Source: Kiritimatiellia bacterium (lineage in GTDB: Bacteria > Verrucomicrobiota > Kiritimatiellia > CAIVKH01). From it: a DNA stretch of 64,000 nt. Below, piece after piece: positions 1-64,000 of this stretch (its first letter is position 1; every line of letters starts with the position of its first letter). The notes under the pieces are model-generated. The model was not told the DNA's origin. It worked only from the letters and a program-made list of their open reading frames with translations, and ran no database searches. The translations under genes and the position numbers were made by a program. The stretch covers positions 186,001 to 250,000 of the forward strand of contig JAMLJG010000002.1 in NCBI GenBank assembly GCA_023953695.1, read 5' to 3'.

Positions 1-362
1 GCGAGAAGAAGCGATTCCTCCAGTCCCCACTTCAACCCATAATGCAGGATTCCAAAGGTAAACAGTGCGGTGCAAATGACACCCCACGTCGCCAGCCCCC
101 CCGCGGGTAAGGCAACCGCGCGAAATTGACGACGCTGGGTATGAAAGCCGCCATTGAAGAGAATGAAGACCAGCGCAAAATTGGCCGCGCGATTGGTGAG
201 CGACACATTGCCAAAGTTCCACAAGTCGAGCACGTCGCTGCCGAATAAAATGCCGGCGCCCAACGCGACGAGAATCACCGGAACGCTCCAACGATCAAGC
301 CACACGGCAGCCAACACGACGGCAATCAACAGAAGCGGCCCGATCGTGTAGAGGATGTCCAT
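1..362 (-). CDS. Cation:proton antiporter, N-terminal part (cut by window edge)
   Basis: The frame opens at an ATG at 362 and runs off the left edge, giving the first 120 residues. The product starts with a hydrophobic helix (MDILYTIGPLLLIAVVLAAV), then short polar turns and further membrane helices, with LTNRAANFALVFILFNGGF in the middle. That pattern, especially the F-x-L-F-x-x-G-G segment, is typical of CPA1/NhaP and K+/H+ (CvrA-like) antiporters, which exchange monovalent cations for protons at the inner membrane. It lies 70 bp downstream of the flavin oxidase gene on the same strand and may share its transcript. The C-terminal half and any TrkA-C domain are outside the window, so the ion specificity cannot be judged. 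Confidence 0.75.
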   Translation of the reverse strand, partial: MDILYTIGPLLLIAVVLAAVWLDRWSVPVILVALGAGILFGSDVLDLWNFGNVSLTNRAANFALVFILFNGGFHTQRRQFRAVALPAGGLATWGVICTALFTFGILHYGLKWGLEESLLL

Positions 363-432
363 CGCCTCTGTCTACGAGGTCAAGCAGAGCGACTCAAGCA
401 GAAATCTCCGTCTGCCTCACGATTTCGCGGCA

Positions 433-2031
433 TCAATCAAGGCTATAGCGACCCGGCGCAATGATGTCATGTGGGTCCAAGGTGCGCTTGATTGCGCGCG
501 CGGTTTCCCAAAACGGATCGCCCGCGCGAACGACGCGCCCCATCTGATGAACGCCCACCCGATACGCGCGAAAGCCCTGCGCGGCGTAGATATCCAAAAT
601 CTCGTCGGCAAAGGCCTGCGCCGATTGCGCGCGCTCCGGTTGCGAGCGCGGAAATGAAATGGAAAGCACCAATTCGAGGCAGCGCTCATCCAGAATGTTG
701 AATGTCATCGCGGGCTTGAATCCGCGCGCCGCCGCGCGGCGTTCCGCTTCGGCCGCAACCGCGCCTGCCACGGCGCCATCGAGCGGAAACAAGGGCAACA
801 CATAAATATAACCCGCCTCACTCCAATCGGGATTCACCACGGCATCCGAAGGCGGCTCCAATCCAGCGCCCCAATAGAGCGCCTTCAGAGGCTCATCGGT
901 CGGGATGCCCTGCGAGAGGCCATAGACCGGCATCACCGCGCGCAACACGCTCGCCTTTCGACGCGCAGCGGGCAGAAAGGAAAAGAACCGCAGCAGCCGG
1001 CTGATTTTCGCCAATCGCGCATCGTCGAAAACGGCGACGGATGCCACGCCGCGCAACGCCCGGCGAATCATTCCCACGGCATGCCGGACTTCTTCCGGCT
1101 CGCCCGCCACGCTGCTCACCGCGCTCCACGGACCAAAACCCTCTTGCGTGAGAAGCGCTTCCGCTTGCTCGCGCCTTCGATTCGGGCCGAGCTGCTCATA
1201 GACCAGCGGCGCCAGGGTATCGAAGGTGCGGTTCACGTTCCCAATGTGCGTCACCATGCGAATCACATCGCGACGGCGCAACTCGCCGAGGATATTCACC
1301 AACTCGGGCAAACGAGCGGCGTCGCGAATCTTGGCAATCACCGAACAGCGGCAGGGCTGCTGCGGAAGCAGCTCGATCCCCGCTGCGGTCACGATTCCGA
1401 AATTCGATTGATAGAACAACCCATCGAGGCCCGGCCCCACCCCGTGCTTGTAAATGTGAGTGAGCGCGGATGCAGATTCGTCGCCAAATCCCGTTCGCAA
1501 GAGGGTGCCGTTCCCCAACACGACTTCCATGCCAGAGAGTGTTCCCGCTCGACTCGAAAAGTAGCCGATCCCCCGCTCGAGCGCGTTTCCCAGCATACTG
1601 GTGCCTCCACCCGCCCCAATCACATTGATCATCAGCGGAAGGCGGTTCTGCACGATATATTCATAGAGTTGCTGCTGCGTAACACCGGGCTCCACGACCG
1701 CATAGCGATGTCGCGCATTCACTTCGCGAATGCGATTCATGCGCGACAGATCAACGAGACAGGCGCCATCGCGCACGGGAAGTCGCGAACCCAACCCCCA
1801 GTTGCAGCCGCGGCTGTAGGGATAGAGCGGCACACGAAAATGGATCGCGGCCTGAACCACGCGTTGAACCTCAGCGGTGGAAGCTGGGCGAACTAATGCG
1901 GCAACCCGGCGATGGAGTCCTGTGACATTCGCCTCTGCGCGGGCGATCTCCTGCGCACTCGCCAAGACGTATGTGTCGCCAACAATCTTCGCGAATTCCT
2001 CGCGCCAGCCGGAAGCGGGTTCGTGCGTCAT
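433..2031 (-). CDS. FAD-dependent oxidoreductase of the VAO/4-cresol dehydrogenase type
   Basis: This 532-residue protein has a PCMH/FAD_binding_4 domain at roughly residues 45-225. It carries the pyrophosphate-binding segment YPYSRGCNWGLGSRLPVRDG (about 75-95) and later GAGGGTSMLGNALERG. The C-terminal half fits the cresol-dehydrogenase/vanillyl-alcohol-oxidase substrate domain, ending HDIIAPGRYSLD. Family members oxidise para-substituted phenols, alditols or lactones. I could not identify the covalent-flavin residue with certainty, so the substrate is unknown. There is no signal peptide. It lies 80 bp downstream of the hybrid kinase gene and follows a FadL-type porin in the same direction, which may point to a hydrophobic or phenolic substrate (inference). 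Confidence 0.8.
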   Translation of the reverse strand: MTHEPASGWREEFAKIVGDTYVLASAQEIARAEANVTGLHRRVAALVRPASTAEVQRVVQAAIHFRVPLYPYSRGCNWGLGSRLPVRDGACLVDLSRMNRIREVNARHRYAVVEPGVTQQQLYEYIVQNRLPLMINVIGAGGGTSMLGNALERGIGYFSSRAGTLSGMEVVLGNGTLLRTGFGDESASALTHIYKHGVGPGLDGLFYQSNFGIVTAAGIELLPQQPCRCSVIAKIRDAARLPELVNILGELRRRDVIRMVTHIGNVNRTFDTLAPLVYEQLGPNRRREQAEALLTQEGFGPWSAVSSVAGEPEEVRHAVGMIRRALRGVASVAVFDDARLAKISRLLRFFSFLPAARRKASVLRAVMPVYGLSQGIPTDEPLKALYWGAGLEPPSDAVVNPDWSEAGYIYVLPLFPLDGAVAGAVAAEAERRAAARGFKPAMTFNILDERCLELVLSISFPRSQPERAQSAQAFADEILDIYAAQGFRAYRVGVHQMGRVVRAGDPFWETARAIKRTLDPHDIIAPGRYSLD

Positions 2032-2111
2032 GCGACAAGAGTCAGCGGACGGCGGGCCGCTGTCCAGTCCTTCTTTGCGACGCCCCCCCCGCGCGCGCGG
2101 TCTCCGTCTCG

Positions 2112-3275
2112 TCAGGCCGGAGACTCGGCACAGAGCGGAAGGGAGATCGTCATCTTCGTCCCCTTCCCTTCGACGCTCTCCACATGGATCAATCCGGCGT
2201 GATCCTCAATAATTCGCTTCGTGATGAACAGGCCCAACCCCGTGCCCCTTTTTGTCGCCGCCTTCGTGGAGAAATCCGGCTTGAAGAGATGCGGCAGGGC
2301 CTCAGGTGCAATGCCACTTCCGTTGTCTTGCACCTCAATCATGTAGCGGCCGCGCACGCGAGAACCCGATACGGAAACGTAGCCATTTTCTGAAGGCAGC
2401 GCGTCGAAGGCATTGACCACAATGTTCTGCAATGCGCGACCCAATTGGACGGCATCGCCCACGACTTGCGCATCGGGGTCTTCAACTCGAACTTGCAGCG
2501 CAGCGTTTCGCGATGCAGCCAAGCTGCGTTGCGCATCGAGAATCTTCTCCAATAGCGAAGAGGGACGGATCGGTTCCGGCTTGCGCCGCTGCGGGCGACT
2601 GATGTCCTGCCAGGCTTCCACCATCTCGCGACAGCGCTGGATGTTCTGCTCAATCAGTCCAATGTACTCCGTCGTGGCCTCCGGCGTTCCGTGCTGCGTT
2701 TCACGCGCCTTCGCCAAATCTTCAGAGAGAATCTGAACATAACCCAGCACCGCAGCCAGAGGATTGCGCAGGTCGTGAACCAGTTCCGCCGAGGCCTGTC
2801 CCAGCGTCGCCATCAGATCCTTCTTCTCGAGTTGACTCGTCAGTTGCCCATTCAGAGCCTGCAATTCGTGCTCCGTCGAAGCGCGACGCCGATTGATCTG
2901 GCTCCGGTGCACGTTCGCGCGAATCACATCCTGCATCTCAACGATGTCGAACGGCTTTTTCAGATAGTCGTTCGCGCCGAGGCGAAGCGCTTCCTGCGCG
3001 GTTTCCAACGCGCCAAATCCCGTCAGCATGATCACCGCCACGTGGGGATCCAGCGATCGAATCTCGCGCAGTCCTTCAATGCCGGTTTTCCCCGGCATCC
3101 GAATGTCCATGACGATGACATCCGGCTCCAGCTCCCGCAGCATCTGCACACCGAGGTCCACCGAATTGACGCACCGCACCTCATACTCGTTCTTGAGCAG
3201 GACGCGGAGGCTCTCGCGCGGCCCGAGCTCGTCGTCAATCACAAGTACTTTTGCGCGCTTGGCCGTTGCAATCAT
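2112..3275 (-). CDS. Hybrid response regulator receiver-histidine kinase
   Basis: The order is unusual: an N-terminal receiver domain (residues 8-125; acidic pair D14/D15, phospho-acceptor D57 in VIVMDIRMP, conserved K107 before PF) is followed by a short coiled linker (about 125-155) and a HisKA domain with H167 in AELVHDLRNPL. A HATPase domain closes the protein with an N-box (NIVVNAFDAL), DNGSGI and GTGLGLFI. There is no membrane segment, so this is a soluble kinase whose activity is probably set by phosphorylation of its own receiver by another kinase. The gene begins 8 bp after the fadL-like stop and is probably co-transcribed with it. No output regulator lies next to it. Confidence 0.92.
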   Translation of the reverse strand: MIATAKRAKVLVIDDELGPRESLRVLLKNEYEVRCVNSVDLGVQMLRELEPDVIVMDIRMPGKTGIEGLREIRSLDPHVAVIMLTGFGALETAQEALRLGANDYLKKPFDIVEMQDVIRANVHRSQINRRRASTEHELQALNGQLTSQLEKKDLMATLGQASAELVHDLRNPLAAVLGYVQILSEDLAKARETQHGTPEATTEYIGLIEQNIQRCREMVEAWQDISRPQRRKPEPIRPSSLLEKILDAQRSLAASRNAALQVRVEDPDAQVVGDAVQLGRALQNIVVNAFDALPSENGYVSVSGSRVRGRYMIEVQDNGSGIAPEALPHLFKPDFSTKAATKRGTGLGLFITKRIIEDHAGLIHVESVEGKGTKMTISLPLCAESPA

Positions 3276-3283
3276 GACGCGAC

Positions 3284-4531
3284 CTAGAGTTGGATTCCGT
3301 AGGTAACCACGAACAGGTGCGAGGCGAGTTCGTAGGTCCCATTGAGCGCCGGATCGAGGTTGCTCGAAACCGTGCGATCATCGAAGATCGAATAGGCATA
3401 CGCTAAATCCAAGTGATGCCGACCGCTCTGGTAACCGAGCCCGGCCGACAGGAGATGGCGATCCGCATCCGGCAGCGTCGGAGCGAGCGTCGAATCGGGA
3501 ATCGGCGACTCCATGAACTTATAGCCTGCGCGCGCAACCCACGACTCGTTCAGCGCGTAGGCCGCACTCACGCCATATGTCCACGTGTCGTCCCAATTCT
3601 GTGGAATCGCCGCTGTCGGAAGCAGCGCATTGTTGACGCCGATGTCTATCGGCAGCGCATCGAAACGCGAGAACTCGATCCACTCCACATCGGCCCCGAG
3701 GTGCAGGCGATCATTCACCTGAATCCCATACCCGAGCGCAGCGATCGCGGGGAACTCAATCTCGCTCGAAAAATCACTCTTCGGCGCCGCCATCGCGGGA
3801 GCCGGGACATTCCCCACGCTAAAGTCTCCATCGTAGTCCACCTTCACGCCGCTGCGATACACGAGACCGACCTGCTGCCGGTCGGTCAGTTTTACTTGAA
3901 CGCCCACGTTCCACCCCACGCCGGAGCCATCGCCATCAAACTTCATCTCGCCATCCGGCGCGGCTGGATTGCCCACCACTTGCGACCACGGCATGAACTG
4001 CTTCATTTCCAACGTGGACGAAAACACATCCACACCCGCACCCACGGCCACGCGGTCGTGGACTCGATAGGCAATCGTTGGGTTAACATTGACCAACTTC
4101 AATTCCGCAAAATACGGAGCCGAATAGCGCAGCACGCCATCCTTCTTCCATTCGGTGGACTGGCCAAACGGCGTCGTCAGACCCACGCCAAGCGCGAACT
4201 GATCCGCTTCAACCGGAAACGCAAAAAATGCGTTCGGCAGCGCCTTCCACGGATCATCGGTCGTGGCCGAACCCAGCGCGGAATCGAAATCTGTCTTCGC
4301 ATGCACGAGAGTCAGTGAGGCCACCACCTCGGGCTCTTTCGCCCCCAGCAGATTCGCCGGATTCACCGCAGTCGCCGCCGCACCTTTAATAGAGGTGAGC
4401 TTGCCGCCATCTCGCGACAGCGCTTCGCCGGTCTCCGGCGGATTTCGAAACCCATTCGCCCAACTCGCATTCGCGACCATGCCGACCGCCAACGCGATCC
4501 CACACACAAACCGCCAATTTGTTCCCGTCAT
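3284..4531 (-). CDS. FadL/TodX-family outer-membrane transporter (OMPP1)
   Basis: This 415-residue product starts with a Sec signal peptide (about residues 1-25, cleavage near ASWA|NGF). The mature N-terminus NGFRNPPETGEAL leads into GAAATAVNPANLLG, the FadL-type hatch region with its NPA signature. Alternating beta-strand sequence fills the rest and the protein ends in an aromatic/hydrophobic strand (FVVTYGIQL) as outer-membrane barrels do. FadL proteins take up long-chain fatty acids or aromatic hydrocarbons by diffusion through the barrel wall. A GGGAGG-like ribosome site precedes the ATG at 4531. The hybrid kinase gene follows after 8 bp. Ligand is unknown. Confidence 0.88.
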   Translation of the reverse strand: MTGTNWRFVCGIALAVGMVANASWANGFRNPPETGEALSRDGGKLTSIKGAAATAVNPANLLGAKEPEVVASLTLVHAKTDFDSALGSATTDDPWKALPNAFFAFPVEADQFALGVGLTTPFGQSTEWKKDGVLRYSAPYFAELKLVNVNPTIAYRVHDRVAVGAGVDVFSSTLEMKQFMPWSQVVGNPAAPDGEMKFDGDGSGVGWNVGVQVKLTDRQQVGLVYRSGVKVDYDGDFSVGNVPAPAMAAPKSDFSSEIEFPAIAALGYGIQVNDRLHLGADVEWIEFSRFDALPIDIGVNNALLPTAAIPQNWDDTWTYGVSAAYALNESWVARAGYKFMESPIPDSTLAPTLPDADRHLLSAGLGYQSGRHHLDLAYAYSIFDDRTVSSNLDPALNGTYELASHLFVVTYGIQL

Positions 4532-4971
4532 CTCTGCCTCCCGAATTGGTTATTTCATTTCCCTGCACTTCAATTCATAGCAAACACCGTGCCAACCTGG
4601 TAGATGCTCAACATCTTGGGGCGAGCCTCACCTCCCCCAAACAGATTGTGGCTTTTCTGCTTGTGGGTAGGTGCCGCATCCGTGCCCGATTGCGCAGGAG
4701 AACAAAAATGAACACGCGCCATGCAAGCGCAGCTCGGAATCGCCAGCCCAGGTTATTCACATGTTTTCAACAAGAACCAAACTTCCTGGCACAGGGCTAA
4801 CTCACACACCCGCAAGGAAACAGCGAAATGATTTTCAATATTTCTCAAATCAATCCTTGCATTCGTTCAATTTCGTACACCTAATGTCTGCGGGTACAGA
4901 ATTGAACGAGGGTGGCGGGACTTTAGGGCCGGGTTCGCTTGTTCGGGGGAATAGCGCTCGGCCACCACTAT
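4532..4971. other. 440-bp divergent intergenic region
   Basis: This spacer separates the minus-strand fadL-like gene from the plus-strand ketosynthase operon and should hold both promoters. It is visibly richer in A+T than the flanking genes, notably 4825-4890. I see no convincing -35/-10 pair. The TGGCAC at about 4785 lacks a proper sigma54 -12 element. A 30-codon open frame with a good ribosome site lies at 4708-4800 and is listed separately. Confidence 0.6.
4708..4800 (+). CDS. Possible 30-residue small protein
   Basis: A short frame starts at an ATG preceded by GGAG (4697-4700) with a 7-nt spacer, an ideal arrangement, and ends at TAA. The product is basic and polar (MNTRHASAARNRQPRLFTCF...) with one cysteine and no membrane segment or recognised family. 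It lies in the spacer upstream of the ketosynthase operon. It could be a small protein, a leader peptide or chance. Only the ribosome site supports it. Confidence 0.25.
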   Translation: MNTRHASAARNRQPRLFTCFQQEPNFLAQG

Positions 4972-6210
4972 ATGGCAGCACTAGATAGATCGCGCGTAGT
5001 CATCACGGGACTCGGCATCGTGGCGCCAAACGGAATTGGCAAAGATGCTTTTTGGGGGTCTCTCCTGCGCGCCGAAAGCGGGATTGACCACATCACGCTT
5101 TTCGATGCGTCTAAACATCCCTGCAAAATCGCGGGAGAGGTGAAGGATTTCGACATCAATAAGATCCTCGACCGGCCCGGCTTCAGCAAACGCCGCTCGC
5201 GACAAGACCTCCTCGCGGCTGCCGCTGCTCACTTGGCCTATCTCGATGCGGATCTTGACCCGACCTCCCGCAACGGAAGCATGCTCGATGTTTGCCTCGG
5301 CATTAGCTGCCCCGCGGTCGAATTGATTGAGCACGGCTTTGAGCGGCTGCAAAGCCACGGCCCTTGGCGCGTGCCTGTTCACGTCGCCACGTCCGGACAA
5401 CCGCACCACGCCGCCACCACCATCACCGATGCCATTCCCAGCGTGAGGAAGGCGCATACCCACTCGTCCGCCTGCATCGCGGGCTCGGAGGCCATCGCCA
5501 GCGGATTCGAGCTGATTCGCACCGGGCGCGCCGACATCGTTATCGCGGGCGGCGCCGATGCTCCCATCAACTCCCTCACCTACGCCTGCATGGCGCAGTC
5601 GGGACTGCTGACTGGGCGCCAAGTGGATCCTCGCCTGGCAAGCTGTCCTTTCGATATCGCACACGACGCGGGCATCATCTCAGAAGGCGCGGGCCTCCTC
5701 GTTTTGGAATCGCTCGAACATGCGAACTACCGAGGCAAAAAGCCCTATGCGGAAATCCTCTCCACCGCATTCTGTCAGGATTTCAGTGAAGAGACACCCT
5801 GCTCCGGCTTGGAAGTGGCCATGCACAGCGCCCTGCAGAATGCGGGGCTGATCCCCGACGACATCGGCTACATCAACGCCCACGGCCCGAGTCATCGCAT
5901 TTTGGATTGCGCCGAAGCGTCAGTGATTAAAAAGGTGTTCGGCCCCCGCGCCTATCAGATACCGATCACCTCCATCAAAGGCGTGCTGGGCAATCCGCTC
6001 GCAGCCGCAGGTCCGCTGCAAATCGCGGCAACCCTGCTGGCGCTGCAATCGGGAATCATTCCGCCGACGGCCAACCTCAACAACCCCGACCCCGCCTGCG
6101 ATCTGGATTTCGTTCCAGGGCAACCGCGTCGCACACACTGTTCCACGGCGCTCGTGGATGTCCATGGATTGGGCGGCGGAAACGCCTGCGTCATCGTGAA
6201 GAAGATCTGA
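4972..6210 (+). CDS. Beta-ketoacyl-ACP synthase (FabF/KAS II-like) with Cys-His-Asn active site
   Basis: This 412-residue thiolase-fold condensing enzyme starts SRVVITGLGIVAPNGIGKDAFW, as FabF does. The nucleophile is C168 in SACIAGSEA. The first catalytic histidine is H304 in INAHGPSH and the conserved lysine is K336. The second histidine of the FabF motif K-S-x-T-G-H is replaced by N341 (IKGVLGNPLAAAG), giving a C-H-N triad like that of FabH. I chose the ATG at 4972 because the homologous region begins there; an in-frame TTG at 4939 would add 11 residues. The stop is one base before the start of a histidine kinase gene, so the enzyme is translationally tied to a signalling operon. No acyl carrier protein or other fatty-acid gene is adjacent, so a specialised condensation is likely but unproven. 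Confidence 0.85.
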   Translation: MAALDRSRVVITGLGIVAPNGIGKDAFWGSLLRAESGIDHITLFDASKHPCKIAGEVKDFDINKILDRPGFSKRRSRQDLLAAAAAHLAYLDADLDPTSRNGSMLDVCLGISCPAVELIEHGFERLQSHGPWRVPVHVATSGQPHHAATTITDAIPSVRKAHTHSSACIAGSEAIASGFELIRTGRADIVIAGGADAPINSLTYACMAQSGLLTGRQVDPRLASCPFDIAHDAGIISEGAGLLVLESLEHANYRGKKPYAEILSTAFCQDFSEETPCSGLEVAMHSALQNAGLIPDDIGYINAHGPSHRILDCAEASVIKKVFGPRAYQIPITSIKGVLGNPLAAAGPLQIAATLLALQSGIIPPTANLNNPDPACDLDFVPGQPRRTHCSTALVDVHGLGGGNACVIVKKI

Positions 6211-6211
6211 C

Positions 6212-8710
6212 ATGCTGATCCTCCAGGTCATACACGCGCTCTGCGTCGTAGCGGCTCTCTCGCTCGGCATTTTTGTGCTGCTGAACAATCAGCGCCGCGC
6301 GCTGAATGTCTTCTTCTTTGCCTTCTCTCTCATCATGACAGGGTGGCTCACCTGTCTCGGCATCGCCTTCTACACAACCGATGAACCCCAGATCATCGCC
6401 GCCATCCAGATGTCTTCCATTCTGGGCGCTTTCGCGCCGTTCATGTTCAGCATGATGCGCAAAGCGGTCATGCACCCGACGAGGCACTGGTCGCAGCACT
6501 TGCGCAGATCGAAATGGGAGAGCCTGGCCCCGCTCGCTGCCGCAGCTCTCGCGTGCACCTCCTTCTACCTCCGCGGCGTCACGCTCCCCTCGCCCGAATC
6601 GAGGAGCAGTTTGCCAGAACCCCTATACGGCCCCGGCATCGCCCTCTATGCGCTCTATTTTGCGCTCTACCTCTCATACATCGCATACCGATTCGTCCAG
6701 AACAGCCGAGCCACACGCGGCATTCAGCGAACAGAGATTCAATTTCTCCTGTTCGGCGGCTTTTCCGGCATCGTCATCGCCGTGCTCACAGCGGTGGTCG
6801 TCCCAATTCTCACCTCGACTTCGCTGAGCGTCCAATATGCCCCGCTGGCCGCGTTCTTCCTGATCGGCATCATCGCTTATGGCATCGCCACGCGGCACAT
6901 CATGGAGGTGGCCGACGTCCTCCGCCGCGTCACGGCCTACGCTCTGCTCACCGGCTATCTTGTCGTGCTCTATTGCTGTGTGTGGGCCGTCTTGCGCTGG
7001 GCGCTCGAGCCGATGCCGTGGCGCGACTTCGGCGCACACCTCATCGCAGCGCTTGTGGTCGCGTTCTCGATGGCCCCCGCGCACGGACAGCTCCAACAAT
7101 TCGCCAACCGCCTTTTCCTCAGCCTCGAAGCGCTTGGCGTCACAGAGACACTCCAGTCCGCCAGTCGAATCGTCACCTCCATCGGTACGCGCAGCGAACT
7201 ATTGGAGCACTTCGCCGAATTGGCCGCCAAGCTGGTGGGCGCCGACCGCGTCCTCATTCTCCTTCACGAGAACAACCACTTCGTCCAAAGCCATCCCGCG
7301 CCACAGGAGGACCGCATCCAGCTCGATGCAGAGAACCCACTCCCGCGCACCCTCGCGGAATATAGCGCCCCGCTCGCTGCCGAAACCCTCCAGCGCTTCC
7401 AGGCTTCGCGCCAGGAAATCCAAGCGGGCCACGTCATCTCCTCGCTAAAAAGCGTCATCGCGGTCGGCATCTATGCCAACAATGTCCTCAAAGGCATTGT
7501 CCTCCTCGGCCCCCGCCTCTCCGGCCGCATCTACGGACAAACCGAGCAGCGCACGCTCCAAGTGCTCTGCAATCAGCTCGCCGTCGGCCTCGAAAATGCC
7601 GACCTCTACACCCAAATCAAGGACAGCGCGATCTACAACGACATACTTCTCGACCGCGTGGTCGCAGGCATCGTTGCCGCCAATCACGAAGGGCGAATCA
7701 CGGTGTGCAATCGCGAGGCACAGCGCATCCTTCACATTGATGAATCGCTCGTGCAACAGCCCATCCAGAGCTTGCCGCCGAATCTGGCACTCGCGCTGCA
7801 CACCACCCTGGCCGGCGGCGCCGACCGGCGAAATGTCGAAGTCGCGCTCTCCGTGAACGGCGCCGAAAGTCTCCCCGTTCGCTTCAGCACCGTCGCCTTC
7901 AGCAGCCACACCGGCCGACAACTGGGCGCCCTCCTGTTGTTCGAAGATCTGACGCTCCTCAAGAAGCTCGAAGAACAAGTCCGCCGAACCGACCGACTCG
8001 CCAGCATCGGCACACTCTCCGCGGGCATGGCCCACGAAATCAAAAACCCGCTCGTCACCCTCAAGACATTCACGCAACTCCTCCCCGACCGCTACGACGA
8101 TGAAGACTTCCGCCAAACCTTCTCGCTCTTGGTCGGACAGGAGGTCAAACGCATTGACTCCATCGTCAACCAACTCCTCCGCTTCGCCCGCCCCGCCAAG
8201 CCGAGCCTCCACCCCACGCGCGTGCACGAAGTCCTCGCAAGCTCCCTCCAAATCATCCAACAACAACTCAAACAGAAACAAATAGACCTCCACCAGTCCT
8301 ACACCGAACAGAGCGATGTCATCCGCGGCGATGCCAACCTCCTGACACAAGCCTTCGTCAACTTCTTCCTCAACGCAATAGATGCCATGGAAAACGGCGG
8401 AACACTCACCGTCGCCACCGAACATGTCGAAATTGAAACACCGCAGATGACGCTGCAAGGCTCATTCACGACCGAGACCCGGCTCCGCGTCGCCATCAGC
8501 GACACCGGCGCAGGCATCAAACGCGAAGACATCCCGCACGTCTTCGACCCCTTCTTCACAACGAAAAGCTCCGGCACCGGCCTCGGCCTTTCCGTCTCTC
8601 ACAGCATCATCTCCGAACACAACGGCCTCCTGGAGGTCGAGAGCGAACCCGGCAAAGGGTCCACCTTCCACCTCCTCTTCCCACTCGCGCCCGCCGAGGT
8701 CGCGCCATGA
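6212..8710 (+). CDS. Membrane histidine kinase (7TM-like, GAF, PAS, HisKA, HATPase)
   Basis: The 832-residue protein has an N-terminal block of about seven to eight hydrophobic helices (residues 1-290) like the histidine-kinase 7TM sensor region. A GAF domain (about 315-465), a PAS domain (about 472-585), HisKA with H608 in GMAHEIKNPL and a HATPase domain follow (N-box FFLNAIDAM, SDTGAGI, GTGLGLSV). Its dimerisation domain closely resembles that of the next gene. The start is 1 bp after the ketosynthase stop, and its stop overlaps the next start as ATGA. It most likely phosphorylates the NtrC-type regulator two genes downstream (inference from context). The signal is unknown. Confidence 0.93.
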   Translation: MLILQVIHALCVVAALSLGIFVLLNNQRRALNVFFFAFSLIMTGWLTCLGIAFYTTDEPQIIAAIQMSSILGAFAPFMFSMMRKAVMHPTRHWSQHLRRSKWESLAPLAAAALACTSFYLRGVTLPSPESRSSLPEPLYGPGIALYALYFALYLSYIAYRFVQNSRATRGIQRTEIQFLLFGGFSGIVIAVLTAVVVPILTSTSLSVQYAPLAAFFLIGIIAYGIATRHIMEVADVLRRVTAYALLTGYLVVLYCCVWAVLRWALEPMPWRDFGAHLIAALVVAFSMAPAHGQLQQFANRLFLSLEALGVTETLQSASRIVTSIGTRSELLEHFAELAAKLVGADRVLILLHENNHFVQSHPAPQEDRIQLDAENPLPRTLAEYSAPLAAETLQRFQASRQEIQAGHVISSLKSVIAVGIYANNVLKGIVLLGPRLSGRIYGQTEQRTLQVLCNQLAVGLENADLYTQIKDSAIYNDILLDRVVAGIVAANHEGRITVCNREAQRILHIDESLVQQPIQSLPPNLALALHTTLAGGADRRNVEVALSVNGAESLPVRFSTVAFSSHTGRQLGALLLFEDLTLLKKLEEQVRRTDRLASIGTLSAGMAHEIKNPLVTLKTFTQLLPDRYDDEDFRQTFSLLVGQEVKRIDSIVNQLLRFARPAKPSLHPTRVHEVLASSLQIIQQQLKQKQIDLHQSYTEQSDVIRGDANLLTQAFVNFFLNAIDAMENGGTLTVATEHVEIETPQMTLQGSFTTETRLRVAISDTGAGIKREDIPHVFDPFFTTKSSGTGLGLSVSHSIISEHNGLLEVESEPGKGSTFHLLFPLAPAEVAP

Positions 8711-10698
8711 AAACCCCGCCTCCCATCCTCATTCACACGCGCGATCCGCAACTGCGCCAACGCCTCCTCGCCATCGCCCACTCCGGCGCCGAACCCTATC
8801 TTTCGGAAACGCGAGAAGACCTGGAAAACGCCTGCAGCCGACTCGCCCCCGCCATTCTCCTCCTCGACTTGCGCCTCGGCGAACCGGCCCACGCCCTCCC
8901 CGACTTCCTTCGCCGCTACCCCAACCTCGCGGTCATCGCGCTCGGAGATCCTCGCTCCATCCCCGCGCAAATCGCCGAAAGCTGCGGCGTCTATGCCCTC
9001 GAATCGCTGGACACCGATCGCCGCCACCTCGCAAACCTTCTCTCGCGCGCGCTCGATTTCCTTCAGATGCGCATGGAGAACGAGCGACTGAAAAGCGAGG
9101 CGCAACGCTCGCGGCCGGCCGCCGAATCGCGCGCGTCGCGCGATGAAGAAACCCTCTCCCTCCGCCACCTCGCTCGCGCGCTCAACCACCTCGGCGACAT
9201 CAACGCCATGTTCGACCGCATCGTCGAAGGTATCGCCTCTGCAACCAAAGTCGTGCGCGCCGGCATTTTCGTACAACGCCAGCCCGGCGAGCCCTACCGT
9301 CTCGCCGCCGCCCTGCGCTGCACCGGCGAGGTCGCAAAACTCAGCTATCCCGCAACAGACGCATTCGTCCTCTGGATGGATCGCCATGCCCATCTCGTCG
9401 CGCGCTCCACCCTCGAAGCCATCGCCGATCACGCCGACCGCGCGCTCCTTCAGCGAAATCTCGATGCGCAAACCGCGGAAATCATCGCCCCGCTCCATGC
9501 GCGCGGGCGGATGATCGGCTGGATTCTCATCGGCCACCGAGCCACCGGCCTTCCCTTCCAATACGCCGACCTCGAAGCTATCTCCAGCGCAGTCGGCCAC
9601 ATCTCCACCGCCCTGGAAAACGCAATCCTCTACGAAGAGGTCACGCGCCAAAAATCCCTCGCCGAAACCCTCATTCACTCGCTCCCTACCGGCATCGTAG
9701 CCGCAGATGAGCAGGGCGTCATTCGATGGTTCAGCACAGCCGCCCAAACCCTGCTCGCCCTCGCGCCCGAACGCGCCGTGGGACAATCCATCGAAGTCCT
9801 CGGCAGCCGCCTCGCCGACATGGTTCGCCGCACGATCGAAGGCGAACTCTTCGAATTCCCGCAGGCCTGGACCGATCCCCTCACCCGCCGCGCCATGTAT
9901 GTGCAAACGCGCCGCCTCGGCGATGCCACCAAGTGCCTCGGCGCCGTCGCGATCATCCAAGACATCACCGCGCAGCGCGCCCTCCAGGAAAAGCAGGAAC
10001 AACTCGAGCGCGCCGCATTCTGGAACGAACTGGCCGCCAGCATGTCTCACGAAATCCGAAACCCTCTCGTCGCCATCAAAACCTTCGCGCAACTCCTCCC
10101 CGAGCGCTACAACGACGCCGACTTCCGAACCGAATTCAGCCAGCTCGTTTCGGCCGAGGTGGATCGCCTCAATGGAATTATTGACCAGATCAACGACTTT
10201 GCGCACCCGCCCGAACTGAAATACTGCGCATTCGACATCCGCCAACCCCTCCGCCGAAGCGTGGAGAACGTCCTCCCCTCCGAGCGCCGAAACGGCACTC
10301 ATCTCTCTGTCAAACTCGATGACAACCTCCCACCCGTCTGGGGCGACGAGCGCGCCATCACCGATTGCTTCGCCCATCTTCTTCGCAACTCCCTCGAGGC
10401 CCTCCCCGCCCACGGCAAAGGCCAAATCGAACTCATCGCCACCCGCCCGCAAAGCGCAAACCACGACAAAGGCGTCGCCATCACCGTGCGCGATAACGGC
10501 AAAGGAATCCCCCCCGACATCCGCGAAAAAATATTCTCCCCCTTCTGCACCACCAAGGCCCGCGGCATGGGCCTCGGCCTCTCAATCGTCAAGCGCACCG
10601 TCGTGGACCACAACGGCCGCGTCGAAATCACCAGCAACGATCACGGCACAGCCGTCACCGTCACACTACCCGCCGCCGGCCTGGGAGAACACTCATGA
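8707..10698 (+). CDS. Cytoplasmic histidine kinase (degenerate receiver, GAF, PAS, HisKA, HATPase)
   Basis: This 663-residue protein has no membrane segment. Residues 6-120 resemble a receiver fold with an aspartate at 54 (LLLDLRL), but the usual acidic pair of the first strand is missing (ILIHTRDP), so it may be a pseudo-receiver. A coiled linker leads to a GAF domain (about 160-305), a PAS domain (about 318-425), HisKA with H448 in [10 protein letters not shown], and HATPase (DNGKGI, MGLGLSI). In the HisKA region the K-T-F-x-Q-L-L-P-[DE]-R-Y segment is shared with the preceding kinase, so the two probably arose by duplication. Both gene junctions are ATGA overlaps, which means strict co-expression with the membrane kinase and the sigma54 regulator. 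Confidence 0.92.
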
Positions 10699-12077
10699 AA
10701 CATCTGCTCATCGTGGACGACGAACGAGGCAGCCGCGAATCGCTCAAAATGATCTTCGGCCGCGACTTTCAAGTCACCACCGCCGAAAACGCCGATCAAG
10801 CGCTCGAACGCCTCGAAGAAACTCGCTTCGACCTCGTCATGCTCGACGTAATGATGCCCGACAAAGACGGCGTCACTCTGCTCAAAGAAGCACAGAGTCT
10901 ATACCCCGAACTCGCCTTCCTCATGATCAGCGCCTCCACCAACGCGAGGCCCATCGTCGAATCCATCAAATCCGGCGCGGTGGACTTCGTCACCAAGCCC
11001 TTCGATGTCCAGGAAATCCGCCGCGCCGTCTCGCGCGCCCTCGAAACGCGCGCGCTGCGCCTCCAAGTCGAAGTCCTGCAAAATGAAGTCGCCCGCCAGT
11101 TCCCCGTCCACGGCATCATCGGACATGCCCCCCTCTTCCAGCAAACGCTCGAAGACACGCGCAAAGCGGCTGAAACCGACGCCACCGTCCTCATTCTCGG
11201 CGAAAGCGGAACCGGCAAAGAACTCATCGCCCGCATGCTCCACTCCCAGAGCCGCCGCGCCGAAGAACCCTTCGTCGCCATTCACTGCGGAGCCCTCCCC
11301 GAAACACTGATGGAAAGCGAACTCTTCGGTCATGAACGCGGCGCTTTCACCGGCGCCGACAAACGAAAATACGGACGATTCGACCTCGCGGGCGCTGGAA
11401 CCATCTTCTTCGACGAAATCAGCGAGATGCCCCTCGCCACCCAAGTCAAACTCCTGCGCGTTCTCCAGGAACGCGAATTCATGCGCCTCGGCGGAACCCA
11501 AACCATCCGCACAAACGCCCGCATCGTCGCCGCCTCCAACAAAGATCTCAAAGTGGAAATGGAGCAAAAACGATTCCGCGAAGACCTTTTCTACCGCCTG
11601 CACGTGGTCCCCATCGCCGTCCCCCCGCTGCGCGAGCGCATGGAAGACCTCCCGATTCTCATCGAATACTTCCTCCAATTTTTCAAACAGTCCCTCCGCG
11701 CCAACACCGTCGAAATCGCGCCCGCAGCACTCGACATTCTCCAAGCCTATGACTGGCCCGGTAACGTCCGCGAGCTGCGCAACCTCGTCGAACGCATCCT
11801 CGTCCTGCACGGCCAGGAACCCATCATCCAACTCAAACACCTCCCACGCGAGTTCCAGAACGGACACGTCTCCCACGCTCCCGCCCCCCACCAGTTCAAC
11901 GGAATCTCGCTCGAAGAAAAGGTCAACGCCTACGAAGCGGACCTCGTCCGCCAGGCCCTGCGCGAAGCCAGCGGCGTCCAAACTCGCGCTGCCGAATTAC
12001 TCGGCACCACGCGCCGCATCTTGAAATATCGCATGGATAAGTTGCATATTTCCGATGCGGAGACAGCCGCCAACTAG
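10695..12077 (+). CDS. NtrC-family sigma54-dependent response regulator
   Basis: This 460-residue regulator has a receiver domain (D8/D9, phospho-acceptor D51, K101 in VTKPF). The AAA+ central domain carries Walker A GESGTGKE (169-176) and the sigma54-contacting loop GAFTGA (216-221). A Fis-type helix-turn-helix closes the protein (about 415-455, with TRAAELLGTTRRILKYRM). The intact GAFTGA loop says it activates RNA polymerase with sigma54 at -24/-12 promoters. It overlaps the upstream kinase stop by ATGA and ends the operon. Domain order matches AtoC/NtrC/ZraR. Its targets cannot be read from the window, because I found no convincing -24/-12 element nearby. Confidence 0.95.
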   Translation: MKHLLIVDDERGSRESLKMIFGRDFQVTTAENADQALERLEETRFDLVMLDVMMPDKDGVTLLKEAQSLYPELAFLMISASTNARPIVESIKSGAVDFVTKPFDVQEIRRAVSRALETRALRLQVEVLQNEVARQFPVHGIIGHAPLFQQTLEDTRKAAETDATVLILGESGTGKELIARMLHSQSRRAEEPFVAIHCGALPETLMESELFGHERGAFTGADKRKYGRFDLAGAGTIFFDEISEMPLATQVKLLRVLQEREFMRLGGTQTIRTNARIVAASNKDLKVEMEQKRFREDLFYRLHVVPIAVPPLRERMEDLPILIEYFLQFFKQSLRANTVEIAPAALDILQAYDWPGNVRELRNLVERILVLHGQEPIIQLKHLPREFQNGHVSHAPAPHQFNGISLEEKVNAYEADLVRQALREASGVQTRAAELLGTTRRILKYRMDKLHISDAETAAN

Positions 12078-12149
12078 AAGCGCCCGCGCTTTGGGCTGGC
12101 GAAATCCGCCCGATTCGTGTTTCGTACCCATTGGCGTTCAGGAGAGATG

Positions 12150-13091
12150 ATGAAACGATGCATGGTGACCGGCGCTGCCGGCTTTATTGGATCCCATTTG
12201 AGTGAAGCATTAACCGCGCAGGGCGTGGACGTGGTCGGCGTGGACACCTTCATTCCCTACTACCCCCGCGAAATCAAGGAATCCAACCTCCAAACCCTCC
12301 GCACGCGCAGCAACTTCGCCTTCCACGAACTCGATCTCCGCACCGGCGAACTCGCCCCCCTCCTCGACGGCTGCGAAACCCTCTTCCACCTCGCCGCCAT
12401 GCCCGGCCTCATGAAGAGCTGGAGCGATTTCTCCCTCTACAACACCTGCAACTGCGACGCCACCCTCCGCCTCCTCGAAGCCGCGCGCGCCGTCGGTCTC
12501 CCTCACTTCATCCACGTCTCCACCTCCAGCGTCTATGGCAAAGAAGCCACGCAAGGCGAGGACGCCCCCACGCAACCCTTCTCGCCCTACGGCATCACCA
12601 AACTCGCCGCCGAAAACCTCTGCCGCGCCTTTGAATCCAACTTCGGCCTCCCCATCACCGTCCTCCGCTACTTCTCCGTGTATGGCCCCCGCCAACGCCC
12701 CGACATGGCCTACCACATCCTCATCCGCACCCTCCTCAGCGGCGGAACTTTCACCATGTTCGGCGATGGCGAACAGACCCGCAGCAACACCTACGTCAGC
12801 GATTGCGTCCGCGCCACCCTCCTCGCCGCCGAAAAGCGCGAGGCGGCCCTCGGCCAAACCTTCAACGTCGGCGGCGGAGAAATCGTCTCCCTAAACAACG
12901 TCATCCAGCGCCTCGAAAAACTCACAGGCAAGAAAGCAAACATCGAACGCAAAGCCCCTCGCCCCGGCGATCAAAAGCATACCGCCGCGAACATTGACAA
13001 AGCGCGGCGTCTCCTCGGCTACAACCCCACCACCCCTGTGACCGACGGACTCCAGGCCGAAGTCGAATGGCTGCGCGCCCGCATCGGATAA
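12150..13091 (+). CDS. NAD-dependent sugar-nucleotide epimerase/dehydratase (extended SDR)
   Basis: The 313-residue product has the Rossmann motif VTGAAGFIGSH, the STSSVYG strand and the catalytic Y-x-x-x-K in SPYGITK, all typical of UDP-glucose 4-epimerase/UDP-glucuronate epimerase-like SDRs. VDTFIPYYPREIKESNL resembles the segment of UDP-glucuronate epimerases. Two ATGs lie in tandem (12147, 12150). GGAG at 12141-12144 sits better for the second. It follows the sigma54 regulator by 72 bp and precedes serine acetyltransferase by 9 bp. The exact sugar cannot be assigned. Confidence 0.88.
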   Translation: MKRCMVTGAAGFIGSHLSEALTAQGVDVVGVDTFIPYYPREIKESNLQTLRTRSNFAFHELDLRTGELAPLLDGCETLFHLAAMPGLMKSWSDFSLYNTCNCDATLRLLEAARAVGLPHFIHVSTSSVYGKEATQGEDAPTQPFSPYGITKLAAENLCRAFESNFGLPITVLRYFSVYGPRQRPDMAYHILIRTLLSGGTFTMFGDGEQTRSNTYVSDCVRATLLAAEKREAALGQTFNVGGGEIVSLNNVIQRLEKLTGKKANIERKAPRPGDQKHTAANIDKARRLLGYNPTTPVTDGLQAEVEWLRARIG

Positions 13092-13100
13092 CCGCACCTC

Positions 13101-14075
13101 ATGACGCCAGAACGCACGCAATCAGTCGTCTCCCAAGAGCTGCTCAACGGCATCACCGAGCGCATGCTCAAACTCTTCTCCGACTGCGACAAAGACCGCC
13201 CCGACAGCGTTCTCGGCTGCTATCCCAACACACAAACTATTATCGAAGCGCTCACCACGCTCATTGACGTCCTCTTCCCCGGGAAACTCTCCTGCCGATC
13301 CGTGGACTGCCACTCACTCGCAGACCACATCCGCATCAACACCGAAAAAGCGCTCAGCCTCCTCTGCGCCGACATCGAGTTGGCCATCCCATTCCGCTGG
13401 ATTGGCGAAGCCGCCCAGCGCGAGGACGACTGCACCCCCTGCGCCGTCGAAGAGGAAACCAAGCGCGTCCTCCAACTCTTCGCCGACCAATTGCCCGCCA
13501 TCCGCAACCTCGTCATTGACGACGTCCGCGCCGCCTACGAAGGCGACCCCGCCGCCCTCACCTATGCCGAAGTGCAACTCGCCTACCCCGGCGTCATGGC
13601 CATCGCCTCGCACCGCCTCGCACACGAACTCTACAAACTCGATGTCCCCATCGTCCCCCGCATCATGAGCGAATGGACCCACTCCGAAACCGGAGTAGAC
13701 ATTCACCCCGGCGCGCGAATTGGGCGCGGCTTCTTCATAGACCACGCCACCGGCGTCGTCATCGGCGAGACCACCATCATCGGCGACAACGTGAAACTCT
13801 ACCAAGGCGTCACTCTCGGCGCGCGCAGCTTCCCCCTCGACGAAAACGGATTCCCCATCAAACATATCAAGCGGCATCCCACCGTCGAAGACGGCGTCGT
13901 CATATACGCCAACGCCACCATCCTCGGCGGCACCACCATCATCGGCCGCTCCTCCACCATCGGCGGCAACGTCTTCCTCACCGACAGCGTCCCCGCCAAC
14001 AGCATCGTCTCCGCCAACCACGCCGAACTTCGAATCAAAAGCGCAACCAGCCCCGAACTCGACTGGATCATCTAG
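13101..14075 (+). CDS. cysE: Serine O-acetyltransferase
   Basis: The enzyme transfers acetyl from acetyl-CoA to L-serine, giving O-acetylserine, the carbon skeleton for cysteine. The 324-residue product has an N-terminal helical region of about 190 residues and then the SAT core: AYPGVMAIASHRLAHELY, DIHPGARIG with its catalytic-site histidine, FFIDHATGVVIGE and the left-handed beta-helix hexapeptide repeats (IGDNVKLYQGVTLGA, GVVIYANATILGGTTIIG). The length and the DDVRAAYEGDPAALTYAE segment match the longer plant/EpsC-like SATs rather than the 270-residue E. coli form. It starts 9 bp after an epimerase gene. An alternative role as a polysaccharide acetyltransferase is less likely because the SAT core is well conserved. 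Confidence 0.9.
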   Translation: MTPERTQSVVSQELLNGITERMLKLFSDCDKDRPDSVLGCYPNTQTIIEALTTLIDVLFPGKLSCRSVDCHSLADHIRINTEKALSLLCADIELAIPFRWIGEAAQREDDCTPCAVEEETKRVLQLFADQLPAIRNLVIDDVRAAYEGDPAALTYAEVQLAYPGVMAIASHRLAHELYKLDVPIVPRIMSEWTHSETGVDIHPGARIGRGFFIDHATGVVIGETTIIGDNVKLYQGVTLGARSFPLDENGFPIKHIKRHPTVEDGVVIYANATILGGTTIIGRSSTIGGNVFLTDSVPANSIVSANHAELRIKSATSPELDWII

Positions 14076-14113
14076 CGCCCTCCCTCCAGAGCAAGGGCCG
14101 GCGGGCCGCGGTG

Positions 14114-15019
14114 TCAGGCGGGCCAGAGGCGGTTGGGATAGAGGCCGTCTTCTACGAGACGTTGGACGCCTGCGCGGACGAGAGGCTTGTCTTCGGGATA
14201 GGTCATACCGAGCCAACGGGCCGAGGCGGGCAACACCCGCACGGTCGCCTGACCGCTCGCAATGAGCTGATCCACCACGGTGGGAATGGCGAACTCGGAC
14301 TTGAGATCCTGTCCACGGGTCTTGACGAACTCCGCGAGGGCGCGCTCCAAGTGGGCGAAGAGAGCGGGCGTGAAACCCCAACAATTCATGGAGACGGTGG
14401 TCTCCGGTGGAATGGTGAGCAGTTGTCCCTCCACCTGCGCAACGACGGAGCCCTCTTTGATCTCAATGTGGGTGCGCTCAACAATCCGCTTCAGCAATCC
14501 GTCCGCGCCGACTTCGCAAACGCCGCGCGACACCGCGCCGTGCTCGGAAAGCGTGTCGGCCACGCGGTAACCCGCAAGGCAAAAGTCGGATGCGCCCGGC
14601 GATGACGCAGTCAGTGCGCCCGCAAGCGCATCATAGGCGGCGCGCCCATAGAAGTCATCCGCATTGATCACGGCAAAGGGCTCGCGCACAACTTCGCGCG
14701 CGCTGTAGATCGCGTGCGCTGTGCCCCACGGCTTGGCGCGCCCGGCCGGCGGCGAATAGCCGTTCGGCAGGTCGTCCAGCGACTGGTATGCGTAGGCAAC
14801 GGGAACGGCGCGCGCGATGTGACGATCCACAATTTCGCGAAAGGGCTCTTCAATCTCGCGGCGAATAATGAAGACCACGCGCCCGAATCCCGCGCGCAGG
14901 GAATCGAATATGGAATAGTCCAACATGATCTCACCGGATGGCCCAACGGGATCAATTTGCTTCAAACCGCCATAGCGACTCCCCATTCCAGCGGCCATGA
15001 TGACGAGCGTGGGCTTCAT
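14114..15019 (-). CDS. Sugar nucleotidyltransferase (NTP_transferase family)
   Basis: The 301-residue protein begins with the nucleotide-binding loop MAAGMGSRYGGLKQIDPVG, typical of sugar-phosphate nucleotidyltransferases. It has the metal-binding NADDFYG motif near residue 120 and an AKPWGTAHAIY substrate loop. It should activate a sugar-1-phosphate with an NTP. The base and sugar are not evident, although GlcNAc/glucose uridylyltransferase-like enzymes are closest in style. Its start overlaps the stop of the upstream epimerase (ATGA, 15016-15019), so it is last in a three-gene glycan operon. It converges on cysE with 38 bp between stops and no clear terminator there. Confidence 0.83.
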   Translation of the reverse strand: MKPTLVIMAAGMGSRYGGLKQIDPVGPSGEIMLDYSIFDSLRAGFGRVVFIIRREIEEPFREIVDRHIARAVPVAYAYQSLDDLPNGYSPPAGRAKPWGTAHAIYSAREVVREPFAVINADDFYGRAAYDALAGALTASSPGASDFCLAGYRVADTLSEHGAVSRGVCEVGADGLLKRIVERTHIEIKEGSVVAQVEGQLLTIPPETTVSMNCWGFTPALFAHLERALAEFVKTRGQDLKSEFAIPTVVDQLIASGQATVRVLPASARWLGMTYPEDKPLVRAGVQRLVEDGLYPNRLWPA

Positions 15020-15954
15020 CGCGATTCCTCCAGCAAACGTTGCAATCCGGCAGCGAGATCGTATTTCGGTTCGTAGCGAAGTGCCGCGCGCGCCGCTTCG
15101 ATCGAGGCCAAGGAGTGGCGGACATCGCCCGCGCGCGTTTCGCGGAACTCGGGCTCCATCGCGCGGTTCGCGAGTTTTCCGAGGGTCGCGAGCAGTTGAA
15201 GCAGGTCGGTTGGTTTGGATGTGGCGATGTTATACACCGAGCCTTCGCCCGGCTGCTCCACGAACATCGCCCCAAGGCAGCCCTGCACCACATCGGCGAC
15301 AAAAACAAAGTCGCGGCTCTGCTTGCCATCGCCAAAAACCACCGGCGTCTTTTCGTTCTGAAGCGCATCCACAAATCGCGAGATCACGCCCGAATAGGGA
15401 GAGCGCGGATCCTGGCGCGGCCCATACACGTTGAAAAAGCGCAAGGCGACGGTTTCCATTCCGTACAGCCGGTGAAAGATCCGAAGATAGTGTTCGCCCA
15501 TCAGTTTCGCCGCGGCATAGGGCGATTCCGGCGAGGGCGTCATGTCTTCCGTTTTCGGAAGCGCAGGGTCGTTTCCATAGATCGCGGCCGTGCTGGCCAG
15601 CAAGACGCGCTTCACGCCCGCCTCGCGCGCGGCGAGGAGTACGTTCAGTGTGCCGGTGGCATTGATCTGATGGTTGTCCATGGGTCGCTCAACCGAGTCG
15701 GCGACGGAGACGAGTGCGGCCAGATGAAAGACGCCTGCAACACCTTCGCACGCGCTGCGAAGGGCGGCCGCATCCCCGATATCGCCAATGCGCAAATCAA
15801 GCTGGCTCTCGACCGATGCCAGATTCTGGCGATGCCCGCTGGAAAGATTGTCGAGAATGCGAACGCGCAGGCCGCGCGCGAGAAGCGCTTCCACCAAGTG
15901 CGAGCCAATGAAGCCGCAACCGCCTGTGACCAGATAGAGAGGAGAAGTCGTCAT
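15016..15954 (-). CDS. NAD-dependent UDP-glucose 4-epimerase-like enzyme
   Basis: The 312-residue extended SDR has VTGGCGFIGSHLVEALLARG, LDNLSSGHRQNL, LASTAAIYG and the catalytic Y-x-x-x-K in SPYAAAKLMGE, matching the GalE/WbpP group that interconverts UDP-hexoses. The start at 15954 puts MTTSPLYLVTGG directly on the Rossmann motif. Longer upstream in-frame starts would run into the previous gene. It is 1 bp from the GT2 stop and overlaps the nucleotidyltransferase start, so the three genes form one unit. The product sugar is unknown. Confidence 0.88.
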   Translation of the reverse strand: MTTSPLYLVTGGCGFIGSHLVEALLARGLRVRILDNLSSGHRQNLASVESQLDLRIGDIGDAAALRSACEGVAGVFHLAALVSVADSVERPMDNHQINATGTLNVLLAAREAGVKRVLLASTAAIYGNDPALPKTEDMTPSPESPYAAAKLMGEHYLRIFHRLYGMETVALRFFNVYGPRQDPRSPYSGVISRFVDALQNEKTPVVFGDGKQSRDFVFVADVVQGCLGAMFVEQPGEGSVYNIATSKPTDLLQLLATLGKLANRAMEPEFRETRAGDVRHSLASIEAARAALRYEPKYDLAAGLQRLLEESR

Positions 15955-15955
15955 G

Positions 15956-16906
15956 TCATTCAACCTCGGACTTGGAAATGCCGATGGAGTCGCGAATGAA
16001 ATACAGGGGACGCTTCTTCGTCTCCTCATAAATCCGGCTCACATACTGGCCCAACAATCCGAGACTGATGAGCTGAATCCCGCCCAAGCCGAGCATGGCG
16101 GCAATCAGCGAGGTCCAACCCGGCACCGTTTCCCCCCACCCCAGCAGCCGCCCCAGGATGATGCGGAGGGCGAAAGCCAACCCAGCCAAACTCACAAAAA
16201 TCCCGATTCCGGTCATCCATCGGAGCGGTGCGCCGGAAAACGACGTCAACGCATCCCAAGAAAGACGGATGAGGTGCCACAGCGGGTACTTTGTTCGCCC
16301 GGCGTGTCGCGCGGCGCGATCGTAGAGCACAGGGCACTGGCTGAAACCGGTCCAACACGTCAACCCGCGCAGAAAGCGATGCAGCTCTCGCACATCGCGA
16401 AGCGCGGCGACCACCTTGCGATCAATCAAGCGAAACTCGCCCGCATCCATCGGCACCTTGATCCCCGCGATGCGGTGAAAGAGGCGATAGAACATGGAGG
16501 CGGTCACCTTCTTGAACCAGCTCTCCCCGGCTCGACTGCGCCGCACGGCATAGACGATTTCATATCCCTCGCGCCATTTTTCGAGCAGTTCGGGAATGAC
16601 CTCCGGCGGGTCTTGCAGGTCCGCATCAATCACGACCACAGCGTCGCCATCCGCATGATCGAGCCCTGCGGTGATCGCGACCTGGTGTCCGAAATCGCGC
16701 GACAGGACAATCAGCTTCACACGCGGATCTTCCGCCGCTTTGCGGCGCACCCACGGCACAGAGCCATCCGTGCTGCCATCATCCACCAGGATCAGTTCCC
16801 ACGCCTCCGGCTGAGAGTCCAAAACGCGGGCGAGCCGCTCATATAGAACGGGGAGATTCTCTTCCTCATCGAGAAACGGAGAGACGATAGTGATGCGCTT
16901 ATTCAT
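15956..16906 (-). CDS. Family-2 glycosyltransferase, polyprenyl-phosphate type with two C-terminal TM helices
   Basis: The 316-residue protein has a GT-A domain: TIVSPFLDEEENL, LVDDGSTDGS, DADLQDPPE as the DxD metal site, and RLIDRKVV. Two C-terminal hydrophobic hairpin segments follow (about 232-255 and 268-292). This is the layout of the ArnC/GtrB/dolichol-phosphate mannose synthase-like enzymes that load a sugar onto undecaprenyl phosphate. The start at 16906 gives MNKRITIVSPF; a longer frame to 17083 would overlap the divergent GT2 gene. It leads an operon with an epimerase and a nucleotidyltransferase, a plausible supply of its sugar donor. Confidence 0.9.
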   Translation of the reverse strand: MNKRITIVSPFLDEEENLPVLYERLARVLDSQPEAWELILVDDGSTDGSVPWVRRKAAEDPRVKLIVLSRDFGHQVAITAGLDHADGDAVVVIDADLQDPPEVIPELLEKWREGYEIVYAVRRSRAGESWFKKVTASMFYRLFHRIAGIKVPMDAGEFRLIDRKVVAALRDVRELHRFLRGLTCWTGFSQCPVLYDRAARHAGRTKYPLWHLIRLSWDALTSFSGAPLRWMTGIGIFVSLAGLAFALRIILGRLLGWGETVPGWTSLIAAMLGLGGIQLISLGLLGQYVSRIYEETKKRPLYFIRDSIGISKSEVE

Positions 16907-17054
16907 CAATCGCCAGAACGGTATCAATCCCCCGTATTTGCGCCAAGTCCAGAATTGATATGCGCTCGCAAATAAATACAGGACACACCGCCGGGAGCGG
17001 GTTGGAAGAAAAAATGTTTCCGGGCCGCGCCGCGCCGCGATACCATCCCGGCCC

Positions 17055-18074
17055 ATGTCCAACCCACGTGTATCTGTCGTCATCCCCGCTTATGCCTGTG
17101 CAGAGACGATTTCCCACGTACTCGATGCGCTCTTCAAGCAAACGGTGCAGCCACTGCAGATCATCGTGGTGAATGACCGATCTCCGGATGAGCTGGACGC
17201 TGCAGTTGCGCCCTATCTGGATCGGATCGAATACGTCAAGAACGAGCGCAATCTCGGGCTCGCCCGAACCTGCAACGTCGGCCTGCGCAGAACAACCGCG
17301 CCGTTTGTCATGACCCTGCATTCAGATTGCCTGCTGGATCCCGATTATATCGAGCGGATGCTCGGCCATCTCGATGCCGATCCCTCCATCGCGGTGGCGA
17401 CGGGGCAATATCTATTCGAGGACTACAACGCGCTCGGGCTGAGCGATCGCCTCTTTGCCGCGCTCAACATGTTGCCCATCGAGACAGATCGCCGGAACAC
17501 GGAGGTCTATTCGCTCGGTTTCATTGAGGGCAAGGCCGATCTCTTTCGGCGCGACGTGGTCGCGGCCTACGACTTCTTTTCGGAGAATCTATCGCTCACA
17601 GCGGAAGACCAGGATTTGTCGGCAAAGATTCGCCGCGACGGGCACCGCATTGTTCAGGATTGCCGCGCGCGCTTTCGCGTGATGTTCACGGGCACGAGCG
17701 ATTCCATCCGCAAAGTGCTGCGCAAGCAGCGCACGTATGGGCGCGGTCAAGCGTATGTGGTCATCCGATACGGTCTCGGCATTTTCGCGGATTCGACCTC
17801 GAATCGAAAGTCGCGCGCACGGCACCGATTCGGGCAGCTCATCTTCGCCTCTCTCTTCTTGGTGGCCATTGGGATCGCCTGCATCAATCCCGCGCTCTAC
17901 TGGATTCCGCTGGTCTGGCTCTTCCTGCGCATTATCCACTACATCATCCTCGCGCGCCGCATGTCGCCGCAAGACACGCTCATCATCACCCTTACGGGGC
18001 CGGTGGCGGATGTGCTCTATCTGTTCGGAATGATGGAGGGCGCCGTCAAAACGATGCTGTTCGGTAGGGCGTGA
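17055..18074 (+). CDS. Family-2 glycosyltransferase with C-terminal membrane segments
   Basis: The 339-residue product has a GT2 domain (VSVVIPAYACAETI, IIVVNDRSPDE, ERNLGLARTCNVGL, LHSDCLLDPDY in place of the usual DxD, and AEDQDLSAKIRRDG near the ED-x-D acceptor site). Two hydrophobic stretches lie near the C-terminus (about 255-300). It resembles glycan-chain-elongating transferases that use nucleotide sugars at the inner membrane. It is read divergently from the ArnC-like gene and converges on the heptose operon, with 6 bp between stops. Acceptor unknown. Confidence 0.86.
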   Translation: MSNPRVSVVIPAYACAETISHVLDALFKQTVQPLQIIVVNDRSPDELDAAVAPYLDRIEYVKNERNLGLARTCNVGLRRTTAPFVMTLHSDCLLDPDYIERMLGHLDADPSIAVATGQYLFEDYNALGLSDRLFAALNMLPIETDRRNTEVYSLGFIEGKADLFRRDVVAAYDFFSENLSLTAEDQDLSAKIRRDGHRIVQDCRARFRVMFTGTSDSIRKVLRKQRTYGRGQAYVVIRYGLGIFADSTSNRKSRARHRFGQLIFASLFLVAIGIACINPALYWIPLVWLFLRIIHYIILARRMSPQDTLIITLTGPVADVLYLFGMMEGAVKTMLFGRA

Positions 18075-18080
18075 GACAAC

Positions 18081-20096
18081 TCATTCGCCCGGCAGCAACT
18101 CTGCAGATTCGACAAACAGCACGCCCTGCCCGCCCGCTCGTCCCGCGTCGCGCAGGGCGATGGAGTTTTCGCCCGGATGCAGCTCAATCGGCCCGACATC
18201 GAGCGTGGCGAATTGGCCGACGGGAAATTCGCGGGTCGCCAGGCCGGCAACGTTCACAACTTTTGATGCGCCGATAGCGGCCGCGCGAAGGCGCAACTTC
18301 ACGCGCTGCGGCTGATCGCGGAGCGAGAACGCGCGCAGGGTGGCGGATTGTTTAAAGACGCGGTAATCGTCGAACCGCTGGGTTTGACGCCACGGCTTCG
18401 CGTAGTCCCACTCCGGCCCGTAGAGCAACAGAGCGCTCTTTCCCTCTGCGCGCGCTTTGGCGAGAAGGTCGTCCTCCGTGTTCCAGTAGATGTTCACCAA
18501 GACGCGGTTTGTGGTCGCCGCAAAATAGTCCTCTCGATTCGCGAGTCCATACTCGCGCAACTTGAGGGCGGCGCGATTCGTGAGTGTGGTCGAGTGGGCA
18601 AAATAATCGTGTGGCCATTGCCACGGACCCGTCGCGGGACGATCCCAATAGTTGCGGGCGATTTCCATGTAGGCGGCGTTGGGAAACTTCACGAAAAATC
18701 GCTGAACGCTATCGCGCCAGTGGTTGGCGAGAAACTGGTCATAGGGCTCATCCGGCACGGTAAAGGTCACGGTGACATTCGTCGGCTGATAGATCGCCAT
18801 CTCGTTCCACGGCTCATACCACCGATCCGTCACGACGAGTGTGCCGCGCGGCAAGTTGGCATCGAGCCAGCGCGCGATGTCCTTGTAAGGCGTCGGTTTG
18901 CCGCTGAGCTGAGTGCTGAGCCACGCCGGATAGAGATTGATGGTGGCCAGGAGAAGCGCGGCGGCATAGATGGCCCGATCGCCGGCAAAGCGCGGCGCGC
19001 GCGCGGACACCCAGTCGGCGAGTTGGCGCACACCGAGGATCAGCCAGCAAAGATAGAGCGGCAAATAGGCCAACATGTAGCGCGAGTAGAATCCGGCGCC
19101 GGTCGCTTCTCTCCCGACGAGGAAGGAGGCCATACCAACTCCCAGGACGGCGGGAATCGCGAGCAACCACGGCTCGCGGCGCGCGAGGCGAAATAGTCCC
19201 CATGCCCCCACCAGAAAAAGAACGGCGGTGAGCGCGCTTCGCGCGATGCCGCGCCCGACAAAAAACGAGGTGGCGGAGGTCGCCAGCATTTGCGGCAGCG
19301 ATGGCCCGCCGGCAAATATCCGGCGCGCGAGCGAGCGCATCTCTTCTGACGAGCTCTGCATCAACTGCGGAACGCCCCAATCCGCGAAGAGAACCGGAAG
19401 CCCTACCAACACGGAGAGGCCGACAAGCGTCCACGCTCGCCCCCACGCGACTGGCGCGCGTTTTGCTTGCAGAAAAGAGAAGAGCGCGGATGTGCCCGCG
19501 AGGAGCAGCGCGGCAAACCAGCCGGAGGGCTGGCTATAAATCATCAGAAACATGCCCGCCACGTGGGCGGCTATTCGCCAGGAACTGATTTTGTCTTCGC
19601 GCTGCAACCACCCGCGCACGGCGTCAATCGCCGCAATCGGGAGCAGGAAAGAGCCGAGCACCATCGGGGGATAGAAGTAGGCCTCGCGACTGGTCAAAAT
19701 GAGATAGGGATTGAACGCAACAGTCAGCGCGAGCGCAAAAGCAGTGCCGCGCCCGCCCAATCGTCGGCCCAGCGCCCACGCCGCGGCCACTGCGCCGACG
19801 CCCCACAGGGCAGCGGGTAAGCGCAGGGTGAAATGTCCCGGCTCGAGTCCGAAGAGATTGAGGAAGCCCTCCGTGAACGCCATCGGAAACGGCAACTGCG
19901 CAGAGATCCCCATCAACTGCAGCCATTTGGACATGATGGTCCATGCGCCCTCAACCTGGCGCGTGATGTTGTAGAACAAAATCGTATCCGCGCGAAATGC
20001 GGGTTCCGCGAGGTGATACAGGCGAAAGAACGCAGCTACAGCCAACACGAGAAAGAGCGGCAGGAGCGCGCGAGATTCGGATGGTTTAGTTTTCAT
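18081..20096 (-). CDS. GT-C membrane glycosyltransferase (GT39/ArnT-like)
   Basis: The 671-residue protein has about ten or more hydrophobic helices in its first 400 residues and a soluble periplasmic C-terminal domain of about 270 residues. This is the layout of PMT/ArnT-type enzymes that move sugars from polyprenyl phosphate to lipid or protein. The first loop, which usually carries D-E, reads EPAFRADTILFYN, so only one acidic residue remains. LTSREAYFYPPM matches the second conserved family loop. It overlaps the upstream methyltransferase by 11 bp and closes the heptose operon, which suggests it may transfer a heptose or a modified sugar (inference). Confidence 0.82.
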   Translation of the reverse strand: MKTKPSESRALLPLFLVLAVAAFFRLYHLAEPAFRADTILFYNITRQVEGAWTIMSKWLQLMGISAQLPFPMAFTEGFLNLFGLEPGHFTLRLPAALWGVGAVAAAWALGRRLGGRGTAFALALTVAFNPYLILTSREAYFYPPMVLGSFLLPIAAIDAVRGWLQREDKISSWRIAAHVAGMFLMIYSQPSGWFAALLLAGTSALFSFLQAKRAPVAWGRAWTLVGLSVLVGLPVLFADWGVPQLMQSSSEEMRSLARRIFAGGPSLPQMLATSATSFFVGRGIARSALTAVLFLVGAWGLFRLARREPWLLAIPAVLGVGMASFLVGREATGAGFYSRYMLAYLPLYLCWLILGVRQLADWVSARAPRFAGDRAIYAAALLLATINLYPAWLSTQLSGKPTPYKDIARWLDANLPRGTLVVTDRWYEPWNEMAIYQPTNVTVTFTVPDEPYDQFLANHWRDSVQRFFVKFPNAAYMEIARNYWDRPATGPWQWPHDYFAHSTTLTNRAALKLREYGLANREDYFAATTNRVLVNIYWNTEDDLLAKARAEGKSALLLYGPEWDYAKPWRQTQRFDDYRVFKQSATLRAFSLRDQPQRVKLRLRAAAIGASKVVNVAGLATREFPVGQFATLDVGPIELHPGENSIALRDAGRAGGQGVLFVESAELLPGE

Positions 20097-20952
20097 GTTT
20101 CACAAAGGTCAGTGCGCGAGTGCCACGAGGGTAGAGACGCGCCCACACAATGGCGAGGGGGAGAAATGCGAGAAATGGGAGCAACCGATATCGTCCCGTG
20201 AAGAGAATGCTGAGGCTGGCGGCCAGGGTATTCGGAAAGGGAACAAAGCGGTCGCTCGCCAAGCGCAGCCCAAGGGGATCGAGGACGGGCTTCAACTGGT
20301 CGGCATTGGGAAAACAAATGTGTCGAGGCGCATCGAATCCATGCCACCGCGAACCGAAGCCGCGATATTCGACATTGTCGAGATTGGGGATGACGGCGTG
20401 CAGGGTGCCACCGGGCTTTAGAAGGTCGGCAAGCAACGCAAATGTTCCCGACAAATCGGTGAGATGCTCGAGGACAAAGTGCATGGTAATCACGTCCACG
20501 CGCCCCGCCAACGGGGCCCGCAACGCTGCCACGTCATGAAAGACTTGCACCCCCACCCGCTCGGCAACGCGCGAGGCCTGCATCGCCGTAGGCTCGTAGC
20601 CATAGGCGGCAGAAACGCGGCGTTTGGCTCGATCCAGAAACCAACCGTCACCACATCCATAATCGAGCAAGAGCTGATCGCGCCTCAGAGATGCGACGTC
20701 ATAGTACACCGGGGAGAGCAGAATCCGGCGTGTCACTTCTTGAAGAAGCGATTTGCGAGCGTGCACCGGATAGGCTGCATAGAAGGGCCCGACATCGGTC
20801 GGCACGGGATACTGCTGCACCATGCCGCACGCCGCGCAGCGAACATAATCAACGCGAATGCCAGTCGGCAGAAAGTAGTCAGCCACCGCTTTATGCACAG
20901 CGACGCTGTGCCCATCACCGCAGGCCAAACATCTGAAGGCCGATTCCGTCAC
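20086..20952 (-). CDS. Class I SAM methyltransferase with N-terminal zinc-ribbon
   Basis: The 288-residue protein opens with a C-x2-C...C-x2-C zinc ribbon (CLAC at 8-11, CAAC near 39-42). A Methyltransf_23-type Rossmann domain follows with the SAM loop LLDYGCGDGWFLDRAK and the FVLEHLTD segment. Two hydrophobic stretches sit near the C-terminus. Such zinc-ribbon methyltransferases are frequent in polysaccharide and nucleotide-sugar clusters, where they methylate sugars. The start codon is a GTG that shares its first base with the TAG stop of gmhB. It could methylate the heptose made by this operon, but the substrate is not shown. Confidence 0.82.
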   Translation of the reverse strand: MTESAFRCLACGDGHSVAVHKAVADYFLPTGIRVDYVRCAACGMVQQYPVPTDVGPFYAAYPVHARKSLLQEVTRRILLSPVYYDVASLRRDQLLLDYGCGDGWFLDRAKRRVSAAYGYEPTAMQASRVAERVGVQVFHDVAALRAPLAGRVDVITMHFVLEHLTDLSGTFALLADLLKPGGTLHAVIPNLDNVEYRGFGSRWHGFDAPRHICFPNADQLKPVLDPLGLRLASDRFVPFPNTLAASLSILFTGRYRLLPFLAFLPLAIVWARLYPRGTRALTFVKHEN

Positions 20953-21575
20953 TAGCCACCTCGCTGTTTGTCAGGAGCTCGGCCGTCGAGAATCAGGCGC
21001 TGCACTTCTGCGAGCGATTCAGCAACGAAGTCCGGCTCCGCATCGGCTAGATTCAGAAAACGTTCCGCCAGCGACCACTTCAACGAGGTGACCAACACGG
21101 TGCGACATCCGGCGCGACGACCCGCTGCAATATCCACCAATCCATCGCCAATCATCCAGCTTTCCGCGAGATCAATCCCGAACTCGCGCGCGGCCTCTAT
21201 CAGAAGTCCCGGCGCAGGTTTTCGGCACTCGCACGCCTTCACATATTTCGGATTGCCTCGGGGACACGGCCCCGGATGGTGAGGGCAAAAGCGCAGCGCG
21301 TCCCAGCTCCCGCCCTCTCGCGCAAGTTGCCGCGAAAGCTCCGCATGAACCGTATCGAGCTCCGTCTCCGTGAGCGTTCCCTTTGCGAGGCCCGGCTGAT
21401 TGGTGGCCACGATGACGGTGTATCCAGCCGCCTTCACCGAGCGCAAAAACGCGCCGGCGCCGGGGATCATTTCCACCTGTTCGGGACGGCGCGGCGAATC
21501 CAGAAGACCGTGCGTCTCGTCATACACCATCGCATTCAACACGCCATCGCGATCAATAAATACGGCGGGTTTCAT
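20952..21575 (-). CDS. gmhB: D-glycero-D-manno-heptose 1,7-bisphosphate 7-phosphatase
   Basis: This HAD-superfamily enzyme (207 residues) removes the C7 phosphate from heptose 1,7-bisphosphate. It has the nucleophile motif FIDRDGVLN, motif II ATNQPG and the family's zinc-binding loop CPHHPGPC...CECRKP (residues about 97-117). Motif III K and motif IV GDGLVD (normally GD-x-x-x-D) complete the site. Its start overlaps the nucleotidyltransferase stop as ATGA. With gmhA, hddA and a HddC-like gene in the same operon it supplies the third enzymatic step after sedoheptulose 7-phosphate. Confidence 0.93.
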   Translation of the reverse strand: MKPAVFIDRDGVLNAMVYDETHGLLDSPRRPEQVEMIPGAGAFLRSVKAAGYTVIVATNQPGLAKGTLTETELDTVHAELSRQLAREGGSWDALRFCPHHPGPCPRGNPKYVKACECRKPAPGLLIEAAREFGIDLAESWMIGDGLVDIAAGRRAGCRTVLVTSLKWSLAERFLNLADAEPDFVAESLAEVQRLILDGRAPDKQRGG

Positions 21576-22276
21576 GCACGCCCCTCGCTCAGCACTGCCT
21601 CCAACTCGCGCAGGCCTTCGGGCTTCCCAATTTCGTAAAATCGCTCGGGCGCTTCATAGGCGGCGAGGTCGCCCGCCGCAACAAGGTCGGACAAGATGGC
21701 GGCCATGTCCAGTGGCACAGGCGCCGTTTGATAGCGCTCGATCACAGAGCGGCGAAAGGCGATCAGACCATAGTCTATCCAATCGGCCTCACCGGGCCTG
21801 GCTGTCTTGGAATAGAACACAACGCGATTGCCCTCCACGCGCGCGTTGCTCTTGTCCCACGCGCCTCGATTGCGAAAAACGGTCATCAATGCAGGAGCGC
21901 CGGCATTGCGAAATGCGCCCACCACGGGCGCAAACGGAATGGGCAGATAGGAATCGCCGTAGATCATCAAAAACTCTTCGGCAAGAAGAGGGAGCGCATG
22001 AACCAACGCGCCGCCAGTCCCGCGCAGCTCGCGCGGATTCTCGCGCGCATAGCGAACCCGCAATCCCCACGCGCTGCCGTCTTTCACAAATGCTTCGATT
22101 TGTTCGCCCAAGTGGCCGATCGAAAGAACGACATCAGTCAATGCATTTCGCTTGAGCAGCTCAAGCTGCCAATCGAGAAAGGGACGCCCCGCAACGGGCA
22201 TCAAGGCCTTCGGTCGCAGGGGATCCAACTCTCGCAACCGCGTTCCCAAACCTCCGGCAAGAATCACGATTTGCAT
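21572..22276 (-). CDS. hddC: Heptose-1-phosphate guanylyltransferase-like nucleotidyltransferase (HddC-like)
   Basis: The 234-residue protein carries the activated loop VILAGGLGTRLRELDPLRPK and MPVAGRPFLDWQLELL, then MIYGDSYLPI as the metal-binding site. It belongs to the short sugar-1-phosphate nucleotidyltransferases (HddC/MurU/RmlA-like). By sequence alone the sugar is uncertain. Its place between a gmhB and a hddA-type kinase makes GDP-D-glycero-alpha-D-manno-heptose the likely product. The start at 22276 (MQIVILAGG) overlaps the end of the dehydrogenase-like gene by 13 bp; a longer upstream start would extend into that gene without homology. Confidence 0.8.
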   Translation of the reverse strand: MQIVILAGGLGTRLRELDPLRPKALMPVAGRPFLDWQLELLKRNALTDVVLSIGHLGEQIEAFVKDGSAWGLRVRYARENPRELRGTGGALVHALPLLAEEFLMIYGDSYLPIPFAPVVGAFRNAGAPALMTVFRNRGAWDKSNARVEGNRVVFYSKTARPGEADWIDYGLIAFRRSVIERYQTAPVPLDMAAILSDLVAAGDLAAYEAPERFYEIGKPEGLRELEAVLSEGRA

Positions 22277-23577
22277 GGAGCCGCCCCTCGCCCGCGCCCG
22301 ATATCCAAATAGATCCAACCACTCTTCTCCGCAGACTCAGCGGTCCACAGAGGTGCCGTATCAATGAGGATAGACCCCCGCGCGACCGCGCGCATGGAAG
22401 CCAAGTCCAGCAGGCGATAGTCCTTCCAAGGCGTCATCAAAACCACCGCATCGGCGTCGCGAACTGCCGATTCCACCTCTTCGCAAAACGCTATGTAGCC
22501 TATCGCATCTACTTCATTCCGATCGGCGCGCGGATCGGCGGCGGAGATCGAGACGCCCTCGCGGTGCAACATCGAGGCCAGTTCCACGGCTGCCGAGCGG
22601 CGCAAGGTGCTGGTGTCCGGTTTGTACGTCAAACCGAGAATGGCAACTTTTCGCCCCGTCAACGGTTCGCCGAGCGCCCCTCTTAGTTTTCGCAGAACGA
22701 TTCCGTTCTGCGCAGCGTTGGAAACCATGAGGCCATCGAGAAACGGCGTATCCAAGCCTTCCCGATCTCCCAATGCACGCAGCGTTTGCACATCGCGCGC
22801 CAATGTGCCGCCGGCAAACCCCAAGCCCGGAAACAGCATCGCCTTGGGCCCCACGCGCGGTTCGCCGCGCAAAATTTCAGCGATGCGGTGGCCATCCGCG
22901 CCGACTTCATCGCACAAATTGCCCAGCTCGTTAGCGAAGGTAATCGTTGTGGCGAGAAACGTATTGAGCGCATGCTTGACCATTTCCGCGGTGCGCAGGG
23001 AAACGCGGTCCCATCGCGACACGTGGGGCCACAAGGCCGCAACTCGATCAATGGCGGCGGGATCATCTGCGCCCAGCACCTGCATCGGCGGATGGAGGAA
23101 TCGGTCTATCGCTTGGCCGAGTCGAAGGTTCTCCGGGCTGTAGACCAGCCCTCGCTTCCAATCAGGCCGCACACCGTGCAGGCGATTGGACAGTTCATCG
23201 CACGTGCCGATCGGCACTTGTGCCGTCACTAACACGACCGTGTCGGGCAGCAAGACGGGCGCAAGCGCCAATGCGGCATCGAGGACGCAGGTGGGATCGC
23301 TCTCGTCGCGATCATTGACCGGCGTGTCGTGCATGAGAATCGCAACTTCCGGCGGCGTCACGCCGTTCAAATCGGATATCCAGCGCAGTCGCCCCTGCGC
23401 TTTCTCTTCAGCGATAAGCTCAGCGAGGCCGGGTTCGAACACGGGCAGCTCACCGGCCGCAAGCTGCGCGTTCCGCTCGGGGTCGAGATCGTAGGCCTCT
23501 ACGCGGTGCCCAAGTTTCGCCAAGCAGGCCGCGCCTACCACGCCCTGATGCCAAAGTCCAATGACGAGAACGTGCAT
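22264..23577 (-). CDS. UDP-glucose/GDP-mannose dehydrogenase-like protein lacking the catalytic Cys
   Basis: The 437-residue protein aligns in order with UDP-glucose 6-dehydrogenases: an N-terminal NAD domain, YSPENLRLG, the helix TAEMVKHALNTFLAT with the conserved K201 and N205, and a C-terminal UDP-binding domain (VAILGLTYKPDTSTLRRS). Two key sites differ. The NAD glycine motif reads VIGLWHQGVVG, with Trp at its second glycine. The thiol motif GGSC-[FL]-x-KD reads FAGGTLARDV, with no cysteine. Ordinary family members use that cysteine for the four-electron oxidation to a uronate, so this protein probably catalyses something else, perhaps a single two-electron oxidation. It sits 1 bp after hddA and overlaps the nucleotidyltransferase. 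Confidence 0.85.
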   Translation of the reverse strand: MHVLVIGLWHQGVVGAACLAKLGHRVEAYDLDPERNAQLAAGELPVFEPGLAELIAEEKAQGRLRWISDLNGVTPPEVAILMHDTPVNDRDESDPTCVLDAALALAPVLLPDTVVLVTAQVPIGTCDELSNRLHGVRPDWKRGLVYSPENLRLGQAIDRFLHPPMQVLGADDPAAIDRVAALWPHVSRWDRVSLRTAEMVKHALNTFLATTITFANELGNLCDEVGADGHRIAEILRGEPRVGPKAMLFPGLGFAGGTLARDVQTLRALGDREGLDTPFLDGLMVSNAAQNGIVLRKLRGALGEPLTGRKVAILGLTYKPDTSTLRRSAAVELASMLHREGVSISAADPRADRNEVDAIGYIAFCEEVESAVRDADAVVLMTPWKDYRLLDLASMRAVARGSILIDTAPLWTAESAEKSGWIYLDIGRGRGAAPCKS

Positions 23578-23578
23578 A

Positions 23579-24613
23579 TCAGCGCACTGCATCGAAATCG
23601 TCGAAGGGACTCATGTCGGAAACGACCTTGGTGCCCTGCATCGAGGGGAAGTAACTGATGCGCGGCATTCCGTGGCCCGCCATGAACTCATCGAGTTCTC
23701 GGCCCGCATTCGGCGTGTAGAGCATGACGAATCCCCCGCCGCCTGCGCCGATGATTTTTCCGCCTAAAACCCCGTATTCCTTTTTCACTTGGTCATAGAG
23801 TTCATCGAGAACCGAGAGACTGATGCCGGGCGACATGGCTCGCTTGTACATCCAGTGGCGATCCATCAGAACGGCAAAGCGATCGAGATCTTTCTGGGCA
23901 AATGCGGCACGAATTTCGCGGCCCAATTCCTTTATCTTGAGGAGGCTTTCCAACACCTGCGCGTGGTCTGCACGCGCCTTTTTGGCCACCGCCTCGTTTT
24001 GCGACTTCAGCACCGCCGTTGCCGATCGCTGCACGCCCGTGTAGTACATGCGCGCCTTCGAAACCAATTCGTTCACCGTGACGAAATCCACCGGCACAGG
24101 CGTCACCGTCACCTTGCCATCTTTCCCGATATCCAATTCCTGGAACCCGCCGTATGCCGCGATATATTGATCCTGTTTCCCGACCGGTTCCTTCAGAATA
24201 TCAATTTCAATGCGACACGCTTCTTCCGCCACCTGCTGGGGCGCGACGGGCAACCGCTTGAATGCGTGAATCGCGGTCAAGAGGCCGACGGTATAGGCGC
24301 CGGAGGAACCGAGCCCAGCTTTGGCCGGCATATCGGCGACGCTGGTCAATTCAATATGCTCGCGCAGGTCGTGAAGTTTCAGCGCCTCGCGCGCGAGGGG
24401 GTGCTGAATCTCCTCAATCACATCCACCGTCTCGACGCTGCTGTAGCGAATGACAATCTTCGGCGCGGCGACAGGGCGGCGGTTGATGAAGATATACATG
24501 TATTTGTTGATCGCCATCGTGAACACATAGCCGCCGTGCTCGCGATAAAACGAGGGAAGGTCCGTGCCTCCGCCGCCCAGCGTAATTCGGAAGGGTGTGC
24601 GTGTAACAATCAT
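23579..24613 (-). CDS. hddA: GHMP kinase, D-glycero-alpha-D-manno-heptose 7-phosphate kinase-like
   Basis: The 344-residue product begins MIVTRTPFRITLGGGGTDLPSFY, the signature of the HddA branch of GHMP kinases. It has the phosphate loop PAKAGLGSSGAYTVGLL (about residues 95-112) and the late GHMP motif KIIGAGGGGFVMLY. HddA phosphorylates heptose 7-phosphate at C1 in the GDP-heptose pathway. Sugar kinases of the fucokinase type share this fold, but the neighbouring gmhA, gmhB, transaldolase and nucleotidyltransferase genes favour heptose. It starts 18 bp after the transaldolase stop. Confidence 0.9.
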   Translation of the reverse strand: MIVTRTPFRITLGGGGTDLPSFYREHGGYVFTMAINKYMYIFINRRPVAAPKIVIRYSSVETVDVIEEIQHPLAREALKLHDLREHIELTSVADMPAKAGLGSSGAYTVGLLTAIHAFKRLPVAPQQVAEEACRIEIDILKEPVGKQDQYIAAYGGFQELDIGKDGKVTVTPVPVDFVTVNELVSKARMYYTGVQRSATAVLKSQNEAVAKKARADHAQVLESLLKIKELGREIRAAFAQKDLDRFAVLMDRHWMYKRAMSPGISLSVLDELYDQVKKEYGVLGGKIIGAGGGGFVMLYTPNAGRELDEFMAGHGMPRISYFPSMQGTKVVSDMSPFDDFDAVR

Positions 24614-24631
24614 GTAAAAGCTCCGTGCAAA

Positions 24632-25369
24632 TCAATCTATGGTGAAACGACTCTTCTGCGCGTCGTTGTAGAACATCTTGACCGTGTCCAGCGACAGGTC
24701 TTCCAGCGACATGCCAAATTTTGTGCACTTCGCAAAAATCTCCGGGGTCACCGTGATAATGTGGCACCCCATTTGCTCCGCCTGCATGAGATTGAGCGGC
24801 TCGCGCGGACTCGCCCACAGCAGCTCGGCCGATGGCTTGGCCTTCAAGATCTCCAGCGCCGTCTTCATCAGGGGCAGAGGGTCGCGACCCGTGTCGGCAA
24901 TGCGCCCGGCGAACACGGAGACGAAGGCGGGCACATCCGGCTGCAGCGCATCCACGACCGCCTGCACCTGTTCAAGGGAGAGGATCGCGGTGATGTTGAG
25001 CTGAATTCGCTCCCGATGCAGCTTGGCAATCAGTGGACAGGCCGATTCGCGCCGCGTGTTCGTGACCGGAATCTTCACGAACACATTGGGTGCCAAGGCG
25101 GCGAGCTTGCGCGCCTGCTCCTCCATCTCATCGAACTCATCGGAAAAGACCTCGAAGGAAACCGGCTTGTCCGTCACAACGCGAAGCACCTCGCGCGCAA
25201 AGACCATATAGTTCGTAATGCCTGCCTTCGCCATTAAGGTCGGATTCGTCGTGAACCCTTTGACCAACCCGCGTTGATTGGCCGCAATGATGGAGTCCAG
25301 GTCCGCGCCATCGCCAAACAGCTTGATGCGCATTTGTTCCAGACTGGGGATCGCAGGTTCGGGAGCCAT
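24632..25369 (-). CDS. tal: Transaldolase (short TalC/MipB-like type)
   Basis: The 245-residue protein has KLFGDGADLDSIIAANQRG, FTTNPTLMAKAG and the Schiff-base lysine K99 in NVFVKIPVTN, all conserved in small transaldolases and fructose-6-phosphate aldolases. Transaldolase turns fructose 6-phosphate and erythrose 4-phosphate into glyceraldehyde 3-phosphate and sedoheptulose 7-phosphate, the substrate of GmhA. The gene lies between gmhA (15 bp) and hddA (18 bp), so it probably serves precursor supply here rather than general pentose metabolism. Fructose-6-phosphate aldolase activity cannot be excluded. Confidence 0.88.
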   Translation of the reverse strand: MAPEPAIPSLEQMRIKLFGDGADLDSIIAANQRGLVKGFTTNPTLMAKAGITNYMVFAREVLRVVTDKPVSFEVFSDEFDEMEEQARKLAALAPNVFVKIPVTNTRRESACPLIAKLHRERIQLNITAILSLEQVQAVVDALQPDVPAFVSVFAGRIADTGRDPLPLMKTALEILKAKPSAELLWASPREPLNLMQAEQMGCHIITVTPEIFAKCTKFGMSLEDLSLDTVKMFYNDAQKSRFTID

Positions 25370-25384
25370 GAAGAAGTTCCGGGT

Positions 25385-25999
25385 TCAGGGTTTGCGTTGC
25401 GGTGCGGCAGCCGACTCCCATTTGGTCGCTTGAGCCTGTAGCTCGGGATGCGAAACAAGCAGGTGACCGACGACAGAATGAAACGCTTCTGTGTGCGGCG
25501 TGATGCGCTCCGGCGACACCGTGGGAATGACTACGCACGCATCTGCGACCCTGGCTGTATAGCCGCCATCGCGCCCCACGATGCCCGCGATAGTCGCTCC
25601 CACATCGCGCGCGGCATCGAGTGCCAACACGAGATTCGGGCTGATATTTCGCTCCGCATCGCCACCGCCGACGGACAGGACGAAAACAAGGTCGCCCTTC
25701 CGCAAATGGCTGCCTTTGAGCCAAGCCGCGAAGCTGCTGGCCCAGCCCTCGTCATTGGTGCGCGCAGTCAATTCTGCCACGTTGTCAGTTGGCGCATAGG
25801 CCTCCACATGAACGATTTTCCGCAGGTCGTTGACGAAATGGGATGCCGATGCAGCGCTCCCGCCCACGCCGAGGACGAATACGCGCCCTCCGTTCGCGCG
25901 ACAATCGCGCAACACTTTAACCAGATCATCAATGGAAGTTCGCGAGAGGGCGGCAATGATCGCTGTCGCCTCGTTCAAGTAGGTTTCTACGAAGTGCAT
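25385..25999 (-). CDS. gmhA: Sedoheptulose 7-phosphate isomerase-like SIS protein
   Basis: The 204-residue SIS-domain protein has VLGVGGSAASASHFVNDLRK, matching the GmhA signature GNGGSAADAQHF, and TNDEGWASSF in the active-site loop. The third SIS motif reads VLSVGGGDAERNISPNL instead of the usual STSGNSPN, as in a divergent GmhA-like branch. GmhA converts sedoheptulose 7-phosphate to D-glycero-D-manno-heptose 7-phosphate. It is the first gene of the minus-strand heptose operon and is divergent from an SGNH hydrolase across a 97-bp spacer that must hold the operon promoter. Confidence 0.87.
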   Translation of the reverse strand: MHFVETYLNEATAIIAALSRTSIDDLVKVLRDCRANGGRVFVLGVGGSAASASHFVNDLRKIVHVEAYAPTDNVAELTARTNDEGWASSFAAWLKGSHLRKGDLVFVLSVGGGDAERNISPNLVLALDAARDVGATIAGIVGRDGGYTARVADACVVIPTVSPERITPHTEAFHSVVGHLLVSHPELQAQATKWESAAAPQRKP

Positions 26000-26096
26000 G
26001 AATTGTTACTCTGCCACAGATAGAGGCACGTTTCAACTCGCATTGATTCGATAGGAAAATCTTCCGTTCAACAAAGGCCTTCGCTATCATCGGGCC

Positions 26097-27764
26097 ATGT
26101 CCAAGCGTAAGGATGAGAGCCGCGCACCCACTGCCACCCACCCCTCGACTCGCACTGCCCCCGGCGTGTTCAAGCGACTGATTTTTTCGCTCGTTCCGCT
26201 CATTCTCCTCCTCGGTCTGGGAGAAGGCGTTGCGCGGCTGATTTCGGGCGATCTGAAAACGAACCGCTACTTCTATGTCGCGGGAGGGCACGAGGAGTAT
26301 TTTGGAACGCGAAAACTCAGCATCCGCTACAACGTCTTCCCCCCCTACTACTGGGTGCCCGAACCCAACACCCCCATCACCAACAACAAGGGATTCCGCG
26401 GTCACGATTGGGCTGACGTCAAACCACCCGGCGTTGTTCGGATCGCAAGTCTCGGCGACTCTTGCACACTCGGCGGGCAGGAGTCCTACTCTGAACGCCT
26501 GGAACGCCTGCTCCACGAGGCGCTCGGAAATACGAAATACGAGGTGCTAAACGGCGGGGTCGGATCGAGCAGCACGTATCAAATGCTGCAAATTTTCGAA
26601 CGCGAGCTTCTGCCCCTGAATCCGGACGCCGTCGTTCTTTTTCTCGGTTGGAACGATCGCTGGGTTCACGATGGACGGCGCGATTCGACGCATCGCTTGC
26701 CGACAGAGTGGCAAGAGAATCTGCGTAAATGGCTATCGAAGTCGCGACTCTTCCAGGCCCTCGTCTATTTCGCCGACTCGCGGCGCTCACAGAAGGTCGA
26801 ACAGCGCGTGCCCGCGAACGAAACCGCAAAGAATCTGAAGCGCCTCGCCAAAATCTGCCGCGATCGAAATCTGACGCTCTATCTCTGCACAACGCCAGAT
26901 GGCATGCCGGACCAAGCAATTCGATCTCGATTCGACGACAACAAGGCGCAGCGCGATTGGGACTGGCAGCTCTATCAGCTCTTCAAGGATAAAACTGACG
27001 ACCCTATTGCCGTGTGGCGCTACATCCAAAACCTCTACTGCGACACTGTTCGCACGGTGGCAAAGGAAGAGTCGGTTCAACTCATTGACCTCGAACAGGA
27101 AGTGGCCGAGCGCCGCGCACTCTACAAAGAGCCTCCGCTCTATTTCTACAAAGATGGGATTCACTTCACAGAACTGGGCTTGCAGGAAGTGGCTCGCACG
27201 CTGGCCTTGGCAATCACGAAAGATGCTGAACACGCCGCAGTCGCGGCCTACATCGAATCGGCGCCCTATTTTGCGACCAATGCATTTATCTACGCGAATC
27301 AATTCCAGTTCGCCGCCGCGAGCGACTTCCTCCAAAAAGCGGAAGCGCTGGGCGCGACCCCGGCCGGGGCCGATGCACTAAAGGAACGCATCGCTGCAGA
27401 GCGCCCATTCTTTGATCGCTACGATGCGGCGAGAATGGAGCTATCCAATCGCGGCGACCCCAAGAAGGTGCTGGCGGAATACCAGGTTTGTCTGGCCATG
27501 CGTCCCGACGATCAGGATTTCAGACTCGATGTCGCGGATTTGGCCAAAGGTGAGCGGAACTACCAGCTCGCCTTGCAAACCGCGCTCGGCGTAAAGGTTG
27601 ACTACACTCCGCAAAATCTCTATCGCGCACTTTGGATCGGCGCGGAAAGCGCGAGCGCGCTTCGCGATGGAAACACAACGCTTCAGTTGCTCCAACAAAT
27701 CGCGCGGCTCTTTCCACAAGATGTGCGCGCGCGCCAGATCCTCGCGCAGCACGGCATCCACTAA
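26097..27764 (+). CDS. Membrane-anchored SGNH/GDSL hydrolase family protein
   Basis: The 555-residue protein has a basic N-terminus, one hydrophobic helix (residues about 25-45) and an extracytoplasmic SGNH domain. That domain shows the nucleophile Ser in IASLGDSCTLGG, the glycine block VLNGGVGSSST, the Asn block FLGWNDRW and the catalytic D-x-x-H in KDGIHFTELG. Such proteins add or remove acyl groups on envelope glycans, like AlgX/DltD-type enzymes. The last 190 residues are helical and repeat-like (TPR-type is possible). It is divergent from gmhA and convergent with a GT-C gene, so a role in decorating surface glycan is plausible but unproven. Confidence 0.82.
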   Translation: MSKRKDESRAPTATHPSTRTAPGVFKRLIFSLVPLILLLGLGEGVARLISGDLKTNRYFYVAGGHEEYFGTRKLSIRYNVFPPYYWVPEPNTPITNNKGFRGHDWADVKPPGVVRIASLGDSCTLGGQESYSERLERLLHEALGNTKYEVLNGGVGSSSTYQMLQIFERELLPLNPDAVVLFLGWNDRWVHDGRRDSTHRLPTEWQENLRKWLSKSRLFQALVYFADSRRSQKVEQRVPANETAKNLKRLAKICRDRNLTLYLCTTPDGMPDQAIRSRFDDNKAQRDWDWQLYQLFKDKTDDPIAVWRYIQNLYCDTVRTVAKEESVQLIDLEQEVAERRALYKEPPLYFYKDGIHFTELGLQEVARTLALAITKDAEHAAVAAYIESAPYFATNAFIYANQFQFAAASDFLQKAEALGATPAGADALKERIAAERPFFDRYDAARMELSNRGDPKKVLAEYQVCLAMRPDDQDFRLDVADLAKGERNYQLALQTALGVKVDYTPQNLYRALWIGAESASALRDGNTTLQLLQQIARLFPQDVRARQILAQHGIH

Positions 27765-27775
27765 CGCAATCCTAA

Positions 27776-27799
27776 CGCTCCTCGCTCGCGCGCGGAGCG
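27776..27799. terminator. Possible bidirectional hairpin between convergent genes
   Basis: CGCTCC (27776-27781) and GGAGCG (27794-27799) form a 6-bp inverted repeat around a GC-only loop in the 35-bp gap between two convergent stops. There is no T-tract on either side, so this is only a weak terminator candidate. Confidence 0.3.
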
Positions 27800-29797
27800 C
27801 TAGTTCTGCGGCGCAACGCGCGATACGGACGCGCCGTGGACATAGAGCGTCGCATCCATTTGCTTCGGCGACGGAAGCACTTCGAACGTGAGCTTCATCT
27901 CGCCCGGCGCGACTAGCGCGTTGATGGCCAGTTCGCCCACGCGATCGCCGGGTATCTCCACACGGTCAGCAACTCGCTGATTGTCCGGGCCGTAAATCGT
28001 GAGGCGACACCCATTGGGTGGCGCCATGGCCTGAATGGCTATGCGGCCGGACTGATTGCTTGTGGAAGCATTCCCAATGATCAGGGTGGCGAATTGGCGG
28101 GTGACCAGCCAGTCATTCATGCCGCGATCCTTCACATAATGCCAGTCCGCACCAAAATAGTGATAGAGCGCACGCCCCTGCTTGCGGGCGAGCTCAGCCA
28201 TGTCCTCGGGACGATTGTAGGAAATCAAAATATGGTCAATGTAGCGATTCTGCCACTGCGTATCGCCGGTGGGCTGCGTTTTCAACTTCACCATCTTTTG
28301 GAAGGCCGGATCCGTCAGCCACACTTGGTTCACGAATAGATCGGAGCGTGGAACAGGCTTGTTGAATGGCGTGAGCGGATCGAGAAGGTCCGTCGGCCAA
28401 TACTCCACATACGCCGTTGTCGGAAAGCGTTGGAAGAGTGAGACCATCCGCTCTTGCACCTGGAGGCGCCGATAGTCCTCCGCCGAGCTCCACGTGACGG
28501 GAAAGGTCGCCGAGCGACCGGGGGTCGGATAGACCGAGGGGACTCCGCGCAGTTCATAGCCGTTCCAAAAACAATAGATCCCGTTCTCCGGCAGGTGGCT
28601 CTGAACCCAACGCGCCAGTTCTTTGAAGTTCGACCCGCGGCATTCCAACTGGGTGACTAACCACGAATTGTATCCGAGCCATGCAAGGAGCACCGCGGCC
28701 AGCGCATAGCGCAGTGACGCCAGTATCCTCGGCGCACGCTCGACAATTTTCTCGCTGAGCGAGGCGATCCCAACACCCGCCACAACGAGAAGAATCGGCA
28801 TACTCGCGGCAAAATAGCGAATCTCAAAACGCGCGACGCGGAGGAGATAGGCCTGCAGAGCAAAGCTGATTGCCAGGTGCACCAACAACAAACGCGCCGT
28901 GCGCTTGGTGTTCGTCTGAGCCCGAAGCAGCGAATAGACACCCCATCCCAGCACAGCGATAAACGGCAACAGCGCCCACCACGCCTCGCCCCACCCCATT
29001 CGCCCCAGCAAATCCTTCAAGATGGATGAACTGATTCTCCGCACCGATGCCGATGCGTCTGAATCCACCCAGCCTTTGCCGAGAAGTTTCAACAGGAACG
29101 GAAGGAAAAACAGAAAAGGCGCGCCGAGAATGGCCACGAGCGAAAGCAGGCGATTCGGAGTGCGTGTTTGCGGGTTTGCCAGCAACGCCACACCGAGCAC
29201 GGCGCACCACGAGGCGAGGAAAACCAGGCCCGAAAGGTGCGCGTAGAGCAAGAGGACGGACAACACTCCATACGCCGCGATGTCGCGAAGCGACGGCTTC
29301 CGGCCCTCGCGCGCGGCGTCAAAGATTCTCAATCCGGCCCAGAGCACGCCGGTCGAAAAGCAGATCAACATGCTGTAGTCGTAGGCCTCGCGACTGTAAT
29401 ACACATGAAACGGAGATAGCGCGGTGAGCGCCATCGCCCAAAGCGCCGCTTTCACTCCTGCGAGACGGCGCGTCAACGCGAAGACCAGGGGCAAGGAAGC
29501 GACGCCGATCAAGGTGAAGGGCAATCGCGCGAGAAATTCTGACGGGAACCCCGATGTTGCCACATCGTGCCCCCAGAGCACAGCTTTGAGAACAATCATC
29601 AGCAAGGGAAGCCGATGCATGAAGAGGAAACGTTGCAATTCCGTTCCGTAAGCAGTGAAGAGCCCCTTCTCCTGCAAGGCGAATTGCACAACGTTGACTT
29701 CGTCTATCTGAAACGAAGCGCGTCCCAAATCGAGGAGACGAAATATCAGTCCCGCGACAAGAAGAGCCCAGAAAATTGTCTTCTGTTTTGCGTTCAT
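27800..29797 (-). CDS. GT-C membrane glycosyltransferase (GT39/PMT_2-like)
   Basis: The 665-residue protein has a hydrophobic N-terminal half of roughly ten helices and a soluble C-terminal domain. The first loop carries the acidic pair in GRASFQIDEVNVV, and a second family loop reads VYYSREAYDYSML. This matches PMT_2/ArnT-type transferases that use polyprenyl-phosphate sugars on the periplasmic side. Its start overlaps the upstream oxidoreductase stop by ATGA, and it ends a five-gene cassette headed by an ArnC-like GT2 that probably makes its lipid-linked donor. Confidence 0.87.
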   Translation of the reverse strand: MNAKQKTIFWALLVAGLIFRLLDLGRASFQIDEVNVVQFALQEKGLFTAYGTELQRFLFMHRLPLLMIVLKAVLWGHDVATSGFPSEFLARLPFTLIGVASLPLVFALTRRLAGVKAALWAMALTALSPFHVYYSREAYDYSMLICFSTGVLWAGLRIFDAAREGRKPSLRDIAAYGVLSVLLLYAHLSGLVFLASWCAVLGVALLANPQTRTPNRLLSLVAILGAPFLFFLPFLLKLLGKGWVDSDASASVRRISSSILKDLLGRMGWGEAWWALLPFIAVLGWGVYSLLRAQTNTKRTARLLLVHLAISFALQAYLLRVARFEIRYFAASMPILLVVAGVGIASLSEKIVERAPRILASLRYALAAVLLAWLGYNSWLVTQLECRGSNFKELARWVQSHLPENGIYCFWNGYELRGVPSVYPTPGRSATFPVTWSSAEDYRRLQVQERMVSLFQRFPTTAYVEYWPTDLLDPLTPFNKPVPRSDLFVNQVWLTDPAFQKMVKLKTQPTGDTQWQNRYIDHILISYNRPEDMAELARKQGRALYHYFGADWHYVKDRGMNDWLVTRQFATLIIGNASTSNQSGRIAIQAMAPPNGCRLTIYGPDNQRVADRVEIPGDRVGELAINALVAPGEMKLTFEVLPSPKQMDATLYVHGASVSRVAPQN

Positions 29798-30762
29798 CGA
29801 AAAGTCCTAACCGTTTGCGCAATGGAAAGCGCGGCTTGGGCGTCGTCCAACGTGCTGCAAAACGAGTCGCCTCCAGAAATCGCCTGGACAAAATGTTCGA
29901 ATTCGATGCGCCACGAATCATCGGAGCCCGGATATTCCCATCGCTGCGTCTCCGGAGGGCCCATCTGCGGCAGCATCCGATAGTGTGTCAACGACTCAGG
30001 GCCATAGCTCCCCCCGAGTCCTTCCACTTGCAGCTTCCCATCGCGACCCACAATCTCCATCGAAAACATATTTTTCCACTCGGTCCAGGTGGCGTGAAGA
30101 AATGCCGCTTGTCCCGAAGCAGTTCGGAGGAGCATGAAGGCGTTGTCTTCCACCGCCATCTTCCAAAAGTATGTGGGCGCATAGCCCTGCACATGGGGAA
30201 AATCGCCGAGAAACCAGCGCGACAGATCAATCAGATGCACGCCTTGATCAATCGCCTCGCCGCCGCCGGATTTCGCTTCATTTGCACGCCACTCTTTCTC
30301 ATACCCAATTCGCCCGCCGTGCCCGTAGCGCCCGCGAATGAATATCAAAGGACCCAGTGCGCCGGAATCCACAATGGCGCGCGCTTGCAAGAGCGCGGGA
30401 TGAAATCGGTGATTATAGCCAAACCGAACGACACGATTCGCGCGGAGCGCCGCGTCGCGCACGGCCTCCAATTCTTCCGGCCGGCAGGCGCCGGGCTTTT
30501 CTACTAACACGTGTTTTCCGGCGCGCAACGCGTCAGCGGCGAGTCCTGCCAGTTGGTCGTGTGTCGTCGCGATGATGACGACTTTGATATCGCGAGCTGC
30601 TTGCAGGGCTTCCGCAGAGCGTTCAACGCGCGCGCCGATGCGTTCCGCCAAAGCCGAAGCCTTCGCTTCATCCACATCGCAGACAGCCACAACGCGATGA
30701 GGAGCGACGCACAACGCTCGCTTGGCGCCAATGAGGCCGCATCCAATGATCCCGATATTCAT
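29794..30762 (-). CDS. Gfo/Idh/MocA-family sugar oxidoreductase
   Basis: The 322-residue protein starts IGIIGCGLIGAKRA (NAD(P) loop). It has IIATTHDQLA, the catalytic-lysine motif HVLVEKPGA, and the C-terminal alpha/beta domain with GGEAIDQGVHLIDLSRWFLGD, whose D-x-x-x-H is a common active-site pair. Family members in glycan loci oxidise or reduce nucleotide-linked sugars at C3 (WlbA-like). I chose 30762 (ATG) because it gives the Rossmann motif at the N-terminus and overlaps the SDR stop as ATGA. Substrate unknown. Confidence 0.88.
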   Translation of the reverse strand: MNIGIIGCGLIGAKRALCVAPHRVVAVCDVDEAKASALAERIGARVERSAEALQAARDIKVVIIATTHDQLAGLAADALRAGKHVLVEKPGACRPEELEAVRDAALRANRVVRFGYNHRFHPALLQARAIVDSGALGPLIFIRGRYGHGGRIGYEKEWRANEAKSGGGEAIDQGVHLIDLSRWFLGDFPHVQGYAPTYFWKMAVEDNAFMLLRTASGQAAFLHATWTEWKNMFSMEIVGRDGKLQVEGLGGSYGPESLTHYRMLPQMGPPETQRWEYPGSDDSWRIEFEHFVQAISGGDSFCSTLDDAQAALSIAQTVRTFR

Positions 30763-31640
30763 GAACCCGCGTCCCACTTGTGACCGCGATCCTCCGGGAC
30801 GATGCGGCGAAGCGTGTAGATATCGGAACCCGATAGTTCTTCGCGGCGCTGAGGCAACGAGGCCCACGGATCCCACGGCGCACTGAGCAGGCGACCCGTG
30901 ATCCCGTCGCTCTCCGAACTCGCGAGAAAAACGCACAGCGCTGTCGCTCTCGCAAATGCGTCATGCTCGCCGCGCCGCTGCCGCTCGATCTCCTTGCTAT
31001 AGCCCGTGCCCAAAATGTCCGCTCCAATTTCCATCACATCGTCAGCCATCTTCGTCGCCAGCAATCCCGGCGCAACCGCGTTGACATCAATCGCGTTCTC
31101 GGCGAGTTCCAATGCGAGCGTTTCCGTCAAGCGGACAAGTCCGGTCTTAGATGCGCCATATGAACTCAGATTTCGTATGGCCTTCGTCGCGCCGCCGCCG
31201 GAGATGTTGATAATTTTCCCACGGCCTGCTCGCTTCATGTGCGGAATTATGCAGCGACACAAATACGCGGGACCGAAAAGATTCAGTTCAAGCGCCTCGC
31301 GCCATTGCGCCCAATCCGATTCCTCCAGTGGCGCGCGCGGCCCGGCTGTGCCCGCGCAATTCACCAAAATGTCCACCCGCCCCCAAGCGCCCAAAACGGA
31401 TTCAACGATGTGTTCGATGTCGCGCTCTTGCGACACGTCGCCCGGAACAGCCAACACAGCTTGGCCCTCGCTCAACGTGGGCGTCAGCTCCGCGCACAAC
31501 TTCGTCAGTTTGTCGGCCGAGCGCGCAACCGCGGCGACCGATGCGCCTTCTTGCACAAAGTGGCGGGCAATCCGCTCACCAAAGCCTTGACTTGCGCCCG
31601 TGACCAAGGCCACACGGCCCCCCAACCGCTTCTCACTCAC
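30759..31640 (-). CDS. Short-chain dehydrogenase/reductase (classical SDR)
   Basis: The 293-residue protein has VALVTGASQGFGERIA (cofactor loop), ILVNCAGTAG, NISGGGATKA and the catalytic Y-x-x-x-K in SSYGASKTG. The start is a GTG at 31640 whose bases overlap the previous stop (GTGA, 31637-31640). Upstream in-frame starts would add about 48 unlike residues inside the neighbouring gene. Classical SDRs with sugar or polyketide substrates look alike, so the substrate is open. Its place between an epimerase and a Gfo/Idh enzyme suggests a step in making a modified sugar. Confidence 0.88.
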   Translation of the reverse strand: MSEKRLGGRVALVTGASQGFGERIARHFVQEGASVAAVARSADKLTKLCAELTPTLSEGQAVLAVPGDVSQERDIEHIVESVLGAWGRVDILVNCAGTAGPRAPLEESDWAQWREALELNLFGPAYLCRCIIPHMKRAGRGKIINISGGGATKAIRNLSSYGASKTGLVRLTETLALELAENAIDVNAVAPGLLATKMADDVMEIGADILGTGYSKEIERQRRGEHDAFARATALCVFLASSESDGITGRLLSAPWDPWASLPQRREELSGSDIYTLRRIVPEDRGHKWDAGS

Positions 31641-32593
31641 GCGCGCGCCTCCAACAACCACGGGTTCTCTCGCAGGTATTCCACCGTCTTGACGACTCCC
31701 TCGCGAATGGTTAACCGCGGAGCCCAACCGAGCGATCGGATTCGCGCGCAATCGAGGAAAATGAAGGGGTTGTCGCCAACCCACCCACGATCGCCTCCTG
31801 AAAACTTCAACTCGGGCTTCACGTTCAACGCCTCACAAATCCAGCCGATCGAATCCGTCACTCGGCAATATTCGTCCGCACCTAGATTGAATACCCCGAC
31901 CGGATCGCGCCCCTTTTCGAGGGCGGTCAGCATGGCATCAATGCAATCCTTCACGTACAGATAGGACTTCCGCTGCGTTCCATCGCCCAGCACGCGCAAT
32001 TCCTGAGGGTGCTCGCGTAGCTGCTTGTAGAAGTCAAACACGTGGCCGTGACTGTAGCGCTCGCCGAGGAGTGAAACAAAACGGAAGATGAAGCCCTGCA
32101 GGCCATAGCCTGCCGCGTAGGCAGCAATCATTCCCTCGCCTGCCAGCTTGGATGCCGCATAGAGCGACGTTTGGATGGGAAACGGAGCGTCCTCCGGTGT
32201 CGGAAATACCTTCGCCTCGCCATATACCGAGCCTGTCGAAGAAAACGCAATTCGGCGCGCGCCGGCGGCCCGCATCGCTTCAAGCACATTGTGTGTCGCG
32301 ATCGTGTTCTGTTCCAAGTCGCGCCTCGGATGATCCAAGCCAAACCGAACATCCGCATTGGCAGCGAGGTGGAACACGGTGTCGCAACCGCGCATCGCCT
32401 CCGTCAACGCCGCGACGTCCAGCACATCGCCGCGCACAAAGCGAAAGTGCGGGTTGCCCGCATACGGATTGAAATAGTCCAGAAACCCGCTGCTCAAGTT
32501 GTCATAGGCAACCACAGAGTGGCCATCGCCAACCAGGCGATCCACCAGATGGCTCCCGATAAAGCCCGCCCCACCCGTCACTAAAACATTCAC
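31637..32593 (-). CDS. NAD-dependent epimerase (GalE-like extended SDR)
   Basis: The 318-residue protein has MNVLVTGGAGFIGSHLVDRL, AYDNLSSGFLDYF, FSSTGSVYGE and the catalytic Y-x-x-x-K in SLYAASKLAGE, and it ends with the typical SWAPR-like segment LGWAPRLTIREGV. It most resembles UDP-glucose 4-epimerase and related WbpP/Gmd-type enzymes. It overlaps the GT2 stop by ATGA and the SDR start by GTGA. With the next two oxidoreductases it probably prepares the sugar moved by the GT enzymes at either end of the cassette. Confidence 0.9.
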   Translation of the reverse strand: MNVLVTGGAGFIGSHLVDRLVGDGHSVVAYDNLSSGFLDYFNPYAGNPHFRFVRGDVLDVAALTEAMRGCDTVFHLAANADVRFGLDHPRRDLEQNTIATHNVLEAMRAAGARRIAFSSTGSVYGEAKVFPTPEDAPFPIQTSLYAASKLAGEGMIAAYAAGYGLQGFIFRFVSLLGERYSHGHVFDFYKQLREHPQELRVLGDGTQRKSYLYVKDCIDAMLTALEKGRDPVGVFNLGADEYCRVTDSIGWICEALNVKPELKFSGGDRGWVGDNPFIFLDCARIRSLGWAPRLTIREGVVKTVEYLRENPWLLEARA

Positions 32594-33573
32594 GACACTT
32601 CCTCAAAATTGACGCGGCGGGCGACTCGATACTTGGGCCGCTGCCGCACTTCCTCATAGATGCGCCCGATGTATTCGCCCATGATGCCGAGACAGATCAA
32701 CTGCACACCGCCGAGAAATGTGATGATCAAGATCAGCGGCGCAAGTCCCGCGATCATCCCTTTGTGTGTGAAAATGCGCACCCCTACATAGCCGAGCCCC
32801 AGCAGCACACTCGCCAACGCAACCCCAAATCCCATCACCGTCGCCAAAGTCAGGGGCTTGCTCGAAAAAGCAACAATCCCATTGAACCCAATCCGCAGCG
32901 ACCCTGTGATCTGGCTATACTTGGACTGCCCCGCCGCGCGCGGCGCGCGATCGTATTGAACAATCGTCTGCCGATAGCCCACATAGCCCACCAGCCCGCG
33001 AAGAAATCCGTGCGTTTCCTTCAACTCGCGCAACGCCTCGATGACCTTGCGATCCATCAAACGAAAATCGCCGCTATTGCGCGGAATGGGCGCTTCCGAA
33101 ATCCGATTGATTACCCAATAGCCCACCCACGAAACCAACCGTTTGGGCAGCGTCTCGCCCTCGCGACTCCGGCGTTGGGCGAGCACCACGTCATAGCCCT
33201 CGCGCCACTTGGCGACCAACTCCACAATCAGCTCCGGCGGATCCTGCAAATCCACGTCAATTACAACGCACGCGCGGCCGTGGCACAACTCGATGCCCGC
33301 CATCGTACACGCCGGTTGTCCCCAACGGCGCGTCATCACCAATAGGCGAATTCGCGGATCATTGGCAATCGCGGCCTGAATCACCTCCTCCGTCCGATCG
33401 GGACTCGGATCCAGAACGAACAGAATCTCATACGCCTCTGTTATCCCGCGCAAAATCGGAGTAATACGCGCGAGAAAATCCGGGATCGTGGCTTCTTCCT
33501 TATAGACAGGGACCACAACGGACAGCTCTACATCGGCCACACACGGGTTCGAAGTTGATGGAATATGCGTCAT
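32590..33573 (-). CDS. Polyprenyl-phosphate glycosyltransferase (ArnC/GtrB-like GT2)
   Basis: The 327-residue protein has a GT-A domain with LSVVVPVYKEEATIPDF, FVLDPSPDRTEE, DVDLQDPPELI (DxD site) and RLMDRKVIEAL. Two C-terminal membrane helices follow (about 235-262 and 272-297). It should move a sugar from its nucleotide to undecaprenyl phosphate on the cytoplasmic face. It leads a five-gene cassette (GT2, epimerase, SDR, Gfo/Idh, GT-C) in which every junction overlaps by 4 nt. Sequence and layout resemble the GT2 at 15956-16906, so the two are probably paralogues. Confidence 0.92.
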   Translation of the reverse strand: MTHIPSTSNPCVADVELSVVVPVYKEEATIPDFLARITPILRGITEAYEILFVLDPSPDRTEEVIQAAIANDPRIRLLVMTRRWGQPACTMAGIELCHGRACVVIDVDLQDPPELIVELVAKWREGYDVVLAQRRSREGETLPKRLVSWVGYWVINRISEAPIPRNSGDFRLMDRKVIEALRELKETHGFLRGLVGYVGYRQTIVQYDRAPRAAGQSKYSQITGSLRIGFNGIVAFSSKPLTLATVMGFGVALASVLLGLGYVGVRIFTHKGMIAGLAPLILIITFLGGVQLICLGIMGEYIGRIYEEVRQRPKYRVARRVNFEEVS

Positions 33574-33618
33574 CCCGCGCGATACTATGCGGGAGGCAGA
33601 CTCGTAGTCAACGGCGAG

Positions 33619-34383
33619 CTATTTTTCAGTCGCGTCCTGCGCTTCGTTCTTCCGCTCCGCGCGCTCGCCCGTCAATGGAACGAAGCGAACCGGAAGCACA
33701 TCGCGCTCCTCCATATCACCCTCTGCCGATTTCACAATCAAGCGCAACGCCTGCACCTCTGCCGTCTCGCCGACCGGAATCACCATTCGCCCACCCGGCT
33801 TGAGTTGATCGAGCAGCGGCTGCGGAACATGCGTCGCGCCAGCGGTCACCAGAATCACGTCAAATGGCGCCTCTTCGGGCCAGCCCAGATAGCCATCGCC
33901 CGCGCGCACCGACACATGGGAATAACCCAGCCCTGCCAAGTCCGCCTGCGCCCGAAGAGCCAACGGCTCCACAATCTCAATGCTGAACACGCGCGCGCCC
34001 ATCTCCGCCAACACCGCAGCTTGATAGCCCGAGCCCGTCCCCACCTCCAGCACACGAGCCCCCTTCGTCACACGCGCCAACTCGGTCATCAACGCCACGA
34101 TATACGGCTGCGAAATTGTCTGCCCCCACCCAATCGGCAGCGGACTGTCCGCATAGGCATACGACCGAACGTCATCCGGCACCAAACGATGGCGCGGCAC
34201 AACGCGCATGGCAGCCAGAACCGATTCATCGCGCACCCCACGCCCAGCAAGCTGCTCCGCCACCATCGCTGCGCGAGCGCCGGCAAAATCGTCCCCACTC
34301 GACACATCCCGCGTCCCGCAGCTCGCCATCATGAGCAGCCCTCCGACAAACGAAAACCAACTTCCACCCACAACGCCAATCAT
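33619..34383 (-). CDS. pcm: Protein-L-isoaspartate O-methyltransferase with lipoprotein signal
   Basis: The enzyme methylates L-isoaspartyl residues in aged proteins so that they can be repaired. The 254-residue product has the PCMT core: MVAEQLAGRGVRDESVLAAM, the YAYADSPLPIGWGQTISQPYIVA stretch, SAM loop VLEVGTGSGYQAAVLA and VTAGATHVPQPLLDQL. The first 22 residues are a hydrophobic signal ending in LMMASC, which fits a lipobox, so the protein may be exported and lipid-anchored. That is odd because SAM is cytoplasmic. An internal start near residue 34 (GARAAMVAEQL) would give a cytosolic form of normal length. It lies 45 bp downstream of the GT2 cassette start on the opposite side of its promoter region. 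Confidence 0.88.
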   Translation of the reverse strand: MIGVVGGSWFSFVGGLLMMASCGTRDVSSGDDFAGARAAMVAEQLAGRGVRDESVLAAMRVVPRHRLVPDDVRSYAYADSPLPIGWGQTISQPYIVALMTELARVTKGARVLEVGTGSGYQAAVLAEMGARVFSIEIVEPLALRAQADLAGLGYSHVSVRAGDGYLGWPEEAPFDVILVTAGATHVPQPLLDQLKPGGRMVIPVGETAEVQALRLIVKSAEGDMEERDVLPVRFVPLTGERAERKNEAQDATEK

Positions 34384-34505
34384 GGAAACACTCTATCACA
34401 AAACAGCCCCAAATCCCACACAACCAAAATGCAGCTTGGCGATAAATCACGGCTGGATAGCTCATGCCTTGACCCAAGCTCAACAGCATCGCGGCCAGGG
34501 AAAAG

Positions 34506-34537
34506 GAAAAGCACACGCCTTGCAGCGTGTGCTTTTC
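34506..34537 (-). terminator. Rho-independent terminator of the amylase gene
   Basis: GAAAAGCACACGC (34506-34518) and GCGTGTGCTTTTC (34525-34537) form a perfect 13-bp stem with a 6-nt loop. It lies 42 bp beyond the amylase stop. On the minus strand it ends in CTTTTC followed by CTTTTCC, a short T-rich tail. Confidence 0.85.
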
Positions 34538-34578
34538 TCACGAACTATCCGAACAATGGGTCGGTCTTGCTCCCGCCC

Positions 34579-37500
34579 TTAGTTCCCAGCGCCGATCCGC
34601 GCAAAGGGAACCGTGAAAACATCGCTATCCGCCCACTCAAAAGAGGAATTGTAGGCCTCCACTCCCGGCGTATCCATCGTCGCAGGATCGTTCGGAATGG
34701 TATCCATCGAAGAGAGAGAGCCGCCACCGATCATCACCCCAATGCCGCTGGACTCCAATTGGCTTGCCGTGATGTTCAGGTAAGACAGCGGAATGCGGAT
34801 TTCGTAGAAGCTGTCGCGCGTGGTGTCATGGCCTTCACTCTTGAAGTTGCGATTGGCGGCACCATTGCGATCATCCGCATCCCCCACACCCCAGAGCGAA
34901 TCAGCCGCCAAGATGCTCCCCTTCGCCGCCGTGATGCCAGCCGCTGCGATCGTGTTGTAGTTCACACCACCATCATCCACGGGGAACACACCGCCAACCG
35001 CGCGCGAGATGTAGCCCTGCCAGAGGCTGCCCGCGAGATAGATCTGGTAGTCGGGCTTGTGCTGACCCGTCCAATAGTTCTGCTTCTTCCACATATCGTT
35101 AGTGGAACCCGCGCCAGCCACGGTATCGAGAACAAGCCACTGCAAAATGCCATCGTTGCTGGATATTTTGCCGCTACCGGCGCCGCCCGCGTTGGCGGGA
35201 TCAATGATGTCGGTGACATCCACATACTGCCAGGCGAGGTAGAGGTAGTTGTCATCCCACGCCGCCCACATGTGTGTCAGATCAATCGGGGCCTCGTGCA
35301 TCGTCCAATTGCTGCCGAGTGAGCGCGGATCGTCATTGGCCATGTCGAGCGCAATGAGGTTGTTCGTCGTCCACTCGCCGCTGTTCGCGCCGTCAATCGT
35401 GATCGAACCGTTTGCGACCCGCTTGCCAAGCGTTGGATTCGTCGAATAGGGCTTATCGCCACCTAACACGGTCTGGTGATTCACGCGAACTTCGAGCGTG
35501 CGAACGGCCGATTGATTGCCCGAGGCATCAATCGCAAGGTACTTGATCGTCATGTCAATCCCGCTGCCCTGATCCGTGACGAGGATCGGCGCGCTATAGA
35601 TCGGGCTGCTGACCGTCGGCTCCGTGCCATTCGTCGTATAGCGAAGGGTCGGGCTCGGATCCTGATCGTCCGATGCGGTGAGCGTGACATTCAGCGTGGA
35701 AGCCGATGTGGTCAAGTTTGACGGGCTGTAGCCGGTTGTCGGAGCCGTGAAGTCTGTCTGATTCGGATCCAGCACTTGGAACTTGAAGTCCTGGCCAGCA
35801 TTGTTGTCCCACTGTGCCTGATTGTTCTCGTCGAGAACTTCAATGGCATACTGAACCCACGTCCCCTGCGGGAAGGTTCCGAGAGATACCGTCCACACGT
35901 CGTTATTTCCGCGCGTAGCAGTCTTGCTCATCGGCCGGCTACTCCACGTCGCACCTCCGTCAGAGGAGTAAACAATGTTGGCCGCGTGCGCTGCGCCGAT
36001 GGGCCACGTCTCAATGCTGACGAGGGCCTGCTGTCCATCAACCACCGCGATGCCGGGCGTCCAATCCACGCGAATGGCATAGGCGGCGAAGGCATTGGTG
36101 CTTTGCAGTTGAGATAGATAGTACTCCTCAAACAGGTCAGCCGCCGTCAACTGCGTCACAGGCAACCATGTCGCGAAGTCTGTTGTTCCGATCACGGTAT
36201 AGACCGCATTAGACACAAGGTCGCCCAGCTCGACACGCACCTGTTGCGAAGTCGGGCTCAAACCAATGCCCACTTCCGGCTTGGGTGTGCCGCCTTGCTT
36301 CGTATTGCCCACCCAGCGCAGCAGAGATGAGGCGGTGTTGATCGTGGCGATGTAGTTGCTGCCGCCGTTATTGGCCCAGAAATCTGTCACTCCATCGGTG
36401 ACCTTCACCGCATACCGCACCGTGCTGTTCGCAGGGAACTGGCCCAAGTTCGCGTGCCACCAATCGTTGTTTCCGTTCTCGCCGCCGATGCCACCCCATT
36501 CAAGGGCAGCCGCCTGCCAAGTCGCTCCGCCGTCGGAAGAAAACACAACCTCTCCACCCGTACCCGATCCAGCGGGCCAGGACTCAATGTTCACCCAAAG
36601 GTCATTGACTTCCTCAATGTCGCCATCGAACGGCCAGTGATAGACGTTCCCCGCCCACGCCAACGCATTCGTGTTCGCGTTCACCGTCGCGAAATAGTCG
36701 GAGCTGTTGTTGTTATCCCAAAGGGAAATGTTGCCGCGCCCGTTCAGATTCACGGCATAGCGAACCGTTGTGCCCGCCGGAAACTTGCCGAGATTGGCAT
36801 GCCAGATATCGTTGTTGCCATTCACGGAGTCAAACGACATCGGGGCCGAGTGCCAGCTTTGCCCACCGTTGAATGTATAGACAACGGAGCCATTCACCAC
36901 GGACTCCTTCGGATATGCCTCCACATTCACCCAAAGATCCTCTCCCGCATCCCAATCGCCGGCGAATGGCCAGTGATAGGTGTTCCCAATCCAGGTCAGA
37001 TCCACAGCAACGGAGCCGCAGCCGCCCACATTGACCGACCAATTCAGGCCGCTGTTATTGTCCACGTTCGGCGTGCCCGCTTCGTCATGGAACCAGAAGG
37101 TGACATTGGTCATCGTCGCCGGGGTGATGCTGTACACGTAGGTGCGCGAGCTGCCGCTGCCCGACATTGTCGCGCTGACCGGGTTCTGGCCATTGTCGTG
37201 CGAAATCTCGATCTTGATGTTGCCGGTCGGCGTGGCCAGCGGTCCGCCGCCGAGATTGTAGGTCACGGTCAGACTGCTTCCATCGCAGCTCGTGCTCACA
37301 GAAGACTGCCCCTGACCCGCCACGTAAATCTTGGACTTCTTGCCATCCACGGAAATCGCGAGTTTGCCGTCCACAACCGTCACCGTGTCGGCTTCGTTCA
37401 GCTTGTTCACATAGACCGTTCCGTTCGGCTTGCTCACATTCGGATTCGCTGTCTTGGTGTTCCACGCCGTGTTGAGCACAACCAGCGCCTCTTGGTCACC

Positions 37501-39021
37501 CGCAGTTTTCGTGAAGGCAAACAGCCCGGAACCGCCATCATCCCAGCGCGTGGTGAAGGTGCCACGACGAAGCGCTTCATATTGCGAGCGCAGCTCGTTG
37601 AGCTTCTTGATGTGATTGTAGAGCGGGCTTGCCACGAACTTGTTGCCCGCCGCATTGCCCCACTGAAAACCAAAGTCCATCATATTCTCGCGCTGGAAGT
37701 CCGCTTGGCCGAGCTTCGGCGAGCCGTTGCGGCGACCGCCCTGATCGAATCCATGTTCCGTGCCATAGAACAAACAGGGAACCGGCGTCGCCAGATAGAG
37801 GAACGTCAGCGCGGGCTCCATCTTGGCCTGCCACTGAGAACCGCACTCGAGCGCGAAACGATCCACGTCGTGGTTATCCATGAACGCCACGACCTTGTCC
37901 TTGGCCTCGCCGTACTGATTCAACGCATTCATCCGCTGACTGAGCTGAACGGTGCCCTGCTCATACGCGAAGACGTTCTTCATCGTCATCTGCATCGGGA
38001 ACCACAACGTCGAGTTGAACGAATACCCCACGTCTTTGCAGTAGGAAGCCTGCGTGTTGTCGTCGTAGGAGAAATACTCGCCGAACAGCAGGAAGTTGCT
38101 CTTGCCGCGCGTCCCCGCATGAACGCGCATATCGTTCGCCCAATCCTTGATGAAGTTATACTCCATGTGCTTGATCGCATCCACGCGGAAGCCGTCGCAG
38201 TCCGTCGCGTCAATCAAGTTCTTGAACGCATCGCGCAGCGCAGTCTGCACCGCCGGCTCTTCCGTCTTCAAATCTTCCGTTCCGAGGAAGGCGCCCTTCA
38301 CATACTTCGGATAGGTGTCCCAATCGCTATCGCCGATGTTTCCGTTGTTGTGGAACCACGACATGTTGTCAAATGGCGCACCAAACTTGACATTGTTATT
38401 CCAGTAGCCCAACTGACCGCAGTTGTTCTCGCAATAACCTTCGTAGTTGCAATTGCAGTCCGTGTACTTCAGCAGGTCTGCCATGTGGTTCACCACCACA
38501 TCCAGCACCACATAAATGCCGTTCGCGTGCGCGGTATCAATCAGGTCCTTGAGCTCGTTGAAGGTGCCGAACATCGGCTCGGTCTTATAGAAATCCGACG
38601 GGTGATACGCATGATACGGTGTGAAGTTTTTGTCGAACCCCTGCTCGTTCATCTGCACGCCCGAAATCCAGATGCAGTTGACGCCCATGTCCTTGAGGTA
38701 GGGAATCTTCTGCTTGATGCCCGCCCAGTCACCGCCTTGGAACAAGTGACGCGCCTGCTCCGCATTCGAGCCCGAGGTGTTGTACCACTTCACGCCCGAC
38801 GTGGACTCGCGCGAAAGGTTGTTGCCCGTGTTCCCGTCATAGAAGCGGTCCGTGAATAGCTGATACATGTTGATATCGCGCCAATCGGCAGGACTCGATT
38901 GGTAGATGAAGCCCGGATTCGTCGTCTGGCGCGAAACGATGTCGTAGTCGCCAGCGAATGCGCTTAACCCCATCAGCCCTACCAACGCGGCAGAGGCAAC
39001 ACTCAACAATCGTGATTTCAT
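34579..39021 (-). CDS. Secreted modular alpha-amylase (GH13) with starch-binding-like repeats
   Basis: The 1480-residue protein has a Sec signal peptide (MKSRLLSVASAALVGLMGLSAFAG) and a GH13 catalytic domain (about 48-490). The nucleophile is D281 in GFRVDAIKHM, the acid/base is E315 in LLFGEYF and the third acid is D385 in MDNHDVDRF. A beta-sandwich and a CBM-like module (about 490-670) follow. Three copies of a roughly 100-residue module come next (about 673-780, 786-895, 986-1083), each with SDGGATW-like and NND-x-W-x-x-x-LG-x-FP motifs. A chitobiase-C-like Ig domain (YTTNGTEPTVSSPIY) and a C-terminal DOMON/CBM9-like domain (about 1195-1478) end it. It hydrolyses alpha-1,4 glucans outside the cell. 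The start at 39021 has GGAG 8-9 nt upstream and gives a clean signal peptide. Confidence 0.93.
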   Translation of the reverse strand: MKSRLLSVASAALVGLMGLSAFAGDYDIVSRQTTNPGFIYQSSPADWRDINMYQLFTDRFYDGNTGNNLSRESTSGVKWYNTSGSNAEQARHLFQGGDWAGIKQKIPYLKDMGVNCIWISGVQMNEQGFDKNFTPYHAYHPSDFYKTEPMFGTFNELKDLIDTAHANGIYVVLDVVVNHMADLLKYTDCNCNYEGYCENNCGQLGYWNNNVKFGAPFDNMSWFHNNGNIGDSDWDTYPKYVKGAFLGTEDLKTEEPAVQTALRDAFKNLIDATDCDGFRVDAIKHMEYNFIKDWANDMRVHAGTRGKSNFLLFGEYFSYDDNTQASYCKDVGYSFNSTLWFPMQMTMKNVFAYEQGTVQLSQRMNALNQYGEAKDKVVAFMDNHDVDRFALECGSQWQAKMEPALTFLYLATPVPCLFYGTEHGFDQGGRRNGSPKLGQADFQRENMMDFGFQWGNAAGNKFVASPLYNHIKKLNELRSQYEALRRGTFTTRWDDGGSGLFAFTKTAGDQEALVVLNTAWNTKTANPNVSKPNGTVYVNKLNEADTVTVVDGKLAISVDGKKSKIYVAGQGQSSVSTSCDGSSLTVTYNLGGGPLATPTGNIKIEISHDNGQNPVSATMSGSGSSRTYVYSITPATMTNVTFWFHDEAGTPNVDNNSGLNWSVNVGGCGSVAVDLTWIGNTYHWPFAGDWDAGEDLWVNVEAYPKESVVNGSVVYTFNGGQSWHSAPMSFDSVNGNNDIWHANLGKFPAGTTVRYAVNLNGRGNISLWDNNNSSDYFATVNANTNALAWAGNVYHWPFDGDIEEVNDLWVNIESWPAGSGTGGEVVFSSDGGATWQAAALEWGGIGGENGNNDWWHANLGQFPANSTVRYAVKVTDGVTDFWANNGGSNYIATINTASSLLRWVGNTKQGGTPKPEVGIGLSPTSQQVRVELGDLVSNAVYTVIGTTDFATWLPVTQLTAADLFEEYYLSQLQSTNAFAAYAIRVDWTPGIAVVDGQQALVSIETWPIGAAHAANIVYSSDGGATWSSRPMSKTATRGNNDVWTVSLGTFPQGTWVQYAIEVLDENNQAQWDNNAGQDFKFQVLDPNQTDFTAPTTGYSPSNLTTSASTLNVTLTASDDQDPSPTLRYTTNGTEPTVSSPIYSAPILVTDQGSGIDMTIKYLAIDASGNQSAVRTLEVRVNHQTVLGGDKPYSTNPTLGKRVANGSITIDGANSGEWTTNNLIALDMANDDPRSLGSNWTMHEAPIDLTHMWAAWDDNYLYLAWQYVDVTDIIDPANAGGAGSGKISSNDGILQWLVLDTVAGAGSTNDMWKKQNYWTGQHKPDYQIYLAGSLWQGYISRAVGGVFPVDDGGVNYNTIAAAGITAAKGSILAADSLWGVGDADDRNGAANRNFKSEGHDTTRDSFYEIRIPLSYLNITASQLESSGIGVMIGGGSLSSMDTIPNDPATMDTPGVEAYNSSFEWADSDVFTVPFARIGAGN
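35773..37005 (-). repeat. Three coding copies of a ~100-residue carbohydrate-binding-like module
   Basis: Within the amylase gene, 36682-37005, 36337-36666 and 35773-36066 encode related modules. All share a WP or YP turn, a VV[YF][ST]-x-[DN]GG-x-[ST]W segment, NND-x-W-x-x-x-LG-x-FP, then V-x-YA and W-x-NN near the end. The first two also share a GN-x-YHWPF-x-GD opening and are adjacent. The third is separated by about 90 residues and lacks that opening. The spacing suggests duplication of a starch-binding module. Confidence 0.75.
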
Positions 39022-39069
39022 CGCTTTTCTCCAGAAAACGGACCTACTCCGAGCAACGCACACACTTGT

Positions 39070-39107
39070 AAAACGCTTTACCGCCAAAGTAAAGCGTTTT
39101 AGTTATA
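39070..39107 (-). promoter_or_regulatory. Perfect palindrome at amylase promoter (LacI-type operator candidate)
   Basis: AAAACGCTTTAC (39070-39081) and GTAAAGCGTTTT (39089-39100) form a perfect 12-bp inverted repeat with a 7-bp spacer. Each arm centres on CG, as LacI/MalR/CcpA-type sites do. On the minus strand a TATAAC box (39107-39102) lies directly upstream, so the palindrome would cover the transcription start, 49-79 bp before the amylase ATG. No good -35 box is seen. There is no T-tract on the minus strand after it, so it is not an obvious terminator for the upstream gene. No LacI-family gene lies in the window. Confidence 0.6.
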
Positions 39108-39144
39108 TTTTTGAATTCTTTTTTTTATTGGCGTAATTGCTTGA

Positions 39145-39163
39145 TTGCACGCGTGTTGTGCAA
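39145..39163. promoter_or_regulatory. Second inverted repeat upstream of the amylase promoter
   Basis: TTGCAC (39145-39150) and GTGCAA (39158-39163) form a 6-bp dyad with a 7-bp spacer, about 40-60 bp upstream of the candidate -10 box. That is a position suited to an activator. It touches the end of the DUF2237 gene, so it could also be a weak terminator hairpin. Confidence 0.3.
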
Positions 39164-39164
39164 C

Positions 39165-39542
39165 TTACAACTCTGGATCAGGCAGAATTGCGTGCTCTTC
39201 CAGCAGGGAGCGCGGAATGAGCTGGAGCGTCTTGATGTGCGTGGACTCGATGATGACGCGCGGGGCGTATCCCGCATCGAGCGCCTCCTTCCAACGGGAG
39301 GCGCAGAGGCACCAGCGATCCCCATGCTTGAGGCCCGGAAACATCACTTCGGGACTGGGTGTGGTCAGATCGTTTCCGCGCATCTGCGAGAACTTCAGAA
39401 ATTCCTCGGTCACTTCCACGCAAACCGTGTGCACGCCCAAATCTTCCGGACCGGTCCGACAAAACCCATCGCGATAAAAGCCGGTGCGCGGGCGATAGCA
39501 GCATGGCTTCAATTCCGTCCCCAAAACGTTCAATGCTTTCAT
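39165..39542 (-). CDS. DUF2237 family protein
   Basis: The 125-residue product reads [26 protein letters not shown], then [40 protein letters not shown] and [14 protein letters not shown]. This is the whole of the small DUF2237 family, whose members are of similar length and have conserved cysteines. I know of no assigned reaction. The start at 39542 matches the family N-terminus. It lies upstream of the amylase gene on the same strand, but the promoter and operator candidates between them suggest separate transcription. Confidence 0.88.
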
Positions 39543-39731
39543 CCCAGTTCTCCAACGCCCACTATACCGCGCTTTGTGGGCGGCTCCGCATTCTTTCCGA
39601 ATTTTCTTCACCATGCCACTCCCCACCCTGCCCCATCCGCTGGGCGATTTTTCTATTCCGTCCTCCCGCATTCTCGCTATAACCGCACCTCGCCAGTGCG
39701 TTTCGACAAACGAGCGCGGGAGAGAATTTCA

Positions 39732-40775
39732 ATGAAACAACGCTACATGATCACGGGCGGCGCGGGATTCCTCGGAATCAACCTCGTTCGCTATCTGCTC
39801 AATCAAGGTCACGAGGTCACCACGCTCGATATCCTCCCCTTTGACTACGCGGACTGCCGCGATACGATTCGCTCTGTCCAGGGCGACATCCGAAAAGCGG
39901 AGGATGTCCGCAAGTCGCTCGAAGGCGCGGATATCGTGATCCATACCGCTGCGGCCCTCCCGCTCTACAAGGCGGCCGATATCTACTCCACCGACATTGA
40001 TGGAACGCGCACGGTTCTCGAAGAGTCGCTCAAAGCGGGAATCAAACGGGTCGTCCACGTCTCCTCCACCGCAGTCTATGGCATTCCCGACCACCACCCG
40101 CTTCTCGAAACGGACAAGCTGCAGGGCGTGGGTCCCTACGGCGAGGCCAAGGTCGCGGCAGAAAAACTTTGCGAAGAGTATCGCGCCAAGGGGCTGATCA
40201 TCCCGATCGTCCGCCCGAAGTCGTTCATCGGTCCGGAGCGCCTCGGTGTCTTCGCCATGCTCTATGAATGGGCGCAGGATGGCCACAACTTCCCGATCCT
40301 CGGGAAGGGAAACAACCCCTATCAATATCTCGATGTCGAGGACTTGTGCGACGCGATCGGACTCTGCGCAACCCTTCCCGATGCGACGGTCAATGACACA
40401 TTTAACATCGGGGCCGCAAAATTCGGGACACCGCGCAGCGATTTTCAAGCCGTCCTCGACCACGCTGGCCACGGCAAGCGCATCATTTCCCTGCCCGAAG
40501 CGCCCGCGATCTGGACACTCCGCCTGCTGGAAGTGTTCAAGCTCTCCCCGCTCTACAAGTGGATTTATGAAACGGCGGGGAAAGAGTCCTTCGTTTCAAT
40601 CGAAAAAGCGCAGAAGACGCTGGGCTTCGCGCCGAAATACTCCAATGTGGATGCCCTGTTGCGAAACTACGAGTGGTTCATCGCGAACAAATCGAACTTC
40701 GGCGGCGGCTCAGGTCTGACACACCGGAAACCCTGGGCGCAAGGTGCGCTTCGACTGGCGAAGCTGTTCTTCTGA
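39732..40775 (+). CDS. NAD(P)-dependent epimerase/dehydratase family protein
   Basis: The 347-residue extended SDR starts [17 protein letters not shown] and has [18 protein letters not shown] and the catalytic Y-x-x-x-K in [42 protein letters not shown] and the C-terminal [16 protein letters not shown] match sugar-nucleotide epimerases and 3-beta-HSD-like SDRs. GGGAGAG sits 8-10 nt before the ATG at 39732. It stands alone between a DUF2237 gene and an exported Cys-rich protein, so the pathway is not clear from context. Confidence 0.85.
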
Positions 40776-40809
40776 TCGCGCTGAAAAATCAGCAACAAAA
40801 CGAAGACTC

Positions 40810-41364
40810 TCAGCGGTCTGCTCGCGGACGCGCGGTCGGATCGGTCAGGCTCTCTTTGTCCATCCGCAACCGGGCAAACCACTCCTCGCCAACGATTCCT
40901 TTGTATGGGCGCAAGGTCTTCAAGGGCGCGGGCGACGATCCTCTCTGTAGCGCCTTGCGATAGGCCATCAATTCGGCGGCGACATCAGCCTCTTTCAAGT
41001 CCCGCGCATACCCACCTCGGCGGATGTGCGCAAGATAGGTCTCCCAATCTTCGGGTCGCGCGAAACGGCCATGTAGCTTGAACCTGTGGCACGTCTGGCA
41101 CAGGGAATAGACTGCGGGCGGCTCCCAAAGAAAAGGCTCGCCATAGTCTTCCGAGTGATATTCGACGGGCACATCGGGATCCCCACACAACATGCAGGGA
41201 CCCGTGGCCTCCGGCAATTCGCCCGCAGCCAGCTTTTGATTAGCCAGGGCCAGTTTCTTATTCCGCTCCTCCGGGCTATACCCGTTATACCAATTCCGGA
41301 TTTGGGCGCTTGCCGAAATCAGCGACAGCGCGAAACAAATAAGCGCTAGAAACCGAACCCTCAT
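40810..41364 (-). CDS. Exported protein with C-x2-C/C-x2-C (HNH-like) zinc site, function unknown
   Basis: The 184-residue product has a signal peptide (MRVRFLALICFALSLISASA). It then has a compact motif: CMLCG, 15 residues later HSEDY, and CQTCHRFKLH. Two C-x2-C knuckles around a histidine suggest a treble-clef/HNH-like zinc fold. HNH nucleases are normally cytoplasmic or secreted as toxins, and I do not recognise this one further. The start at 41364 gives the signal peptide; a start at 41406 adds 14 basic residues. No partner or immunity gene is visible. Confidence 0.65.
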   Translation of the reverse strand: MRVRFLALICFALSLISASAQIRNWYNGYSPEERNKKLALANQKLAAGELPEATGPCMLCGDPDVPVEYHSEDYGEPFLWEPPAVYSLCQTCHRFKLHGRFARPEDWETYLAHIRRGGYARDLKEADVAAELMAYRKALQRGSSPAPLKTLRPYKGIVGEEWFARLRMDKESLTDPTARPRADR

Positions 41365-41445
41365 ACGCGAGGAGTCTACCCGCCAACTTCGGCCAGGTCG
41401 AACCATTCCTCGCAGGCACGGCGCGACTGCGGGGCGAGGCCCGAG

Positions 41446-42471
41446 CTATTTCTTTGCGGATCGCTTGATCGCGGCGTTCGCTGCGGCCGGATTCGCCTTG
41501 CACTCAAGGAGGGCCCGGAGAATGAGGGGCGCGACAATCGTCGCGTCGGACTCAATGACAAACATCGGGGTCTTCTCGGTGAGCTTATCCCACGTGATTT
41601 TCTCGTTGGGCGTGGCGCCCGAGTAGGACCCATAGGAGGTGGTCGAATCGGAGATTTGGCAGAAGTAGGCCCACGGCTTCACGCTCTTCTGCAGGTCGTA
41701 CTTGATGGAGGGCACAACGCAAATCGGGAAATCGCCCGCAATTCCGCCGCCGATTTGGAAGAAGCCGCAGCCCTTCCCCTTCGAAAGTCCCCCATACCAG
41801 TCGTAGAGCGCCCCCATATATTCCACACCGGATTTCACAATGCTGGCGCTGCACTCGCCGGTCTTCACGTAGGAGGCAAAAATGTTTCCGAAGGTTGAAT
41901 CTTCATAGCCGGGAACGACAATGGGCAACTTCGCCTTCGCCGCCGCCAACAGCCAGCAATCGTTGGGCTCGCCGTCGCACTGCGCGCGCTTGAGCTGCAA
42001 AATCACGTCGTAGAAGTAGTCGTGCCAGAAACGGCGCTCGCCCTTCTCGGTCGCCCGCTTCCACATCGGAACAATGATCTTTTCGACCGCGCGGAAGGCT
42101 TCGTCTTCCGGAATGCTCGTGTCCGTCACACGACGCATGCGTTGATCGAGAATCTTCGTGTCGTCTTCTTTGCGGAGATACCGATAGTCGGGAAAATCCT
42201 TATAGTGGTCATTCGCCACGAGGCGGAAGAGCGATTCTTCCAGGTTGGCACCGGTGACCGAGAGGCCGTGAATCAAACCGGCACGAATGGCGGGCGCCAG
42301 AGTGATGCCCAACTGCGCGGAGGACATGGCGCCAGCGACGGCCCAGAACATCCGGCCCCCACCCTCGATGTGCCGCCAATAGGCCAGCGTCGCATCGCGC
42401 GTCGCGCGGGCGTTGAAATTTTTGTAGTTCGAAAGAACAAAATCCAGAATAGGCAACTTCGAAGCAGGCAT
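41446..42471 (-). CDS. Deoxyhypusine-synthase-like protein (bacterial)
   Basis: The 341-residue protein matches the DHS family. It has NFNARATRDA, FWAVAGAMSSAQLG, GLIHGLSVTGANLEESLF, IGGGIAGDFPICVVPSI and the catalytic-lysine block SGATPNEKITWDKL with K296. In eukaryotes and archaea this enzyme moves the aminobutyl group of spermidine to eIF5A/aIF5A. Bacteria lack that target, and characterised bacterial DHS-like enzymes make homospermidine or act in unknown polyamine steps. The gene is monocistronic-looking, with 134 bp to the SafE-like gene and 81 bp from the next gene upstream. Confidence 0.9.
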   Translation of the reverse strand: MPASKLPILDFVLSNYKNFNARATRDATLAYWRHIEGGGRMFWAVAGAMSSAQLGITLAPAIRAGLIHGLSVTGANLEESLFRLVANDHYKDFPDYRYLRKEDDTKILDQRMRRVTDTSIPEDEAFRAVEKIIVPMWKRATEKGERRFWHDYFYDVILQLKRAQCDGEPNDCWLLAAAKAKLPIVVPGYEDSTFGNIFASYVKTGECSASIVKSGVEYMGALYDWYGGLSKGKGCGFFQIGGGIAGDFPICVVPSIKYDLQKSVKPWAYFCQISDSTTSYGSYSGATPNEKITWDKLTEKTPMFVIESDATIVAPLILRALLECKANPAAANAAIKRSAKK

Positions 42472-42605
42472 TGCGTCTTCTCCCTTAACTAGAACACTGG
42501 CCGCGAATCATGCCCCCCGCCCACAAAAACGCAAGCCCATCTCAAACGGAAATCGCGACCGTCGCGCGAGGCGGAATGCGACGCCTCGGCCTCGTGGCGC
42601 CATCA

Positions 42606-43310
42606 TCACGGAGCGCAACACTCGCCCTCAAGCGAGAGGTGCGGACTCAAGTAGGGAATCCCGAGATCGAGTCCACGCAGAATCAAAACGATGCCCACGA
42701 GAAACAGCGCCAACGGCACCAACTTCCGCAGCTTGATCCGCACAGACGGCCCCACGATCCGACCGGCCAGCGAGATGCCGAACATGGCCGGGAAGGTGCC
42801 GAACCCGAAAACGGCCATGAAGATCGCACCATGCGCCGTGGAATCGGTGGCCGCCGCGCCCGCAAGGGCAACATAGACCAACCCACACGGCAGCAGGCCG
42901 TTCAGCAGGCCAATCGCGAGCAGCGCGCCGTTTGTCCGCCGGCCGAGCAGGCGGCGCAGGACATTTCGCAGTGGCGCAAAGGAATAGCTCGGGGTCAGCC
43001 GATGCGAGAAAAAGGCGAACACGAGCATGAAGAGCCCCGCGGCGATAGAAACGCCGCGCTGCCAGCCCGCCAACGCAAGGGTCTGTCCAAACAACCCAAA
43101 GATCGCGCCGAGCGCCGAATAGGTGGCGATCCGGCCCGCGTTGTAGAGTGCGCGACCGAACACATAGCGCCCGCGCGAAACGTGAGGCGAAGGAAGCGCC
43201 AGGGCAAGCGGACCGCACATCCCCATGCAGTGCAGACTCCCCGCAAGGCCCAGCACAAGAGCGGGCCAAAGGACGCCCGCACCATGGGCAACTGTCATCG
43301 CGTGGGTCAT
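42606..43310 (-). CDS. SafE/UreH_2-type membrane protein of the cco operon
   Basis: The 234-residue protein has about six membrane helices and starts with GLAGSLHCMGMCGPLALAL, the Cys/Met-rich first helix typical of the SafE/UreH_2 (TauE-like) proteins found at the end of ccoGHIS clusters. GLLNGLLPCGLVYVAL is the matching second half motif. It may help move or sense copper for oxidase assembly (inference from the Cys-Met helix and context). Its start overlaps ccoH as ATGA. It ends in ECCAP, which adds a possible metal-binding pair. Confidence 0.87.
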   Translation of the reverse strand: MTHAMTVAHGAGVLWPALVLGLAGSLHCMGMCGPLALALPSPHVSRGRYVFGRALYNAGRIATYSALGAIFGLFGQTLALAGWQRGVSIAAGLFMLVFAFFSHRLTPSYSFAPLRNVLRRLLGRRTNGALLAIGLLNGLLPCGLVYVALAGAAATDSTAHGAIFMAVFGFGTFPAMFGISLAGRIVGPSVRIKLRKLVPLALFLVGIVLILRGLDLGIPYLSPHLSLEGECCAP

Positions 43311-43756
43311 CGCACCATCAACGCGTCTTCAGCAAAATAGCTCTTCGCCTCTTGCTGCCAACTGATTTTGATTCGCCACAACCCGGGAAGCAGCGCACGG
43401 GGAATCACCTGTGCGCCCGCAGAGTCCGGCGCAAAGGGAATCACCTGATCCAAGGACGCGTCGGACGGGCGATACAGTGTGACGGTGCCTGTCGCCGACA
43501 GCCAGTTGCCGCTCTCCGGAAATTGGAGCGTGAGCTGCTGCAGCTCCCGGGCGTATTGAATAGTCGGTGTGAGCCCTTCACGCTTCGCGCGCGCGATGGC
43601 GTTGATCCGCTCTTGGTGGCGAAGTTCTTGCGCATAATAGTCCGGCGCAACCAAATCCACCCGCTGGCGCAGCGACCAAAAAACAAAGAAGATCATCGCC
43701 GCGACCAGGAGCGCGAAGAATCCTGTCAGCGCAATGGGCCAAGGCGACTTTTTCAC
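43307..43756 (-). CDS. ccoH: cbb3 oxidase assembly protein CcoH/FixH
   Basis: The 149-residue protein has one N-terminal membrane helix (WPIALTGFFALLVAAMIFFVFW) and a periplasmic beta domain with VAPDYYAQELRHQERINAIARA. This is the FixH signature in which the Y-Y-x-x-x segment follows the helix. CcoH stays bound to CcoNOP during assembly and is required for the active complex. It overlaps ccoG and the SafE-like gene by 4 nt each. Confidence 0.9.
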   Translation of the reverse strand: MKKSPWPIALTGFFALLVAAMIFFVFWSLRQRVDLVAPDYYAQELRHQERINAIARAKREGLTPTIQYARELQQLTLQFPESGNWLSATGTVTLYRPSDASLDQVIPFAPDSAGAQVIPRALLPGLWRIKISWQQEAKSYFAEDALMVR

Positions 43757-45195
43757 CGCGCCCCCGACTCCGCAGGCCCTGTGAAGCCCGTTTTCATGCG
43801 CTGGATCAACTGTTCGCCGCTATACAGCCCCACCACCACATCGCGATGCCCGTTCTGCAGCGCTTGGGCGGGAAGTTGCACGGGAATGGCCAATTGAACA
43901 AGCTCGCCCGGCGGAATCTCACGACCTCCCTGCAACATCACGCGCCCCCCCTCTGGCTCAAGAACCTTCAGGGTGATCGGTAAGGGTCCGCGCGCCTTGT
44001 TGCGTACTTTCGTGAGATAGACGTTCTGAATCCAATCGCCCGGCAGTTGCGTATAAACCTGTCCCGGCATGCGAAGCAAGGGCGTGGCCTGCACATCCGT
44101 TCGACTCAGCAGCAGGTAGCCGAGAAACGCGGTCAAGAGAATCAGCACCCCGCAATATCCGATCATGCGCGGAGTGAATCGAAACGGCTTGCCGGTGTTG
44201 ATGCCCTCTTGAGAGGCATACCGAATGAGACCGCGCGGCAGCTTGAGGCGATCCATCACACTGTCGCATGCGTCAATACAAGCCGTGCAGTGCACGCACT
44301 CCATCTGGAGGCCGTTGCGTATGTCCACCCCGGTGGGACAGACATCCACACATAACCCGCAGTCTGTGCAATCGCCAAGGCCCATGGAGCGACGCACGTC
44401 GAGTGGCTGGGTCCGCTTGAAAGCCCCGCGCTGCTCGCCGCGCTTCGGGTCATAGGAAACAATGAGCGAGTTGCTGTCCACCAGCGCCGATTGAAAGCGA
44501 CCGTAGGGGCAGACAAAGGTGCACGCCTGTTCGCGAAAGCGCGCGAAGATGAGGAAGAAGACTCCCGTGAACGCGAGCATGGCGCTGAGGCCGCGCAGAT
44601 GGTTCAGCGGGTTGTCGGAGATGATCGTCCACACCTCGCGCCAACCGATGATGTACATCAACAGCCAATTGCCGATGATGAATGAGACGAGGAAAAAGAT
44701 GCCGTATTTGAGTGCGCGCTTGGCAATCTTTTTCCATGTCCACGGCGCAGCGGAGAGCTTCTTTTGCGCGTGTGAGTCTCCATCAATGAAGTATTCAATT
44801 CGCCGGAACACCATTTCCATCAACACGGTTTGCGGGCACATCCAGCCGCACCAGATGCGCCCAAAGACCGCGGTGAAGAGCGCGATCATCACAAAAAAGA
44901 TGATCATGCATACCGCGAAGATGAAAATGTCGGACGGCCAGAACATTTGCCCAAAGATCGAGAAGCGGCGCTCCACGAGATTGAACATCAGCAACGGGTT
45001 GCCATTGATCGAGACAAACGGCCCAACAAACATAATCGCGAGCAGCGCCCACGCCACAAGTTTGCGCCACGTGTAATAGCGCCCCTTCGGCTCGCGCGAG
45101 AAAACCCAAATGCGTTTCCCCGTGCGATCCGCGGTGGGAATGATGTCGCGAAACGTTTCGGCCGTTTGCTGATTCTCGGATTTCAGTCTTGCCAT
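43753..45195 (-). CDS. ccoG: cbb3 oxidase accessory ferredoxin-like protein CcoG/RdxA
   Basis: The 480-residue membrane protein carries two 4Fe-4S ferredoxin motifs (C276-C286 and C300-C310, the latter followed by Ser in DACDSVM rather than Pro). Two C-x-x-x-C-P pairs lie in membrane loops (CGWMCP 116-121, CTFVCP 225-230), and an Ig-like periplasmic C-terminal domain follows. CcoG reduces copper(II) for insertion into cbb3 oxidase. The start at 45195 gives MARLKSENQ; the upstream frame would add 13 unlike residues. It lies 48 bp after ccoP, the only sizeable gap in the operon. Confidence 0.93.
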   Translation of the reverse strand: MARLKSENQQTAETFRDIIPTADRTGKRIWVFSREPKGRYYTWRKLVAWALLAIMFVGPFVSINGNPLLMFNLVERRFSIFGQMFWPSDIFIFAVCMIIFFVMIALFTAVFGRIWCGWMCPQTVLMEMVFRRIEYFIDGDSHAQKKLSAAPWTWKKIAKRALKYGIFFLVSFIIGNWLLMYIIGWREVWTIISDNPLNHLRGLSAMLAFTGVFFLIFARFREQACTFVCPYGRFQSALVDSNSLIVSYDPKRGEQRGAFKRTQPLDVRRSMGLGDCTDCGLCVDVCPTGVDIRNGLQMECVHCTACIDACDSVMDRLKLPRGLIRYASQEGINTGKPFRFTPRMIGYCGVLILLTAFLGYLLLSRTDVQATPLLRMPGQVYTQLPGDWIQNVYLTKVRNKARGPLPITLKVLEPEGGRVMLQGGREIPPGELVQLAIPVQLPAQALQNGHRDVVVGLYSGEQLIQRMKTGFTGPAESGAR

Positions 45196-45243
45196 GATCA
45201 ATCGTGCGTTCGGTCCTCCGCTGCCGCGCTCCAAGCCAGCGCG

Positions 45244-45837
45244 TTACGAGGGGCGTTTGTACTCCTTAGCTTCGGGTTCGGGTGGCTTGGCAGGCGGAAC
45301 CGATGCGGAAACATCCGTTCCGTGCAGCGACCAAACATAGCTGGCGACAGCATGAATCTCGTCCTCTTTGAGAACCAGTTTCCAACTGATCATCCCCTTC
45401 TCCGGCACGCCCTCAATGATGGTGTGCGAGATTTCCTGGAAGGACCCGCCATGAATCCAGAAATCATCCGTCAGATTCGGGCCGACAAGTCCTTGCCCAT
45501 CCATCGCGTGGCACGCGAGACAGTTGATCCCATAAATGGACTTGCCCTTAGCCAGAATGGCCGGGTCTGCTGAAGGTTCATCGAAGTTGATGGCTTCCGC
45601 AGGGCCGCGACTCGCGGCCAGAGCCGCCTGCGCTTGCTGCGCCGCGGCCATTTCCGCTTCGTATTCCCCGATCTGCAGCGGACCCATATTGAAGACGTGG
45701 TAATATAGCAGGTACACCACGGCAAATATGTTGCAGAGCCAAAACAGCCAGACCCACCAGCGCGGCAGTTGATTGTCCAACTCGGTGATGCCGTCCACCT
45801 CGTGACCAGCCAGTGGATTGTGTTCCTCATTACTCAT
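45244..45837 (-). CDS. ccoP: cbb3 oxidase subunit CcoP, single-haem form
   Basis: The 197-residue subunit has the FixP_N region (VDGITELDNQLPRWWVWLFW) with one membrane helix. A single class-I cytochrome c domain follows with haem site C106-L-A-C-H110, and a Met ligand is plausible in EKGMISWK. Classical CcoP is about 300 residues with two haem c domains, so one domain is missing here. CcoP passes electrons from soluble cytochrome c to CcoO. The ATG at 45837 overlaps the ccoQ end by 8 bp. Confidence 0.92.
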   Translation of the reverse strand: MSNEEHNPLAGHEVDGITELDNQLPRWWVWLFWLCNIFAVVYLLYYHVFNMGPLQIGEYEAEMAAAQQAQAALAASRGPAEAINFDEPSADPAILAKGKSIYGINCLACHAMDGQGLVGPNLTDDFWIHGGSFQEISHTIIEGVPEKGMISWKLVLKEDEIHAVASYVWSLHGTDVSASVPPAKPPEPEAKEYKRPS

Positions 45838-46021
45838 GATGATTCTCTCCTTCGCTCGGGGACGCATCTTCCAGCGGGAGGCGCCCATAGGCGGACGCCT
45901 CGGACTTCTTCAGGCCCATCGCCCAAAGCGCTGCACTCACAAAAACAAGCATGAACAGAATGAGGGCAACGATGGGCAGCACGGACACATGTTCAATGTT
46001 TGCGATGACGTTCTTGATCAT
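45830..46021 (-). CDS. ccoQ: cbb3 oxidase subunit CcoQ
   Basis: This is a 63-residue protein with one membrane helix (LPIVALILFMLVFVSAALWA) and a polar tail, in the normal CcoQ position and size. CcoQ stabilises the CcoNOP core. Its ATG overlaps the ccoNO stop (ATGA, 46018-46021). Confidence 0.85.
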   Translation of the reverse strand: MIKNVIANIEHVSVLPIVALILFMLVFVSAALWAMGLKKSEASAYGRLPLEDASPSEGENHHE

Positions 46022-48180
46022 TGTGCTGCGACCTCCTCCAGCGCCTCTCCGCCTTTGCGGATATCGGTGCCGAGCCGCTGCAAGTAGGCGATCATCGCAA
46101 TGATTTCTCGATCGGCATGGATCTGCGCCGCGCGGTCCGGAAGCTGCGTCCGTAGTCGCGCGGCAATTTCTTCCGCCTGCGCCATCATGGTGGCGGGCGC
46201 TGCCGCAATCTCTTCATCGGTATAGGGCGTGCCAATCGCCTTCAACTTCGCCATCTTGGTCTGAATTTGGCTCACCTTCAGCTTGTTGTGGAGCATCCAT
46301 GGGTAGGCGGGCATGATGGAGCCAACCGACATTTGGCGCGGATCCTCCATGTGAAGGAAGTGCCACGAGTCGCTGTATTTTCCACCGACGCGATGCAGAT
46401 CCGGCCCCGTTCGCTTGGATCCCCATTGGAACGGATGGTCATAGACAAATTCGCCCGCCTTCGAATAGGCGCCGTAGCGTTCGGTCTCCGCACGGAAGGG
46501 TCGAATCATCTGCGAGTGGCAAACATAGCAGCCTTCGCTCACATAGCGATCGCGCCCCTCCAATTCCAGCGGTGTGTAGGGCTTGACACTCGGAATGGTC
46601 GGGATGTTGCTCTTCACAATCGCCATGGGCACCATCTCCACCAGTCCGCCAATTGCCACTGCGACAAGCGAGAGGACGATGAAGAGAACCGGTTTGCGCT
46701 CCAGCGCGCGGTGGCGCCACGGATTTGGCCCATCCACGCCCGCAGAGGGCGGGATCAGCGCGGCGGCCTGCGCCTCCGTTTCCGGTTCAAATGACCCCGC
46801 GCGCGCGGTCGCGATGAGGTTGATCACCATCAAAATTGCGCCGCTGAGATAAAGTGCGCCACCGACCGCGCGCAGTTTATACATCGGCAGGATCTGAACC
46901 ACCGTCTCCAGGAAGTTTGGATATTGCAGCGTTCCCTCGGGTGTGAACTGCTGCCACATCAACCCCTGCGCGATTCCCGCCCAGTAGAGAGGCACCACAT
47001 AAAACACGATGCCGAGCAGGCCGATCCAGAAGTGTGTGGTCGCAAGCTTCGTGGACCACAGCTTGGTATTGTATAGTTTCGGCACGAGCCAATAGAGCAC
47101 GCCGAACGTCAGAAATCCGTTCCAGCCCAAAGCGCCGGTGTGAACGTGCGCAATGGTCCAATCGGTGTAGTGTGAGAGCGCATTCACCGTCTTGATCGAA
47201 AGGAGCGGCCCTTCGAGCGTCGCCATGCCATACGCGGTCACCGCGACCACCATGAACTTCAACACCGGGTCCTGCCTCACGCGATCCCACGCGCCGCGCA
47301 GCGTCAACAATCCATTGAGCATGCCGCCCCACGACGGCGCGATCAGCATGATCGAAAAGACCATTCCCAACGATTGCGCCCAATCGGGAAGCGAACTGTA
47401 GAGCAGGTGGTGCGGCCCGGCCCAAATGTAGACGAAAATCAGCGACCAGAAGTGAATGATGGAAAGGCGGTAGGAATAGACCGGCCGATTGGCGGCCTTC
47501 GGCAGAAAGTAATACATCAGCCCGAGATAAGGAGTGGTCAAAAAGAACGCCACGGCGTTGTGACCATACCACCATTGCGTCAGCGCGTCTTGAACGCCCG
47601 CAAAAACCGGATAGCTCCGCGTCAGCGTAACGGGGATCTCAATCGAGTTGACGATGTGCAGCATCGCCACAGCGACGATCGTTCCAATGTAGAACCAAAT
47701 CGCGACGTAAATGTGCCGCTCGCGCCGCCTCAAAATAGTGCCGAACACATTGATCGCAAAAAGAACCCACACCACTGTGATCAGCACATCAATCGGCCAC
47801 TCGAGTTCCGCATATTCTTTGCTCTGCGAAATACCCAGAGGCAGCGTGATCGCCGCGAGCACGATAATCAGTTGCCAGCCCCAGAAATGGAGGGCACTCA
47901 GTAGATCGCTGAACATTCGCGCTTTGCACAGCCGCTGCAGCGAGTAGTACACGCCCATGAAAATGCCGTTGCCCACAAACGCAAAAATGACGGCGTTCGT
48001 ATGCAGCGGCCGCAGGCGGCCGTAACTCAGCTCAGCGAGGTTGCCCCCTGCCCCCGGCACGAAGAGCTCAATGGCGATAAACAGCCCCACCAGGAAGCCC
48101 ACGACGCCCCAGATCACGGTCGCCAGCGCAAAATTGCGCACGATCCGATTGTCGTATCGGAATGTCTCTATATTACTCAT
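46018..48180 (-). CDS. ccoNO: Fused cbb3 oxidase catalytic subunit CcoN-CcoO
   Basis: The 720-residue protein joins two normally separate subunits. Residues 1-480 are CcoN with twelve or so helices. Haem b/b3 and CuB ligands are visible: H60 (LRPLH), H207 (YGHN), H257/H258 (GPHH), H345/H347 (HVH), and Y237 in the position of the cross-linked tyrosine. Residues 490-720 are CcoO, with a membrane anchor near 498-520 and a haem c site C551-Y-V-C-H555 (GCYVCHSQ). The enzyme reduces oxygen to water and pumps protons with high oxygen affinity. The fusion is known in some non-proteobacterial lineages. It overlaps ccoS and ccoQ. Confidence 0.96.
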   Translation of the reverse strand: MSNIETFRYDNRIVRNFALATVIWGVVGFLVGLFIAIELFVPGAGGNLAELSYGRLRPLHTNAVIFAFVGNGIFMGVYYSLQRLCKARMFSDLLSALHFWGWQLIIVLAAITLPLGISQSKEYAELEWPIDVLITVVWVLFAINVFGTILRRRERHIYVAIWFYIGTIVAVAMLHIVNSIEIPVTLTRSYPVFAGVQDALTQWWYGHNAVAFFLTTPYLGLMYYFLPKAANRPVYSYRLSIIHFWSLIFVYIWAGPHHLLYSSLPDWAQSLGMVFSIMLIAPSWGGMLNGLLTLRGAWDRVRQDPVLKFMVVAVTAYGMATLEGPLLSIKTVNALSHYTDWTIAHVHTGALGWNGFLTFGVLYWLVPKLYNTKLWSTKLATTHFWIGLLGIVFYVVPLYWAGIAQGLMWQQFTPEGTLQYPNFLETVVQILPMYKLRAVGGALYLSGAILMVINLIATARAGSFEPETEAQAAALIPPSAGVDGPNPWRHRALERKPVLFIVLSLVAVAIGGLVEMVPMAIVKSNIPTIPSVKPYTPLELEGRDRYVSEGCYVCHSQMIRPFRAETERYGAYSKAGEFVYDHPFQWGSKRTGPDLHRVGGKYSDSWHFLHMEDPRQMSVGSIMPAYPWMLHNKLKVSQIQTKMAKLKAIGTPYTDEEIAAAPATMMAQAEEIAARLRTQLPDRAAQIHADREIIAMIAYLQRLGTDIRKGGEALEEVAAQ

Positions 48181-48358
48181 GAGGTTCTTTCTTCTCCTTC
48201 AAAGGATTCCCCTTCACACCACCATCTTCCGTCAGCAGCCGCAGGGTCGGCGTCTCGGTGTCTTCAAATTGACCGCGGCGCACCGCCCAGATAAATCCGA
48301 GCAAAAATCCCACGGCGAGAACAAAACTCGCGCCCATTAATAGGAACAACACGCTCAT
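48173..48358 (-). CDS. ccoS: cbb3 oxidase assembly protein CcoS
   Basis: The 61-residue protein has one N-terminal helix (MSVLFLLMGASFVLAVGFLLGFIWAV shortened here) followed by RRGQFEDTETPTLRLL, the CcoS signature G-Q-[FY]-[ED]-D. CcoS is needed for cofactor insertion into CcoN. It overlaps ccoI by ATGA and ccoNO by 8 bp. Confidence 0.93.
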   Translation of the reverse strand: MSVLFLLMGASFVLAVGFLLGFIWAVRRGQFEDTETPTLRLLTEDGGVKGNPLKEKKEPHE

Positions 48359-50787
48359 CGGTCCTCCACTCCCATCCGCCGCGCGGCCCAGTGCGTGGCG
48401 CCGACGGAAAAGCCCATGACGGTGAATGAACTCAAGGGCATCAAGATCGCCGAGACCAACGGCGACAAATGGCCGCTCGCGGCGATGCTCACGGCGATGA
48501 TGTTATACGTCAGTGAGATCGCAAATGCGACGCGCAACACCCGGAGCGCAGCTCGTGAAAAGGCCAGATATTCCGGAAGGTTTCCAAAAACCTGCGCATC
48601 GAGAATGGCATCGCATGAGGGCGTGAAGGAGGCCACATCCTCCGTCAGCGCAATGCCAACATCACTCTGCTTGAGAGCGCCGGCGTCGTTCAGTCCATCG
48701 CCCACCATCAAGACGCGGTGGCCGCGGGACTGGAGCGCGCGCACGTGATCCAATTTGTCGAAGGGTGACTGCTGAAACTTCGCTTCCACGCACTCTCCGC
48801 AGAGTGCCTCCAACGCATTCGCCTCTCCCGGGCCATCGCCCGAAATGATCGAAAGCGAGAAGCGCCGAGCCAGCGACTCCATCACACGGCGCACGGCCGG
48901 CCGATAGGCGGCTTTCAGCACAAATCGCCCGCGCACATCGCCATCAATCGCGACATAGCTCGACGGCGCGCCATCGCCACGCGCGGCCAGCCACCTCTGT
49001 GAGCCGAGCTGGAAAAGGCGCCCCTCAGCGCGTCCCTGTACGCCCCGCCCCGGCACTTCCTCAAAGTCGGCAATGGCGAGGTCTGACACTTCGTCAGCCG
49101 CCACCGCGCGGCTGATCGGATGCGTCGAATGCCGCGCGAGCGCCACAACAGCCGCCCGCTCCGTGTCGGTGAGAGGTACTCCTTGATAGGCGACTTCCTG
49201 CGAGCGCGCGGAGGTCAGAGTTCCTGTCTTGTCGAAAACCACTGCATCCGCGCGAGCCATCGCCTCCACCACATGCGTATTGCGCAAGTAGAAGCCGTGC
49301 CGTCCCAACGCGCGCATGGCGGAGCCCAGCGTATAGGGACCCGCCAAAGCCAGCGCGCAAGGACACGCCACCAACAGCACCGAACAAAACGCGCGCGCGA
49401 GAAACGAGGGATCGTAGAGCCACCAGAACAACGCGGTGCCGAGCGCAATCGCCAGGATCGCATAGGTGAAATAGCGCCCCGCGAGATGGGTGAGCGTCGC
49501 AATGTCCGGGCGAACCGATTTGGAGAACGCCGCGCTGTTCCATAGCGAGGTCAGGTAGCTCTGGGAGACGACCTTGACGATCTCCACTTCAATCGAACCG
49601 CCGCGCTGCCGCCCTCCGGCATAAAGATAATCGCCACTCGCGCGCGCGAGCGGAGCGGATTCGCCGGTCACAAAGCTGTAGTCCACAGATGCGGCGGGAG
49701 AAATCAACACGCTGTCCGCCGGAATGATCTCCCCATGGCGGATGATCACGCGGTCGCCCACATTCAAGCGGGCAACCGGCACCGCCGTCTCGCCTGTCGC
49801 CGTTTTTCGCAACACGGCGAGCGGGAAATACGATTTGTAATCGCGTTCGAACGAAAGGCGCTCATAGGTCTTGCGCTGAAACCATTTCCCGCACAGGAGC
49901 AGAAAGACCAGCCCCGCAAAGGAGTCGAGATATCCCTCGCCCTGCTGCATGGCGATGTCCCAGAGGCTCTGAAGAAACAGCGCGGCGATTCCCAGCGCGA
50001 TGGGGAAATCAATCGTCAACACCCGCCCTCGGATCGAACGCCAGGCGGAGGCCCAATAGCCGGACGCGCTGTAGAGCAACACCGGCAAGGCGAGGGCGAG
50101 GCTGATGCCGCCGAACGCGCGCTGAATGAAGCCCTCGGACGCAGGACTCAATCCGAAATAGCTCGCGACACTGAGCAACATGATGTTGCCCGCGGCAAAT
50201 CCGGCAACGCCCAATCGCATCAAAAGTCCGCGCGCGACAGGGTCTTTCGAGGACTCTTCGGGCGTTCCGAGATTCAGACTCGGCGCATAGCCCAGGGACG
50301 CGAGCAAATGGGCCAGCTCGCTCAGCGTCAATTTCGTTTCGTCAAATTGGATCGAAACTCGCCGACGGGGAAAATTGACTTCGGAACGCCCGATGCCGGG
50401 ATGCAACTTGAACAGATTTTCCAGCAGCCAAACGCACGCCGCGCAATGGATGGTCGGGGCGTGAAAGGTGACGCGGGCGTGTTGCCCATCGGTGAACTCC
50501 AGAAGCGTGGCGCGCAATTCGGCATCGTTGAGAAAGGCAAAGCGATCGGCTCCCTGTTCGTCCGCTGGCCGCACGCCCGGCGCGCGATCAAGCTCGTAGA
50601 ATTGTTGCAGGCCGCCCGCGTCGAGAATCTCAAACACGGTCTTGCACCCAGCGCAGCAAAATGACTTTTCGGCAAGGGAGATGGATGTGTCCGCGCACGG
50701 CAAGCCGCAATGAAAGCACGGCTGATTCACATCCGCCCCAGGCGCTGCCAAATCCGTTGAATGATCTAATGCGACCGCAAAATCCAC
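48355..50787 (-). CDS. ccoI: Copper-exporting P1B-type ATPase for cbb3 assembly (CcoI/FixI)
   Basis: The 810-residue pump delivers copper to the periplasm for CuB insertion. It has an N-terminal Cys-rich domain (CFHCG at 24-28, FCCAGC at 43-48), a heavy-metal domain with CAAC (115-118) and eight expected helices. The transport motif is CPC (475-477), the phosphorylation site DKTGT (519-523) and the hinge GDGLND. This N-terminal cysteine pattern is that of FixI rather than detoxifying CopA. The start is a GTG at 50787 with GGAG five nt upstream. It leads the cco operon. Confidence 0.94.
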   Translation of the reverse strand: MDFAVALDHSTDLAAPGADVNQPCFHCGLPCADTSISLAEKSFCCAGCKTVFEILDAGGLQQFYELDRAPGVRPADEQGADRFAFLNDAELRATLLEFTDGQHARVTFHAPTIHCAACVWLLENLFKLHPGIGRSEVNFPRRRVSIQFDETKLTLSELAHLLASLGYAPSLNLGTPEESSKDPVARGLLMRLGVAGFAAGNIMLLSVASYFGLSPASEGFIQRAFGGISLALALPVLLYSASGYWASAWRSIRGRVLTIDFPIALGIAALFLQSLWDIAMQQGEGYLDSFAGLVFLLLCGKWFQRKTYERLSFERDYKSYFPLAVLRKTATGETAVPVARLNVGDRVIIRHGEIIPADSVLISPAASVDYSFVTGESAPLARASGDYLYAGGRQRGGSIEVEIVKVVSQSYLTSLWNSAAFSKSVRPDIATLTHLAGRYFTYAILAIALGTALFWWLYDPSFLARAFCSVLLVACPCALALAGPYTLGSAMRALGRHGFYLRNTHVVEAMARADAVVFDKTGTLTSARSQEVAYQGVPLTDTERAAVVALARHSTHPISRAVAADEVSDLAIADFEEVPGRGVQGRAEGRLFQLGSQRWLAARGDGAPSSYVAIDGDVRGRFVLKAAYRPAVRRVMESLARRFSLSIISGDGPGEANALEALCGECVEAKFQQSPFDKLDHVRALQSRGHRVLMVGDGLNDAGALKQSDVGIALTEDVASFTPSCDAILDAQVFGNLPEYLAFSRAALRVLRVAFAISLTYNIIAVSIAASGHLSPLVSAILMPLSSFTVMGFSVGATHWAARRMGVEDR

Positions 50788-50814
50788 ACCGTCTCCGTAA
50801 TCCGATCAAGCCTG

Positions 50815-50869
50815 CTTGAGGGCGGTTCTCAAGACAACTGCAAACACATCGGGGAATCCCCTATTTTGC
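50815..50869 (-). promoter_or_regulatory. Dyad elements in the cco operon leader
   Basis: The 103-bp gap between the GH31 stop and ccoI holds two inverted repeats. One is CTTGAG/CTCAAG (50815-50833). The other is an imperfect dyad, GCAAA...GGGGAATCCCC...TTTGC (50840-50869). Neither matches an FNR box (TTGAT-N4-ATCAA), and neither is followed by a T-tract. They could be a weak terminator plus an operator for the operon. Confidence 0.3.
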
Positions 50870-50890
50870 CGCGCCATCGGCCCCTCACCC

Positions 50891-53440
50891 TCACGTGCGC
50901 AGGACAATGAACTGGGAGTCGGCCGTTGCGCACGAGCCGAGATCGAGTTCGAGGACGGGCGTGGCGGCCGCCACACCGCGCGCGGCCAAGTCGCCGAGGG
51001 GAATGCGCTGCGTGGTCGAGCGCCACTGCGCTTTGGCAATCGGCTTGCCGTTGAGCAGGATTTCCGACACCTGCTTGTTCAACCCATGAACGCGCAAACA
51101 GACCGTCCTCGCCTTCGCACCGAACTGTCCGCGCGCAGGTTCAATCGTCAGATGGTGCTCCTCGCCGCGCGACTCGGCGATCACGCGGGTCTTCCGAAAT
51201 CCGCCCATGAGATAGCCGCGACTCGCTCCGTCATCTTCATAGAACTCGCGAACGGCGGCCTCGCGATGCGGGGACAAAAACCAATCGAGCGCCAGGTCCG
51301 ACCAAACGGCTTCGCCGCCGTTCTGGCGAAGGGGGGCCGAAAAGAGCACGCCACCCGCCCGGACAAAGAGCGGGATCTGGGCCAAGGGAGCGGCGACTCG
51401 AATGGTGGCCGGCCCCTCGAACGCCTGCCCGGTCCAGACGTTGTACCACACGCCGGGCGGAAGCCACACGGAGCGCTCGCTGATTTTCAGTTCATGGCGA
51501 CCCCAACGCAGTTCGCATATGGGGAACCACGCGCCGATGCCTCGGTATTCAATGCGCACGGAATAGCGCTTGCCCGCCTGCAACTCAACGTGTGCGCTCT
51601 TGAAGGAAGGGCCGGATTGGTCGCGGTAGTCAATCACCAGTTCATCATCCAACCAAGCCTGCGCACAGTCGTTTGTGCGAATGACAAAGCGGTAAAGTCC
51701 CCCCTCTGGAACAGGCCCCAATTCCCCCGTCCAGCGCACCGAGAAATGTCGCTCGGTGATGAGGGGATGCGGAGCCCGCCCCGTCCAATCGTGCAACAAT
51801 TCGCTCTCCACAGCGCGAGCAAGCGGCTCGCCTTCGAGGCGCGCATTGTTGAAATAGGCCGCATCCAGGCCCGGCTGTCCATCGCGGGCCCGCATATACT
51901 CATTCGAAATCGGACGCAGCGGCACCAGTGGCTCCATGATCGGCGCCACCAACAAATCTGCGCCGAGCAGATATTGGGTGTCGGATCGCGCTTCTGGATA
52001 GTGGGGCCATTCCAAATCGCATCGCCGCACCATCGGAATTCCTGAATCGAATGCCTCACGAGCGGCGGCGTAGAGCGTCGGCAAAAGGCGGTAGCGCAGT
52101 CGAATGTAGTCCTCCGCAATCGAACCCGCTTCCCCATACTGCCACGGATGCCGATTCAACGACGCAGAGCAGTGCAGGCGGCAGATCGGCGACAATGCGC
52201 CATATTGAACAAATCGCGTATACAGCTCCTGATCAGGCGTGTCGTGATGGCCACCGAGGTCTTCGCTCATGTAGGGCAACAGCGAACGCACCCCTCCGTT
52301 CACTGCATTCTGAACCCCGCGCCGCAAATCAATCCACAAGGCCCGCGTGTCGCCTGTCCACCAGATCGGAAAGCGGTGCGCGGCAGGCGATGAGGGCTCG
52401 TTCAGGTGACCGTTGTCCACGCCTTCGACATTGGACATCACCAGGACGCGCGCCTCTGGGCGGTGGGCTTGCGCAATATCGTGATAGAGCCGCATTCCCC
52501 AAACTTCTTTCGAGAGACCCGGGACCGGCTCGCCCAGTGCGGTATGCCAGTTGCGATCAAACCACCAGTAGTCCACGCCCAACCTCAAGAGCGAGGTCAA
52601 CCCCTCGTAGCGATAGGCGAGCTCTTGTGGAGAGAGCGCCACAGGATGCCGCGGTTCAGGATGATCGTTCAGCATGATCCGAACACCCCGCGCGTGAGCA
52701 TCGCGCACAAACTGCTCCATGTCGGGAATGAGCGCCGTGTTGATTCCATAGCCGTGCGACGCGCCGACACGCCAATCGGTATCCAGAACAAAAATATCCA
52801 ACGGCACATTGCGCTGACGAAACTGATCCATGACCTCCAGCGCCTCGCTCTGGCGATAGGGATAATAGCGACTGTCTATCAGCCCCAGCGCACAAAGAGG
52901 AAGCATGGGCGTTCGGCCCGTCAGGCGCAGGAAATCCTCCACCAGTTGCCGATAGCCGCGTTCGCCCGGAAGGAACACAAAAACATCGCGCGCTTGGTTG
53001 TCCAAATCCCATCCTGAAACGGCATCGCGCAGTTCGGGTGGTGGCGGCAAAGCGCCCCAAGGCGGCGGGATGATCCGTGGAAAATCGCTAAATGCCCAAC
53101 TCGGCGACGCATCGCCGGGATTCGGCAGAAATACCTTCGCAGGTATCGGGCGCCCGCCGTCAAACAAGAGCAACCCATCAGCGGAGTGAATGCGGACGTT
53201 CTCCAGCGATGGCGCAGGACCCATCGCGGAAACGCAAAATGCACCGTTCCTTAACTCAACGCGATTGCCCTCTTCTGAATAGTGCGAAGGGAGCCCCTCC
53301 CATTCCCGCGCTTCAATGTGGAAGGAAGGGCGATCTTCAAACCCCTTCGGCCCATGCTCCTCAATGCGGATCAGGGTGCGCGAGAGGATCTGTATCCGCA
53401 TCTGCCCCTCGATAACGAGTTCTGTAAGTTTCCCTTCCAC
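50891..53440 (-). CDS. Cytoplasmic GH31 alpha-glucosidase-like enzyme with PA14 insert
   Basis: The 849-residue protein has an N-terminal beta domain with LIRIEEHGPKGFEDRPS and a GH31 barrel. The nucleophile is D295 in VDYWWFDRNW and the acid/base is D364 in WWTGDTRALW. A PA14-like domain is inserted at about 522-648 (DAAYFNNARLEGEPLA to GKRYSVRIEYR), before the C-terminal sheet domains (SVWLPPGVWYNVWTG, IPLFVRAGG). GH31 enzymes cleave alpha-glucosidic or related bonds. There is no signal peptide, so it probably acts on imported oligosaccharides, perhaps from the secreted amylase. The start is a GTG at 53440 right after an in-frame stop; an ATG at 53401 is equally possible. Confidence 0.88.
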   Translation of the reverse strand: MEGKLTELVIEGQMRIQILSRTLIRIEEHGPKGFEDRPSFHIEAREWEGLPSHYSEEGNRVELRNGAFCVSAMGPAPSLENVRIHSADGLLLFDGGRPIPAKVFLPNPGDASPSWAFSDFPRIIPPPWGALPPPPELRDAVSGWDLDNQARDVFVFLPGERGYRQLVEDFLRLTGRTPMLPLCALGLIDSRYYPYRQSEALEVMDQFRQRNVPLDIFVLDTDWRVGASHGYGINTALIPDMEQFVRDAHARGVRIMLNDHPEPRHPVALSPQELAYRYEGLTSLLRLGVDYWWFDRNWHTALGEPVPGLSKEVWGMRLYHDIAQAHRPEARVLVMSNVEGVDNGHLNEPSSPAAHRFPIWWTGDTRALWIDLRRGVQNAVNGGVRSLLPYMSEDLGGHHDTPDQELYTRFVQYGALSPICRLHCSASLNRHPWQYGEAGSIAEDYIRLRYRLLPTLYAAAREAFDSGIPMVRRCDLEWPHYPEARSDTQYLLGADLLVAPIMEPLVPLRPISNEYMRARDGQPGLDAAYFNNARLEGEPLARAVESELLHDWTGRAPHPLITERHFSVRWTGELGPVPEGGLYRFVIRTNDCAQAWLDDELVIDYRDQSGPSFKSAHVELQAGKRYSVRIEYRGIGAWFPICELRWGRHELKISERSVWLPPGVWYNVWTGQAFEGPATIRVAAPLAQIPLFVRAGGVLFSAPLRQNGGEAVWSDLALDWFLSPHREAAVREFYEDDGASRGYLMGGFRKTRVIAESRGEEHHLTIEPARGQFGAKARTVCLRVHGLNKQVSEILLNGKPIAKAQWRSTTQRIPLGDLAARGVAAATPVLELDLGSCATADSQFIVLRT

Positions 53441-53550
53441 CTAGTTGGACACCAGTAGCAGAGATTCTCAAACCACTCAAGCAACCACTGCGAAAAGGAT
53501 TGCTTCTCACCCTTCCGTTGCGGTCTATTCCGCCGCTCACCCACCCAACC

Positions 53551-54003
53551 ATGCAGCGAAATACCCAACAGCGCGACGCCATTCGCAAAGTCCTCCAAGG
53601 CGCCAATCGCCCCTTGAGCGCACAGGAACTCCTTGAGGCCGCCCAACGTCACATCCCGGATTTGGGACTCGCCACCATCTACCGAACCCTCTCCTCGCTC
53701 TGCAGCGAAGGGTATCTGGCGCCACTCGAACTTCCGGGCAGCGCGATCCGCTATGAAGTCGCGAATAGTAAAGAGCGCTGCCACTTCCTCTGTCGCACCT
53801 GCAACCGCATGCTGAAATTGCCTGCATCGCTCGACTCATTCCCGGTGCGCACGCCAAAAGGTTTTCTCATCGAGCGCCGGGAGTTGACGCTCTTCGGGCA
53901 ATGCGCCGACTGCCGTAAGCCAGCCTTGCGGCCCGCAAAGATGCGCAAACCCAGCGCCCGCAAGCCAGCAGCTCGAAAGGTGCGCTCGCGCACACGAAAC
54001 TAG
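53551..54003 (+). CDS. Fur-family transcriptional regulator
   Basis: The 150-residue protein has the Fur winged helix (TQQRDAIRKVLQGANRPLSAQELLEAA, GLATIYRTLSSLCSEGYL) and the structural zinc pairs CRTC (near 92) and CADC (near 123). The histidine-rich sensor segment of Fur/Zur (H-H-D-H) reads KERCHFLCRTC, with fewer histidines. An Arg/Lys-rich tail of about 25 residues follows the last pair. The metal or peroxide signal cannot be assigned. The ATG at 53551 starts the protein just before the first helix. It is divergent from the GH31 gene across 110 bp. Confidence 0.9.
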   Translation: MQRNTQQRDAIRKVLQGANRPLSAQELLEAAQRHIPDLGLATIYRTLSSLCSEGYLAPLELPGSAIRYEVANSKERCHFLCRTCNRMLKLPASLDSFPVRTPKGFLIERRELTLFGQCADCRKPALRPAKMRKPSARKPAARKVRSRTRN

Positions 54004-54119
54004 CCGAGCGCGCCCTACGGAACCCTTAAAACACCCACCCGCAGTAGAAATAGGGTTGCCTTGTTTCGCCGTAATTTCTAGCCTAGCCAAAGAGTAATCA
54101 CGTAATATCACAAGCCAAC

Positions 54120-54602
54120 ATGACACAAAAGACACGACATCCCGGTGGACGCCCGCGCAAGTTTCATGAACCCAGCCACCCCGTGACGGTCACTCTGCCG
54201 GATCGCACGCTAAACCAGTTGGCCAGTATAGATCACGATCGCGCGCGCGCGATCGTTCGCGTAACAGATTTGGCGCTGCCTCACGATGTGCCACCGCGGC
54301 GACTCATTGAAGTGATCGAAGTCTCGCCCGGCGTGGGCATCCTCGTGGTTCCGCCCAGCCGTTTTCTCAAGAAGATTCGACTTCTCCGCCTCGCAGAAAT
54401 CGCCCCCTCTCGCTTTCTGATCACCATTCCCAGTGGTACGGCGCTGGCCGAACTGGAAGTCGCGCTCCACGATCTGGCCGACGTCATCCCGGAGGAGGAG
54501 GCGCGCGAACGCGCAATCATTCAGGAACTCCTCGCCATGTTTCGACGACTCCGCCGCGCTGACCAAGTGTCGAAGGCGGAAATCATGCTCGTTGCGATCT
54601 GA
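54120..54602 (+). CDS. Unknown 160-residue protein with AT-hook-like N-terminus
   Basis: I do not recognise this family. The N-terminus HPGGRPRKFHEPSH has an AT-hook-like GRPRK core. A ribbon-like VTVTLPDRTLNQLASI follows, resembling the strand-helix start of ribbon-helix-helix DNA-binding proteins. The middle (RLIEVIEVSPGVGILVVPPS) is beta-rich and the C-terminal 45 residues are helical and charged, ending in VSKAEIMLVAI. A DNA-binding regulator is a guess. It is 116 bp downstream of the Fur gene and converges on rlmD with 2 bp between stops. Confidence 0.7.
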   Translation: MTQKTRHPGGRPRKFHEPSHPVTVTLPDRTLNQLASIDHDRARAIVRVTDLALPHDVPPRRLIEVIEVSPGVGILVVPPSRFLKKIRLLRLAEIAPSRFLITIPSGTALAELEVALHDLADVIPEEEARERAIIQELLAMFRRLRRADQVSKAEIMLVAI

Positions 54603-54604
54603 GC

Positions 54605-56032
54605 CTACGCGCGAGTGAGCGACGCGACGCTTTCAACATGGCCGGTGTGCGGGAAAAGATCCACTGGCTGGACCGGACCGAGTGCGTATGCGCCATCGGC
54701 ACAAATGGCCTGCGCATCGCGCGCCAAGCTCGCCGGATTGCAACTCACATAGACAATGCGCTCCGGCCGCAGCGATCGCAATTCCGCAACCAAATCCGGG
54801 TGCAATCCCGCGCGCGGTGGATCCACCACCACCACGTCGGGCCGCATATCGGAAGGCAATTCGCGCACGGCCTTCGCATAATGCTTCAGGTCCAACGCGA
54901 GAAATTGAGCGTTCCCAATTCCGTTGGTCTTCGCGTTCGCCTCGGCATCGCGAAGCGAGGAGGCCTCCAACTCGCACCCCACCACAGCTCGACAGTGTGG
55001 AGCAAGCCAAAGCGAAATAGTGCCCGTTCCACAGTACAAATCGTGAACAATGTCCGTCGGACGGGGCGCAGCAACTCGCAGCGCCTCGTCGTACAGCCGC
55101 TCGGCCTGGCGCGTGTTGGTTTGGAAGAATGAAGTCGGGGATATGGCGAACTGCAGCGCGCCCAATTTTTCCGTGATGAAACCCGGCCCCCGGATAACAA
55201 TCTCTTCATCGCCACGCGCCACCGTATTCTTGCGAGAAGTCACGCCGTTCACAAATGTCGTCAGGCGTGTCCCAAAGTGAGCCGCCAACGCTTGATCCAA
55301 CGCGGCCATCTGTCGCTCGTCAGAAGAAGACGTTACCAGATACACCATGAACTGGCCCGTCGCGTGCGCCTTCCGCACGACCAGATTGCGCAGAAAACCC
55401 TGGTGCTCGCGCGTGTTGTATATGCTCAATCCCCGCTCGCGGCAGAACGCCTTGACCAGCGCCAGCGCCTCATTCATCTCCGATGGCCCCAGCAGACACG
55501 CATCAATATCCACGACTTTATCAAACCGGCCCGGCGAATGGAAACCCAGCGCAAAGTTCGATGGTTTCGTCAGCGACGCCTCACTCAACTCCATCTCTTC
55601 CGGCAGTCGGTAGCGCCGATCTCCAAACGAAAACTCCAGTTTGTTGCGATAGCCAAAAATGTCAGGCGATGGAATGGGCTCCGCAACTGCGTGTCCGACA
55701 AAACCACCCAGATGCGCCAGCGCATCGGAGACAATTTTTCGCTTCACACGCAACTGCTCGGAGTAGGTGACGTGCTGCCATTTGCAGCCCCCGCATACCC
55801 CGAAATGCGGGCACGCTGGTTCTATGCGAAGCGCCGATGGAGAAAGAACGCGCGTCAGGCGCGCTTCAAGATAGTTCTTCTTGATCTTGGAAACCGAGGC
55901 TTCGACACGATCCCCAACCGCCACCATCCCGGCAATGAATACGGCCAAGCCGTCGGGCATTTTGCCGAAACAAACATGCCCCTCTCCCGCGTCCGCAATT
56001 TCAACCTCGATCAACTGGCCTTTGACGTACAT
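54605..56032 (-). CDS. rlmD: 23S rRNA (uracil-C5)-methyltransferase, RlmD/TrmA family
   Basis: The 475-residue enzyme has an N-terminal TRAM domain (about 1-60) and a 4Fe-4S site in CPHFGVCGGCKWQH (about 74-87 plus a later Cys). The methyltransferase domain has a SAM loop (DLYCGTGTISLWLA), VVVDPPRAGLHPD and the catalytic cysteine in IVYVSCNPASLARD. RlmD methylates U1939 of 23S rRNA; RlmC/TrmA relatives differ mostly in the N-terminal domain, and the Fe-S plus TRAM layout favours RlmD. It is 48 bp downstream of the C26 hydrolase gene on the same strand. Confidence 0.92.
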   Translation of the reverse strand: MYVKGQLIEVEIADAGEGHVCFGKMPDGLAVFIAGMVAVGDRVEASVSKIKKNYLEARLTRVLSPSALRIEPACPHFGVCGGCKWQHVTYSEQLRVKRKIVSDALAHLGGFVGHAVAEPIPSPDIFGYRNKLEFSFGDRRYRLPEEMELSEASLTKPSNFALGFHSPGRFDKVVDIDACLLGPSEMNEALALVKAFCRERGLSIYNTREHQGFLRNLVVRKAHATGQFMVYLVTSSSDERQMAALDQALAAHFGTRLTTFVNGVTSRKNTVARGDEEIVIRGPGFITEKLGALQFAISPTSFFQTNTRQAERLYDEALRVAAPRPTDIVHDLYCGTGTISLWLAPHCRAVVGCELEASSLRDAEANAKTNGIGNAQFLALDLKHYAKAVRELPSDMRPDVVVVDPPRAGLHPDLVAELRSLRPERIVYVSCNPASLARDAQAICADGAYALGPVQPVDLFPHTGHVESVASLTRA

Positions 56033-56080
56033 CCCGCTCTTGTACCCGTCAGAGCCGCCACTTACAACCGGAAGGATGCT

Positions 56081-56764
56081 TCATGCGCCACGCACTATTC
56101 GGCACCAGTGTGCGCGCAGGGCGGCCGATGCCGGATGATTGACATCCATTCGCTCCGGATGCCATTGAACAGCCGACAGCCGATCGGAAGGGTCTATGGA
56201 TTCCACCGCCTCGACAATTCCCTCTCCGCTCCAGGCCGCAATTCGGAGTCCCGCTCCCACACGCTCCGGATCCACCGATTGATGATGCGAACTGTTCGAA
56301 TCGCCCGCTTCGTGCAGGACTGAGCCCAAACGCGATTGCAAATTTCGTCTAACTGTGTGAGCCGCATCTTCACCCGCCGGGCGCACGTGCTCTTCCGCAT
56401 CAGTCGCGACTTGATCCGGCACGTGCTGAATCAGCGAGCCACCGCAAGCGACGTTCAGAATCTGGAGGCCGCGGCAAATACCAAAAACCGGCCGTCCTAT
56501 GGCCCGGAACTCCGCAATGAGTTGCAATTCCACGCGGTCGCGCGCCTCGAGAACACCGTCCGTCTTCGGATGCCGCTCAGCGCGATAGCAAGCGGGATCC
56601 ACATCGCCACCACCCGGAAGCAAGAGCGCATCGAAGCGCGAAATATCGCCGGGATGCGAGTAGGCAGCATCTAGACACGTCGTCTCCACACCGTCACGAG
56701 CCAGCCAGCGCCGATAATTTTCCAACGTCGGCCCGTTCTCCGGATAAGTCAGCAACCAATGCAC
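56081..56764 (-). CDS. Gamma-glutamyl-gamma-aminobutyrate hydrolase family (C26 peptidase)
   Basis: The 227-residue class-I glutamine-amidotransferase-like enzyme has ALLLPGGGDVDPACY, the nucleophile-elbow PVFGICRGLQILNVACGG, SHHQSVD and the catalytic H-x-E in VQWHPERMD. Relatives (PuuD) cleave gamma-glutamyl amides in polyamine or GABA metabolism; the true substrate is unknown. The best start is the GTG at 56764, which has GGAGG (56773-56777) 8 nt upstream and gives HWLLTYPENG at the N-terminus. Longer in-frame starts up to 56935 add a non-homologous leader. Confidence 0.88.
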   Translation of the reverse strand: MHWLLTYPENGPTLENYRRWLARDGVETTCLDAAYSHPGDISRFDALLLPGGGDVDPACYRAERHPKTDGVLEARDRVELQLIAEFRAIGRPVFGICRGLQILNVACGGSLIQHVPDQVATDAEEHVRPAGEDAAHTVRRNLQSRLGSVLHEAGDSNSSHHQSVDPERVGAGLRIAAWSGEGIVEAVESIDPSDRLSAVQWHPERMDVNHPASAALRAHWCRIVRGA

Positions 56765-56772
56765 GGTTAAAT

Positions 56773-56777
56773 CCTCC
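56773..56777 (-). promoter_or_regulatory. Ribosome binding site deciding the C26 hydrolase start
   Basis: GGAGG on the minus strand lies 8 nt before the GTG at 56764. It supports that start over ATGs further upstream. Confidence 0.8.
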
Positions 56778-56971
56778 GGGCGAAAAGATAGCGTTGCGCC
56801 TCCGCGCTGCAACTCAATCTTTATAGCAGCCCGCGACCGGTAACCCGCGGAGCCCATTGCGCCCGGGCCCACCCAGAACCCGCCCCTCCACCACATTTTG
56901 CGTCGCGCTCCCTTTTTTATGTGCGAGAAAGGCAAGCTCGGGCTAGGATGAAGGAAACGGGAGACGAACCC

Positions 56972-57250
56972 ATGGTTACGGCAATTGTCGCGTTGAATGT
57001 GGATCGGAAACAGGTGCAGGAAGTCGCCGAGAGGCTCTCGGCCAGCCCCGGGATCACCGAGGTGTATTCGGTGAGCGGCCGCTACGATCTGATCGCGATG
57101 GTCCGCACGAAAAACAACGAGGCGCTTGCAGACCTGATTACAGGGAACTTGCTCAAGATTGACGGAATTCTATCGAGCGAAACGATGATCGCATTTCGCT
57201 CGTATTCCAAGCACGACCTCGAAGCGATGTTCTCGCTCGGCTCAGGCTGA
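56972..57250 (+). CDS. Stand-alone Lrp/AsnC ligand-binding (RAM) domain protein
   Basis: The 92-residue protein is just the effector domain of Lrp/AsnC regulators: VTAIVALNVDRKQVQEVAERLSA, TEVYSVSGRYDLIAMVRTKNN and ILSSETMIAFRSYSKHDLEAMF. It has no DNA-binding helix-turn-helix. Such free RAM domains form ring oligomers that bind amino acids and may pair with full regulators. GGGAG lies 8 nt before the ATG at 56972, so I prefer it to the ATG at 56948. It overlaps the end of the convergent deacetylase gene by 9 bp. Confidence 0.9.
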   Translation: MVTAIVALNVDRKQVQEVAERLSASPGITEVYSVSGRYDLIAMVRTKNNEALADLITGNLLKIDGILSSETMIAFRSYSKHDLEAMFSLGSG

Positions 57251-58135
57251 GGCGCGCGCGGTGGCGCGGACGATCACTTCATCCCACCCGGCCGTCGGCA
57301 CAGCGCCCGCATCGCGATTCAGTTCATCCGCCAACGCGTCCAGCGACCCGAATCGCCAACCCGATTTGCGCATCCACGCAACAAGTGCCTGCAAACATTT
57401 CAATCCGCCAAACACGCGCCCCGCCTCATAGGCCCCGCGCAGACCCAGCGGCAACTCGCGCAGCGCCGCGCTGCTGTGAAAGAGATTGTGAAGGTGCGCA
57501 TCGAATATCTGATGCCCTCTCTGCGCAACGACTTGCCGAGCGAGCAAGCGCCCACCCCACCCAGCGCCCACCCAATTCAGAAATGTCATTCCAGCGGGCA
57601 GCCGCCGAGTCAACAATCCGCACGGCAACTCCAACAACTGCGAGTCCTTCCACCGAAAGGGAGCGCGTGGCGCGCGGGAAAAATCATAGCGACCGGGCCG
57701 ACGGACGGGAAAAACACTCGCGTCATAGCAATAGTTGAGTCGCGCCAAGAGCGCGAGATCGTCGCGACTGATGACGCCGGACGGTGAGCGATAACCCTTG
57801 GGCGCGCGCCCGACACGGCGCCGAAACGCAGCGGTGCCGCGTTCGATCTCCTCGGTGTGCGCAGAATACATCGTTCCAAAATCAGCCGCGCGATGCCAAT
57901 GGCCATGCACGCCCACATCGGCGCCAGCGTCTAGCAGGTGATCAATCGCGTCGCGCCCTTCCTCGAAGTAGCGACCCACCACAAATGCGGTTAACGGGAC
58001 CGCCTCCCCGCGGAGCCACGAAAGCAGTTCGGGCAAGCGATCGAGCAACGCATGGCGATTCGTCCGCGCGTAGTCGGGTTCCACATCGAGTGTAAAATAG
58101 AACGTCGGCAGTCCTTCCGATCGATCACACCTCAT
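57242..58135 (-). CDS. Polysaccharide deacetylase family protein (NodB-type)
   Basis: The 297-residue protein has the NodB-type motifs FTLDVEPDY (metal-binding D), GVHGHWH (two histidine ligands) and YRSPSG (catalytic-site Arg). FSRAPRAPFRWKDSQLLELP and FDAHLHNLFH complete it, as in the PuuE/DUF3473-like group of deacetylases in exopolysaccharide loci. It should remove N-acetyl groups from glycans or act on related amides. No signal peptide is seen, which fits the group that acts on lipid-linked or nucleotide intermediates. It overlaps the GT2 gene by 11 bp. Confidence 0.87.
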   Translation of the reverse strand: MRCDRSEGLPTFYFTLDVEPDYARTNRHALLDRLPELLSWLRGEAVPLTAFVVGRYFEEGRDAIDHLLDAGADVGVHGHWHRAADFGTMYSAHTEEIERGTAAFRRRVGRAPKGYRSPSGVISRDDLALLARLNYCYDASVFPVRRPGRYDFSRAPRAPFRWKDSQLLELPCGLLTRRLPAGMTFLNWVGAGWGGRLLARQVVAQRGHQIFDAHLHNLFHSSAALRELPLGLRGAYEAGRVFGGLKCLQALVAWMRKSGWRFGSLDALADELNRDAGAVPTAGWDEVIVRATARASA

Positions 58136-58997
58136 TCGCCTGCTCCCGCAGATTCAGCATGGATATCTGGTCTGCCAATAGACCGATGAAAAAGAGCAGC
58201 ATGGCGAACACCATTACGGTTACAGCGCCGTTGGACACGCGCGCATGGTGACTCACGACAATATCGTACACGGCAACCGATAGGCCCCAGATACCCATCA
58301 CTCCCGCCGCAGGCAGGAAAATCTTCATCGGATTAAAGAGCATCACAATGCGCAGGAGTAGCATCAATGTCTTGGCTCCATCGCGCGTGGGGCGCACGTT
58401 GCTGGGCCGCCCCACGCGCGGCTTCGCCTGGATCGGAACAATTCCAATAGTGCGCCCCAAATTGATGAACGCCAGCGTCGAGGTCGTGCTGAAGGAGAAT
58501 CCATTCGGCATGACGTGGAGCAAGTTTGCGATAGCTTGGCGGTCAAACGAGCGCAGGCCCGAATTGTAGTCCGGCAATTTTTGTTCGACGAGATACTCGC
58601 CGACCACCCGGATGATCCACTTTCCAAATTTCCGCGACCTCACCTGATGCGAGCCTGCGGCGCGATCTCCTATCACCATATCGTAGTGCGGCATCTGGCG
58701 AACGATGTCTTCCAGCATCTCCGCGGTGTGCTGTCCATCGCTGTCCATGATTAACACATGATCGGTCTTTGCCGCGCGAATACCCGTCTTCAACGCCGCG
58801 CCATACCCACGATTTACGCGGTGGCGAAGAAGTCGAACCGGGTAACGCCCCACCACCTCCGCCGTAGCATCTGCGGAGCCATCGTCCACCACGAGAATCT
58901 CCGCGCGCGTGTTCCACCCGGCCGCAATCAGCCCTTCCAATGTGGCGCCAATAGCGGCTTCTTCGTTGAATACGGGGATGATGATACTGACATTCAC
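58125..58997 (-). CDS. Dolichol-phosphate-mannose-synthase-like GT2
   Basis: The 290-residue protein has VSIIIPVFNEEAAIGATL, LVVDDGSADAT, NRGYGAALKTGI and DSDGQHTAEML (DxD site), as in DPM1/DpmA-type enzymes that load polyprenyl phosphate. Two C-terminal helices follow (about 218-243 and 256-277), making it a membrane form. It overlaps the upstream GT-C gene by 4 bp and the deacetylase gene by 11 bp, so the three form one operon that makes, transfers and trims a glycan. Confidence 0.92.
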   Translation of the reverse strand: MNVSIIIPVFNEEAAIGATLEGLIAAGWNTRAEILVVDDGSADATAEVVGRYPVRLLRHRVNRGYGAALKTGIRAAKTDHVLIMDSDGQHTAEMLEDIVRQMPHYDMVIGDRAAGSHQVRSRKFGKWIIRVVGEYLVEQKLPDYNSGLRSFDRQAIANLLHVMPNGFSFSTTSTLAFINLGRTIGIVPIQAKPRVGRPSNVRPTRDGAKTLMLLLRIVMLFNPMKIFLPAAGVMGIWGLSVAVYDIVVSHHARVSNGAVTVMVFAMLLFFIGLLADQISMLNLREQANEV

Positions 58998-61060
58998 GGC
59001 ACACCTTCCGTTGCGGAATATTCGGCCACGGGCGACCCCACCCGCTCGGCCGGTCCAAATACTTCAAGCTCGCTTATTCGCCATTCGTGTTTGCGCACCG
59101 GCTTAGCAATGCTGATGCGAATGGCGTCGGCCAGCACGGCGGGAAAACGGTACGTTTGAACGCTCCGCGCATAGACGGGGTGTTCATTCATCCACTCAAA
59201 GGCATCGCTTTTCGTCGCAACATCGCGCAGCAGCGATCGCCACTCGCCTGACGGTAGCCGCGCATCGAAATTCAGCGCACCCGCGCGATCCCTTCGCGAC
59301 GCCGTGTCATCCAAGAGGATGCTGCTCACCCATTGCGGCTCGCTAAACGAAACTTGAACCCACATGTCCGTGCCCTGCTCCTCCGGCACGCGATAGCGCG
59401 TGTATGAATCGCCATCCAATAGGCGCGGCAACATGTCTTGCGCGTGCGTTGCGCTCAATGTCATCAGCGAAGGATCCAGTTTGCGTTCCGGCGGATAGCC
59501 ACTGCGCCTGAAATCCGTATAGATCCAATAATGTCCGCGCCTCTCGCGGCGATAGCTGACACCGAGGCCTGCGCAATCGTTCTCCATCCAAACGGCGGGA
59601 AAACGGCCCGTTGTCGTCAAGATATAGGCCACATTTGTCGCTTCCATTAGCTCATCTGCATACGGGGCGCGCCAGCTCGGAAAACGCTCGTTATAGGGCT
59701 GGCCACATAAAATCTCGCCTCCGGTTGCGTAGGTGATTCGATACGCATCTTCATACGTCGCATAGGCGTGGTGAATCTCGCGCGCTTTGAGATAATCAAT
59801 CGCCGGCTTTTGGTCATAGATTGCCAATCCGTCAGCAAAACCCGGGTGGCTCCACTCGCGAAGAAGCGCGTAGGTGTTGTGTGCATTGACACTCAAAAAA
59901 AACAACGCAACCACTCCCACGATCACGCGCACCGCCCGCCCAGAATAGGCATAGGCCCCTGCGAGAACCATCGGCCATGACATCACGGCCGGCAAAATGT
60001 AGCGATAGGTTCGAGAGTGCGAACGCGCGCTGAAAATAAACAAAATCAAGGACGCCCACGAAAGGGCGATGAAGACTTGATCGAACGTCAGAACCGGATG
60101 ATGTGCGCGAATCCAATCTCGAATGAACCGCCAGAGCGCCCACACACTGCTCGCGCCCAGCGCGAAAAGCCACGCCCAGCCAATCCATGAGAACAAAGGC
60201 TCGTAACCTTGCACATGCTGCTCCGTATCCGGAAAAAATGGAGCGCCTAGCCCCATCGCATGCGGCAAGGCAGCTTCCAACAAAGAGTGCTCCAGCGTAC
60301 GCACAGCTTTCTCAACGCTCACCGTCCCTTGCACGGCGCTGAATGCCCCCGCATATTCGCGCTCCGCCGCTCTGTGCGGAAGCAATCCCAACCACGCTGC
60401 GCCGCCAAAGCACGCAATCGCGACAACCGTGTGAATCCAGCGGCGTTGCAATAGCGACGCTGCGGCCGCACACACTAGGAAGGACAGCGACAGCATAGAT
60501 CCACTGCACGCCAATGCGCTCGCAGCACCAGCGCCCGCTGTAGTAAGCGCAACCCCAGCCGTCTTTTGCGGTCGCCTCAAACTCAACCAAATGGACAGAG
60601 GGCCCAACAGAAGCATTGGCGGATACCCCGGCAACAGCGTCGCGCACTGCAACATCAGCCAATAGGCCGACGGGAACAGCACCAGCAATACACCCGGCCA
60701 CACGCTGCGCCAATCGCCACCCATCCGAAGAATTTGCAAGAACACCAACAGCGCAACCAAACCTTGCAAAAGTGCTATCGTCCGAATACCCACTTCGCCG
60801 CGCGGCAAGATATGAGTCGTCATGGCCATTAAATAGGCATCCAGCGGAAAAATATAGGGCGAGGCCAAAATCAGGAGTGGAAACGAGCGCCCATGCGCAA
60901 TATCGTCCGCCTGAATTGCAATTTTGCACTCGTCGTCATAACCAGGAAGATGGTTCACACTGATGTAAAACCACGTGCAGCGCAAGGCGATCGCCAGCAG
61001 AATAAGTATGCCGCTCCACAGAGCCGTTTTGGACCAATTCTTTACAGAAACACCCATCAT
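58994..61060 (-). CDS. GT-C membrane protein with C-terminal discoidin-like domain
   Basis: The 688-residue protein has about ten membrane helices in its first 400 residues and an acidic first loop (GYDDECKIAIQA), as in GT39/GT83-like transferases. The C-terminal 270 residues are soluble. The last part (TYRFPAVLADAIRISI, RKHEWRISELEVFG) looks like an F5/8 type C/discoidin fold that could bind glycan. The start is uncertain: three ATGs lie in a row near 61063-61055 behind GAGAGGG, and 61060 has the best spacing (6 nt). It leads the operon with GT2 and deacetylase. Confidence 0.8.
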   Translation of the reverse strand: MMGVSVKNWSKTALWSGILILLAIALRCTWFYISVNHLPGYDDECKIAIQADDIAHGRSFPLLILASPYIFPLDAYLMAMTTHILPRGEVGIRTIALLQGLVALLVFLQILRMGGDWRSVWPGVLLVLFPSAYWLMLQCATLLPGYPPMLLLGPLSIWLSLRRPQKTAGVALTTAGAGAASALACSGSMLSLSFLVCAAAASLLQRRWIHTVVAIACFGGAAWLGLLPHRAAEREYAGAFSAVQGTVSVEKAVRTLEHSLLEAALPHAMGLGAPFFPDTEQHVQGYEPLFSWIGWAWLFALGASSVWALWRFIRDWIRAHHPVLTFDQVFIALSWASLILFIFSARSHSRTYRYILPAVMSWPMVLAGAYAYSGRAVRVIVGVVALFFLSVNAHNTYALLREWSHPGFADGLAIYDQKPAIDYLKAREIHHAYATYEDAYRITYATGGEILCGQPYNERFPSWRAPYADELMEATNVAYILTTTGRFPAVWMENDCAGLGVSYRRERRGHYWIYTDFRRSGYPPERKLDPSLMTLSATHAQDMLPRLLDGDSYTRYRVPEEQGTDMWVQVSFSEPQWVSSILLDDTASRRDRAGALNFDARLPSGEWRSLLRDVATKSDAFEWMNEHPVYARSVQTYRFPAVLADAIRISIAKPVRKHEWRISELEVFGPAERVGSPVAEYSATEGVP

Positions 61061-61258
61061 CATGGGCCCTCTCATAGCCAATAGGTATTCTAATAATATC
61101 TACGCTCCACACCCCTAATATCGGGCGATTTTACAAAGCAATATATTCATTGCAAGCCGTCTGAATAACTTTTTAGGTGATAATCTCGATATTCGCTTCC
61201 GAGAATTGTTGGAGACGTTGGAAGGCGGTCGAGCTATTCTTTGCGGGCACTGGCAACC

Positions 61259-61262
61259 GGAG
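61259..61262 (+). promoter_or_regulatory. Ribosome binding site deciding the KpsF start
   Basis: GGAG lies 8 nt before the TTG at 61271 and supports it over the TTG at 61241. Confidence 0.65.
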
Positions 61263-61270
61263 TCGAAGCT

Positions 61271-62245
61271 TTGACAGAAAACTATTTGAAACGAGCGCGC
61301 GAGGTCTTGGATGTCGAGATGGATGGACTCCGCAAGGTGCGGGCCTCTCTCGACGGGGGTTTCACACGTTCTATAGATCGCATTTTGGCCGCGCTCAATG
61401 GCGGGCACAAGATCGTGGTGACGGGCGTTGGGAAGAACATCCCGATCGGCCAGAAGATCGCTGCGACGCTGACGAGCACGGGGAGCCCTGCTGTTTTCCT
61501 CCACCCATCCGATGCGATGCATGGCGAACTCGGCATTCTCGCGGATGGTGATGTCGTGCTTGCGTTGAGCTACAGCGGAGAGTCGGAAGAGCTGACCAAT
61601 CTCATCCCCGCCCTTCGGCGCGCCAATGTAGCGATCATCGCCCTCACCTGTTCCAATGAAAACTCCCTCGCGCGGCACAGCGATGAGGTGATTCTCGCGG
61701 CGGTGGACGCGGAGGCCTGTCCCTTCAACATGGCGCCAACCGCCAGCACCACGGCAACCCTCGCGTTGGGAGACGCGCTCGCAATGGTTCTCCTCGATGC
61801 GCGGGGCTTCCGCAAGGAGGATTATGCGAAGCTTCACCCCGCGGGCGCCATCGGGCGAACGCTGCTGCTCCGCGTGGAGGACATCATGCGCACGGGCTCG
61901 CGTCTCGCGACGGTTCCGCGCGGCACGCGCATCAAGGAGGCGGTCATCGCCATGTCTGAGGCGCGTTCCGGATCCGTCGTGGTTCTAAACGAGGACCAAA
62001 CCATGGCGGGCATTTTCACCGATGGCGATCTGCGGCGACACATTGACACGCCCGATCTCTCCAATCAGGTGATTGACGGCTTCATGACGACTTCGCCCAT
62101 CTCGATTCGCACAAATCAACTCGCCGTGGACGTGCTCGCGATCTTCGAGAAGCACAACATTGATGACTTGGTGGTTCTGGATGATGCCGGACGCCTCGCT
62201 GGCTCCGTGGATATTCAGGACTTGCCGAAATTCAAGATCCTCTGA
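61271..62245 (+). CDS. kdsD: D-arabinose 5-phosphate isomerase (KdsD/KpsF)
   Basis: The 324-residue enzyme turns ribulose 5-phosphate into arabinose 5-phosphate, the precursor of Kdo for lipopolysaccharide or capsule. It has a SIS domain with VVVTGVGKNIPIGQKIAATL, FLHPSDAMHGELG, LALSYSGESEEL and PTASTTATLALGDALA. A pair of CBS domains follows (DIMRTGSRLATVP..., DGDLRRHIDTP). A TTG at 61271 with GGAG 8 nt upstream gives the usual length. The 210-bp AT-rich spacer to the divergent GT-C gene must hold its promoter. Confidence 0.93.
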   Translation: MTENYLKRAREVLDVEMDGLRKVRASLDGGFTRSIDRILAALNGGHKIVVTGVGKNIPIGQKIAATLTSTGSPAVFLHPSDAMHGELGILADGDVVLALSYSGESEELTNLIPALRRANVAIIALTCSNENSLARHSDEVILAAVDAEACPFNMAPTASTTATLALGDALAMVLLDARGFRKEDYAKLHPAGAIGRTLLLRVEDIMRTGSRLATVPRGTRIKEAVIAMSEARSGSVVVLNEDQTMAGIFTDGDLRRHIDTPDLSNQVIDGFMTTSPISIRTNQLAVDVLAIFEKHNIDDLVVLDDAGRLAGSVDIQDLPKFKIL

Positions 62246-62269
62246 CGCGCGCGCCGAAGCTGCCCGCCT

Positions 62270-62908
62270 TCAAGGATAGAGGCGCTGCCGCTCCCAGCCT
62301 GTGCCGATGTGCTCGTATACCAAGCGGTCGTGAAGGCGATACGGACGCCCCTGCCAAAACTCGATGCGCTGCGGAGCGAGTCGGAAACCGCCCCAAAACG
62401 GAGGCAGCGGCACTTCTTGCCCGAGATTGCGCGCTTCAAGTTCTCGCTCGCGAGCCATCAGCGTTTCACGGCGATCGAGCGGCGAACTTTGTTTCGAGGC
62501 CCAAGCGCCGAGCTGGCTGCCGCGCGGGCGGGAGTGGAAATAGCGCGTAGATTCCTCAACGCTCACTTTTTCGAGCGCTCCCTCGATCCGCACTTGCCGG
62601 TGCAGCTCGCTCCAAAAAAACAACATCGCAGCGACGGGATTCTGGGCCAACTCTCGGCCCTTGCGGCTCTCATAATTTGTGAAGAAGACAAAGCCCCGCG
62701 CATCGAATCCCTTGAGAAGGAGCATCCGCGAGGAGGGTCGTCCTTCGGCGCACGTCGAAAGAGAAAAGGCATTCGGCTGATAGATGCGCGCGCGCTTTGC
62801 CGCCGCGAACCACCGCACGAATTGCTCAATGGGATCCGGCGCCGCCTGCGCTTCCGACAAGCCGCGCGCGACGCCCCTCAATCCATATAGCCACGCCCAA
62901 AGGTTCAT
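62270..62908 (-). CDS. pdxH: Pyridoxamine 5'-phosphate oxidase
   Basis: The 212-residue FMN enzyme oxidises pyridoxine or pyridoxamine 5'-phosphate to the active PLP cofactor. It has [25 protein letters not shown] split over the FMN site, [30 protein letters not shown] and the C-terminal [15 protein letters not shown] and GWERQRLYP. All are conserved in PdxH. The ATG at 62908 gives normal length. It converges on kdsD with 24 bp between stops and lies downstream of aspS on the same strand. Confidence 0.95.
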
Positions 62909-62990
62909 GCGCCACTCCATGCCGGGAACCGCACGCGCTGTCAAGCGCACTCGCGCAATGCGCTAAAGATCGCGCGAGCCGAGCGCGCAG

Positions 62991-64000
62991 CTAGGCTTCC
63001 TCATCCGCAGCGGGCAAGTCGAGCTGAATCCAGATATCGCGAAGTTGGCGCGCGTCCACTTTGTCCGGCGCGTTCATCATCAAGTCCATGGCCTTCTGGG
63101 TCTTCGGAAACGCCAACACATCGCGAATGCTGTCCGCGCCGACCATCAACATGACGAGGCGGTCGAGACCGAGCGCGAGGCCACCGTGCGGAGGCGCCCC
63201 GAACTTGAAGGCGTCAATCATGTGCCCAAACATCGTCTTGATCTTTTCATCGCTCAAACCAAGCGCGCGGAAGGCGCGGGCTTGCAACTCCGAATCGTGA
63301 ATACGAATGCTTCCGCCGCCGAGCTCGACGCCGTTCAAGATCACATCGTAGGCCAACGCGCGGGCCTTCAGCGGCGCGGTCTCGATCAAAGGCACATCGT
63401 CCGGGTGCGGCGCGGTGAACGGGTGGTTGACGGAGGTCAAACCGCCATCGGCATTGCGCTCAAAGAGTGGGAAATCGGTGACCCAGGTGAAGGCGAAGAC
63501 GCCCTCGGGGATGAGCTTGGCTTCCTCGCCAGCGAGGAGTCGCAAGCGGCCGAGCGCGAGATTGGCCACGTCTACTTTGTCCGCCGCAAAGAGAATGAGG
63601 TCTCCCGGCTGCATATCGAGGCGCTCTTGCAGCCCCGCCTTCTCCGCGTCGCTGAAGAACTTGACGATGGGCGATTTCCACGAGCCGTCTGGCTGAACGC
63701 GAATATAGGCCAGCCCGCCGAGGCCCGCTTCTTTCGCGAGCGTTGTCCACGCGTCAATCGTGCCTTGCGACGCGCCGGCGAGGGTCTTGGCGTTGATCGC
63801 CTTCACCACGCCGCCCTGCCCCAACACGGTGGCAAAGACTTTGAACTGCGTTCCGGTGAAGAGGTCGCTCAGGTCGGTGAGCAGCATACCGAAGCGCGTG
63901 TCGGGCTTGTCGGACCCGTAGCGGCCCATTGCCTCGCTGAATGGCATGCGCGGCAGCGGCAGCGCGGGGCGCGGATGGCCGGAGGCTTCCATCACATCGG
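62991..64000 (-). CDS. aspS: Aspartyl-tRNA synthetase, C-terminal part (cut by window edge)
   Basis: About 336 residues are visible. They contain class II motif regions of the bacterial-type AspRS: PFSEAMGRYGSDKPDTRFGM, the GAD-type insert with AINAKTLAGASQGTIDAW and GDLILFAADK, FTWVTDFPLFE and PFTAPHPDD. ELGGGSIRIHDSELQ and the motif 3 block GGLALGLDRLVMLMVG follow, with SIRDVLAFPKT. The insert marks the bacterial form. The N-terminal anticodon-binding domain is outside the window. Confidence 0.96.
   Translation of the reverse strand, partial: DVMEASGHPRPALPLPRMPFSEAMGRYGSDKPDTRFGMLLTDLSDLFTGTQFKVFATVLGQGGVVKAINAKTLAGASQGTIDAWTTLAKEAGLGGLAYIRVQPDGSWKSPIVKFFSDAEKAGLQERLDMQPGDLILFAADKVDVANLALGRLRLLAGEEAKLIPEGVFAFTWVTDFPLFERNADGGLTSVNHPFTAPHPDDVPLIETAPLKARALAYDVILNGVELGGGSIRIHDSELQARAFRALGLSDEKIKTMFGHMIDAFKFGAPPHGGLALGLDRLVMLMVGADSIRDVLAFPKTQKAMDLMMNAPDKVDARQLRDIWIQLDLPAADEEA

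Follow-up and report, generated by a model that had tools for sequence, protein, structure and literature searches.

A cysteine-less branch of the UDP-glucose dehydrogenase family in a conserved gene cassette resembling the lincosamide octose pathway

Among 229 NDP-sugar dehydrogenases, 18 residues have been reported as invariant (PMC4794789). Asp264 is the base of the first oxidation, Cys260 is the covalent catalyst of the second, and the thioester is hydrolysed by Tyr10, which is present in 98% of the enzymes (PMC4794789; also PMC3184952). As far as active-site residues can tell, this textbook four-electron family includes a large branch that has been remodelled for a two-electron reaction, the members of which carry the database label 'nucleotide sugar dehydrogenase'.

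The GDP-octose of the lincosamide antibiotics is reportedly remodelled, according to a study from 2020, by 6-epimerisation, 6,8-dehydration, 4-epimerisation and 6-transamination; LmbL, which we take to be UDP-glucose dehydrogenase (UGD)-like, presumably performs the 6,8-dehydration, and LmbZ is taken to be of the Gfo/Idh class. The enzymes of the lincomycin and celesticetin pathways are the transaldolase LmbR, the octulose 8-phosphate isomerase LmbN, the kinase LmbP, the phosphatase LmbK, the guanylyltransferase LmbO, the dehydrogenase LmbL, the epimerase LmbM, the oxidoreductase LmbZ and the aminotransferase LmbS (PMC4351081), and a review has GDP-octose converted to GDP-lincosamide via LmbM, LmbL, CcbZ and CcbS (PMC12945683). 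The GDP-D,D-heptose pathway has four activating enzyme classes in common with the cassette described below, but lacks its transaldolase and its block of UGD-like, Gfo/Idh and epimerase enzymes.

The window, a stretch of 64,000 nucleotides from a Kiritimatiellia bacterium, carries on its minus strand a UGD-family gene running from an ATG at 23577 to a stop at 22264 and encoding 437 amino acids. It lies in a tight operon: in TGATATG the stop of the upstream kinase gene overlaps the dehydrogenase ATG at 23577, and the dehydrogenase gene overlaps the downstream nucleotidyltransferase gene. All three UGD domains are found in the protein (PF03721 at 95.6 bits, PF00984 at 75.6 and PF03720 at 82.8), TIGR03026 matches at 270 bits (cut-off 189.8), and the predicted structure (pLDDT 93.5) superposes on UGD crystal structures with a TM score of about 0.9. 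With these domains and this fold the protein is a member of the NDP-sugar dehydrogenase (UGD/GMD) superfamily. The UDP-glucose 6-dehydrogenases BceC (2y0e), UgdG (4a7p) and that of P. gingivalis (3gg2) share 28-31% identity, a TM score of about 0.9 and the three domains with it, but have Cys260 where it has Thr258, Tyr10 for His10, Thr118 for Gln120, Glu145 for Leu153 and Gly9 for Trp9. The first-pass annotation had described a UGD homologue with no catalytic Cys and an altered NAD loop, in which K201, N205 and the UDP-binding domain were kept, and the protein reads exactly so: GLWHQG occupies residues 7-12, FAGGTLARD residues 254-262, and Q120, E149, L153, K201, N205, T258 and D262 stand at the positions discussed below.

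Active sites were compared in an alignment of 44 diverse Cys-less members with ten canonical enzymes. In all 44 members the position of catalytic Cys260 is taken by Thr258, canonical Tyr10 by His10, Thr118 by Gln120 and Glu145 by Leu153, and Arg261 stands in every member where canonical enzymes have Lys; the canonical set has Cys, Tyr, Thr, Glu and Lys in the Thr258, His10, Gln120, Leu153 and Arg261 columns, ten times out of ten. The NAD loop is GxWHxG instead of GxGxxG, Gly9 being replaced by Trp (43/44) or Tyr (1/44), while the Gly257 column holds Ala, Ser or Gly. Within this alignment the Thr258 pattern, 44 of 44 against ten of ten with Cys, is far beyond chance. Kept in all 44 are Glu141, Glu201, Lys204, Asn208, Gly258, Asp264 and Asn287 (canonical numbering), and the window-protein equivalents of Glu141, Lys204, Asn208 and Asp264, namely E149, K201, N205 and D262, are invariant. 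A second alignment, of 37 members, likewise has E149, K201, N205, T258, D262, H10, D84 and Q120 invariant. No invariant Cys column was found among these 37, the commonest being column 222 (32/37) and column 18 (29/37). Another cysteine taking the place of the lost one, which the first-pass annotation had named, if modelled in the active site, as one of two findings that would overturn its reading, was rejected, since the Cys columns are all variable.

Two aspects of this pattern bear on the reaction. First, Cys260, Tyr10 and GxGxxG, by which a four-electron UDP-glucose 6-dehydrogenase is recognised, are absent from the aligned sequences of the Cys-less clade; second, the residues of the thioester half are replaced by other invariant ones and the first-oxidation set is kept, as judged from the alignments. 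With the first half kept and the second half replaced, a two-electron oxidation is to be expected, and the earlier suggestion of a two-electron oxidase gains support from the same residues. Glu141 (E149 in the window protein) breaks the clean split into halves, being kept in the Cys-less clade; mutation of its human counterpart traps the thiohemiacetal (structure 3khu). That a uronate is still made, by a thiol-independent route through the aldehyde hydrate, is very improbable. Human UGDH C276A does oxidise added aldehyde, which speaks for such a route, but it cannot complete the reaction from UDP-glucose (PMC3184952), and in the Cys-less enzymes Tyr10 and Glu145 are replaced as well.

It could also be asked whether the protein is still an enzyme. 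A non-catalytic subunit, binding substrate or regulating, would agree with the loss of Cys and Tyr10, and with Trp in place of Gly9, the second glycine in the dinucleotide loop. However, E149, K201, N205, D262 and many more residues are invariant down to 35% identity and across many phyla, and because this invariance extends to very distant members a mere binding protein, which had been offered as one possible role, is hardly to be expected. Decay of a canonical UGD is ruled out: the replacing residues are themselves invariant, and the genome, which has other UGD-family genes, keeps a Cys-bearing one (GGSCFPKD).

One scan of species genomes returned 80 relatives with 35-72% identity. Their hosts are Kiritimatiellae, Verrucomicrobia, Lentisphaerae, Planctomycetes, Acidobacteria, Myxococcales, Chloroflexi, Omnitrophica, Alphaproteobacteria (Bradyrhizobium, Tardiphaga, Rhodospirillales), several CPR groups and one archaeal MAG. 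Practically all relatives have GxWHxG, PENL and GGTL(A/G)RD. The scan patterns included EMVKHALN and neither the glycine loop nor the GGTLARD stretch, whose constancy is therefore not built in. In the tree a branch with SH-aLRT 100 separates the Cys-less sequences, which are monophyletic, from the ten canonical enzymes. Among 195 genomes of the window's phylum, ten score at least 530 bits and every other match at most 405; these ten, some of which were read individually, were taken as Cys-less, and the trait is patchy across the phylum, as expected of accessory glycan loci. By alignment and tree, then, the clade is a real, conserved and separate branch of the UGD family, and the missing cysteine is a trait of that family and not decay. 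The branch is apparently undescribed so far, as no published description was found in the open-licence literature, which misses most subscription papers. The record titled Candidatus Micrarchaeota, an archaeal MAG contig, has a Cys-less member without sugar-activating genes nearby, possibly through transfer or misbinning.

The partner genes of the window enzyme, all on the minus strand, form two blocks (20952-25999 and 29794-32593) that together make up a cassette of nine genes. In the first block the dehydrogenase gene is accompanied by an HddA-like GHMP sugar-1-kinase of the LmbP class (23579-24613; HddA model 134.5 bits, cut-off 600; PDB heptose kinases 125 bits), a transaldolase of the LmbR class (24632-25369; TIGR02134 331.6 bits, above cut-off; conserved K99, E73 and T127), a GmhA-like SIS-domain sugar-phosphate isomerase of the LmbN class (25385-25999; GmhA model 53.7 bits, cut-off 209; PDB phosphoheptose isomerases 45 bits), an HddC-like sugar-1-phosphate nucleotidyltransferase of the LmbO class (21572-22276; HddC model 73.9 bits, cut-off 300), whose sequence does not settle which nucleotide it uses, guanylyl or another, and a GmhB-like HAD-IIIA phosphatase of the LmbK class (20952-21575; PRK08942 139.4 bits, cut-off 178). 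The second block consists of a GalE-like extended SDR epimerase of the LmbM class (31637-32593; PDB UDP-galactose 4-epimerases 281-285 bits), a classical SDR with Tyr161/Lys165 (30759-31640), which occupies the place of the lincosamide aminotransferase LmbS, and a Gfo/Idh/MocA oxidoreductase of the LmbZ class with an EKP motif (29794-30762). The PDB relative 8rdg of the extended SDR, a Pyrococcus UDP-galactose 4-epimerase, fits the epimerase role, and the SDR model is of low confidence. The active-site residues of the partner enzymes are conserved. Two further large ORFs of the locus, at 18081-20096 (minus, 671 aa) and 27800-29797 (minus, 665 aa), apparently encode membrane proteins, have no Pfam match at 1e-5 and are possibly polysaccharide glycosyltransferases.

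To find the partners of the clade, the ORFs around all loci were clustered de novo, which gave nine dominant families; some loci represent one genome taken from two collections (L005/L114, L007/L115). Of the 54 loci that span 15 kb or more and have a Thr-type enzyme, 52 contain the Gfo/Idh enzyme, 51 the extended SDR, 46 the kinase, 44 each the isomerase, the classical SDR and the phosphatase, 43 the nucleotidyltransferase and 42 the transaldolase. All four sugar-activating genes occur in 39 of these loci and are absent nearby in five. The order epimerase, Cys-less enzyme, SDR, Gfo/Idh, kinase, nucleotidyltransferase, isomerase, phosphatase, transaldolase is identical, on one strand, in 26 of the 54, and hosts of the cassette include Verrucomicrobia, Kiritimatiellae, Planctomycetes, Rhizobiales, CPR and others. 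Carriers in culture from soil are Tardiphaga robiniae Vaf-07 and Bradyrhizobium sp. S69. No cassette partners were found near canonical UGDs at eight loci of the same bacterial family, three of which are short stretches. In the window's relatives outside its genus (L006, L007, L012 and L083, about 5.9-11.4 kb), two other SDRs, one of them a second extended SDR, follow the Gfo/Idh gene in place of the classical SDR; subclades may thus have swapped the enzyme for the last reduction. The collected homologues with GxWHxG and GGTL(A/G)RD, whose neighbourhoods the first-pass annotation had proposed to compare, do share conserved gene neighbours.

Matched by class, eight of the nine enzymes of the lincosamide GDP-octose set (LmbM, L, Z, P, O, N, K and R) have a counterpart in the cassette, and these eight classes occur together in 36 of the 54 long loci and in the window. 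LmbL and CcbL are annotated dehydrogenases amid the same gene classes, and it is by gene class that they are likened to the Cys-less enzyme. No PLP aminotransferase corresponding to LmbS was found inside the contiguous nine-gene cassette, where an SDR is present instead. Lincosamide clusters have S-glycosyltransferase and NRPS-like genes, whereas the cassette is without both and has glycosyltransferases and a polysaccharide setting.

The annotation of the locus as a heptose operon is probably wrong in its heptose. On the one hand, the best PDB matches of the kinase and isomerase are heptose enzymes, with modest scores (125 and 45 bits), and for Campylobacter GDP-heptoses, whose C6 epimerisation has no known enzyme, C6 oxidation and reduction is one proposed route (PMC10680097). 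A GDP-heptose would accordingly be oxidised at C6 to a 6-keto-heptose, from which the SDR or epimerase would give an L-glycero or otherwise remodelled heptose, and the transaldolase would only feed sedoheptulose 7-phosphate. On the other hand, kinase, nucleotidyltransferase, isomerase and phosphatase all score under, and mostly far under, the curated heptose cut-offs, the complete gene set fits an octose pathway, and the transaldolase, present in 42 of 54 cassettes, is missing from all five of the inspected HddA-like clusters that have no Cys-less enzyme (Rhizobium, Azospirillum, Solidesulfovibrio, a small Lawsonia plasmid and Streptomyces SAT1). We regard the heptose as rather unlikely. On plasmids, transaldolases with at least 55% identity occur only in five cassette-carrying records. 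The transaldolase is the discriminating gene and favours octose without proving it; since it is dedicated and accompanied by lincosamide-type enzyme classes, the substrate is probably GDP-octose and less likely GDP-heptose.

Because the Cys-less enzyme nearly always stands beside genes like those of an octose pathway, its product is probably a ketone on a long-chain sugar, not a sugar acid. With moderate confidence the enzyme may be said to act like LmbL. On balance we incline to a catalytically competent, NAD-dependent two-electron dehydrogenase of LmbL type, which would act on a long-chain GDP-sugar meant for a surface glycan and oxidise its secondary alcohol at C6 to the ketone; from these comparisons we infer the substrate with its carbon number and nucleotide, the product, the attack at C6 and the dehydration. 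An Asp262-bound water, Lys201, Asn205 and Glu149 would perform the first-oxidation chemistry as in UGD. As octoses and heptoses have a secondary carbon at C6, the product would be a ketone and an acid would be impossible; a ketone would leave the thiol, the thioester-hydrolysing Tyr10 and a second oxidation useless, which would explain their loss. Oxidation of a terminal primary alcohol that stops at the aldehyde, giving a dialdose that a later step would reduce or extend by a C-C bond, is improbable. UGD without its thiol would indeed halt there, C6 of a hexose is a primary alcohol, and the fold puts that carbon at the nicotinamide, but free aldehydes are reactive, a constant aldehyde-using partner is absent, and the sole aldolase-type partner has the residues of a transaldolase, not of FSA type.

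For the ketone on GDP-octose, the cassette would work as follows. The transaldolase would yield octulose 8-phosphate, which isomerase, 1-kinase, 8-phosphatase and nucleotidyltransferase would turn into GDP-octose, to be remodelled by the GalE-like epimerase, the Cys-less enzyme and the Gfo/Idh enzyme. By analogy with LmbL, the C6 ketone could allow the 8-hydroxyl to leave and the hydride to be given back, a net 6,8-dehydration, so that the Cys-less enzyme is perhaps a 6,8-dehydratase. At the step that is a transamination in lincosamide producers, the SDR would reduce the ketone that is left. The result would be a neutral (8-deoxy)octose, and the finished sugar would enter a surface polysaccharide. 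It is a plausible but tentative extension that the GDP-octose pathway is widespread for surface glycans, in many phyla and CPR, with the Cys-less clade as an unnamed C6-ketone-forming (6,8-dehydrating) UGD branch. If the octose reading is true, pathways related to that of the lincomycin sugar serve polysaccharides in many phyla. This would point to a class of octose-bearing glycans that has yet to be described, and to where the antibiotic pathway may have come from.

Several records touch on these systems. Streptomyces sp. 3211, which has a transaldolase, did not prove to be an LmbL-type actinobacterial cassette on a plasmid, nor is the Streptomyces SAT1 plasmid cluster, with its hygromycin-type APH(7'') gene, an LmbL-type cassette. 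Bradyrhizobium cassettes have about 11 genes, and photosynthetic bradyrhizobia have an O-antigen cluster of 11 genes (PMC4743980). Identity with the bradyrhizose operon was rejected: a Bradyrhizobium genome (L098), which matches both published ORS285 gdh primers exactly, is without a Cys-less UGD (best 34%), and its isomerase- and transferase-like genes are only distant. At 9098-12480 in L098, in the cluster that the bradyrhizose O-antigen reportedly requires, there are distant GmhA-like and HddC-like genes, a hint that the ten-carbon sugar bradyrhizose may have a precursor of the GDP-heptose type. The 194-kb plasmid NZ_CP107055.1 of the pig-gut bacterium Lawsonia intracellularis (L118, 6949-15300) carries the cassette with a Cys-less enzyme that has the motifs GLWHLG and GGTLARD; there the cassette is annotated only as ordinary sugar genes.
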